From Ianthella basta (lineage: Eukaryota; Porifera; Demospongiae; Verongiida; Ianthellidae), in assembly GCA_964019415.1 (NCBI GenBank), contig OZ025879.1:4034137-4098136 (forward strand): 64,000 bases of DNA, written 5' to 3'. The position numbers and the translations under genes were made by a program. Position 1 is the stretch's first letter, and the number at the start of each line of letters is the position of its first letter. This document shows positions 1 to 64,000 of this stretch, one piece after another. The notes beneath the pieces were generated by a model. The model ran no database searches. It was not told the origin of the DNA and saw only the letters and a program-made list of their open reading frames with translations.

Positions 1-120
1 GCTGTCCTTCAATACCCAGCAAACTGGCAGGAAAACTTGGAGATGTTCGCTATAGGACAATTAAGTGCTGCAAGTAACAGTGATTATCTTGCCAGGAGAG
101 CACAAAGCAGGCTAACTTGA
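1..120 (+). CDS. Possible C-terminal end of an unrecognised upstream gene
   Basis: Reading frame 1 is open from the first base to a TGA at 118-120 and gives 39 residues with ordinary composition (ending ARRAQSRLT). It may be the last exon of a gene lying mainly outside the window. I recognise no family. Chance is a serious alternative at this length. Confidence 0.25.
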   Translation, partial: AVLQYPANWQENLEMFAIGQLSAASNSDYLARRAQSRLT

Positions 121-461
121 CTATACCATATTTGCCTTATGTCATTTATTCTTCCTTATCAAGTAAATTGTCACTTCTTGAAGTGTCCGAAGAGAAAAAG
201 GCTAAATGTATTGTGAGAGTCTTTCCCTCAAAAAAAACACTTTTCCTCGTTCCTGGTTTCCATTCCAAGCTAAGTTTCCACCATTTATATAGTGCGAAAC
301 AGCCGTGTATGCGGAGGCTCCCAACTTTGATTACCAATCAACGCCTCCTTATCATGCAAAATTCGCAGTGTTACTAGCAATCAGCTTTGTCGGCTATGCT
401 TCTCTGGCTTATTGACGTACGGTGGAGATAGAACACTGCTGTTTTGGGTGCCGACAAGGGG

Positions 462-650
462 CTAACAACTAGAGATCAACATCTTTGGTGGACGTCCCCG
501 TGCTAGCTCTATTACCGCAAATGGAACCCCATAGATGGGTGATTTGCCATAGCCAGTGGGAGGGGAGACGAAAACATCGCGCCCACGTACGAATTCAATC
601 ACTGCTTGCATTTGCTCCTGCTTAGCTCTGAAATCCTGCCACAGCAGTCA
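462..650 (-). pseudogene. RecQ-like DEAD helicase fragment
   Basis: On the minus strand this reads from about DFRAKQEQMQAVIEFVRGRD through a Walker A motif (VSPPTGYGKS) to IELARGRPPK and a TAG stop. The pattern 'Q...A...FV.G.DVFVS.PTGYGKS' is helicase motif 0/I of RecQ-type DNA helicases. No DEAH box or C-terminal helicase domain follows, so this is a fragment of about 60 residues. It is probably a degenerate copy of a dispersed helicase-like repeat or pseudogene. What family it came from beyond RecQ-like is inference. Confidence 0.5.
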
Positions 651-2254
651 CTCTTGCGTCTTCTTTGCACACCACCATACCACCTCGGGTTGAACTTGGC
701 CCACGACAAAGAGGTGTTATAAAACACCTAGTCCAGCGTTGCCACGGATATTACACAACAGTCGAGCTAACTCCCAGACCCTTTCTCGGGCGCTTGTGCA
801 ATACCAGAAAGGGTCTTGCCCCGCGAGACTATGTTCCGAGTAGTAGCGAGTCTAGACAAAATGTAAATGTAACTCAACCAGAGAATACTGTAGCACAGAA
901 TTGAAGAGCAGTCTTCGAGCAATTGATTGATATGCATACTTCCGTGGCTACTATTGTCTGTACCCAGACATGTCCTTTCAAAAGTAAGAGCTACTGTAGC
1001 CATTTTTCAAAGTTGCTCCCAATAGAAACTGCAGCACCATAATGATACAGTGAATGCAGCGGATTAAGGAAGTAAGGTTCTAAATGGCTTAGATCAGTTG
1101 CAGGTGTGCAGGTGAGGCATTCAGAGTACCATCCTTAGGCTTGTACGCAGCACAGTTAATACTAAACACGGTTTCCACAGAAAGCCGACTGCTCAAGCAG
1201 TAGTTGCCTTCAAAAATAATAACATTTATGCCTCAATTTACCTAAATCTTGTAGTAAGATCTTTATACAGCTTGAAAGAACTTGAGAAGCTCCCAAATCA
1301 GTAGTAAACCGTAACCAAAAAGCTTGAAACTTTAGGGATAGCAAGTTCTTATCAGATGATTAGAAAAATACAGCTCAAGAGCTTCAATTTGATATGTGAT
1401 TCGAAGGAAACAGTTGAGAATTCGCCTGTGACCAAGATGATTTTGATTGTGCATTGTTTGTGCTGCAAATTGTCACTTTACTTCCGTTTATTGGGGTTAT
1501 GCAATAATTCACTGTCATGAATATTGTTTGAACATGCTACTAGTAGCAGCTGCATAGTGATACACTATATCCGTATGAACAGCAAAGGTGTCCCCTTGGG
1601 GCAGGTACGTACGAAGAACAGACCAGCCACACCCAAGCATGTTTTTTAGCATGTGTGTTTTGCCTGTTCCTTTTGTCTGCTCCTTCCTCCTGTTGTGCAC
1701 AGTTGTGTCTTGTGTGTATAGACAGGCCTGGTCTCTGGGAACAAGGTTGACTTAGCTATGTTGTGCCATATGAACTGGGCATATGTGGAGAAGGGAGATA
1801 AATACCCTCTGATTCACTACCAGTGACTATGGGCGCATGAAACTGAAGTGCTCCAAATAGTGGTGTTGTATCTAGTGTGTTCAAACTAAGTCCAGTGTTT
1901 CATGAAATGTATGCTCAAGTAAGCCATATGGTTGGTGCTGCATGTGTCATGATGTGGCCCCAACCCTGACAAGTGGTGGTTGTTGATTGAAGTTGTTGAG
2001 ACTGCAATGGGTTCACATTGCCTTGATATCTCCTCCAGAAAGACCTACGGGAGACGCTCTCAAAGAGGCCACCCAGGCGTCCCCAAGTAGTACCACTAGC
2101 TACTAAGGAAGTCAAAGTCACCGATGGGTCCAAAGCAAAGGTACAACATGGCTCACAATGGGAGGTGCCATCACATAACTGGGGTATACTGTTGGGTCAC
2201 TTGTACTGTGAACTCACGTAGTTAGGAAGCCTAGGGTCACACTTATTACATATA
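651..2254. other. Stretch with no supported gene
   Basis: All frames are broken by stops. I see no exon with both splice sites and a recognisable product, and no RNA gene. If the EZH gene's N-terminal exons lie upstream of 3149, I could not find them here. Confidence 0.5.
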
Positions 2255-2412
2255 CAGTGTAACCTGTCTAAGACAACCATCTGTGGGCCAGTTCTAACTG
2301 ACTTTTATAGAGAGGTGTCTGCTCTACAGAGGTGCTATTTGGGGCCAGAGAGGCTGTCTCTTTTAGAGAGGTGGCTGTCTAGCACAGTGACCATCTTAGA
2401 CAGGTTCCACTG
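2255..2412. mobile_element. Short MITE-like element with about 20-bp terminal inverted repeats
   Basis: The left end reads cagtgtaacctgtctaaga and the right end is its near-perfect inverse, tcttagacaggttccactg. The interior is about 120 bp with internally repeated 'agagaggtg' motifs and no coding capacity. This is the layout of a small non-autonomous DNA transposon. The superfamily is not certain; flanking TA-rich sequence gives no clear duplication longer than 2 bp. Confidence 0.6.
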
Positions 2413-3148
2413 TGTTCTTTATACAACTAATCATTCTGCAAATATGAAAATGTGTATTTGCAATGTTCTGAAACACAGCTCTTTTCCATTTACAAACACA
2501 TAATGGCATGCATTCCGTACATGGGATAGTTTTGTGTGCACCTAGCCCACTTCTACACAAATGATGGCCACCAGTGAAAGATGAGTCTGGGGACTGTCTG
2601 CATATTCTTTAGTGAAATCCACCATTCTGCAGAGACTCAATCACATGTGCGGACAGTTCCCTTGCGGTAATTGATTCAGTATGCTTTCGCAGGGCTGTCA
2701 ACAGTATGAGTTAGGGTATGAGCTGACCTGTGAGCAGTATAGCAAGCTAATTGGTTCCCTGTGGGGAAAAGTTATGTTTGTTGCTAATTGCTGACCAGTA
2801 GTAAGAAATCTATCTGCTCTGCAGTCCTCCCCGTGGTTTTGCCATGTGCTGAGCTGATGTCAGAGTGACATGCCAATATACAAGAAATTTGTTATAATTT
2901 CTCTGTTTCTCATGTGACTGTCATGCAGTTGTGCAATCAGTAGCCATAGCATAATTATGTAGGTAGTCCCCAGATCCATTTTTCACTGGTAGCAGCCTAT
3001 GTTGCACAAGTGGGGCTGGGCATACTGTACATGAGAATGCAATTTCATATAGATAGGCCACACTAGTCTCATCCCTTCTGGACAGCATCCATTTTCAGCA
3101 TAGTGGCTTACAGTTACCACCTGTTTCTCTGTTTCTCCTGTTGTCCAG
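2413..3148. other. Stretch with no supported gene
   Basis: Presumed intronic or upstream sequence of the EZH gene. The missing N-terminal EZH exons are not visible here. Confidence 0.4.
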
Positions 3149-6100
3149 TGTACCGTTCGTGTTGGGAAGAATAGCGTTATCCGAAAAGTGGTTGCTCCAG
3201 CCTTTCAGTTGCCCAGTGCCAAAGGCATTCCAACATGCAATTCTTGGTCACAGCTACAGACCAACTTTTTGGTAAGCAATTATCAGCCCTCGTGCAACGG
3301 CGAATCTGCTGCTTCTCTGTGCAAATAATTGTATGAAATTGTTTGGTAGTTGCCGTGGACTGTGCAGTCTGGCTTGGTTGTGAATATTTAGGACAATTCA
3401 TGCAGCTGAAACTTAGAGCTCAAGAACTGCCAACTTTCACACTAGCTGATGAACAAGGTAGTTGCTTCAGCGGATCACAGCAAAGTGATTCACTCAAAAA
3501 CATGATGCTTTGATTCATAGATCTTCATCAGTTGTTTCATAACATAGGCAAAGTACACCTTTTTAATATAATATTGGACAACTCACTTCGCATGTATTAT
3601 AACAACTGATAAAGACCTACACATCAAAATGTCTTGATTTCAAATGCTGGATCTGCTCCATTAACCATTGTTCATCACCGTTAGCACACAGCAATAAACC
3701 TCCACAGTATTGCATAATGGCTAGCAACACAACATGTTACCTGACTAGACATACACAGTGTGCCAGAGTTACCAATAACACACTAAATCACAAGGTACAC
3801 CAGCTGTCACATTTTGCCACAGAAATAAACTTGGTTTTTGGACAGCTTGCATGTTTATGTGCCCTTATGCAGATGGGTGACGAGGTGGTGCTGTTCAACA
3901 TTCCATACATGGGAGAGGAGGTGATTGAAGGAGACAGTGAATTCATAGAGGAATTGATTAGTGACTACAATGGGAAACTGCACAGCAGTGAGCCAGGCAA
4001 GTAAAGTACACTTGCATCAAAGTAGTACTGTATTGATAATTAAACCCCTTTCACACGGAACGTTATTCCGGATTATAAGGAACCGGATTTGCAACCGGAT
4101 TAGATCCGATTTTTGTTCACATGGTCGATTTCACTGCTTGTGAACTGTTAACATGGCGTTCGAAGAGCTGCTTTTAAACCTGGTGTTGTTTTGGCTGCAC
4201 CAGGAGAGGGAAGAGGCGGCGAGCTAGAGGACGACGGGCAACAGCAGTACAGTACATGCTCTATGCGATAATAGGGTTGCAGCAGCAGATGTTGGTCTGT
4301 GCAAGTTTAGTGAGTGCGCGACGCCTCTTACATGGTACGAGAGTGGACAGGTCGATGTGGGTTAGGCACAGGAGCATGGCATTCTTTCAAGATATTGTTC
4401 CTGGTTGGAGTGATCACAACTTTAAGTGCAATTTCCGGGTTAGTTGTGCAACATTTTGCTACTTATGTAGTTAGCAAATTGCAGCCTGTTCTGCGTAAGC
4501 AGCATTTCTTGCGTAGTCCAATTCCAGTAGACCAGCGAATTGCTATCACTTTGTAGTGATTAGGTACCATGTTGAATACAGAACCGTTAGTCACCTGTTT
4601 GGCATTGGCCTTTCCACTGTGTGGATCTTATCATCTGACCAAATATCTAGTAAAGCTTCCACCTCCTCATCTGTCCAGTGCTGCCTTCAACTTGCTGTCG
4701 CGCCTTCTGTTGGGGCCCCTTCACAGTTTTATGTGTTTTGACACAATCATCCCTCAGATTCACCGTATAATGCGGATTTAAAACCACCTTGCCAGCAGGT
4801 TGTTAACCCGGATTTGAATCCGGAATTTGATCGCCATGTGATCGCAGAAACCCACATTTATCTGGGTTTCAATGCGGATTAACGACTCATGTGAAAGGGG
4901 TTGAATGTATTGTGTGCAATATGTAGTCACATCTATTGCTCTTACTAATTTAGAGAGTCTAGGCAGTGAAGACTTGGTTGAGCTGGTGGACATCCTGTGC
5001 GAGCAGTTCCTTGCTCCAGCCCAAAGGAAAGATGACAGTTTGAAGGATATCTTTAAAGCAATTGCAACTGTAATCGAATCTGACAATGAGGAGGACCTGC
5101 TTGAAAGGTAGATAAGCAGGGTGGACGGGGTGAATGTAGTAGATGTGGTATAGTTGGCATGAGTGCTGCTGTGGCAACCCTTGTCTTACAGGTATAAGAT
5201 GGCAAGCAAGTCAATGAGGCCGTCTATTCCCAACATGGAGGAGTAAGTATTTCAGCTGCACATTGCAAGGAGTGAACCCTGGGTGAAGCTGTAATTTGTT
5301 GTACTGTTTGCGCCTTGACACAGTGATAGCTCTCCTGCTGTGGACAGAGATGAAGCTCTTCACTCATTTAGAACCCTATTTTGCCACCGCTGCTTCAAGT
5401 ATGATTGTCTAGTGCATGGTGAGTTATACACATCATCACTATAATCAGTTGTAATGTGTCACATAACTGGCTGATGATCGTGCTTGTTCACTGTAGTTTG
5501 GGAACCCACAGAAACAGGATCATTCCCTACAAGGGCAATGGTGGGTGTAAGCTGATGTAGCTACAGTGAATGTCATTAGTAAGGTCTTTCCTCAGCCTCC
5601 TGACCCAGAGTACTTGTCCCGACGGAAGAAGCCCCCAAATCAATGTGGGGACAAGTGCTTTCTGTTGCTTGATAGCTGTGACAGTGGCAGCAGTGACAGT
5701 GAGAGTTCCTCGCGGTCCAGTAGTCCTGGTGTAGCAAAGCAGGCACGTTCCCACCTAGTTGGACTGCCAATGTCAAGTTCTCTGCGGAAGCGGCCAACAA
5801 CAGCAGATGCTAGCAGCGAAGATGAAGACTCTAGTTCCAATTGGACAGGACCAGAAGCCACTTTGTTCAACGTATTCAAACCAATCTTTGGTCACAACTA
5901 CTGTGCTTTGGCGAAAGCAATTGGAACGAAATCATGCAAACAGGTAATGTGGTTAGGTCAGACAATGTGATGTGCTGCATTGGTTTTGTCCAAGCCACTT
6001 CTGCTTTAGTCTGTTGCCTTATTTTATCACTACTGGCATAGGCAATGTACATGCTTTCGTTGTTCACAGGTGTACTGGCATGCTAAGAGCAGTCCTGAGG

Positions 6101-7889
6101 TGGTCCACACAGAACCCACTCCTGAGTGTCCACGTAGGAAGCGTAAAAAAGTTGAGAACAAGACCAAGTAAGGCTGAGTCTTGTGTGAAGGAGCTAGCAC
6201 AGTAGCCCTGATCCATGATCTTTGTTGTGTATACCTTTCTGTCTTTAGATCACTATCGGTGTCTAGGTGGATAAGGAACAAAGGTTCAGGTGCAAGTGGA
6301 TTCCACATAGAGCAGGCAGCTATGCAGAATTCACACCATGTGTGTGTGTGTGCTTTCTGCAGACTCAGATCACCCTATGAAGCCGTATGAACCTTGTTGG
6401 CATCCTGGCAAGCAATGCACCAAGGGCTGTCCATGCTTTGACTCACAGACGTTTTGTGAGAAATATTGCTTATGTGACAAGGCCTGTGAGTGGAGCATGC
6501 ACTGAGGGGGGCAAGGTTATAGCTCGCCCCTTCCCCCCTATGTCAATGCACTCTGCAGACAGCAGCAATTATGCCAATGCCAGTGTGACTCAATGCAGTA
6601 GAGAGAAGCTTGTGGGTTTTATAGAAGTGAACGTCTATGTCACCATCTTCTCTATTGCTTTCTTTAGGTCGAAACCAGTTTCAGGGCTGTTATTGCCGTG
6701 GTCTGTGTGAGAAGAAGACCTGTCCATGTTTCTCAGCCAACAGGGAGTGTGATGCAGATTTCTGCAAGACGTGTGGAGCAGGTACAGTTGTACAATTGTG
6801 CACTCTGCGTAGAGTGTTGTTGATTCCTACAGACCTTTTCTCTGTGTACTTCAGCGGAGGACTTTAGCAGCAGGTACACTCGCTGCAAGAACATTGCCAT
6901 TCAGAGGGGCCAGCGAAAGGTTAGTTGTGGGAGAGGCTGCATCCTGTGTATGTTGAGCTGTATGTTGAGCTGTATGTTGTTGTCCACTGTACTATCTCTG
7001 CAGCACCTACTGGTGGCCCCATCTGAAGTTGCTGGTTGGGGCTGCTTTACCAAGGAACGAGTCGAAAAGAATGAGTTTGTTGCAGAGTACTGTGGAGAGG
7101 TGAGACAAGATCATTCCTCCATATGTTACTGTACATGTGGCTGTACAAGTGGTCTTTTTGTGCCTATTCTTCTCTTTCACATTCTTCAACAACCCAGATA
7201 ATATCTCAGGATGAAGCTGAACGGAGAGGGAAGGTGTATGACAAGTACAGGTGTAGCTTTCTGTTCAATCTCAATGATGGTGAGTGCTACGTATATGCCA
7301 CTGATACATGTACCATGTGTGCTTTAGCGGTGTAACTCTTGCTCTTGCAGAATTTGTTGTGGATGCCACAAGGAAAGGGAATAAGATCAGATTCGCCAAT
7401 CACTCAAGCAAGCCAAACTGTTTTGCTCGAGGTACGTGCATACTCAAAGTGTAGTAGTTGGACACACCACACCACCTTCTGAACCAAGGGGCACTCATAG
7501 CAAATGGTTTAGTACCTATGTTTTTGATAAGATGGGATTAAACAAGGGATGAATCGTTTCCATATTGTCGGGCTTTTGAACATGTATAGCCAATTATGTG
7601 TAGTTAATGTGTAGTTGTTCACAGTTGACAGATATTGAACTTCTCATTGTAAATCATCTTCTTTATACAGTTATGACTGTGAATGGGGACCATCGGATTG
7701 GCATTTTTGCCAGACGTGACATAGAGCCAGGGGAAGAACTGTTTTTTGATTACAGGTTTGTGGGTAGTGGAACTTGGGAATGTGTGTATTATACAGTAGG
7801 TCACTGCTTGTACTGTCCATGTGCTTGTATGTAGGTATGGTCCTACTGAGGTGTTGAAGTTTGTTGGGATTGAGAGAGAGTCAAGCTGA
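3149..7889 (+). CDS. EZH2: EZH-type Polycomb histone H3K27 methyltransferase (PRC2 catalytic subunit), 5' incomplete
   Basis: PRC2 enzyme that methylates histone H3 lysine 27 in the nucleus. Seventeen exons joined in phase give 590 codons: 3149-3271, 3873-3996, 4954-5107, 5192-5242, 5324-5418, 5497-5540, 5596-5943, 6070-6167, 6249-6283 (or 6289), 6363-6485, 6668-6781, 6855-6919, 7004-7099, 7198-7279, 7351-7431, 7671-7755 and 7835-7889. Visible parts are the EED-side N region ([10 protein letters not shown]), a cysteine block ([10 protein letters not shown]), an acidic Ser-rich linker, a SANT domain ([17 protein letters not shown]), the CXC cysteine domain and a C-terminal SET domain with [10 protein letters not shown] and GEELFFDYR. 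The catalytic motifs look intact, and the protein ends at VGIERESS, as in family members. The N-terminal ~120-150 residues were not found. The intron from 3997 has a GC donor and carries a transposon. An ATTAAA signal lies at 7988. The invertebrate single-copy EZH gene equally matches EZH1 and EZH2. Confidence 0.92.
4043..4902. mobile_element. PIF/Harbinger-like DNA transposon remnant in an EZH intron
   Basis: Terminal inverted repeats read aacccctttcaca at the left and tgtgaaaggggtt-type sequence at the right. Between them, plus-strand fragments in two frames (4256-4556 and 4556-4741) read like the N-terminal half of a Harbinger/ALP1-type transposase, for example [10 protein letters not shown] followed after a frame change by [17 protein letters not shown]. 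The catalytic DDE part is missing and frames are shifted, so this is a dead, internally deleted copy. Subterminal sequence is also inverted (ccggatt repeats). No clean target-site duplication was seen. Confidence 0.7.
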
Positions 7890-9425
7890 AGAGTATCAAC
7901 AACAGCACTAACGCCGTAGTATTGTGCATCAGCCATGTAGTGATACGTATATAGTTGAACCACTGTGAATTCACATTTGTGACTAGTATTAAAATAGCAC
8001 ACAAGTCTACTCCATATCACTTTGTATATTGGAGCTCACATAAATTGTGGCAATCACATTTGCTTATTATTCTTACAGACTGTCTTCCTACTGCATGACA
8101 CTGACAATCATCAATGCAACAAAGGTTTGGCCCAGTCTTGACTGATCTGTTGGGGCCAAACTCAGACCTTGCGATCAAATAAGGTGTTGATCAACCATAC
8201 TGAGCTCCTACACAGGTGTCAAACCCAGGCCAGTCATCAACTTTTCTCTGTTGAACTGCATCGATCTCTTCCCCATTATTTTCAACACTGTTTTAGAGTA
8301 GTATGTAGCTGCGTAAACCATTTACTGTAACTACAAGCATGAGCACTCACTGCTTCTCAGAGTGCTGGTGCTATGTTCCAGGTCCTCCTCCACTTGTGTG
8401 ACCAATTAGCAGGACTCTGCCATGTGCAAACAGTAGAACTTTCACTTTGGCATGATTATATCTTGCCTTAGTCTTCCATGAACTAGGAAGATGCTGGATA
8501 GCCATGGTGACATGGGGCAACTGTCACTTGAACTAGTGTAGTCTGCATGATATCATCCACTCTCACACGCCTCATTTGCCTCATTGTCTTAGAGTAAATT
8601 TGCAGAGTAGACCACCTGACAGTGCACATACGTACATGTATCTCTGCAATGCTTCCTACAACTCCTACATATACCTGACAAGGGACAGCCTCAAACTCGG
8701 ATCTGTTCTTACACTACCTGCATCTGCTGCTGTACCCCACTCCAACTTGTGCCCATACAAGTCCTGACCCTCTGCAACTTGCACTGGTGGTGCTCTATTG
8801 CCATTGACTAGTACAAGCACTGCACATGCTCCTGTGGCTGTAATGCCTGCAAAATATACTAGCTAGCTGAGGTTTCTCAAAGGCTCTACAATCACATTGT
8901 AACACGTACCTACAAACCTGGTGTAGCACATGTGCATATGTCTGGCTTTCAGTGCCAGCTGCAGGTATAGGAGATGTGTCATTTTGCACTATTTTGGTGC
9001 CCTATACATGATATGGGGAATGCTGTGATGGTATAATAGGGAATCAATGGAATTGAATCCAGAATGAAAGAACACTGGCTCTTATAACTGCATGCTAAAC
9101 TGCTATAGATGGACAGGGCTCATGCAAACATGAAACTTGGTAGGCATGGCCATGTGGTCTATTTTCTATAGTATTAAGATTAATTTGAATGGCAATGAGC
9201 CTCTCTGAAATATATCAATTATCCGTTAAGATTAGTGAGATATTGTTACTCCCATTGTATTTACTTCACTACAACCTCACTGGTGGTGACTGTATCAAGA
9301 TTATGAACATAAGGGATACAAAATATACCTAAACCAGTAAACAATACAGGGGCACTTTGGTGCGTCAAAATGTATGCATACAATGCTTTGATTGTTCAAA
9401 CTATCATTTACACCATAGACTATGT
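7890..9425. other. Convergent intergenic region between EZH and the first HLCS gene
   Basis: Contains the EZH 3' UTR with an ATTAAA at 7988. Frames are short and broken, and I see no supported gene or clear repeat. Confidence 0.5.
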
Positions 9426-12400
9426 TTACACTGGTTGCTTTACTTTGATGATCTTGTTGAAAATGTCAAATGTATACCTTCCTGTTTCCAGTGTCAAGAC
9501 CTCCCTTGTACCCTCCACTTGCAACAGCAGGTGGCCCTTGCTGGTTATGCCACCTACAAGAGCGACTTGGCCTGTAGCTGCGAGGGTCACCTGATTGAAA
9601 GGCACACTGCAGGCAGAAAGCAATCATCCACACGTTACGTATGTGCAGTTATATAGCAATGCTTAATAAGGTCTTTAAAACCAGACCTATGCCTACGCCC
9701 CCATGATGATCACTATCTGCCTAGTATAATAGTATACTGCACAAAGCGCTCTGAACAGAATGCTTTTACTCAACAATTAACACAAACCAAAGTGAAAGTC
9801 TACTTCCTCAACTGAGTGTGCACAAACCTACACACTCTTTCAGCCAGCCCCCATTGCCACCAGTGCTTCACCATAACATGTAGGCAGGCCTTTCCTTTAA
9901 TACGTACAGTATGGTTGCATGCTCACCTGCTGGAGGCTTAGCTACATGTGGGCCAACTAATACTGGGGAGTGTTCAAAAGTAGCCTCTGCATAATTCATT
10001 GTCACATACTTGTCTTACTAGCTGACTTGTGTTCACTAAGGAGTGCAATTATGTGAGATCATCTTTGAATATCTTCTTACATTGATTGATATAATTTTTC
10101 AGGAAAAATTATAGGTAATTAATCACTAATACTATGCCAAATTAGTCTTCTAACCCGGTGTTGGTGTCTCAGCAGGGAGGGGGCCCTATTGAGTGACAAC
10201 CAGTGATCGCCCTCCAGACAGCTGTTTCACCCTCATTAGGGGCTCATCAGTGTGGCATAGTGAAGGATACAAGAGGGTGACTAGCTGCTTTTGTGTATCC
10301 ACTATCAGTGGTTTAACGGGGAAAGCTAAATTGTGAGCATGACTGGCCCAAAGCTGTTGAGAGGACAGTTCTTGCAATAGGCCACTACATGTCACAAGGC
10401 CAGCTGGGTTGATGGACAGCTAATCACTGGATAGCATGTCAAATGCAAAGAATATGAAAAGAAACAAATACTACACTGGAGCTCATCCATCTTTGCAGGA
10501 TGCCTCGTGGAAAGCAATCACTGTATGCCACTCAATAGAGCTCAGCCCCTCTTCCTGCTGAGACACTAATGCATTGTGTAGCACGCTGGTTTGTTGTAAT
10601 ATCAAATAGCCCAGCTGAGCTTGTGCCATACAGCGGCCTATATACTGCAAGAGTTGTCTTCTTGATAGAGCATAATTATAGCCTTCATGTACCTCATCAG
10701 GAGTTGGTACCCTTGAGTTCGGAAAGAGCTCCATTATATTTCAGTAAGATCACGCAATCTGGGATGTAAAGTTGCACACCACCATGGAGTATTGGGTGGC
10801 ATTACAGTCACTGCATGTACCCACCTGTGCATCCAGTACTGGTAGTACAGTTTACAGAAGAGGCTGTCCTCGAGTGGGCATGTTGAAAGGGTCTCCTCCA
10901 AGTCCTGTAGTAACACTTCCATTGTGTTGAGTATGGCAGCAAGCAGGTGCTCTTGGGAGATGAGCTCCAGTTGGTGGGAGGAGGAGGAGGAGGAGGAGGA
11001 GGAGGAGAGGGCCGCATTGTGCATGTTGATACAGTCAGCCAGAGACAAGGCGGGGTACTCGTTGGTCACATTCACACCAACTCCTGTGCAGCAGGTGCAA
11101 AGTTGCAATACAGTGTGAGCAAATCCACATGCTCATGTACGTACATGTGAAGCATCCATACCTGCCAGCATGACTGTCTTGCCTTCAACTCTGACCAAAT
11201 CTACCAAAATGCCACCAACCTTTGCCTTTCTATCATAGTATATATCATCTGGCCACTTGATGCAAAGCTGCAAGGCCTGGCATGGGCAGAGGGACAAACA
11301 AACATGACGTCATGAATCAGGTATGAACATCTTAACCTGTTACTGTATGACACTTGTTTGCTGCAACATATCACATCATCTGTGCATCGATCCATTGGGC
11401 ATTAGAGGCTTGCTCACACACAGTAAACTGGTTAGCAACAATTATGCACATCTGAAGTCCATGTACATACACCATGTTATATGTTCACGCATAGCAGTAT
11501 ACTGCACTGCAACTACTGCTAAATGGTTGACTCTCTCTGGCCCAGTGCACAAAGTGCATGAATCACTGGACTCTGGTACTACGTCAAATAGCAAGGTCAA
11601 CAATGTTGATCTGTGGCCAGATTAGGGATAGGTACACAAAACAGCCCACACTTGCAAACTGCCCAGAAGCATAAGACCATTTACAAGGTGTACCCCCCCC
11701 CCCAATGTCAGCTCTACTATTAACAGTTGCACACACTAAAGCTTACCTCATATCCAGTTCTTGCTCTCACAGAATGCACAATAGCCACAGCTGGTACATG
11801 GCAAAGTATGTCTGCACACATGTTCAACTTTGATGAAGGGGGAATGCTCAGGGCCAGTGTAAACATCAGGCAGCCTGCTGGAGACACCCACACTGTTCCA
11901 TGCCTTCCTGCAAGCAGAGCCGTCACACATGTACTGGGTATACAAGAGGTCAACATACCTGAACAGCTGTTAGTATTGTGCAGCCAAACCGCTCTTGGCC
12001 AGTTCTTTCCATTCACTATGCAAGACTTGTGTTGATAGGTGCCACACCTTTGCCTTTGGTCTGGCGCCCAGCAACTGATACCAATCCAACATCATCTGGT
12101 AGCAGTGCAACTAACTCCGTTCTTCTGCACAGTAGAACAACTTCTATAACTCCTATAATGCAGCCGCATACAGTCAGGTACAAAGTACAGTGACAACATG
12201 AACACTGTGGTCTGCATTGCACGTGGAGTTCATGGGACCAGTTCAAGGCCACATGCTTATGATCAATGGTAGTATTTCAGTCTGACATTGGCACTTGTTT
12301 TGTAACTGCTGACTTTGAGCACTTTGTGACATTGAATACAATGGGATTTGGCACGTCACCTCCTCTGAGGCTAACCCAATCAACTAGACCAGAATGGGCA

Positions 12401-15188
12401 GGCTGAATGAGCCCTACAAATAGTACAGAATGGGTTGCAGAAGATGCAACCCAGACCTCACCATGGATCATCTGGCCAAGTTCATTATTTGACCATCGTA
12501 CCACTCCCCACAAACAGGCGTGCCACCTGCACAGTTGTCAATGGGTAGGAATATGCTAGCTAACTTCCTTAAGTTGTACCCCAATCGACAGGAAGGTGCA
12601 GAAGGGCAAGGCTCAGCTGAAGTATGACCATGACAACCATGGCAGAAGAAGCAGTAATCAGTCAGGGGATTATGTATTTTCATGTAACTCTCTGCCCAGG
12701 GCGACTGGTAGGTAGTAGTATTTAGCAGCAGGCTGGGTCTGTCTCCTTCCAAATGGCACATACATGGTATGGAGGAGCACACTGAGCACATTTAGCCTCG
12801 CTTCACATCAGCTGAGGAATAAGCCAGACAAACCAGTATCATCGCGATCGGCTGAGAGGGTGGACATACCCAGCAGTCAAACCTCAAGTCAACCAAACAA
12901 CAAGCTACGGATCCCACACTGGAATTCACAAGCTCACTCACTCCCCCTTGGTGCTATCCCTCTAAGAATGACATCCCCAGTGTGGAGACAGTCTTAAAGG
13001 GAGAGAAGGAAGTGTGACCGAAGACCTGAACTGCTTACCACTGTGCCACGACTGCATAACAGAGTGTGGTAGCACTCTCTATGTAGAGATGGCCTAAAAT
13101 TGCCGCCATCCCAAAGAATAGTATAGTAGCCAAATTCACTAAATCACCACCAAGCATTACCAAATTGTACCGAGTTTGTATGGGACCAGTAAGCAAGTAA
13201 GTCAGGGCTGAGATCAGCGACGTCCGTAACTTACACGCAGCATACCAGGGAGGGGGACCAGCTGGTCCATGCAACAAGGAGGAGGGCCGGTCCATGCAAC
13301 AACCCAGGTCAACATTCATTGACTTTGAATCAGTTTTCATCATCTCTACATCTGGCAACATTTTGCCACGGCTCCTACTACTGCACAGTCTCACTTCCAG
13401 TCCCTATTTCTATGCCTGCTTACTACTGTGCAATTGCGAGTACGCAATAGCAGGGCTGTCACGTGCGACTATATACTATTGTGCACACATTCCAGCTATT
13501 CATCTACCAAGCTGCATACACCCATGTACATTAGTGCTGATGATGAAAGGCCATATAGCTAGCAATTGCAGAGCCTAGTGCACAACATGACACATATACA
13601 AGTACACTCTGATGCTGAAAGCCACTAGCTGCCTGGATATATATGGAGTTTGAACCTCACAGGAGCTGACAGTGAAGTGTACACATGTTTGTGATGGTCT
13701 AGAGCTAGCCACAAGGCCTGAACTGTAGCTTAGCTTATTGGCCTGCCATGGTACTATGGGAGAGCAAGATGCATACATAATGCTGAATATGGGCCCTGCA
13801 ACTGATACATGGAAACAAGTAAAGAATTGGAAGTCTATCTACCTTGCTCAGAACTGCCTACCTACGTATATTATGCTACTGTACTGTATAATTATGTATA
13901 ATATGTAATGCATGAGTGCATTTAAACCAGTGCATTCAAACCTTACCTCTCAAACAGTGTCTGTGTGGATGAGATGACAGGAGTGTAGAGCAAGGTGCGA
14001 CCGAGAGATTTTGTCTTCAGCTCATCAAAGTACTTTCTCCTGTCAAACATCATCCCTGCCAGTTCTCCCTCACTTGGATCCTCCAGTATGCACAACTTGC
14101 TCTCACTAGGACAAGAATCAACAGGAACTCCACCACAATCATCTCTCTCTACCACTTCAACGCTGTAGCTAGGTTGACCTCCACTTTTTCTCACAGCATC
14201 TACAAAAGCTCGTGAATTCTGAGCAAATGGACAGCAAGTGACTGAAACAGAGTGGCTGGTGTATAGTTGAAGATTAGGATGGGTTGTCATCATTTGCACA
14301 TGCAGAGGGATGTGTGTTCAGAGCTAAAAGCATGGCCAATAAGGAGGTTCAACCTCGCCCTTGGCAGCTAGTTTACAAGTCCATGGATGCTCTGTAACTT
14401 ACTGGAGATGAGCTCAGTAGGTAGGACAAGGAATAACTTGGGTTCTCTTCACTGTGGCACTGAAGATCAAGGTGTTCCAGCAGCATCCTAAGAACCTTCT
14501 TCCTTGTCAGGTGGGTCTCCTTCAGTCTCTGCAACACAGCAGGGTCACCGGTGAACTGCCTCGGATCAGGACAAAGGTCCACATATGACAGTACAACACA
14601 GCCACAGCTACTGTTACTGCTGCTCTTGTGCGCCTTGCTCAGTGCACGGATGATGGGCTCGTCTGTAGTAGGTGTGGTGCAGAGAGTGCATGTGGTAAAT
14701 TGGTTGCCACCTTCCCAGAGCAGAGACTCAGAATCGTTGGTTGGAACAGACAGGTTTGAGCACAAAGGGGCACTGGATTCCAGAAAGGGCTTGTCGCTGG
14801 CGCTCTCGCTCTGCTGCTGGCAGTGGATTACAACAACTGGATTAGCTTCTGCTGCCACTGTCGACGGAGAAGGAAAGCCGAAGGCAGTGTTGAGCTGTGG
14901 GTGCATGCTCAAGATCTTTCCTCCCCTTTCGCAGTACTTCTGTAATCGATTCACCTCGTGAGAGGCCAACTCCTCAGGACCACCTCCACTGGGAGGGGGT
15001 ACGATCACAGCCTTTGCACTCTCTTCCCACGGGGTCCGCAGCAGTTCTGTTAACGCTACAGCACGCACGGTGTACCTGTTCCGATCCAGGTAGGCGGTAA
15101 TAATTTGAACACCGTCGCTTGTCCCGTCTGTGACTACTAGGACGGTCAGGTTCGATTTGGTCTTCGACCAAGCTGTGGCAGCCATCAT
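9426..15188 (-). CDS. HLCS: Holocarboxylase synthetase / biotin protein ligase, divergent paralog A
   Basis: Attaches biotin to carboxylases through a biotinyl-AMP intermediate. Seven exons, in transcript order: 15188-14403, 14218-13947, 12124-12048, 11907-11747, 11276-11162, 11083-10825 and 9606-9426. They join in phase to 616 codons from ATG to TAA. The N half is a BPL_N-like domain (VIVPPPSGGGPEEL). The catalytic half carries QTKGKGRHGTVWVSP, KWPDDIYY, VGGILV and GVGVNVTN, and the last exon is a biotin-ligase C-terminal domain. Compared with paralog B, the GRGR loop is GKGR, the usual KWPND is KWPDD, and the C domain is divergent. R118-equivalent is kept. Exons 1, 2 and 6 are near copies of paralog B while 3, 4, 5 and 7 are not. 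A Ser run in exon 6 comes from an expanded (GGA)n tract. Possibly altered activity; both copies look intact. Confidence 0.88.
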
Positions 15189-15283
15189 GAATTACCAATT
15201 ACCTCAAACACGACCAGTCATTCTAGCTAGCAATGCTATACGTATACGATCGCGAGAAAATTCAGTCATGCATATAATATTCA

Positions 15284-18200
15284 TCAACCTAATCTCTTGG
15301 CTTTGATTAGACCTCTCATGAGATCAAAACTGTTCCCGTCTGGCTGCAGCTGAATGCATCCACCTGATTCCTCTTGCACCACAAGATAGCCATGCTTGTC
15401 AATTCCTGTGATGGATACCACCTCACCTGTAGAGTCCAGTGTCACCATATTGTGGGGCTCACTATGCAGAGAGGAGTAGACAATAACACTATCAAAGGGA
15501 AGCACCAGGAGTGAGAGGTGCACACTTGGGTGTATACAGCAAGAAGACACGGCACATGGGTTCACCATGAGGATGCTGCATTTATGAACACTGCTGTAGT
15601 CACTGCATGTACCCACCTGTGCATCCAGTACTGGTAGTACAGTTTACAGAAGAGGCTGTCCTCCAGTGGGCGTGTAGAAAGGGTCTTCTCCAAGTCCTGT
15701 AGTAACACTTCCATTGTGTTGAGTATGGCAGCAAGCAGGTGCTCTTGGGAGATGAGCTCCAGTTGGTGGGAGGAGGAGGATGAGGAGAGGACCGCATTGT
15801 GCATGTTGATACAGTCAGCCAGAGACAAGGTGGGATACTTGTTGGTCACATTCACACCAACTCCTGTGTAAAGAGGATACATATGTATAGCTGTTGTGGA
15901 AGCTCATTTCTACCTCTGTGTAATATAATTCCTTGATACTAGCTTCAAGTGGTTTTGTTTGTGACAGCTGATGATGGCCCTAGTGCACGTGGTTGAATGT
16001 CTTACTTGATTGTTTCCTGTAACTACAACTGTACACTTGCATCAAATTATTAGGGGAAATTAGATATGCTAATAATACTTAGTTCTAAGTGCATATGAGA
16101 CTTGGATAGTCACTCAGGCAGCTGCCTTGTTAGCCGTTGCAGACAGCATCATTTGTGAGCAGCGCACATGATATGTACTTACCCACCTTGTGATAGTCCA
16201 GCTAGTACAGTCCCGGCTCACCTACTATGGTCAACTTGTCACTGCCCAATGTAAGGCAGCTAACCAAGATTCCACCCAGTTTGGTTTGTTGTCCATAATA
16301 GACGTCATTTGGCCATTTTACACGAAGATCAAAGTCCTACAAAGAGTGCCAGCATATCACTACACCAATAACGCACGAAAACATAATCTGCTAATAATTA
16401 ATAAATGTCTACAACTGTAAATTTATGGCTCAATTCCTTGCATGCACAACAGATAGCACATTTAAACAGGTACAAGCAAGCACAGACATGCATGCACACA
16501 CACACACACACACACAAGACACCAATGTGCAAGTACCTCATATCCTCTCCTTGCTCTCACAGCATGCACCACAGATGTGGCTGCAACATGCTGAAGAATA
16601 CTAATACAGGGGTTCAGTGTGGAAGATGAGGTCAGTTTCAATGGCACAGAGAACATCAGACACCCTTCAGGGGACAACCACATGTTGCCACTGCGACCTG
16701 CACCCATGGAACAATAGGCTCTGCTGTGATGATGTCTCAGGTAACTGCCTAGCTTGCACAGCATGCCTGCTGGATCAAACCAGGCCATTGGGCAGCCCTA
16801 CATACCTCTCCCTTTTGTTTGACGGCCAGCAACAGAGAGCAATCCAACATCACTTGGCAAGTTAAAGACAAGCTGTGCATTCCTATAAATAAGTGAAATG
16901 AACAACAGTATCCTGGTAAATAGTACAGTACTGTGGGACTGATGATTACTCTCTGGCCATAACACATCCCATGCCATTATGGTTGAAGTAAGCTACCAAC
17001 TGAAATTCCTTCTACACACATCCATTGTTATTACTCTAGCAGTAAGTGGGTATCTTCAGGATAATGTGGACAGTTGACAGAAGAACTGGCTCAAAATTAT
17101 CATCACTCACGCTTACATCGGATGTCTCTCACATCCAGTCTTGCCAGAGCTTACCTCTCAAACAGTGTCTGTGTGGATGAGATGACAGGAGTGTAGAGCA
17201 AGGTGCGACCGAGAGATTTTGTCTTCAGCTCATCAAAGTACTTTCTCCTGTCAAACATCATCCCTGCCAGTTCTCCCTCACTTGGATCCTCCAGTATGCA
17301 CAACTTGCTCTCATTAGGGCAAGAATCAACAGGAACTCCACCACAATCATCTCTCTCTACCACTTCAACGCTGTAGCTAGGTTGACCTCCACTTCTTCTC
17401 ACAGCATCTACAAAAGCTCGTGAATTCTGAGCAAATGGACAACAAGTGACTGAAGCAGAGTGGCTGGTGTATAGTTGAAGATTAGGACGGGTTGTCACTA
17501 CTCAAGCAACTACTGACCCAATTGCTTTAGAAACATGTACAACCTCATGTCAATATCCTCACAACTACTCTTGAAGAGGAAAATGTAGCATGGTGTGTGA
17601 AATTAAACACATGGCCAATAAGGAGGTTCAACCTCGCCCTTGGCAGCTAGTTTACAAGTCCATGGATGCTCTGTAACTTACTGGAGATGAGCTCAGTATG
17701 TAGGACAAGGAGTGGCCTGGGTTCTCTCCACTGCGGCACTGAAGATCAAGTTGTTCTAGCAGCATCCTAAGCACCTTCTCTCTTGCCCCATGAGTCTCCT
17801 TCAGTCTCTGCAACACAGCAGGGTCACTGGTGAACTGCCTCAAATCAGGACAAAGGTCCACATATGACAGTACAGCACAGCTGCTGCTACTGCTACTGCT
17901 GCTCTTGCTCAGTGCACGGATGATGGGCTCGTCTGTACATCTATGGTCTGTAGTAGGCGTGGTGCAGAGAGTGCATGTGGTAAATTGGTTGCCACCTTCC
18001 CAGAGTAGAGAGTCAGATTCGTTGGTTGGAACAGACAGGTTTGAGCACAAAGGGGCACTGGATTCCAGAAAGGGCTCGTCTCTCTCGCTCTGCTGCTGGC
18101 AGTGGATTACAACAACTGGATTAGCTTCTGCTGCCACTATCGACGGAGAAGGAAAGCCGAAGGCAGTGTTGAGCTGTGGATGCATGCTCAGGATCTTTCC

Positions 18201-18455
18201 TCCCCTTTCGCAGTACCTCTGTAATCGATCCACCTCGTGAGAAGCCAACTCCTCAGGACCACCTCCACTGGGAGGGGGTACGATCACAGCCTTTGCACTC
18301 TCCTCCCACGGGCTTCGTAGCAGTTCCGTCAGAGCCACGTTACACACGGTGTACCTGTCTCGATGCAGGAAGGAGGCAACGCTGTCTCTAGCGATGACGC
18401 TCCTCCCATCTGTGGCCAGAAGCACGAGCACATCCAGGAGTTTCGAAGAGGACAT
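15284..18455 (-). CDS. HLCS: Holocarboxylase synthetase / biotin protein ligase, paralog B
   Basis: Same enzyme family and exon structure as the copy at 9.4-15.2 kb, lying 95 bp upstream of its start codon in tandem. Seven exons, in transcript order: 18455-17682, 17426-17155, 16882-16806, 16697-16537, 16336-16222, 15863-15617 and 15461-15284. They join in phase to 607 codons ending TGA. The biotin-binding loop QTKGRGRSGNMWLSP, the KWPNDVYY motif, LGGILV and GVGVNVTN are all canonical. The C-terminal domain has the expected 'PDGNSFDLMRGLI' ending. This copy is the better candidate for the conserved enzyme. Its start codon faces CACYBP head-to-head at 254 bp. A (CA)n tract lies in the intron near 16500. 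Confidence 0.9.
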
Positions 18456-18709
18456 CGTTCAACTCGACAGTTCCGACAAGTTCCGACAACTGTGGTGTTG
18501 CGTAACAAGTCAGAGTTGAGGGAATTCCCTTTTTGGAACACGTGCCTCCATACCTCGCTAAGCCTCCCTTGCCCTACACGGTATGCGTGTTTGAGGGATT
18601 GCAAGCCACTACAGCGATATCTCCGAAGTGCCTTTTTGCCCATTAGTGTTTATTCTGTAATCTTTACTCCCTTACCTCACGAAAAGGCAGGCACCGGCCT
18701 TGGACGCAA
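18456..18709. promoter_or_regulatory. Bidirectional promoter region between HLCS-B and CACYBP
   Basis: 254 bp separates the two divergent start codons, so both promoters and 5' UTRs must lie here or inside the genes. No TATA box is obvious. Inferred from layout only. Confidence 0.5.
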
Positions 18710-19299
18710 ATGGCAGATTCAGCAGCAGAAGTAAGTGTTCTTCTCCCATGGCTTCTCACCCTTCGGCTTAGTCCTGCTCCGTCATGTGGGTGGCCGCTGT
18801 CAGTTTGGATTTATCACTCTTAAAGTTTCTTCAACCACTGCAGTACATCTCTGAGCTTGAACAGCTTTTGATGACAGCCAAGCACCCTCGAATCAGGCTT
18901 CTCCTTCAAAAGGCCCTAAATGACGCGACTATTGCTCAGCGATCAGAGGTTGCAGCTGGTGAAGTGAAGAAGAGCGGCGATGATGGAAAGACAGTGACAG
19001 CCCCCTCTCCTCAAGGCCCTTCAAGACCCAGTGTTGCGGGAATGAGTAAAATCACTAATTACGGTGTGTTAATTACCAACAGCCTATGTTTTATACATTA
19101 GTTCTTAATACCCCACCTCCAACCATATTGTGGAGCACATTTACAACACCCTTGATCAAATTCTTTCTGTTTGTTTTAGGGTGGGACGATGCAGGGCAGT
19201 TTGTAAAATTATACATCACGAGCCTACCTGGCAGCGAGGAGCTCACAGAGGACCATGTCAAGACAGACATCACTAAAAGGCATGTGCACCATTGCACAG

Positions 19300-19340
<41 letters not shown>

Positions 19341-20297
19341 AGTGGCCCTACTTGTTGCTCCCCTCCCACCCCACTGCTGTGTGCAGAGGCCTAGACCTCG
19401 AGGTCCTAAACCTTAAGGGGAAGAGCTTCAGCCTTGTCATCAATGACCTCTGTGGACCTATAATTCCAGAGGACAGCTCTGTGAAGGTGTGCTGCTGAGG
19501 CTTGTCCACAGAGCTGCTGTGTAAGTGTACTCTGTTCCTCACTAGGTGCGTGGTGGATTAGTTACTGTTCGCTTGAAGAAGAAAGTGATGGACAAATGGC
19601 CCTGCCTCACAAGGACAGAGAAACGGCTGCAGGATGCCAAACAGTGAGTGGAGTGCATACAGCTCATGTGCTTTAATTGTGGTAAGCTCATGCTCAGCCC
19701 ACATTTATAAGTGGATAGGTCTTCAGCATTGCTTTGTGGGGCATGGCCAATTGATTGCTTTTGTATATTTGTATTGGAGTATGATTTCTACCATTCACAA
19801 TTCATTGTGGTTGCAGATCACTTACACACACACACAACCATGGACAAGCAGTATTGCACAACATTGACAATAAGGATATGAAGCATGAACAATGTCACCT
19901 AGCTACCATGCTGTATGTGTTCTGCTTAGCCAATGCACACTTTACCAATAGACGCGATCTCTGGCCCAGATGTGTGTTGTGTACGAAACGAAGACATCAT
20001 TGTTCAGTAGCTGCACTTGTTCTAGGCAACTGTGGGTGCACCCCGTACTTATGTATTACTGTTCATGGAACATTTTGGCAGAGGTGGGTGGCAAGGATGA
20101 GGATAGCCAGTCGGTCAGGGTTAGTTGTAATATAGGGCAAATGTGCCAAGGAGTGGTAGCTATGCGATCAGTGAATTGGCAGCCTTTGCCGCAGGAATGC
20201 TGTGTTGCAGTTTCTACTTTACTTCATGTTCATGTATCATGCACGTACGTAATCACCATAACTGCACATCTGCTACCATGCATTCAAGCATGAACTT

Positions 20298-20352
<55 letters not shown>

Positions 20353-21201
20353 ACTTGCATTCATCTGTATAGTACTAGACAAATGCAAACATTGTGGGGG
20401 AGAGCTTGAGTGTGCATGCACACACAATGCAAGGTAATGAGGTATGGTTAACACTGGCTGCTTGTGTGATACATGAGATATGGCAGCATTCGTATGGTCA
20501 AGGCTGCAATTTCAGCACCTGCATAGCCACTCCTGTGCACATCTGCCCTCTAAAACACAACCTGACAGGGTATCCCTGTTCCTGCTACCTACCACTTTCT
20601 ACTTGCTGGTTGAGCAGCAAACCATATGTGGTGTATTGACAGTAGCCTGGTACAAGTGCCTACTGGAGGGTGACAACTACAATTTCACTTTTTGTGTGAA
20701 GTGTATCTGAGCCCAAGATGTCATCTGTCAGCAAGTTGTGACCATTTTGTAGTAGCTAGGTCCTTACTAAAGCATGTCTGCATGTACCACCCTTCTGATT
20801 TTGCCCCACCCATATGTGAGGTCTACCTTCATTTGTCCCAATGTACAGTATTTTAATACATGCCCTACATAGCATAGGCCACTGCATACAACATTGTACT
20901 GCTGCTCAACATCCACGTAGTCTATCAACCCTGTTAATGCAACACGTGTCTGTAGCAGCACAAAGGACTGACTTTACTGTTTGCACAGCACATGCAGCTG
21001 AATTTGTTCCCCGTCACTGTGTGCAGAGCAAAGACCAGCAAGCCCAAGAAAGATAGTGAACCTGGTGAAAGTATCATGTCAATGTTGCGCAATTTGTATG
21101 ATGAAGGTGATGACGACATGAAACGAACACTTGCCAAGGCATGGACAGAAGTTCAGGACAAGAGGAAGAAGGGTGGCGATGATGATATGGATCTACCCTA
21201 A
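18710..21201 (+). CDS. CACYBP: Calcyclin-binding protein / Siah-interacting protein (CACYBP)
   Basis: Adaptor that links Siah-type ubiquitin ligase complexes to substrates and binds S100 proteins, cytosolic and nuclear. Exons 18710-18730, 18844-19063, 19180-19279, 19387-19486, 19546-19643 and 21027-21201 join to 237 codons ending TAA at 21199. An N-terminal helical hairpin (YISELEQLLMTAKHPRIRLL) is followed by a CS domain starting ITNYGWDDAGQFVKLYI and ending VRLKKKVMDKW. An SGS region follows, with the diagnostic NLYDEGDDDMKRTLAKAW. Length and domain order match the family. The intron after 19279 begins GC instead of GT, and this is the only junction that keeps family length and phase. The last intron (19644-21026) contains a long CA microsatellite. 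Confidence 0.93.
19302..19339. repeat. (TG)n microsatellite
   Basis: About 19 uninterrupted TG units in a CACYBP intron, just downstream of its GC donor. Confidence 0.9.
20299..20350. repeat. (CA)n microsatellite
   Basis: About 26 uninterrupted CA units in the last CACYBP intron. Confidence 0.9.
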
Positions 21202-22360
21202 GCTGCAATATACTAATTTTATATAGACTATGTTGCATAAAAAGTGTGTGTGCCATCAGTGCCTCCTGTGTTAGGATATATAGCTGCCAACCACATGAAC
21301 GTAGTTCAAGGTATAATTAATACACTGCCAATTTCTCCACACACACACACACACATGCAGTCTACAGCAGAACAAGTGTTGGTCAGAATAATCACCTAGC
21401 CTAACCTAACCAGAGCGTTTTGCCTTCACACCTTGGCTTGGCTCTTATCTTCACATGTAGAACGAAAATAAACAACCACCACCAGCAGCACACGATGCTG
21501 TACACACGAGTATATAGACATAGCACATTGGATATGCAAAGGGCTGTCGCAAAGATACACGCACGGGATGCTCTGATTGTATGTCTGTCATGTATTGCGG
21601 GATGGTGCACAATAATGATGCAGTAAGCATATTTATGGAATACATGCAATCAGGCAATTTCAGCAAACATGGAGTAACGATTCAAAGAGCTGTTCACTTG
21701 TTACACGTTCAACACCACTCTTTTGTACCACAGACCCTACAACACATCTCGAACATATTTCAAGTTACTTGAGAATTACCACACGACACGCATAGATGGG
21801 TATGGCATGTACAGCAGTGCATAAGGCAACACCAATCAGCAGCAGCAGCAGCATTCAACCACGTGCACGGACAAGATTCAAAGGCAAACAGCACAAAGAA
21901 GCCAGTGCTTCACCTTCCAAAACGCAGTTTCTGGGTAGTATCCGGTTGTGCTTAAGTACCATACCATAGTGATCCTGGGCAGGCCTGAAGATAAAGTGGA
22001 CTAGTCAGTAACAACCTCCAACAACTAAATGGACCAAATCAATTAGTACAGGATCCTTGTGTGTGAGATTACACAATGCTGATACACAGTTAGTAGTAGC
22101 ACCTGCTCTACAGTAGAGACATGCACTGTGAGCTGTGTCCTAATACTTATTGGTAAGCTATGAATAATATATGCTATATTGCAAGGCATGCAGTCTTGAC
22201 ATGTCAGAGGCACGACATACACTCAAGCAAAACACATCATCAACAATCATTTCTGGGGAAAGGAAGGGGACAGACAAGAGAGCATTACACAGTGAGACCT
22301 ACATGGGGTATGTACAGATATACCAAATCCCCCACTCTATCACACAACACTGATCAGCTC
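21202..22360. other. Convergent intergenic region between CACYBP and FUBP-like gene
   Basis: 3' flanks of two tail-to-tail genes. It has a short CA tract near 21341 and no supported gene. Confidence 0.5.
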
Positions 22361-25300
22361 TCACTGTGTCCTCCTCACCTCAGTAGTGTGAATGCCCTGG
22401 CCATCTGGGGCTCCAGCTTGAGGTTGTGGCTGCTGGAAGTAAGCACCCGTCATACGGTAGTACTCAGCCCATTGAGCCTGCAGGTCTTGCTGGGACTGGG
22501 GAGTGGTGGCCTTGGTTGGCTGGGCAGCTGCAGGGGTAGGCATGGAGCTGGGTGACATCAGTCCAACCAAATCAGGTCCCACCCTAACTAGGACCCTCGT
22601 GGAACTGAAACAACAGCTAAAATGGATCCCTTTCTAGTAAATTCTCAATGGTACACTCTTCATACACTTGTGTGCTAATGTCTTCACGCAGTTGGCATCT
22701 CTTCTTGATTTTGGGTAATACGTGTTGTTCAATAAATACATGATTTTGTAGACATGGGACTTTTATGGTGCCGCACATCCTCCCCTCCTAGCATCATAGT
22801 GTGGCTTACCAGCTGCAGCTCCTTGTTGCTGTTGCTGGGTGTCTTGCTGCATCTGCTGGCCTTGTGCCTGCGCGTACTGCCAGTAAGCTGCCCAGGCAGC
22901 ATTGTAGTCTATAAGGTCAGAGCAGTACAGGAAAAGCATTCAGCCATGTAGCTGCCAGACTGCAGGAGTGTGGTGTGCATACCATATGGCTGTTGTTGCG
23001 GCTGCTGCGGCTGTGGCTGCCCCTGTGCCACAGAGGTGGACGGCTGCTGGGTGGCTCCCATTTGAGGAGGCTGCTGCTGTGGTGGTGCCTGCTGCGGCTG
23101 TTGTGGTTGCTGTGGCTGCTGGGGCATGGGCATGGTCTGCTGAGGTGGGGGAGGCTGCCCCATCATTCCACTGTAAGGCGGATACTGCTGAGGGTACTGT
23201 GGCTGACCATACCCAGGCCAACCACCGCCACCTGGCTGTGGACCACCATAGCCGAATCCTGGTTGAGGCCCACCATAGCCCATACCGTATCCACCACTGG
23301 TCACAGGAAGAGGAACAGCACAAGAGACACATCATGACCACATAGGAGGTGAATGGTGTACCTGAGCAGGACTAACCCCATTGGAGGTCCACCACCACCA
23401 CCACCGCTGGCACCACCACCTCGGCCAGGCTGCAAGTTGACAAACACAGAAGAATTAATTTAGCAAAGCCAACAGCCAACAGTGCACATGGCTTACAAAG
23501 GGTTGCTCCAGCTTCTGCCTCATGAGATTCTGGGCAGCCATTATCTGCTGCTTGGTTCCTGGAAACAAAACAAGAAGACACAGTGTGTGTGTGCGTGTGT
23601 CACATACGTATGAACATGGAATCAATGAGAGTTGGTGCAAACACTTCAACTATACATATACATACCATGACTCATGTACGGTTATCTGTATTAGTGCTGA
23701 TCATGTGACTTCCAGCCAATGAGATCCTTTATAATGGGTCACATGACCGAGTGTTAAATAGTTTAAACTTTAATGCACATTTTAGTTCACATTAAATAAT
23801 AATGTGCGAATGCTGCTCTCTCAAATAGCGAGCCAGTCAATTTTCCGACTTTATGTAACTGTACAGAGAGCAAAGGTCGACCATTGGCTTTTTCACATCT
23901 GTGGCTAAAGATCAGAAGTCAACTGCATTGGATAGGCCTGTGGAGCAAGTGGCAGCACCTTTCGCTGTGTCCAGAATGGTGAAACTGCTGGCCACATACT
24001 TGTTGCTACTCTCATGTCAGCTTGAGATGTGGCACACTGGGTAAAATGTATGCCTGAAGGTTAGGAAAGCCTTGGGATGTACATAAAAGAGTCTGATTGC
24101 TGTCCACCGTGTTGCGCTCGTTGGGGCAATAAATTGAAGGAGTGCTACATCCCCTTTCCACTGAACTGAGCAAATTTATACGTAACAAACACCATGCCCT
24201 TGAATCTCATTGGTCTGTGGTCATGTGACCAACACTAAAACATTTAGACTGCATTGGAAGTGTTTTCAATTTAGCGCTCTCGGATGACCAATAAAAGCTC
24301 AGTTGCATAATGTCGAAGACAAGTGCATTATGTAACTTTCACCTTTATTGCATCATCCTTGAGCGCTAAGATTAAACAGCTTAACGCTCTACCGTGGTCT
24401 AAATATTACTTAATTCTTCAGTAAATTCTGCACATGGCACAGCACCACACCTCTGATGATGAACACCCTCTCATTTTCAGATTGAGGTGGTCCTCGGTCC
24501 AGCTCAATGTGGGCTCCACTCTGGGCCTGCAGCTGGTGAATGGTGGCTCCACCTATAGTACATAAGAGATAGACCTCACACCAGATAACAAACAGCAGTA
24601 ACCATTCAGACAAATAACCTGTCAACAGCACACCACACCCCCCAACACTGCTCACCCATCTACAGCCACACGAGCCAGTAGAGATATGTACATGAAATGC
24701 TAAACATTTTAGAGTGTGCAAGTTCTGAAACTATTACACGCGTATTCAGCCATTAAATAAGCACCTTTCCCTATGAGCACTCCACACTTGTCTGCTTCAC
24801 ACACAAAGACATCATTGGTTTCAGATGGTGCTCCAAATCGAGGTGGCTAAAACACATGAGACAGAGAGACAGCACATAACACTCAATGTTCACAGCAAAT
24901 ACAAATTCAAACCCAATGATGAGTATACTTACCCCACTTCCACTTTCTCTAGCAGCAATCAGCTCAGCGACCATCTGCTTCGCTCGCTGCATGGTGCACA
25001 GAACACACAACATCCATACTGTCATGTCTGAGAACTACACACTACACACAACTCCCCTTGCAGTGCCTAACACAACACATTTACTTACTTGACATGCTTC
25101 CCTCTCTCCAATGATCTTCAGTGGTTTCTGAGGAGCAGTTAAGTACTCCCCATCTTGGATCATCTGCAGCTTGCAACCTGACCGCTCCTGCACGTGACAT
25201 ACAAGCATCGCAAGAGTGAATATGACAACTAAACTTAAGATGTACTCACATACTAGTCAATCATACCGATAGTGATTTGATCATTTCGCCACCTTTGCCT

Positions 25301-26891
25301 AATGATTGTGAGGAGGGAGGTAAGTACAGTCATTATAATTATACACAGCCTACTGAAAATTTTTGTTATGATTGCAACGGTGGTCCTACCAATAATGAGG
25401 CCAACTCTGTGGGCCTCAATCATCATCTGGTCCACGTACTGGCCCTGGACTGACACCTGATTAGGACTCAGCTACAAGGGGCAAGGGAACACAAGTATGA
25501 GGAGCACTGATATCACGTCCTTCTTACAAGCAGCTCTTGAGACTCACCTCCTCACTAGCATTCATAATCACTACATTTATCAGTGCCTTGGCATTCCTGC
25601 AGTATCCCCAGCATACAACAACACATCACATTCAACACAACACACTGTGTCACACAGACAGGAAGGTGGCTGTGTGGCTAACTTACTCGACCTGGTCTGG
25701 AGCGCCTGAAACAGTGCACATTCTAATCCCATTCACTTCACTCCCGTCTGCAAACATAAGAGTAGCATTCAAACACACACTTGCTACTACACGCACAGAA
25801 GTTGTTGTGACACACCATGTTTGCTTAGATACATACATACCTGGTGCGACTTGTATTTTGGCACCAGACTCATTCTGCATCCGTTGAATACTCTCACCAC
25901 CCTTGCCAATCACTAGGGACCAAACATTTGATACAATGAATGTCAGCTATGTACACGCACATACAGAAGAAAAGCTACTTCCTCTGGACTCACCAAGTCC
26001 AACCAAGCGATTGGGTAGCTGAATTTCTACACTGATGTGCTGCTGGGCCCCAATTGGTGTGATCCCCACTCTGAAGTGACAGTCAACACACACACAGCCT
26101 TACATACAACAGGGTTAACACTTGCACCCAACTGAAGTAAGAAGCAATAGTGGAGCAATGCCTAATGCTCTTCTGTAAGAACAGCACCCTTTCACCTGCA
26201 CACCAGATATTAGGTTCAACCTTAGTCCTGCATGCCGGCACACTGCTCTGAATGCCTACAACTAGAACACTGACCAGGGAATTCCAGTGCTTACTTTGCA
26301 AGTGCTGTCTGTGCAAGTGCTTTCGGGTCCACAGCGGCCTGTGGCTGTGGCATGAATGGAGCTGCGTAGAGCGAGAAGCACATTGCATTGAGTCCATATT
26401 AAATGGGATAAGAGCAAGATATGGGTCAATTTATGGACACTCCAAACTGTACTGGAATAACCACCATGTGATAACATACAACAAATACCCAACCCAACCC
26501 TAACTGTTCTCGTCCTTGTATAAATGTACCTGAGTCTACATACGCTCTGATGTCAGTCATAAAGCTAACAAAACAATAAACCCTCCATACAGTACTCTTT
26601 GGCAGCAGAGGCATAAACTCTACCACTCACAATAGAACTTACGAATTTCCATCAACTTCTTTGCCGCTGGTGTAGCAGTATCATCGAGATCGGGCGCTCT
26701 CTTTCGCGTTGTGTCTTCCAGTGGCATGACACTTCCTCCGCTACCAGCAGTCATCTTGTTGGCTAGCTGCTCGCAGAAGGTGAACAACACAAACTAATGA
26801 AGGAAACGAATATAGCGCGTAGTTGCTCACATAGACACACCTCTTTTGCCCTTCTGATTGCCTCAGCGACACTTGCTGCTTCCGACGCCAT
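22361..26891 (-). CDS. FUBP: FUBP/KSRP-family single-stranded nucleic acid-binding protein with four KH domains
   Basis: Family members bind single-stranded DNA and AU-rich RNA and act in transcription, splicing and mRNA decay. Transcript order: start exon 26891-26841 (MASEAASVAEAIRRAKE); 26766/26769-26643, with a basic KRAPDLDDTATPAAKK segment; then about 26.35 kb. KH1 is split over 26070-25994, 25912-25841 and 25747-25687. KH2, KH3 and KH4 follow at about 25.45-24.95 and 24.85-24.45 kb with GxxG loops (IGKGGESI, GKGGEMI, IGKGGATI-like). Gly-rich and Gln/Pro-rich exons come next at 23.4-22.98 kb. Tyrosine-rich motifs (YNAAWAAYWQY, AQWAEYYRMTG) lead to the stop at 22361. This order matches FUBP1/KSRP. 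The join from the ~26.3-kb exon into 26070 does not keep phase as I read it, so a small exon is probably missing. A gag|cag tandem acceptor at exon 2 could add one Gln. Confidence 0.87.
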
Positions 26892-27011
26892 CTTGGAATC
26901 TTGACACGGTGACACGCGCCTCGTACCGCATTATCCTACTGCGCATGCTCAGTTCCTCATGATACGCCGCGAGTTGCGTAATGTCACCACAGAGTGGAGG
27001 AGCGGAGCGGA
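26892..27011. promoter_or_regulatory. Bidirectional promoter region, FUBP-like gene and small membrane protein
   Basis: 120 bp separates the two divergent ATGs; the segment is comparatively CG-rich. Inferred from layout. Confidence 0.4.
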
Positions 27012-27194
27012 ATGATGACAACGGAGAGCGAAAACCAGTGGCCGTCATATGACCAAGAAGAACAAGAATATTCAATGTTAGACTATCTCGTTGCGTTGGT
27101 TATTGTATTTGCAGTTGTTCTTGCCTGTAACTGCTTTGCCATGCTGTGGTGCTACAACTGGTGGAAAAGCAAGAATTATCCAGTGCCCCTGTGA
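27012..27194 (+). CDS. Small single-pass membrane protein, unrecognised
   Basis: Sixty codons from ATG to TGA without introns. An acidic N-terminus (MMTTESENQW and following) precedes one hydrophobic segment of about 22 residues (YLVALVIVFAVVLACNCFAM). A short Trp/Lys tail WWKSKNYPVPL follows. This layout predicts a type III or tail-proximal single-pass microprotein. No family is recognised. Its head-to-head position with the FUBP-like gene, 120 bp away, supports transcription. It could also be the first exon of a longer gene, although the stop is in frame. Confidence 0.45.
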   Translation: MMTTESENQWPSYDQEEQEYSMLDYLVALVIVFAVVLACNCFAMLWCYNWWKSKNYPVPL

Positions 27195-27546
27195 TGTGTG
27201 ATATGGTCCAGCACAAGTTTTAACATCATCATTCCCGCTGTTTACCAAATTGTCATTGATTCACATTTCCTCATTGGTTTACATGTACATTGTACCTGCT
27301 TGAAGCACTCATGGATGATTACAAAATGATTCAATAAGTTAACTACATACAAAATGTTGCCTGCATGTGATTTTAGCTGTACTTTTCCCATTGAAAGTAT
27401 GTGAGTGCATCCACAGTACAGTCTATCTGCACTAGAGGTACTCCAGAGTGGTCCCTTGATGCTGTAGCTGTGGAATAAGAGCAAGACAACCCACATCAAG
27501 ATGAGTGGTGCATGCCACAGCAACACATCAACAAACGCCAGATCAA
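27195..27546. other. Short convergent region 3' of the small ORF and of ATF6
   Basis: No independent gene seen. The ATF6 3' end could extend into it, with an alternative stop near 27432. Confidence 0.4.
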
Positions 27547-30500
27547 TCACTGTATCCCTTGCACATTGAAACTGCTGACGGCTATGCCTACGTATAAGTG
27601 TGTGCCTCACCATTAGCCGACGGAACAATGACAGACATTCGTGCAATAGTGGAGTGATTCCTCTCGGGTGCACTCAAAAGCACATGGTCCTATTGAGTGC
27701 AGTGATATCACATAGCACAGGCTCATGACAGCCACAGTCACACATCATAGACCAGTGGTGTGTGTGCCATTAGCCTCACCTTAAATGACACAATGTAGTA
27801 CCTTTCCATGTCACGCTTGAACCCCTGCACAAAGCTCTCCAGGGAACTACATATTAGAACCGTTAATACATGACAATTCATCCAATGTGTGTGTTAGCAG
27901 CATCACTGTGTAAACTAGCTCTGCATGGCGACAACATACCTCTGTGAGCCAAGGACATTGCCATCATGTGCAGACCTGCAGTAAGGGAAGCATGGCACAC
28001 ACGTGTACACTAAAGGCATTGGCACACACAAATACAGGACCAAAAACAGCTGCAACACACTTCACCTCACCTTGTCATTGCAAGGTCCAAATTAGGGTTA
28101 CTTTCCAACTGAAGAGAGGAGAAGTTGATGGAGGGTAGTGCGTATTCAAATCAGAAGGGGACTACAATCAGCTGCGGACTACTTGTCTCAGTCGTGGCAC
28201 GGCTAATATGCCCAACACATACATTACTGCACAAACACACTGTGTATAGTTTTAGAGAGTTCAGGAATGGGATACCTGACACTCAGTTAAAGTGAATCAC
28301 AGTGATATTCACAAATGTTTAGCTTTCAGGTAATGGAAAAGCTTTGTATTGTGGCCTTCGTGAGCCATTGTGATGTTCAGTTGGTGCAAGTCCTATTCAG
28401 TGTGGAACTGCAGCACCTTCTACAAGCATACCTGACTGAGAAGTTCCTTGCAAGACTCAATGACAGCAGAAGATACGCTGTAGGGGTCCTGTCCTTGTTT
28501 CTTATTCTCCCACAGATCAAAGCACTTTCTCAACTCTCTTGTCAAACTACAGAACAGTGAAGTGATGTGCTGTGCCAAGTGACCACTGCCAAGGATAGCG
28601 TGTGCTTGGTATCAGTCCCTTCTGTGTTCACTGTGCATACCTTTTACTGGCTTCTTTTCCGACTGCTATGTGGCTTGTGACAGCATTGTCTGACTTTTGC
28701 GGTGATGCTGGGGCTACTTCCGTGCGTCTCACAGCCAGGGCTTTGCTCCATGGTCGTGTTCGCTGGGCCACTGGAATCACTTCAACATCGTCCATTGACA
28801 GCAGTCTCCGGTGCATGCGTAGGGGGCCAACAGCAGTGACATCCACAGCAAAGGGGTCATGTGCAGTGGGTGAAGCACTCCACAATGGTCTCCTGGAGTA
28901 AAAGGAGGGGAAACAAGCAATGAGCAACACTCAGGGTCACTGTTGACGACAACAGTCACCAACAAGAGCACACAGCAGAACTGACTGAAAGGAGACAAAG
29001 CCCAGGCTGAAGCCGAGAAGGAGTACAATGGTCATTGTTGCAAATCCCCCTCTGCCAGGACCTGATGGCTTGTCACTTTCATGAGTAACTATGGCCTGCA
29101 GTCTCTTGTTTTCACTCTCCAATGACGACAGTTTCTTCCGCAGGAGATTGTTCTCTGTCATCAGAGCAGCATTCTTGGTTGCAGCCTCCTTCAGCCTATC
29201 CTCCAGTGTTTCAAGATACTATGGACATACATAATATAGAGAAACGTACCCTATGAAATATTGCCCACAAAACACACACTACCTACGTACAGTACACTAG
29301 AGTACACCTTCATACTACAACAATATTATGATACAAGGAGCTACACTGACTCAGAAAGAAATACAAAATTGGTTGATATCACATGCATACACTATGCACA
29401 CATGTATGTTAGTATGGGGAACAAGCACCTATGTATTTATACCAATGCTGTGGATGCACTCTCATTGCAAAGGTAAACAGAGTGTTGCACATACATGGAT
29501 GATGCCATCATATGACATGGCTGACACTAACCACTTTCCTCTTCTTGCGAGATACGCATGAAGATTCCCTATTTTTTCTTAAGCGCTCTTGTCTCTTCAG
29601 CGACGCCTGGATCTGCAGTCAAACAAAAAGAAATATGCGGTACTCTCCTATACAGTGGACACAGCACATGTGCACACATGGATGGAAGGCTACATGCCAC
29701 CGGCAGTACAGACCTCTACTGAAACCACTCTGACCCAAACCCTAACACACATTCAACAGGTTAAAGTACCCAATAAGCAAATGGAGTTGAGTAATGAGGA
29801 GGATACACAACTGCATTTGGCTCACCATTTCCAGCTGGGTGCCCTGAGGTGAGGCATTAAAGGTCAGAGACTGAGACAAAACCGTCTACAACAGAGACAT
29901 TACGAGGACACCACATATAGAGGAATGCATACATCTGTACATACAAGTCAGGACAATGGACTATTGTGTGGTCCACTTACTTGTGGTTCCTTACTAATGG
30001 TGCTTGTTGGCACTGCTGGACTGGGCACAGGGCTACGGGAACCTGGAAAGAGGAAATTGCAAATAGTGGCTGACTTTGTGTGGTAATGTAGTGTACCTCA
30101 GCTATTCAAACTCCAATACCAATGTAGTACCTAAGTCCTACATGCTCTCAACTCACTATAGGAGTACACACCTAAAAGTTCAAAACCCACTCTAGACACT
30201 TGCTGTCTGCACATGCAATACACACCACATACATACGTACATAGAGCACACTCAGCTGACCTGACTCCAAGGGTGTTTCACATGTCAGTGCTGGTGGCAT
30301 GAGGAGGGTGCTCATCCACTCTGTCTGCGCACATGTCTCGGAACTACTGGGGGCTTCAGTCTTCACTGCTGTCTGGCCCACAAACCCTGCAGGAGGGGCA
30401 GTGCCCACAGGGAGCACTGGAGCAGAGCAGATCCCACTGGACGGCTCCTCCGCAGTGGAGCCCGTGCTAGAGGGTGAGTAGGGTGGGGTGCAGTAGGACA

Positions 30501-31765
30501 AGGAGTATGGCAGGACCTGCAGGGTGGGGGAAGAGGGCAGGGCATGATCACCAGTCCACAACGGCTTGCAGGACATGAGCCCTATAGGCTCTGTCTCCTA
30601 TGCACATGGTATGTGTCCTCTTGTGTCTCAATACAGCCCTCCTTAACTAGCCCACCGCACACACAGCAGCCCAACACCTACATTGTTTGGTTGGCACAGT
30701 GGCTGGCTGGCATCCAGGTCCAGGAGGGAACTAAAGTCACTCTGGTGGTCCATGTCAGTGAAGTAGCAGAGCTCATCCAACACAGAGCTGGAAAGGAGTC
30801 CATCCTAAGGAAGGCATGCAGCAAGGCACCATAAGTCATCACCACACATTCACTTCTGATATGGGCTACAACATAATACGATAGTGTGGCAGGTTGGTCG
30901 ATCAGTAAAAGTGTGTCTCACAGAATACACAGGTATGTATATCCATTGAACCACTGCATCACACACATCACACCCAATGAACCATAGACAGTAAATATGA
31001 ATGAATATGCCATATGGTGGAAAACTTTAATGGCATTTAAAAGTGACGGTATTCCACTAGACTGCTAAAGCATCAAATTGCATCCCTGGTAACTTTTTCC
31101 AGCTATGAATGCTTATGGCTCACACAGTATCACTGTCCACCCATACCCATCACCGCTCTCCTGTACCATACGTACTACACTTGTATGTATGCACTGGCTG
31201 TGAAGTACTGCCAATGTTCAAGGACAAGGCTTTACACATGGTGGGCTGGCTAAGCCTTGATATGCATCATGCTTCATGCCCACTTCTCACCATGCCCATC
31301 TGTGTTCTCCAACCCAACACAGTTTCAGCACTACTGTTTGCAAACCTTATCACTATCTTACTAGACGTGAGCCCAGCATGATCCAGGATACTAGCCATTT
31401 GATTTGAAGCACTAAAGCATACTGAACTCAGCAGCGAGACCGAGTCCAATGTCGTCATTGCCCTGGATAGAATACCATGCGGGCGCTAGATTCCGGTAGC
31501 CTCGGAGATAAAAAGAGGTTGTCTCCACACATGCAGGGTCGTCACATTCTCGATGTTCTCAAGAAAACGGTTGGCTTTGGCTACACGTACACAACGGGTC
31601 AGTTTAATCATACACCAGGCTCTACCGATCAACTTATCGACAGGTAATCTAACAGGCTGTGAGACCTCGTACAGATCAATAACTCACTTCAGAGGGAAAG
31701 TCTTGAGTGCCTAGAGCTTGGTCTAGAGTCGACAGTTCAGGGAGTATGTCTCCCAGTTCACTCAT
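27547..31765 (-). CDS. ATF6: ATF6-like ER-membrane bZIP transcription factor
   Basis: ER stress sensor: on misfolding it moves to the Golgi, is cut by S1P/S2P, and the cytosolic bZIP half enters the nucleus. Transcript order: 31765-31688 (MSELGDILPELSTLDQALG), 31462-31423, 30804-30682, 30516-30261, 30042-29981, 29885-29826, 29612-29532 (basic region RLRKNRESSCVSRKKRK), 29218-28986 (leucine zipper then TM MTIVLLLGFSLGFVSF), 28892-28641, 28546-28432, 28108-28071, 27975-27940, 27846-27780, 27662-27611 and a final exon near 27.59 kb. The basic region NRESxCxSRKKRK followed by a TM segment is diagnostic of ATF6. The lumenal exon has MHRRLLSMDD, a plausible S1P (RxxL) site. RMSVIVPSAN matches the conserved lumenal segment. 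The second-third exon junction breaks phase, so an exon may be missing. The stop at 27547 is tentative. Confidence 0.85.
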
Positions 31766-31881
31766 CTTGGGCTTGTCTAGGGCGGACCACGAGTGTATGT
31801 TCAAGCAGGGGATCACTCTGAAGTAGGCGTGACCAGGCTTCTAGTCTATTCCATGTTGTCATGGTGACCATTGCTGGAAAA
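31766..31881. promoter_or_regulatory. Bidirectional promoter region, ATF6 and AK9
   Basis: Only 116 bp separates the two divergent start codons. No TATA box seen. Confidence 0.5.
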
Positions 31882-45097
<13,216 letters not shown>

Positions 45098-45288
45098 CAT
45101 GCATAAATCAAGACAACTAACCATTCCCTCCTACACTGCGCACCCTAACACTGCTTGCCCTGTAATTATAGTTTGTCTCTCCAGTATATACATATACTAC
45201 TGTGAATTTTATTAAAACCTTTCAAATTGAAACCAACATGAGTACCCATCACATGCATGTGAGTACTGCTCATGCAGTAAGTTCATAA
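45098..45288. promoter_or_regulatory. Shared convergent 3' region with overlapping poly(A) signals for AK9 and COQ2
   Basis: 190 bp separates the AK9 stop from the COQ2 stop. At 45211-45216 the plus strand reads ATTAAA. At 45208-45213 the minus strand reads AATAAA. The two signals overlap by three bases and serve tail-to-tail genes. Confidence 0.55.
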
Positions 45289-48120
45289 CTAGTCATCACT
45301 GTATGGAGTTGTACCAGTACTAGTGTCTTGTCCATTGTCACTGCTTTTAGCTGTCTTCTTCAGCAGCACACTTATTGCAATACCTGTGAACAGCAGTGCA
45401 CCTAGATGATGGTTTGACTTGAACTTCCTCAGACAGTCCTCACGACTGTAGAGATTCACGCTTCCAATCTTTAGGAGAACAAGTAGATAATAGTACAATA
45501 TATTTACATGTGTGCTCACTCACAAGCAAACACCATACCGGTGTGTGTGTGCTAGCCATGCAAAGGCAACGTAGTCCCATGAGAGCAGGACAGATTGAGG
45601 GTGTACGTAGTTTACAAACGCACATGGAGAAATAACTGTACAAGTCTTCCATACAAGAATGCACTACAGTAGTATGTACAGTACAGTACATAGTGTACAA
45701 GCAGCCATCATACCATGAGGGCAGGTAGAGCATGCTGCTCAACTCCTTACGTACCTGCCATGCCAAATGGGCTGCACAAGCTGCAACAGTCATGAAATAG
45801 GGCCACGAGTGTCCTGCGTTGTGGCCCACCAACGTGAGACCACTGACCATGCAGGCTGCAAAGCCAGTCAGCCACAACTTGGCTCTCTCATGTCCAAAAA
45901 GTCGAGCAGTTGACTTCAAACCAATCTTCTGGTCATCATCAATATCCTGAGTGAATGCAGTCAAATTCCCAATGATGACCACTGCACCCCACTGCCTAAC
46001 TCATTGCTCTGCACTGCTGTCATCTAATGCTTGGTGCACTGGCTCACTTGAAATGCATAAATGGTGTCGTACACAATAGTCCAGAGTGCTGCTGCTGCAT
46101 ACAGTGGTAGGCACACTGACCAGTCACAGCTCCCCTGCACTGCGGCCCACCCCAGCAGTGCACCCCAGTTGAAGGTGAGCCCTACACAGGACACATGCAG
46201 TCAGACAATGGGTGAATGGTCCCGTGTCCATGGCAACACATTAGAAGAGGTAAGAGCCAAAGGGAACTCACAGACCACCACAGTCATGAGCCAGCAGTGC
46301 ACACCCACCTAGGTAGAGCTGTGGCCAGAATGTGACTCTCTTCATCAGAGGGTATGTTACAACAAGAGGCAGACTGGCTGCACCAAGTGCAATACTACAG
46401 GCCACAGGTGAAGAGGTGCACACAACATTGAAGTACATGACTAGTATCAATATAGCATGTAATGTACGTAGACTTGTATGTATGTAAAACAGAGTACTGT
46501 GCATGTTTCTGGAGCTACATAATGCAGAACAGAGCAGAGCTAGGTAGCCACTTCAGCAAGTGTAATAAGTGATCAGATGACAAGTGTACACTGAGTCTCA
46601 CAGGAGGCTTGTGACATGATGTGGAGTGCTTGACTACTGAATATTAGCAAAGGAGCTATGATCAGAGTAGAACTAGACACTGAGTGTGATCTGCATGCAG
46701 TTGTATGCTATTGTCCTGTTCCCTTCTCCTGTGGGTGAATACAGCCCAGCACAATTCACCTGTAGTTGTTCAGAGACAATAGAATGGCAAGCCCCACTGT
46801 TAGGTGCCCTGCCAAGTAGACCAAGGCCTGTTGCTGTGTGAGAGCACCACTGGCCAGAGGACGAGCTCTAGTCCGCTCCACCTGAACGGGACCCACAAAC
46901 AAGAGGAAGGAAATGACATGCACAAATACAGTGAAATCTCATTAACTGGAACCTCCAGGGGACCTCATGAAAAGTTCCAGTTACTGAGAGTTCCAGTTAA
47001 TGAAAGTATTGAAATTCAATATAATTATTTATATAGTAGTGTATTATGTCACACATTATGACAGTCATTGATATGGCGGTTTCATACGAAGGTAAATGTA
47101 AATGGTATGAAATCATCTAAGTGACAGAGCCAATCAAAGCGCTTTGTAGTTTTGACGCTCACTAGTGGACATTGTTGTTCATCAGTGGTTATTCAAGTAC
47201 CCTTCAGGCAGGTTCCTTGTAACCTGTGTTTTAGTGGCACCTGTGCTTTCCCAGAAAGGCTATATACAAAGGGAGCTAGAAACAATGGAGCTTTGACTTA
47301 TTGACTCTAGTACTTTTGCTGTTGTTAAATGTACATTTTAGTTATAGTATGTTCCTCTAAAAGTGTTTCAGTTAACGCGATTGACATTCTAACTAACCAG
47401 AGACTATTCTATACTTTGTATAGCGCTGTCCAGGGACATCAAACATTGTTTGATTTAGCACAATGTTTGAGTTAAACCATAGTTGAATTAATGCGATTCA
47501 ACTGTACACCAATAATTTATCAGTGGCAAACACATGTGCAGTGCGTAAATTGGCCACAACAGAAATTCAGTGGCACAGACAGACAGACATACTTAAGCAA
47601 TCACTTAAGCCATGCACTTGCGCTATCATCTACTCTTGCTATCATGCATGGGGTAATTAAGCATCTTTAGTCATGTAGATGATAACCTGGCTCCACCCCA
47701 CACACACACCTTTCCATCCACATCACTGTCCCACATGTCATTGATGATGCACCCAGCACCCCGCATCACAAACGCACCAGCCCCAAACAGCGCCAAGGTG
47801 GCAAGAGAGGGAAGGTGCCCAGGGCTGGCGGCCAAGGCAATGCTCCATGAGCAAGGCCAGAAGAGAAGCCAGGAGCCGATGGGCTTGTCGGTTCGTATCA
47901 GGCTCAGGTAGGGTTGGAAGTACCGCCGTGATTCTGACTTGGAGCTAGCTGGTTCCTTCCTGCGCTGCTCTTCGGTAGGATGAGGGCCATAAGAGAAGTA
48001 CACTCGTACAACTTTCCAGTTTGAACCTACTACTCGCTCGGAGAGACGAGGCCTTATACGTCCAATCCACGATATCCACCAGGCACAGTCGCTACGCAAA
48101 GAAGCAGCAAAGGCAGCCAT
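45289..48120 (-). CDS. COQ2: COQ2, 4-hydroxybenzoate polyprenyltransferase
   Basis: Mitochondrial inner-membrane enzyme that prenylates 4-hydroxybenzoate in ubiquinone synthesis. Six exons in transcript order: 48120-47710, 46881-46760, 46394-46309, 46181-46048, 45946-45755 and 45468-45289. They join in phase to 374 codons. The first exon carries an Arg-rich N-terminus, suitable for mitochondrial import, then [19 protein letters not shown] and the metal-binding motif [12 protein letters not shown]. Later motifs are [37 protein letters not shown] and the second Asp-rich motif [16 protein letters not shown]. All are canonical for UbiA-family COQ2, with multiple TM segments. The first intron hosts a pogo-like MITE. 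Start codons of COQ2 and the CARD gene lie 109 bp apart head-to-head. Confidence 0.94.
46927..47506. mobile_element. Non-autonomous pogo/Tigger-like element in COQ2 intron 1
   Basis: The left end tacagtgaaatctcattaa and the inverted right end (the other strand reads tacagttgaatcgcattaa) form terminal inverted repeats bounded by TA, as expected for Tc1/mariner-type targets. The ~580-bp interior repeats 'ttccagttaatgaaag' and 'gttaacgcgatt'-type motifs and has no coding frame. Confidence 0.6.
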
Positions 48121-48229
48121 TTACTTTTTTGTTGCGTAACTTCACCCACGGGGATAAGAAGCTGGCCAAAATTGATCTGGGGCCGGGGGACGGACGTATT
48201 ACGTCACAGGCGGAACCTGCCCCTCCGCA
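48121..48229. promoter_or_regulatory. Bidirectional promoter region, COQ2 and CARD gene
   Basis: 109 bp separates the divergent ATGs. It contains 'acgtattacgtcac', a CRE/ATF-like palindromic site (TTACGTCA) at about 48196-48207. The site is seen; any function is inference. Confidence 0.5.
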
Positions 48230-51200
48230 ATGGACGATCACAAGAAGAAGGCCCTGCGGCAGTGTCATCTCGAGCTCAGGACTGGAATAATAGTCAGTCA
48301 CTTTCTACCGGATCTACACAGCCATGCTGGAGGGTTCCTTACGGATATGGAATTCGCTGGCATTTCCGCCAAAAAGGCAACGGGCAATGTTGACCAGGTT
48401 GATGAATTGATAGATATCCTTTTGAGGAAAGAGAATAAAGATTTTCAGTACTTCTGCGTTATCTTGGAGAAACACGGCTGTCAAGCTTGGTCGAACAAAC
48501 TGAAAGTCGCTGCAGGTCTCGGTAAGTAAGCTACCACTGAGTCTGTCACAGCTACGTAGTCTACGAAGCGAATCCATGCCTCCGGGGTTATATCTGCTAC
48601 CTGGTCTCGTTCCCAGACCCACCTCCGCCGTTCCGCTATTTCTATTCAACAGACCCTTCCTCCGCCCCCCCCCCCCCTCCTAATTAAAAATGGCGGAACG
48701 GCGGAGGTGGGTCTGGGAACGAGACTATCTGCTACCTAGTCTCGTTCCCAGACCCACCTCTGTTGTTCTGCTATTTCTATTTAAAAGGGTGGCAAAGGGA
48801 GGGTCTGGTAACAGCCATACCATTTCTGTACCTGGGAGGTGGAGTCGTCGATGAAGAAACGCGTTATAACGTGTATAACCGCATAACCACCTCTTGTGTA
48901 CGCGTAGGAGATGGCGTCGTGATCTGCAGCATCTTTGTCAGTGGAGACCTGTTGGGTGTGTGGGCAAACTCCCAGCGTCAAGAACAGAAGGCCGCCCAAT
49001 TCCCCAATGTATCGTATGCTTTCGCCATGAAGACATGGTCAGAACTGTGTTATTACGTGTTACAATAGCGTTCTGCGATCTGATTGGTCACGCCAGGATT
49101 TAGGCGCAGGTACAGAAACGGAGAAACGGTATGGCAATGTTGCCAGACCCTTCCTCCACTCCCCCTTCTAATTCAAAATGGTGGAATGGCGGAGGTGGGT
49201 CTGGGAACGAGACTATCTGCTCCCCCCTCCCCAAAGAAAACATGCCAATTACAGAGAAAACAGTAGCAGAAATTTGATTTCCACTTCTCAGATTGCCATA
49301 TTCAATTTCATAAAGTCTACATCCAAAATTTTCTGGGGGGGGGGGAGCATAACCCCAAATCCTCCTTTGAGGCTTATTTTTAATTCCAGTAACTGGACGG
49401 CCATTTCATGGCTATTGGTCCAGCAATTGGTCACGTGAGATGCATGGTTACACGTGGGAACGCACTTCGTGATTTACTGGGAGCTCTCCATCGAATGTGA
49501 ACTCAACTCAAGAAGTGCAATTATAAAGTGCATCTATAGCTATATGCTACTCCTAGGTATATCCCTGCAGCGTGTGATCAAAATTCTGACTATTGCTGCT
49601 GGATAATCCAGTAGCTCACTAATGTGTTTCCCAAATCCCGAAGTGTAGCTGTAACCATGCGTTTGTTTCCCAATCGAAACAACTTGCAATTGGCAATGTA
49701 CACTAAGACCTGCACCTTGTGAAGTATACATGCAGTGAACCTTTCTCAGGCATGCCCTTGTTGCTTGCTAGCTACAAACAAGGCAGCACTTAATGCAATT
49801 ACAAAATGGATCTTGTGCGGCTGATTCCTCCTGTGAATAATCCAGTTGATGTATTACAGCTGGATCCTCCAAACCATCCATCGTGAAGGATGCAGTGAGC
49901 AGTGGCTCTATGGGCGGGGCACTGTGCGATGTGAACAGGCTAGAAAGTCTTCCATTTTACAGCCACCTGACACCAAGTGTAATCATGCATCTGATTGGTG
50001 CTTGTGATCATTGCCGCTCATGTGACCAATTGCCGGACCAATAGCCGTGAAATGGCCATCCGGTTACCGGACCAATAGCCACGGGGATTATTATATTTTT
50101 GAGCACTACCAAGAGTGCTACATATCCTCAATAGTCCCCTGCCTTCATATGTGTATAGCATAATTTATGTGAAATTTATGAGCAACCAAACAGAAAAGGT
50201 CTGATTGTGGTTGGCTGTGAGGGAAGAATTGGAAGTGCAAAGTTGACTGTGTCTTGTGTAATGGCTGTTTGATGGTGGGATCAATGTGGCATGAAACACT
50301 GTAGTTGGAAGTTGTCGCCGTGTGTTGCTTGTCGTACTTTTCCTGCCCTACCACAGACATATCAGTGGAGGATAAACTGAGACTTAAACTGGAAGATACA
50401 CAAAAGAGGTAAAACGTCCTGCATACTCCTATGTACTGTAACTAATGCTTCCAAATGTGATGAAGTGCCCAAAGGCCCTTGAGTCTGGCTTGTTAAGAAT
50501 CTGTGTTGCCCAACTGTACATCCAGTACACTTGTATTGTATTGTATTCATTGTTTTTTGTGATTAATACACTGTAGTATTCAACAAACACATGCACAGGC
50601 AACATATGTAGTCTAAGGTGGTTGGCTCAGAAAGATGTGTACCTATTTTATGTATTTGGGCCGTCACCATACGTAGCTACACTGTAACTAACTGGTGCTT
50701 GACCCACCAGCATACAGCATACTATGTAGAGCATACCTTTTTCAGAGACAAACTGGCTCTGAGTTTCAGTGGTGTATTTGTAAAGCCTTTATTAATGTGG
50801 TTGTGCTCCTGTGGCCAGTTCTTGCCTTCATCATCTTTCATGCATTTGCGCAAAACAGCTCAGTTTCTGCTGTGCTCCTCAAGCTGTGATTTGATCTCTT
50901 ATTTGTGCTCACAACCTGCCACGTCTGCTCCACCATTGCTCAACACAATACTGCAAGGGCATTTTGGAAGCAGGGCTGCCCATCAACTTATCCTCCATGT
51001 ACTGCAGCAAGTCAGTAAGGAGCAGGTAGATAGTAGATGGTGGATAAGGCTTTCTGCAGTAGTCCTGGTTTCAGATGCAAATCTAGAGAGCCTCTGGCAC
51101 AGAACACTAGGATTGTTGGATAAAGTGGATTGTCACAGCATGTTTCCTGTTTCACCTTCATACACACTTCCCACCAAACTGCAAACTTCCTTAATTCCCA

Positions 51201-54200
51201 GTTTGTTCTTCTCTCTGTGCTGATTGGCTTGCGTCCTTCCTATGTAACCTTTAGAAGCCATGTCTTTTAACTTGTTGATCCCACCAAGGCAGGAGTAAGA
51301 AGCCTGGTACAGGGTGTATACCACTTACTGTATTGCATGGTGCTGAGGTGTATGTAGGGATTTTCTAGGCACTCACCCTTCGGCACTTCACACCATTCGG
51401 GGGGCTCATGCCTTCATAGGAAATCCTTGTGCACCTCAGTGCCAAGAGATAACTGATAACATACAGCATCACTGAAAGCTTCTCGTTTTGTTGTCCACTG
51501 GTGGCTGGTTTGAGATATCTCAGGTCATTTTGCTAAGATGTCATACAATCTACACGTATCCAGTGTGTGCTTGTGTTCGTTCTTTGCTAGTGATGCCATC
51601 ATCAATCACTGTGTACATCTGTTGTAACTTTTGATATAAATGATATTGATCTATTTTACATGCAGTCATGTATAGCAGACACAATGCTCTTATCCTGGCA
51701 ATGTTCAGTGGTGGCACAAGCAATGCACTGAAAGTGTTATAATTGTATGTTATGCATGTATAGAGGGCATGTCTGAAGGGCTATTGTCAGTGGTAGCTGT
51801 GGATTCAGTCTTTTAAGCAATTTCAGTATGTTTTCACTCAGTGCAGTATATAGATTATTTTATACTATTCAACTTAGGTATGAGACGTTGCAAAGACTGT
51901 ATCAGGAAGCATGTCACAACAGGGACCAGTTTAAAGCACAACTACCTTGCTATCAATATGAGTTAGTGCATGTATAATTTCATGATTAGTGAATATGCTA
52001 ATATTTCATAATGTGATGCTTTACTAAGTGGTTAAGGCATGTTCTTTTGCTCCCATCTACCTCAGATGTGCTGTGCTAGCACAGAAGAACAAAGAACTGC
52101 AGTGTGAATTTGATCAGTGCAAAGAACAACTGCCTAAGTATCAGGAAAGGTTATTGATGATATGGGTTTATATTGCAGTGAATGAGCTGTTACTTGCTGT
52201 AAATACTGTAGTGATCGGTTGTTAAGCGTATGCACTTCTACCTCTGGCAGGATAAAAATATGCACCTAATAAAGGATATATATGCACTTAACATACGAAT
52301 GAGTCACGAAAATATAATTATGTACAAACATCATATTAAGATGGCCACCACATAGTGCAGTGAGTTCTAATTTAAATGCTACTATACACGTTTATAGTCA
52401 TTACCACACTTCAGGCAAGTGGCTAGGCTACCAGGGAGTCCTTGTATGCCTTTAATAGAAGGGGTGAATCCCTGAAATCACTAGGTGCCTAACCAGTATG
52501 ATGATAAAATGGTAAAGAATTTTGCACTTAACAGTGGATATGTGCTTATAAGGAGGGTGCACTTAAGAACTGATCAGTACGGTATTATACTTGTATACCG
52601 CAAGTAATGTCTTTGTTACCTGGTCATGTGACACATGAAATGCAGTGACAGGAGGGCAAATCTGATGCCATGGTAACTGTCAAAATGGGGTGTACTATGT
52701 AGGCGAATAGTTTGTGGGCAATACGTAGCAGATTATTCAACAACTGAATGCAGGACGTTTCGGCCCGAAGGCCTTCGTCAGCTGCGTACAAAACTGAGGG
52801 TGGGGTGTACTAAATGATATGTATAATGTCTGCCATAAATTTAGCATGTAATATATGAATTGATGGCATCCGGCTTAATACCCTACTTGGTGGAAGAATG
52901 CTCCACAGCTGAATGTCTTCTTAGGCTTTAGGGGTGGGGACCATTCAGTGGCGAACTTTACTCCATGACCTTTACTGTGCCCCTTTCGCACACTTGGAGA
53001 TACAGCCCACGCCCCATAGTGTGTGTGGTCCCCCAGGCCATACTATTATGGCTATTGAGGCTGTTGTTTTTCACTTGGTCCGACAGTGTATTGGATGCAA
53101 CATGCTATATTGTGCACATACACATGCATAGTCATGGTCAACTGTCAGCAGCAGGGTGTTCTGCACTCTGCTAAACATTATTCAAAGTTATCATTCCGTT
53201 TCTTTCTCAGTCTCCCTCTTCCTCTTCTTCCCTCCATCTCACTTTTGTACACTCTCCTGACTAGTCTCTCTGTTCCCATCTCTGTCAAGGCTTCTCTCCA
53301 TCTCACTTGTCTCCTTTACACTTTCTCTGCTTCCCTGCTTCCCTGCTCCAGTACATGGCCAGCTCTATGCTGCTGTATTGCCCTATAACGAGTCACCTGC
53401 AGTTCATAGATGAGGTTGTTGGCCGAGTCAAACACTTGTCCAGCTAGGCCAGTGGGTGGTCTTTATTAAGTTAAATTGGCCAAGACTTGCATTCCTGAAA
53501 TGTTGTTGCTGCTTAGCTGTCCATATTTGCTTGGTAATAGATAATTCTGTTGAGTTACTGGCTAATGAAGTGCCACTTGCATTCATTCATTTATACTCTC
53601 CCACATAGTGGCAAGAAATGTGCATGTGTGTATGACAGTTTAACACAGATCAGTCAAAGCTACATTGTATTTTGTGTATGCCCAATGCTTGCACCTTAGC
53701 AGTCCTTGTTAAGTTCAGGCATGCACACAGAGTAGAATGCATCTTGAACCATCTTGAGTGAGTATAAATAGTGGTAGCTGTAGATGCAGTCTTTTAAGCA
53801 ATATAGTCTGTTTTCACTTAATGCAGTATATAGATTATTTTATACTATTCAACTTAGGTACCTGTCAAAGACCTTCATGGTTGAAACATCATACCATTAT
53901 TTTTGCATCTGTCTGCTACGTGATTGCTCATTTTCACTACTGATCATGTTCATCAGTACATGCAGTATCATTCCACCAGACCACCATTTCCTCTTACTCT
54001 GCCTCTGAAAGGATTTTGGGAAATTGGAGTTCAAGATTTATGTTGGACTGAGTAACACAGTGGCTTTGAGTAGATTCACATACAGATCATGTACTATGAG
54101 CACTGCATCTGTTACTGTGCTTAATGTGTAGGCTCACTCAGTTACAACACAAGAATTCAGAGTTACAGGAGAGGTGCAGAGATAAAGAGGGTGAGGTGAG

Positions 54201-54346
54201 CTGTGTGTGTGTGTCTGTGCACCAGGTGGGACACATGCTCTTTCTGACAATGTACATGCATATAGTATTATGTTACTTGTTTGTGTTATTCTTTGGAGCA
54301 GTTGGAACAGTTCAAGATTAAACACGCCAACTGTGATGTCACCAAG
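48230..54346 (+). CDS. CARD plus coiled-coil protein (CARD9/CARD11-like N-terminal architecture), 3' incomplete
   Basis: Exons 48230-48521, 50357-50408, 51878-51961, 52066-52149, 54132-54195 and 54302-54346 join in phase to 207 codons without a stop. Exon 1 encodes a CARD-type death-fold of about 95 residues (AGGFLTDMEFAGISAKKATG, VDELIDILLRKENKDF). The following exons form a coiled coil with heptad leucines (VEDKLRLKLEDTQKR, YETLQRLYQEACHNRDQ, LAQKNKELQCEFDQCK, LTQLQHKNSELQERC). CARD followed by long coils is the layout of CARD9/10/11/14, scaffolds that assemble BCL10 in innate immune signalling; orthology is inference. The last recognised exon ends in phase 0 with a strong gtgagt donor, directly upstream of the 207-bp array. 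Downstream exons, if any, were not found in the window. Confidence 0.72.
48601..48727. mobile_element. Short foldback MITE, copy 1, in CARD gene intron 1
   Basis: About 38-bp inverted termini (tctcgttcccagacccacct... inverted as aggtgggtctgggaacgaga) enclose a C-rich centre of about 50 bp. It could fold into one long hairpin. Confidence 0.75.
48738..49215. mobile_element. Related MITE, copy 2, next to copy 1
   Basis: Same termini (agtctcgttcccagaccc and gggtctgggaacgagact), with a ~400-bp interior that has no recognised gene. 'tatctgct' flanks copy 1 on both sides and copy 2 on its right, so the two share a target duplication of about 8-10 bp, pointing to a hAT or Mutator-like origin. Confidence 0.7.
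49388..50068. mobile_element. Third inverted-repeat element in CARD gene intron 1
   Basis: The left terminus gtaactggacggccatttc, followed by ggctattggtccagcaattg, is inverted at 50017-50068. That gives about 50-bp imperfect terminal repeats around ~580 bp of non-coding sequence. Confidence 0.65.
50409..51877. other. CARD gene intron 2, no other gene seen
   Basis: Broken short frames only. Near 51345-51445 a 'ctgaggtg ... cacctcag' inverted pair frames a ~100-bp hairpin-like segment of unknown origin. Confidence 0.4.
52750..52785 (-). ncRNA. Hammerhead-ribozyme-like motif, likely a Penelope-element remnant
   Basis: On the minus strand the order is GCAG, CTGACGA, a GGCC-ttcg-GGCC hairpin, GAAAC, GTC, CTGC. 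The outer GCAG/CTGC pair as helix I, the two GGCC pair as helix II, and CUGANGA and GAAA are the conserved hammerhead core. GTC is a legal cleavage triplet. Helix III is almost absent, as reported for ribozymes in Penelope-like retroelements. One extra A after CTGACGA makes helix II imperfect, so activity is uncertain. Confidence 0.4.
53775..53860 (+). repeat. Duplicate of the CARD gene exon-3 acceptor region
   Basis: About 85 bp closely matches 51793-51880, the 3' end of intron 2 including ttatactattcaacttag|gta. The duplicated 3' splice site lies in a later intron and is not followed by coiled-coil coding sequence. Confidence 0.75.
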
Positions 54347-54672
54347 GTGAGTGCAGTATGGTAAATACCTGACTGTGCTGGACTGTTCAACTATGTTTTG
54401 CAGTTTTGACATCCAGATGCATGTGCAAATGGTTAGTCAGTTTATGAGTACGTAGTTCAGGGGTTTGTATTACACTGCTTGTCTGCATATGCTTTGACAC
54501 TTTGTGTTACTGTATGCTTAGTAAGAGTCACACCATGATATTGATTCCTCCACAAATTCAATTTCATGCTATCATTTGTAGCTGTCTTTGTTCTCATTAG
54601 AGATTAGACTTATTGTGCATATTGTGACTGTGGTTGATGTGTGTTGCTGCATTCTCCTTTCTTCCACCTCAG

Positions 54673-57600
54673 AGGGTGAGTCCTGACCTTTTCACCTATC
54701 CTAATGTTTTGTGTAATTGCTGATAACTGTTGTCTCTTTCTCCTCCTCGCACTTTGGAAAACATGGAACATGGCAGGTGAGTTTGTAGCAAACACACTAT
54801 CTCCTATGGAGTTATTGCAATGCGGCTGTGTTTGATGTGTATTGCTGTATTCTCCTTTCTTCCACCTCAGCTGGTGAGTCCTACCCTTTTCACCTGTTCT
54901 GATGATTTGTGCTGTGGCAGTAATTACTATTGACTATTGTCTCTTTCTCCTCCTCACTCTTGGGAACACATGAAACATGGCAGGTGAGTTTGTAGCAAAC
55001 ACACTATCTCCTATGGAGTTATTGCAATGTGGCTGTGTTTGATGTGTGTTGCTGTACGTATTCTCCTTTCTTCCACCTCAGACGGTGAGTCCTGACCTTT
55101 TCACCTATCCTAATTTTTGTGTAATTGCTGATAGCAGTTGTCTCTTTCTCCTCCTTGCTCTTTGAAAAACATGGAACATGGCAGGTGAGTTTGTAGCAAA
55201 CACACTATCTCCTATGGAGTTATTGTGATGTATGATTTGATAGAGGCTCATAGCTGTGTCCCTCAATCAATCATGTGAAATGGTGAGCATTACTGTAGCT
55301 TCAATAGCACAAGTTGAAGAGAATCTGCACCACACTGAACATCCATACTGTCTTCACAGCTGCATGCACCCTGAATCGAACACTCATGAAGGTAAAGAAT
55401 TGTGTACAAACTCTGTGTGTAGGAGAAGAAGAAGGCCGTAGTGTATCAGGTGCCTTGTAAAAACTGCTGCAAACTCTACATGGGAGAATCCATAAGGACC
55501 CTCAAAGTCAGACTAGCTGAACGCACAAGAGCAGTGCAGAAGATTGATGCGAACAATGGGATTGCAGTGAATGTGGCTGACACCAACCACAGTAGTGCAT
55601 GGGCTAATGCAAAGGTGGCGAAGAAAATACTAAGGTACTGGGAGAGAATAACCACAGAAGCCATCCTAATCAATAAGAGTCAAAAGTCAATGAACTTTGG
55701 ACAGTGGCCTCTTACTCCCTGGTCTTTGCAACTCTATTTTACTGAACACACCCTGATTGCCACACCCACCTAATGGCAATGTCACCTAAATGTTTTTCCA
55801 CACCCCCTTGGTTATTCAATTTGCTGTTTATTCAATTAATGCCATTGGAGTGCCTCATGTTTATTCAATTAACTTTCTAACACCTTATGTTCAAACATCA
55901 ACACCTGTCACCTGCTGTCATCTGTTCTTGTATTTAAGCCAGCCACTCACTACATCTCTTGCACTGTGTTGAAACGTCCTCCTTCCACCTTGTGCTATTG
56001 AAGCTGCAGTATTGCTCACCATTCCATATGAATTATTGTGATATTGCTGTGGTTGATGTGTGTTGCTGTATTCTCCTTTCTTCAACTGCAGGAGGTGAGT
56101 CCTACCCTTTTCACCTGTTCAGTGTTTGTGCAGTAATAGTAATTGCTTATGACTATTATCTCTTTCTCCACCTCACTCTTGGGAACACATGAAACATGGC
56201 AGGTGAGTTTGTAGCAAACACACTATCTCCTATGGAGTTATTGCAATGCGGCTGTGTTTGATGTGTGTTGCTGTATTCTCCTTTCTTCCACCTCAGGAGG
56301 TGAGTCCTACCCATTTCATCTGTTGTAATGATTTGTGCTGTGGCAGTAATGGGTAATGACTATTGTCTCTTTCTCCTCCTCACTCTTGGGAACACATGAA
56401 ACATGGCAGGTGAGTTTGTAGCAAACACACTATCTCCTATGGAGTTATTGTAATGTGGCTGTGTTTGATGTGTGTTGCTGTATTCTCCTTTCTTCCACCT
56501 CAGAGGGTGAGTCCTACCCTTTTGACCTGTTGTAATGATTTGTGCTGTGGCAGTAATTGCTAATGACTATCGTCTCTTTCTCCTCCTTACTCTTGGGAAC
56601 ACATGAAACATGGCAGGTGAGTTTGTAGCAAACACACTATCTCCTATGGAGTTATTGCAATGCGGCTGTGTTTGATGTGTGTTGCTGTATTCTCCTTTCT
56701 TCCACCTCAGGCGGTGAGTCCTACCCTTTCACCTGTTATAATGATTTGTGCAGTGATAGTAATTGCTTATGACTATTATCTCTTTCTCCACCTCACTCTT
56801 GGGAACACATGAAACATGGCAGGTGAGTTTGTAGCAAACACACTATCTCCTATGGAGTTATTGCAATGCGGCTGTGTTTGATGTGTGTTGCTGTATTCTC
56901 CTTTCTTCCACCTCAGGAGGTGAGTCCTACCCATTTCATCTGTTGTAATGATTTGTGCTGTGGCAGTAATGGGTAATGACTATTGTCTCTTTCTCCTCCT
57001 CACTCTTGGGAACACATGAAACATGGCAGGTGAGTTTGTAGCAAACTCACTATCTCCTATGGAGTTATTGTAATGCGGCTGTGTTTGATGTGTGTTGCTG
57101 TATTCTCCTTTCTTCCACCTCAGTTTGTGAGTCCTACCCATTTCACCTGTTGTAATGATTTGTGCTGTGGCAGTAATTGGTAATGACTATTGTCTCTTTC
57201 TCCTCCTCACTCTTGGGAACACATGAAACATGGCAGGTGAGTTTGTAGCAAACACACTATCACCTATGGAGTTATTGCAATGCGGCTGTGTTTGATGTGT
57301 GTTGCTGTATTCTCCTTTCTTCCACCTCAGATGGTGAGTCCTACCCTTTCACCTGTTATAATGATTTGTGCTGTGGCAGTAATTGCTATTGACTATCGTC
57401 TCTTTCTCCACCTCACTCTTGGAAACACATGAAACATGGCAGGTGAGTTTGTAGCAAACACACTATCTCCTATGGAGTTATTGCAATGCGGCTGTGTTTG
57501 ATGTGTGTTGCTGTATTCTCCTTTCTTCCACCTCAGAAGGTGAGTCCTACCCATTTCATCTGTTGTAATGATTTGTGCTGTGGCAGTAATGGGTAATGAC

Positions 57601-60600
57601 TATTGTCTCTTTCTCCTCCTCACTCTTGGGAACACATGAAACATGGCAGGTGAGTTTGTAGCAAACTCACTATCTCCTATGGAGTTATTGTAATGCGGCT
57701 GTGTTTGATGTGTGTTGCTGTATTCTCCTTCCTTCCACCTCAGCCGGTGAGTCCTACCCTTTTGACCTGTTCTAATGATTTGTGCTGTGGCAGTAATTGC
57801 TAATGACTATTGTCTCTTTCTCCTCCTCACTCTTGGGAACACATGAAACATGGCAGGTGAGTTTGTAGCAAACTCACTATCTCCTATGGAGTTATTGTAA
57901 TGCGGCTGTGTTTGATGTGTGTTGCTGTATTCTCCTTCCTTCCACCTCAGCCGGTGAGTCCTACCCTTTTGACCTGTTCTAATGATTTGTGCTGTGGCAG
58001 TAATTGCTAATGACTATTGTCTCTTTCTCCTCCTCACTCTTGGGAACACATGAAACATGGCAGGTGAGTTTGTAGCAAACTCACTATCTCCTATGGAGTT
58101 ATTGTAATGCGGCTGTGTTTGATGTGTGTTGCTGTATTCTCCTTTCTTCCACCTCAGGCGGTGAGTCCTACCCATTTCACCTGTTGTAATGATTTGTGCT
58201 GTGGCAGTAATTGGTAATGACTATTGTCTCTTTCTCCTCCTCACTCTTGGGAACACATGAAACATGGCAGGTGAGTTTGTAGCAAACTCACTATCTCCTA
58301 TGGAGTTATTGTAATGCGGCTGTGTTTGATGTGTGTTGCTGTATTCTCCTTTCTTCCACCTCAGTTTGTGAGTCCTACCCATTTCACCTGTTGTAATGAT
58401 TTGTGCTGTGGCAGTAATTGGTAATGACTATTGTCTCTTTCTCCTCCTCACTCTTGGGAACACATGAAACATGGCAGGTGAGTTTGTAGCAAACACACTA
58501 TCACCTATGGAGTTATTGCAATGCGGCTGTGTTTGATGTGTGTTGCTGTATTCTCCTTTCTTCCACCTCAGTTGGTGAGTCCTACCCTTTCACCTGTTAT
58601 AATGATTTGTGCTGTGGCAGTAATTGGTAATGACTATTGTATCTTTCTCCTCCTCACTCTTGGGAACACATGAAACATGGCAGGTGAGTTTGTAGCAAAC
58701 ACACTATCTCCTATGGAGTTATTGCAATGCGGCTGTGTTTGATGTGTGTTGCTGTATTCTCCTTTCTTCCACCTCAGGAGGTGAGTCCTACCCATTTCAT
58801 CTGTTGTAATGATTTGTGCTGTGGCAGTAATTGGTAATGACTATTGTCTCTTTCTCCTCCTCACTCTTGGGAACACATGAAACATGGCAGGTGAGTTTGT
58901 AGCAAACACACTATCACCTATGGAGTTATTGCAATGCGGCTGTGTTTGATGTGTGTTGCTGTATTCTCCTTTCTTCCACCTCAGATGGTGAGTCCTACCC
59001 TTTCACCTGTTATAATGATTTGTGCTGTGGCAGTAATTGCTATTGACTATCGTCTCTTTCTCCACCTCACTCTTGGAAACACATGAAACATGGCAGGTGA
59101 GTTTGTAGCAAACACACTATCTCCTATGGAGTTATTGCAATGCGGCTGTGTTTGATGTGTGTTGCTGTATTCTCCTTTCTTCCACCTCAGAAGGTGAGTC
59201 CTACCCATTTCATCTGTTGTAATGATTTGTGCTGTGGCAGTAATGGGTAATGACTATTGTCTCTTTCTCCTCCTCACTCTTGGGAACACATGAAACATGG
59301 CAGGTGAGTTTGTAGCAAACTCACTATCTCCTATGGAGTTATTGTAATGCGGCTGTGTTTGATGTGTGTTGCTGTATTCTCCTTCCTTCCACCTCAGCCG
59401 GTGAGTCCTACCCTTTTGACCTGTTCTAATGATTTGTGCTGTGGCAGTAATTGCTAATGACTATTGTCTCTTTCTCCTCCTCACTCTTGGGAACACATGA
59501 AACATGGCAGGTGAGTTTGTAGCAAACTCACTATCTCCTATGGAGTTATTGTAATGCGGCTGTGTTTGATGTGTGTTGCTGTATTCTCCTTCCTTCCACC
59601 TCAGCCGGTGAGTCCTACCCTTTTGACCTGTTCTAATGATTTGTGCTGTGGCAGTAATTGCTAATGACTATTGTCTCTTTCTCCTCCTCACTCTTGGGAA
59701 CACATGAAACATGGCAGGTGAGTTTGTAGCAAACTCACTATCTCCTATGGAGTTATTGTAATGCGGCTGTGTTTGATGTGTGTTGCTGTATTCTCCTTTC
59801 TTCCACCTCAGGCGGTGAGTCCTACCCATTTCACCTGTTGTAATGATTTGTGCTGTGGCAGTAATTGGTAATGACTATTGTCTCTTTCTCCTCCTCACTC
59901 TTGGGAACACATGAAACATGGCAGGTGAGTTTGTAGCAAACACACTATCACCTATGGAGTAATTGCAATGTGGCTGTGTTTGATGTGTGTTGCTGTATTC
60001 TCCTTCCTTCCACCTCAGCCGGTGAGTCCTACCCTTTTGACCTGTTCTAATGATTTGTGCTGTGGCAGTAATTGCTAATGACTATTGTCTCTTTCTCCTC
60101 CTCACTCTTGGGAACACATGAAACATGGCAGGTGAGTTTGTAGCAAACTCACTATCTCCTATGGAGTTATTGTAATGCGGCTGTGTTTGATGTGTGTTGC
60201 TGTATTCTCCTTTCTTCCACCTCAGGAGGTGAGTCCTACCCATTTCACCTGTTGTAATGATTTGTGCTGTGGCAGTAATTGGTAATGACTATTGTCTCTT
60301 TCTCCTCCTCACTCTTGGGAACACATGAAACATGGCAGGTGAGTTTGTAGCAAACACACTATCACCTATGGAGTAATTGCAATGTGGCTGTGTTTGATGT
60401 GTGTTGCTGTATTCTCCTTCCTTCCACCTCAGCCGGTGAGTCCTACCCTTTTGACCTGTTGTAATGATTTGTGCTGTGGCAGTAATTGGTAATGACTATC
60501 GTCTCTTTCTCCTCCTCACTCTTGGGAACACATGAAACATGGCAGGTGAGTTTGTAGCAAACACACTATCACCTATGGAGTAATTGCAATGCGGCTGTGT

Positions 60601-62720
60601 TTGATGTGTGTTGCTGTATTCTCCTTTCTTCCACCTCAGACGGTGAGTCCTACCCTTTTCACCTGTTGTAATGATTTGTGCTGAGGCAGTAATTGCTAAT
60701 GACTATTGTATCTTTCTCCTCCTCACTCTTTGGAACACATGAAACATGGCAGGTGAGTTTGTAGCAAACACACTATCTCCTATGGAGTAATTGCAATGTG
60801 GCTGTGTTTGATGTGTGTTGCTGTATTCTCCTTCCTTCCACCTCAGCCGGTGAGTCCTACCCTTTTGACCTGTTCTAATGATTTGTGCTGTGGCAGTAAT
60901 TGCTAATGACTATCGTCTCTTTCTCCTCCTCACTCTTGGGAACACACGAAACATGGCAGGTGAGTTTGTAGCAAACACACTATCTCCTATGGAGTTATTG
61001 CAATGCGGCTGTGTTTGATGTGTGTTGCTGTATTCTCCTTTCTTCCACCTCAGTTGGTGAGTCCTACCCTTTTCACCTGTTGTAATGATTTGTGCTGTGG
61101 CAGTAATTGGTAATGACTATTGTATCTTTCTCCACCTCACTCTTGGGAACACATGAAACATGGCAGGTGAGTTTGTAGCAAACACACTATCTCCTATGGA
61201 GTTATTGCAATGCAGCTGTGTTTGATGTGTGTTGCTGTACGTATTCTCCTTTCTTCCACCTCAGTGGGTGAGTCCTACCCTTTTCACCTGTTGTAATGAT
61301 TTGTGCTGTGGCAGTAATTGCTAATGACTATCGTCTCTTTCTCCTCCTCACTCTTGGGAACACATGAAACATGGCAGGTGAGTGTGTAGCAAACACACAA
61401 TCTCCTATGGAGTTATTGCAATGCGGCTGTGTTTGATGTGTGTTGCTGTATTCTCCTTTCTTCCACCTCAGATGGTGAGTCCTACCCTTTTCACCTGTTG
61501 TAATGATTTGTGCTGTGGCAGTAATTGCTATTGACTATCGTCTCTTTCTCCACCTCACTCTTGGAAACACATGAAACATGGCAGGTGAGTTTGTAGCAAA
61601 CACACTATCTCCTATGGAGTTATTGCAATGCGGCTGTGTTTGATGTGTGTTGCTGTATTCTCCTTTCTTCCACCTCAGCTGGTGAGTCCTACCCTTTTCA
61701 CCTGTTGTAATGATTTGTGCTGTGGCAGTAATTGCTAATGACTATCGTCTCTTTCTCCTCCTCACTTTTGGTAACACATGAAACATGGCAGGTGAGTTTG
61801 TAGCAAACACACTATCTCCTATGGAGTTATTGTAATGCGGCTGTGTTTGATGTGTGTTGCTGTATTCTCCTTTCTTCCACCTCAGTTGGTGAGTCCTACC
61901 CTTTTCACCTGTTGTAATGATTTGTGCTGTGGCAGTAATTGGTAATGACTATTGTATCTTTCTCCTCCTCACTCTTTGGAACACATGAAACATGGCAGGT
62001 GAGTTTGTAGCAAACACACTATCTCCTATGGAGTTATTGCAATGCGGCTGTGTTTGATGTGTGTTGCTGTACGTATTCTCCTTTCTTCCACCTCAGTTTG
62101 TGAGTCCTACCCTTTTCACCTGTTGTAATGATTTGTGCTGTGGCAGTAATTGCTAATGACTATCGTCTCTTTCTCCACCTCACTCTTGGGAACACATGAA
62201 ACATGGCAGGTGAGTTTGTAGCAAACACACTAACTCCTATGGAGTTATTGCAATGCGGCTGTGTTTGATGTGTGTTGCTGTATTCTCCTTCCTTCCACCT
62301 CAGCCGGTGAGTCCTACCCTTTTCACCTGTTGTAATGATTTGTGCTGTGGCAGTAATTGCTAATGACTATCATCTCTTTCTCCTCCTCACTCTTGGGAAC
62401 ACATGAAACATGGCAGGTGAGTGTGTAGCAAACACACAATCTCCTATGGAGTTATTGCAATGCGGCTGTGTTTGATGTGTGTTGCTGTATTCTCCTTTCT
62501 TCCACCTCAGATGGTGAGTCCTACCCTTTTCACCTGTTGTAATGATTTGTGCTGTGGCAGTAATTGCTATTGACTATCGTCTCTTTCTCCACCTCACTCT
62601 TGGAAACACATGAAACATGGCAGGTGAGTTTGTAGCAAACACACTATCTCCTATGGAGTTATTGCAATGCGGCTGTGTTTGATGTGTGTTGCTGTATTCT
62701 CCTTTCTTCCACCTCAGGGG
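54673..62720 (+). other. 36 candidate 3-nt microexons (one per array unit)
   Basis: Triplets between cctcag and gtgagt, by start: 54673 AGG, 54871 CTG, 55082 ACG, 56092 GAG, 56297 GAG, 56504 AGG, 56711 GCG, 56917 GAG, 57124 TTT, 57331 ATG, 57537 AAG, 57744 CCG, 57951 CCG, 58158 GCG, 58365 TTT, 58572 TTG, 58778 GAG, 58985 ATG, 59191 AAG, 59398 CCG, 59605 CCG, 59812 GCG, 60019 CCG, 60226 GAG, 60433 CCG, 60640 ACG, 60847 CCG, 61054 TTG, 61265 TGG, 61472 ATG, 61679 CTG, 61886 TTG, 62097 TTT, 62304 CCG, 62511 ATG, 62718 GGG. Twelve triplets encode R, L, T, E, A, F, M, K, P, W and G, with no stop. The third base is G except in TTT, matching donor position -1. The preceding exon ends in phase 0, so inclusion would be in frame. 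Splicing use is inferred, not shown. Confidence 0.4.
55228..56040 (+). mobile_element. Penelope-like retroelement fragment inserted in the array
   Basis: A plus-strand frame at about 55437-55773 reads VYQVPCKNCCKLYMGESIRT with following RLAERTRAV, then a glutamate- and lysine-rich stretch ending TMNFG-like. That is the GIY-YIG endonuclease domain of Penelope-like elements, with 'YMG' where 'YIG' is usual. A tail 'tatttaagcc' and GAAACGTCC at 55971-55979 resembles the element's ribozyme-bearing terminus. Reverse transcriptase is absent, so this is a truncated copy. Confidence 0.65.
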
Positions 62721-62747
62721 GTGAGTCCTACCCTTTTCACCTATCCT

Positions 62748-63425
62748 GCATTAGCCAGCTAATGCAACTTTATATCACACCTATGAAGTTCTGTGCCTAC
62801 ATACCGATCATTGATACAGAAAAGTACACAACATGCTCAAAAGCCTAAGTAGAAGAAAGAACGGAGCTCAGTCAAGCCCTGGACAGAGAGTGATTGGACT
62901 AAAATGTGATAAGGCATGCCTAATAACAGTTAGTCATGATTACATGGGTACTGTCATGCATACACACTTTATATAACTATGTGTATATAAATGACATTCA
63001 ACATTAGTTTCCATCGATTCCTTATCAATTGACCACCCTGCCTTGCTGTTACTTCTTATGCTATTAGTATTCTTCTATTCCTTTACATCTTCCTTGTGTA
63101 AGGATCACCCAATGAATTAATGGAACTTGTGCACCTGAACATGATGTGCATGTATGAAGTTTGAAATAATTCTACTGCACATATCAACCAGTTTAGTTTA
63201 CGTGCCTGATATCCACTCCTCTACCTCCAATATGTAATATGTGGTGTGCACCAACCAGTGACTGGACATGATTTTGTACAATTGATTCAATTTGTTCATT
63301 AGAGTCAAATATGATTTCAGGTACGTACCATATAACTTTTAGTCACTTTATGCTACATATAGGATTATAGAGACTTGCCAGCCTACTGTCTATTTTAGCC
63401 AATCATTAATAATTATCAGAAAGTT
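62748..63425. other. Stretch after the array with no supported gene
   Basis: AT-rich with short frames. A weak exon-like segment at about 63302-63319 is followed by gtacgt but has no family support. Confidence 0.4.
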
Positions 63426-63660
63426 CATCTGAACACACAGTACTGTATATCCATGTATTCATGTGTTACTCCAAGAAAAGCACAACGGTTAATTGGTTTA
63501 TTCAATCTTAAGTCTTACAAGGGACAGAACAGGTGCATCTGAACACACAGTGCTGTATATCCATGTATTCATGTGTTACTCCAAGAAAAGCACAACGGTT
63601 AATTGGTTTATTCAATCTAAGTCTTACAAGGGACAGAACAGGTGCATCTGAACACACAGT
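63426..63660. repeat. About 110-bp tandem repeat, just over two copies
   Basis: The word catctgaacacacagt starts at 63426, 63536 and 63645, giving periods of 110 and 109 bp. The second copy is near identical to the first; the third is partial. Confidence 0.88.
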
Positions 63661-63889
63661 GCTATACATCCATGTGACGTGACTCCAAGATAAAGCAAAA
63701 CACTGTTGTGTATATTACAACATACAAGAGACAAAACAGGTGAAATATGTCGTTCTGAAAGGAGTACTGTTGGCACATCCAGGACATCATACACACACAC
63801 AAGTACACACAGCAACTGTTGGAAAGTGTGGTGTACATACTTGCCCCAGAACAACACGACACACATGCAAAGACAAGATGCCTTAGTGC

Positions 63890-63983
63890 TTATGGACTGT
63901 TCCACATTCCCTGATGGGAGTGGAAGTAGTGCACAAAATTGGGGTACTTGTGTCTGAAGATCTCATAGCCTTTAGCTCGCACC
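63890..63983 (-). CDS. Last exon of an unrecognised minus-strand gene
   Basis: Read on the minus strand, an acceptor gtgttgcag is followed by an open frame of about 30 codons (VRAKGYEIFRHKYPNFVHYF, then HSHQGMWNSP) and a TAA whose + coordinates are 63890-63892. The residue mix, with aromatic and basic residues, looks like real protein. I do not recognise the family. The rest of the gene lies beyond the window. It runs tail-to-tail with the CARD gene and array, or lies within an intron of it. Confidence 0.5.
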
Positions 63984-64000
63984 CTGCAACACAACAGCAC

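Follow-up and report, generated by a model that had tools for sequence, protein, structure and literature searches.

A family of CARD proteins in the sponge Ianthella basta appears, judging from the genome sequence, to have a tail that is encoded in hundreds of exons of one codon each. The window analysed here, a stretch of 64,000 nt, holds one array of such exons downstream of the ordinary exons of a CARD/coiled-coil gene. On balance we consider it probable that stepwise (recursive) splicing joins the single-codon exons in sequence, giving a protein tail that evolves fast.

Layout of the array

The array occupies positions 54621 to 62747 of the window on the plus strand and consists of 36 units, mostly of 207 bp, with 36 exon sites of 3 nt (exon A) and 35 putative relay sites of 0 nt (site B). 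The initial annotation had described 36 units in which only three bases separate a 3′ splice site from the 5′ splice site that follows, and a site scan confirmed this arrangement: each site consists of a pyrimidine tract, an acceptor (cctcag in 35 cases, ctgcag in one), NNN and gtgagt. The 207-bp unit with cctcag given there describes 25 of the 35 spacings and 35 of the 36 acceptors; the remaining spacings are 198–211 bp, except that units 3 and 4 lie 1010 bp apart. The long spacing holds inserted DNA (approximately 55236 to 56030, plus strand) with an ORF of 116 aa (55423 to 55773), for which no Pfam family was matched. All 36 triplets are sense codons, as had been reported (CCG 8, GAG 5, ATG 4, GCG 3, TTT 3, TTG 3, AGG 2, CTG 2, ACG 2, AAG 2, TGG 1 and GGG 1). 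The first predicted single-codon exon, AGG, lies between cctcag and gtgagt at 54673 to 54675 and the last, GGG, at 62718 to 62720, both on the plus strand.

A second splice-site pair, ggcag|gtgagt, lies in the interval from one triplet to the next, with no base separating its acceptor from its donor; it is present in 35 copies, and the gtgagt donor of the first copy is located at 54777 to 54782 (plus strand). Introns between successive sites would be 94–110 nt long, apart from one of 907 nt that contains the inserted DNA. Directly beyond the array, a candidate last exon in phase 0 (62820 to 62852, plus strand) would encode KSTQHAQKPK followed by a stop, and the intron in front of it (62721 to 62819) would be 99 nt. 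Inspected by eye, this candidate has a short likeness to the last-exon candidate of a paralogue on contig C11. Four points go beyond the initial annotation: the zero-length pairs, this candidate last exon, the occurrence of about a dozen such arrays and the focusing of variation on the triplets. A search of the window against Rfam gave no family at gathering scores.

The host gene

The first coding exon candidate (48230 to 48521, plus strand) contains an ATG, a CARD domain that begins soon after it (MDDHKKKALRQCHLELRTGIIV...KVAAGL) and the donor G|gtaagt. The ORF holding this exon matched the Pfam family CARD_2 with E=3.1e-7 and 30.7 bits, versus a cut-off of 28.2. An open frame of 54 nt in phase 0 between cactcag and gtgagc (54142 to 54195, plus strand; LQHKNSELQERCRDKEGE) is a candidate coiled-coil exon. 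The last ordinary exon before the array (54302 to 54346, plus strand; LEQFKIKHANCDVTK) is 45 nt long, in phase 0, and is preceded by an intron of 106 nt (54196 to 54301); the other introns of the host gene are longer. Its end at 54346 in phase 0 was correct in the initial annotation; its donor is aag|gtgagt. Four genes on C11 have the same phase. This exon is kept in paralogues: tblastn finds it conserved upstream of the arrays in the four C11 genes and in two C3 genes, and an alignment of the four C11 genes shows it too. The fetched arrays on three contigs (C12, C11 and C3) lie behind members of one CARD/coiled-coil gene family: an exon ending in CDVTK precedes them, with a phase-0 donor on C12 and in the four C11 genes. 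The earlier claim that any number of triplets could be inserted without a frameshift likewise held, every subset of the window codons being in frame and free of stops.

Arrays in the genome

The search covered the 209-Mb assembly (96 contigs). The exact pattern MCTCAGNNNGTGAGTCC gave 334 matches genome-wide and none when read backwards, and the match positions listed fall into about 12 arrays on four contigs. When 0–14 bases were allowed between the two halves of the pattern, 374 sites were found genome-wide, compared with 74 in the backwards control; the 14 spacings other than 3 nt together accounted for 40 sites genome-wide. The layout is not chance. The analysis read the arrays other than the middle C3, first C7 and second C12 ones, and the third C7 array in part. 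In nine arrays and the sequence leading up to them, the two halves of sites with a pyrimidine tract are nearly all 3 nt apart, with a few at 0, 6 or 12 nt and one at 4 nt.

The commonest repeat length differs among arrays (207, 202, 201, 200, 213 and 214 bp), and lengths also vary within arrays. Most units carry a second site ∼100 nt on, which is either another codon or a zero-length acceptor|donor; second codon sites (exon B) occur in C11 and C7. On C7, the 25 zero-length B sites admit another reading, as 4-nt exons in front of gtgaga, and this would disrupt the frame; a few B sites on C11 are without an intact donor. Broken units are under-counted because the units were detected through their splice-site pattern; gaps of 401, 429 and 341 bp on C11 point to at least three units that have no regular A site.

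Two other ways of reading the repeats as protein were rejected. On its minus strand, the window array contains frames that stay open for ∼204 nt and that also read the triplet as a codon. A protein from this strand was discarded because repeat lengths differ between and within arrays, so that no frame runs through. Translation of the whole unit on the plus strand meets in-frame stops, as seen by eye.

The triplets behave as codons

Not one of the 334 exact sites genome-wide is a stop codon (TAA/TAG 0, TGA 0), and the 11 triplets at these sites that start with TA are all TAT. In the nine arrays, stops made up 0 of 234 A triplets versus 21.4 expected when bases were shuffled within position and array, counts that are not independent because units within one array are related. 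Using distinct A triplets from the same nine arrays, 0 of 73 were stops versus 6.2 expected (P=0.0001). Seven arrays have triplets that mostly end in G; in these, TA was followed by T in 8 of 8 cases, and 176 of the other 197 triplets end in G. For exon B the stop test is powerless (0 of 74, with 0.33 expected). Serial reading of the fetched arrays gave stop-free peptides. Together with the variation and conservation described below, these results give the triplets the look of genuine translated exons in phase 0.

Variation and conservation

Variation is concentrated in the triplets, far above that of the surrounding introns. In the window array, the two most variable of the 207 columns belong to exon A, with pairwise differences of 0.77 and 0.72 versus an intron mean of 0.044; in array C3a, exon A columns take ranks 1, 2 and 3 of 214 (0.78–0.79 versus 0.026). 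The exon A columns of C11 gene 1 stand lower, at ranks 13, 5 and 33 of 201, although its exon B columns take ranks 1 and 2. When nearest-neighbour units were compared, exon A showed 142 differences in 483, as against 543 in 32426 for introns, a 17.6-fold excess; exon B showed 99 in 342, 17.3-fold over introns. The third base of the triplet varies little in the window and in C11 genes 1, 2 and 4; on C3 all three positions change fast.

Such rapid change relative to the introns, at all three positions on C3, could also come from a local mutator that is aimed at the triplet and diversifies real codons independently of selection on the protein. We think this quite unlikely. Multi-unit blocks have been duplicated with intact triplets (the block ATG AAG CCG CCG GCG is found twice in the window array), which means that a triplet need not change when it is copied. 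The low variation of the third base in the window and the three C11 genes also speaks against a mutator, and the absence of stops means that selection acts at least against these. The constancy of the bases beside the triplet is no argument here, because the units were found by them. Under the reading we prefer, whole units would multiply through tandem duplication, adding one or two residues each time; the codons would then diversify by positive selection, and the introns would be near-identical owing to recent duplication.

The sites are also conserved outside the arrays. Two C11 paralogues are 91.9% identical over the 5.3 kb preceding their arrays, and 14 of 14 3-nt sites are kept between them. 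The splice-site bases of these 14 sites have 0 differences in 126, with ∼10 expected at 91.9% identity, and the minus strand has no 3-nt site. In C11 gene 2, a chain of 12 sites, 79–121 nt apart, lies outside fresh repeats. That the arrays are intronic minisatellites with splice-like motifs that are never used is hardly credible: tandem repeats can indeed grow without function, but this would leave unexplained the 334 stop-free sites, the 3-nt spacing, the focusing of variation on the triplets, and the retention in both paralogues of 14 of 14 sites outside the arrays.

Proposed serial splicing of single codons

We propose that the array is the 3′ coding part of the CARD/coiled-coil gene, each exon being one codon (3 nt, phase 0). 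The spliceosome would take out the short introns of 94–110 nt successively, and each step would add one codon to the mRNA and expose the donor NNG|gtgagt for the next step. A step at a zero-length site B would add nothing and only renew the donor. After the array, the mRNA would continue into the short last exon. The resulting tail would be ∼36 residues long in the window gene and up to ∼80 in sister genes. An acceptor and a donor 3 nt apart cannot be occupied simultaneously; stepwise splicing, or pairing of an acceptor with the donor one site on, would presumably avoid this steric hindrance. We know of no precedent for dozens of successive splicing steps at sites 3 nt apart.

The initial annotation leaned toward the use of one unit per transcript. 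In such a bank, each mRNA would receive one array codon or none, giving alternative single residues in the manner of mutually exclusive exons. The diversity of the triplets, the frame kept with any number of them and the hindrance expected from spliceosome size at sites 3 nt apart would all suit this arrangement. It would, however, give no role to the zero-length sites (35 in the window) or to the second codon sites in C11 and C7, it would need kilobase introns to reach a distant unit although neighbouring sites are ∼100 nt away, and the bank would be redundant, with CCG in 8 of 36 units. Choosing one unit is thus possible but improbable, and less likely than serial joining. The ∼100-nt introns, similar in length to the 106-nt intron in front of the last ordinary exon, the zero-length sites and the chain outside fresh repeats favour codons joined in series, and the zero-length sites are most readily understood as relays that would let splicing proceed through the whole array.

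Recursive splicing with frequent skipping would turn the same arrays into a source of very many tails, each transcript carrying a different ordered subset of codons. Each subset of the window codons is in frame and stop-free, and the near-identical sites of the units could compete equally. The sequence, however, demands no variability between mRNAs, since a constant serial tail would show the same diversity between units, and we regard such skipping as a doubtful though conceivable extension of the serial model. Carried to its end, this would be a diversity generator in which variable ordered subsets of hundreds of single-codon exons give each CARD protein, cell or individual its own tail, a proposal that we offer tentatively and with the same doubt.

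The serial peptides of C7 have neither Gly nor Pro in 119 residues, a composition that suits a helix. By distinct codons this absence is not significant (P∼0.34 and 0.40), and the helical periodicity of the C7 serial peptides does not rise above shuffles (reached by 1957 of 2000 and 446 of 2000). A coiled-coil reading of the C7 serial peptide, which fits the composition but finds no support in the periodicity test, was rejected. From the CARD domain, our guess is that the variable tail has a role in recognition or assembly.

These arrays would bring the exon to its logical limit of one exon per codon, in long series and in about a dozen arrays. If they are spliced in series, they bear directly on how the spliceosome copes with acceptors and donors that cannot both be occupied, and offer dozens of natural replicates for testing recursive splicing. 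Variable codons amid near-identical introns mark diversifying selection, or an exon-aimed mutator, with unusual clarity. Should the tails take part in recognition, they would offer a novel way of making receptors diverse in an organism that has been little studied; if the diversity-generator reading is true, diversity would arise through the splicing of single codons, perhaps serving immunity or the recognition of self and non-self. Coding sequence made of single codons would probably escape standard gene annotation and read aligners.

Comparison with known systems

No described system with one-codon exons in arrays was found. A search of the literature outside preprints and most subscription papers returned isolated 3-nt and 1-nt exons, micro-exon genes (MEGs) and recursive splicing, and no single-codon exon array was recognised. 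Schistosome MEGs have exons of 3–81 bp and long introns (up to 5 kbp) and encode secreted proteins (PMC10526429). Both systems are genes of very short symmetric exons (here 36 predicted in the window and 334 sites genome-wide). In contrast to MEGs, the array exons here are 3 nt (rarely 6 or 12) or 0, the introns are tandemly repeated and only ∼100 nt rather than long, and the gene begins with a CARD domain.

Exons of 3 nt are described in mouse Ncam and Drosophila TnT (PMC8042270), and for a 1-nt exon in Arabidopsis APC11 intron definition together with recursive splicing has been proposed (PMC4674806). Plant microexons of 1–15 nt include two adjacent ones in rice (PMC8831610). As would be needed here, exons so short can be spliced; the accessible parts of these sources present single cases in ordinary genes and note no arrays or exon-focused variation. 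Drosophila ratchet points are zero-nucleotide acceptor-donor sites that renew the 5′ splice site (PMC8605326). As in ratchet points, acceptor abuts donor with 0 nt between in the 35 ggcag|gtgagt copies of the window array. Ratchet points, however, tend to sit in long introns and as a rule contribute no sequence to the mRNA, whereas the sites here come about every 100 nt and every first one, or every one, would add a codon.

Dscam-type exons encode parts of immunoglobulin domains, and one is chosen per set. The arthropod Dscam type, as outlined in part of PMC6851185, has tandemly duplicated, diverged exons within one gene; each exon here, unlike those, is one codon. An analogy, and only that, can be drawn to the near-identical repeats of the arrays. 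TAL effector repeats are also near-identical and have a hypervariable pair of positions, but there the whole repeat is translated, whereas here only the variable triplet would be.

Layout of the array and its host gene

The initial annotation had proposed 36 three-nucleotide exons, always sense codons. A pyrimidine tract and acceptor followed by three bases and gtgagt was indeed counted at 36 places in the window, from 54673-54675 to 62718-62720, and none of the 36 triplets is a stop codon. The regularity also proposed held in part: the acceptor is cctcag at 35 sites but ctgcag at one, and the period, for which a tandem repeat finder was also used, is usually 207 bp but not uniform. Between successive triplets (site A) lies a second splice-site pair about 100 nt on (site B), which reads ggcag/gtgagt 35 times with an acceptor-donor gap of 0 nt. 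The predicted intron from a triplet to the zero-length site after it spans 100-110 nt, and the one that leads on to the following triplet spans 94-98 nt, with one exception of 907 nt. This single break, between units 3 and 4, holds ~800 bp of inserted DNA (55236-56030); its 116-aa ORF (55423-55773) matched no family in a Pfam search, and we take it to resemble the GIY-YIG end of a Penelope-like element.

Upstream lies a gene of the CARD/coiled-coil family, with a CARD exon at 48230-48521 (Pfam CARD_2, E=3.1e-7). A CARD domain would point to a role in defence signalling or in cell death. The last coiled-coil exon before the array (54302-54346) encodes ...CDVTK at its end and finishes in phase 0, the phase previously claimed. 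A candidate last exon after the array (62820-62852) encodes KSTQHAQKPK and a stop, and by eye resembles, over a short stretch only, that of gene 3 on contig C11; C11 genes 1 and 2 end differently. Elsewhere in the window, the minus strand carries a biotin-protein-ligase N-terminal exon twice (14373-15191, BPL_N E=3.1e-7; 17652-18458, similar by eye), and a 35-bp tandem repeat of 23 copies (33283-34088) lies upstream of P-loop ORFs, among which weak AAA matches occur (36691-36975).

Related arrays in the genome

We searched 209 Mb of genome in 96 contigs. With one unit as the query, relatives of it came up on C11 and C7, most matches spanning only the region around the triplet. The exact pattern MCTCAGNNNGTGAGTCC occurred 334 times, 299 of them on the plus strand and 35 on the minus, and the same pattern read backwards matched nowhere in the genome. 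When a gap of 0 to 14 bases was allowed between the pattern halves, 374 sites were found (backwards control, 74); the 14 spacings other than 3 nt thus sum to 40, which is no excess. The sites listed, part of the 334, point to about 12 arrays: three each on C3 and C7, four on C11 and two on C12, the contig of the window. Nine were read, the third C7 array only in part. The second C12 array (C12:4154593-4167269) is suggested by six listed sites at multiples of ~207 bp. A second CARD copy (C12:4111170-4111391, 79.7% identical over 74 residues) lies before it, and ORFs resembling, by eye, a non-LTR retrotransposon lie between the two. A lone site, CCTCAG/CCA/GTGAGTCC, was seen at C8:5653013, with no other on C8 among the listed sites.

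The CDVTK exon also stands before the arrays of six further genes, four on C11 and two on C3; a search of the C7 sequence examined did not find it. Alignment of the four C11 genes gave the phase-0 donor aag/gtaggt in 4/4. Between this donor and the arrays comes a conserved exon candidate of 12 nt, which reads cag/AAGGAGCATGAG/gtaggt in genes 1 and 3; genes 2 and 4 have ACGGAGCATGAG. CARD matches of the C11 and C7 upstream exons were under Pfam's cut-off; the C7 CARD is 63% identical to the C3 CARDs.

Coding character and variation of the triplets

No stop was found among 234 A triplets of the nine arrays, against a mean of 21.4 in 20,000 shuffles within position and array (P printed as 0.0000), or among the 73 distinct triplets (6.2 expected, P=0.0001). 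In the seven arrays with mostly G-ending triplets, 176 of 197 non-TA triplets end in G, while all eight that begin with TA end in T. The 334 exact sites include no TAA, TAG or TGA, 11 TAT and no TAC. Because array copies are related, all these statistics exaggerate how many events were independent. The B codons (0/74 stops) have an expectation of 0.33, too low for any power. In these sequence tests the array triplets behave as codons.

Column by column, 223 units of 190-225 bp were compared. Exon A columns 1 and 2 of the window array rank first and second in variability among 207 (0.77 and 0.72 versus an intron mean of 0.044), and the three exon A columns of one C3 array (C3a) take ranks 1-3 of 214. 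Ranks of the three columns were 2, 4, 3 in the other C3 array read; 3, 2, 11 and 6, 1, 7 in the second and third C7 arrays; and 13, 5, 33; 23, 4, 73; 2, 1, 13 and 7, 3, 83 in C11 genes 1 to 4. The two most variable columns in C11 genes 1, 2 and 4 are exon B columns. When each unit was compared with its closest unit by intron, exon A differed at 142/483 positions versus 543/32,426 in introns, a 17.6-fold ratio (lowest 3.2 in C11 gene 2, highest 55.5 in C3a); for exon B, on C11 alone, the summed differences were 57/189 versus 318/12,387. Either selection or a local mutator may account for this diversity.

Second sites and exon lengths

Every intact B site read on C12 and C3 has zero length. On C11 site B is mostly a 3-nt exon too, mostly NNA, with a few broken sites. 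The second C7 array has 27 units with a 3-nt B site and 23 with one of 0 nt. The zero-length C7 sites could alternatively be taken for 4-nt exons ahead of gtgaga; we took them as 0 nt, since gtgagt makes the stronger donor and this choice preserves the frame. Across the nine arrays and the sequence leading up to them, all acceptor-donor gaps of 0 to 12 nt were surveyed, and nearly all sites with a pyrimidine tract were 3 nt. The others are a two-codon site of 6 nt, GGGATG, where the C11 gene 3 array ends (C11:6743445), one 4-nt site with a tract in C11 gene 4, and one 12-nt site and one 0-nt site with a tract in each of C11 genes 2 and 4. Since a 12-nt site takes in one counted as 3 nt at C11:6712889, the exon there may be 12 nt. 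C11 units lacking a regular A site leave gaps of 401, 429 and 341 bp.

Sites outside the fresh repeats

Ahead of their arrays, C11 genes 2 and 4 are 91.9% identical over a stretch of 5.3 kb. In gene 2 this stretch carries 14 acceptor-3 bases-GTRAG sites, nine with a clear pyrimidine tract, and gene 4 keeps all 14. Their 126 splice-site bases show no change between the genes (about 10 expected), and the only two changes at these sites fall within triplets. The minus strand of the stretch has no acceptor-3 nt-GTRAG site, and control spacings of 1, 2 and 4 to 9 nt gave 0 to 2 sites each. Gene 2 also has four zero-length sites, of which the alignment shows two retained in gene 4. Twelve of these sites, with gaps of 3 or 0 nt, make up a chain with steps of 79-121 nt. 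The pre-array units are, by eye, far more diverged from each other than array units, so single-codon exon candidates are present outside fresh tandem repeats too.

Proposed splicing and comparison with known systems

The simplest reading of the sequence would be stepwise splicing in series. Each step would remove an intron of ~100 nt, add one codon and expose a fresh donor; a step at a zero-length site would renew the donor with no codon gained. Joined in genomic order into a protein tail, the codons would give RLTEERAEFMKPPAFLEMKPPAPEPTPLWMLLFPMG for the window array and SKMQLMLMEHARERELEQERERELEQERLLEQEAHMRERELLFDQFKQDQLKQAQFKEALAAQAQFKEALAKEREMRA for the second C7 array. The composition of the C7 peptide suits a helix, but its helical periodicity was no better than that of shuffled sequences and the composition is therefore no evidence for serial order.

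The initial annotation knew of no described system with this layout. Our literature search agreed: we recognised in its results no array of single-codon exons and no case of excess variation limited to exons of that kind; we therefore rate the layout as new and its ingredients as known. Earlier reports describe single 3-nt exons (PMC8042270), a 1-nt exon (PMC4674806), plant microexons (PMC8831610), schistosome micro-exon genes (PMC10526429) and zero-length ratchet points (PMC8605326). For the Arabidopsis 1-nt exon, intron definition combined with recursive splicing has been proposed (PMC4674806), and we propose recursive splicing for the single-codon exons of the array as well. Fly ratchet points are now thought to require a short downstream cryptic exon (PMC8605326). 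In the arrays, every acceptor is followed ~100 nt further on by the next donor, an arrangement that could meet the same need.
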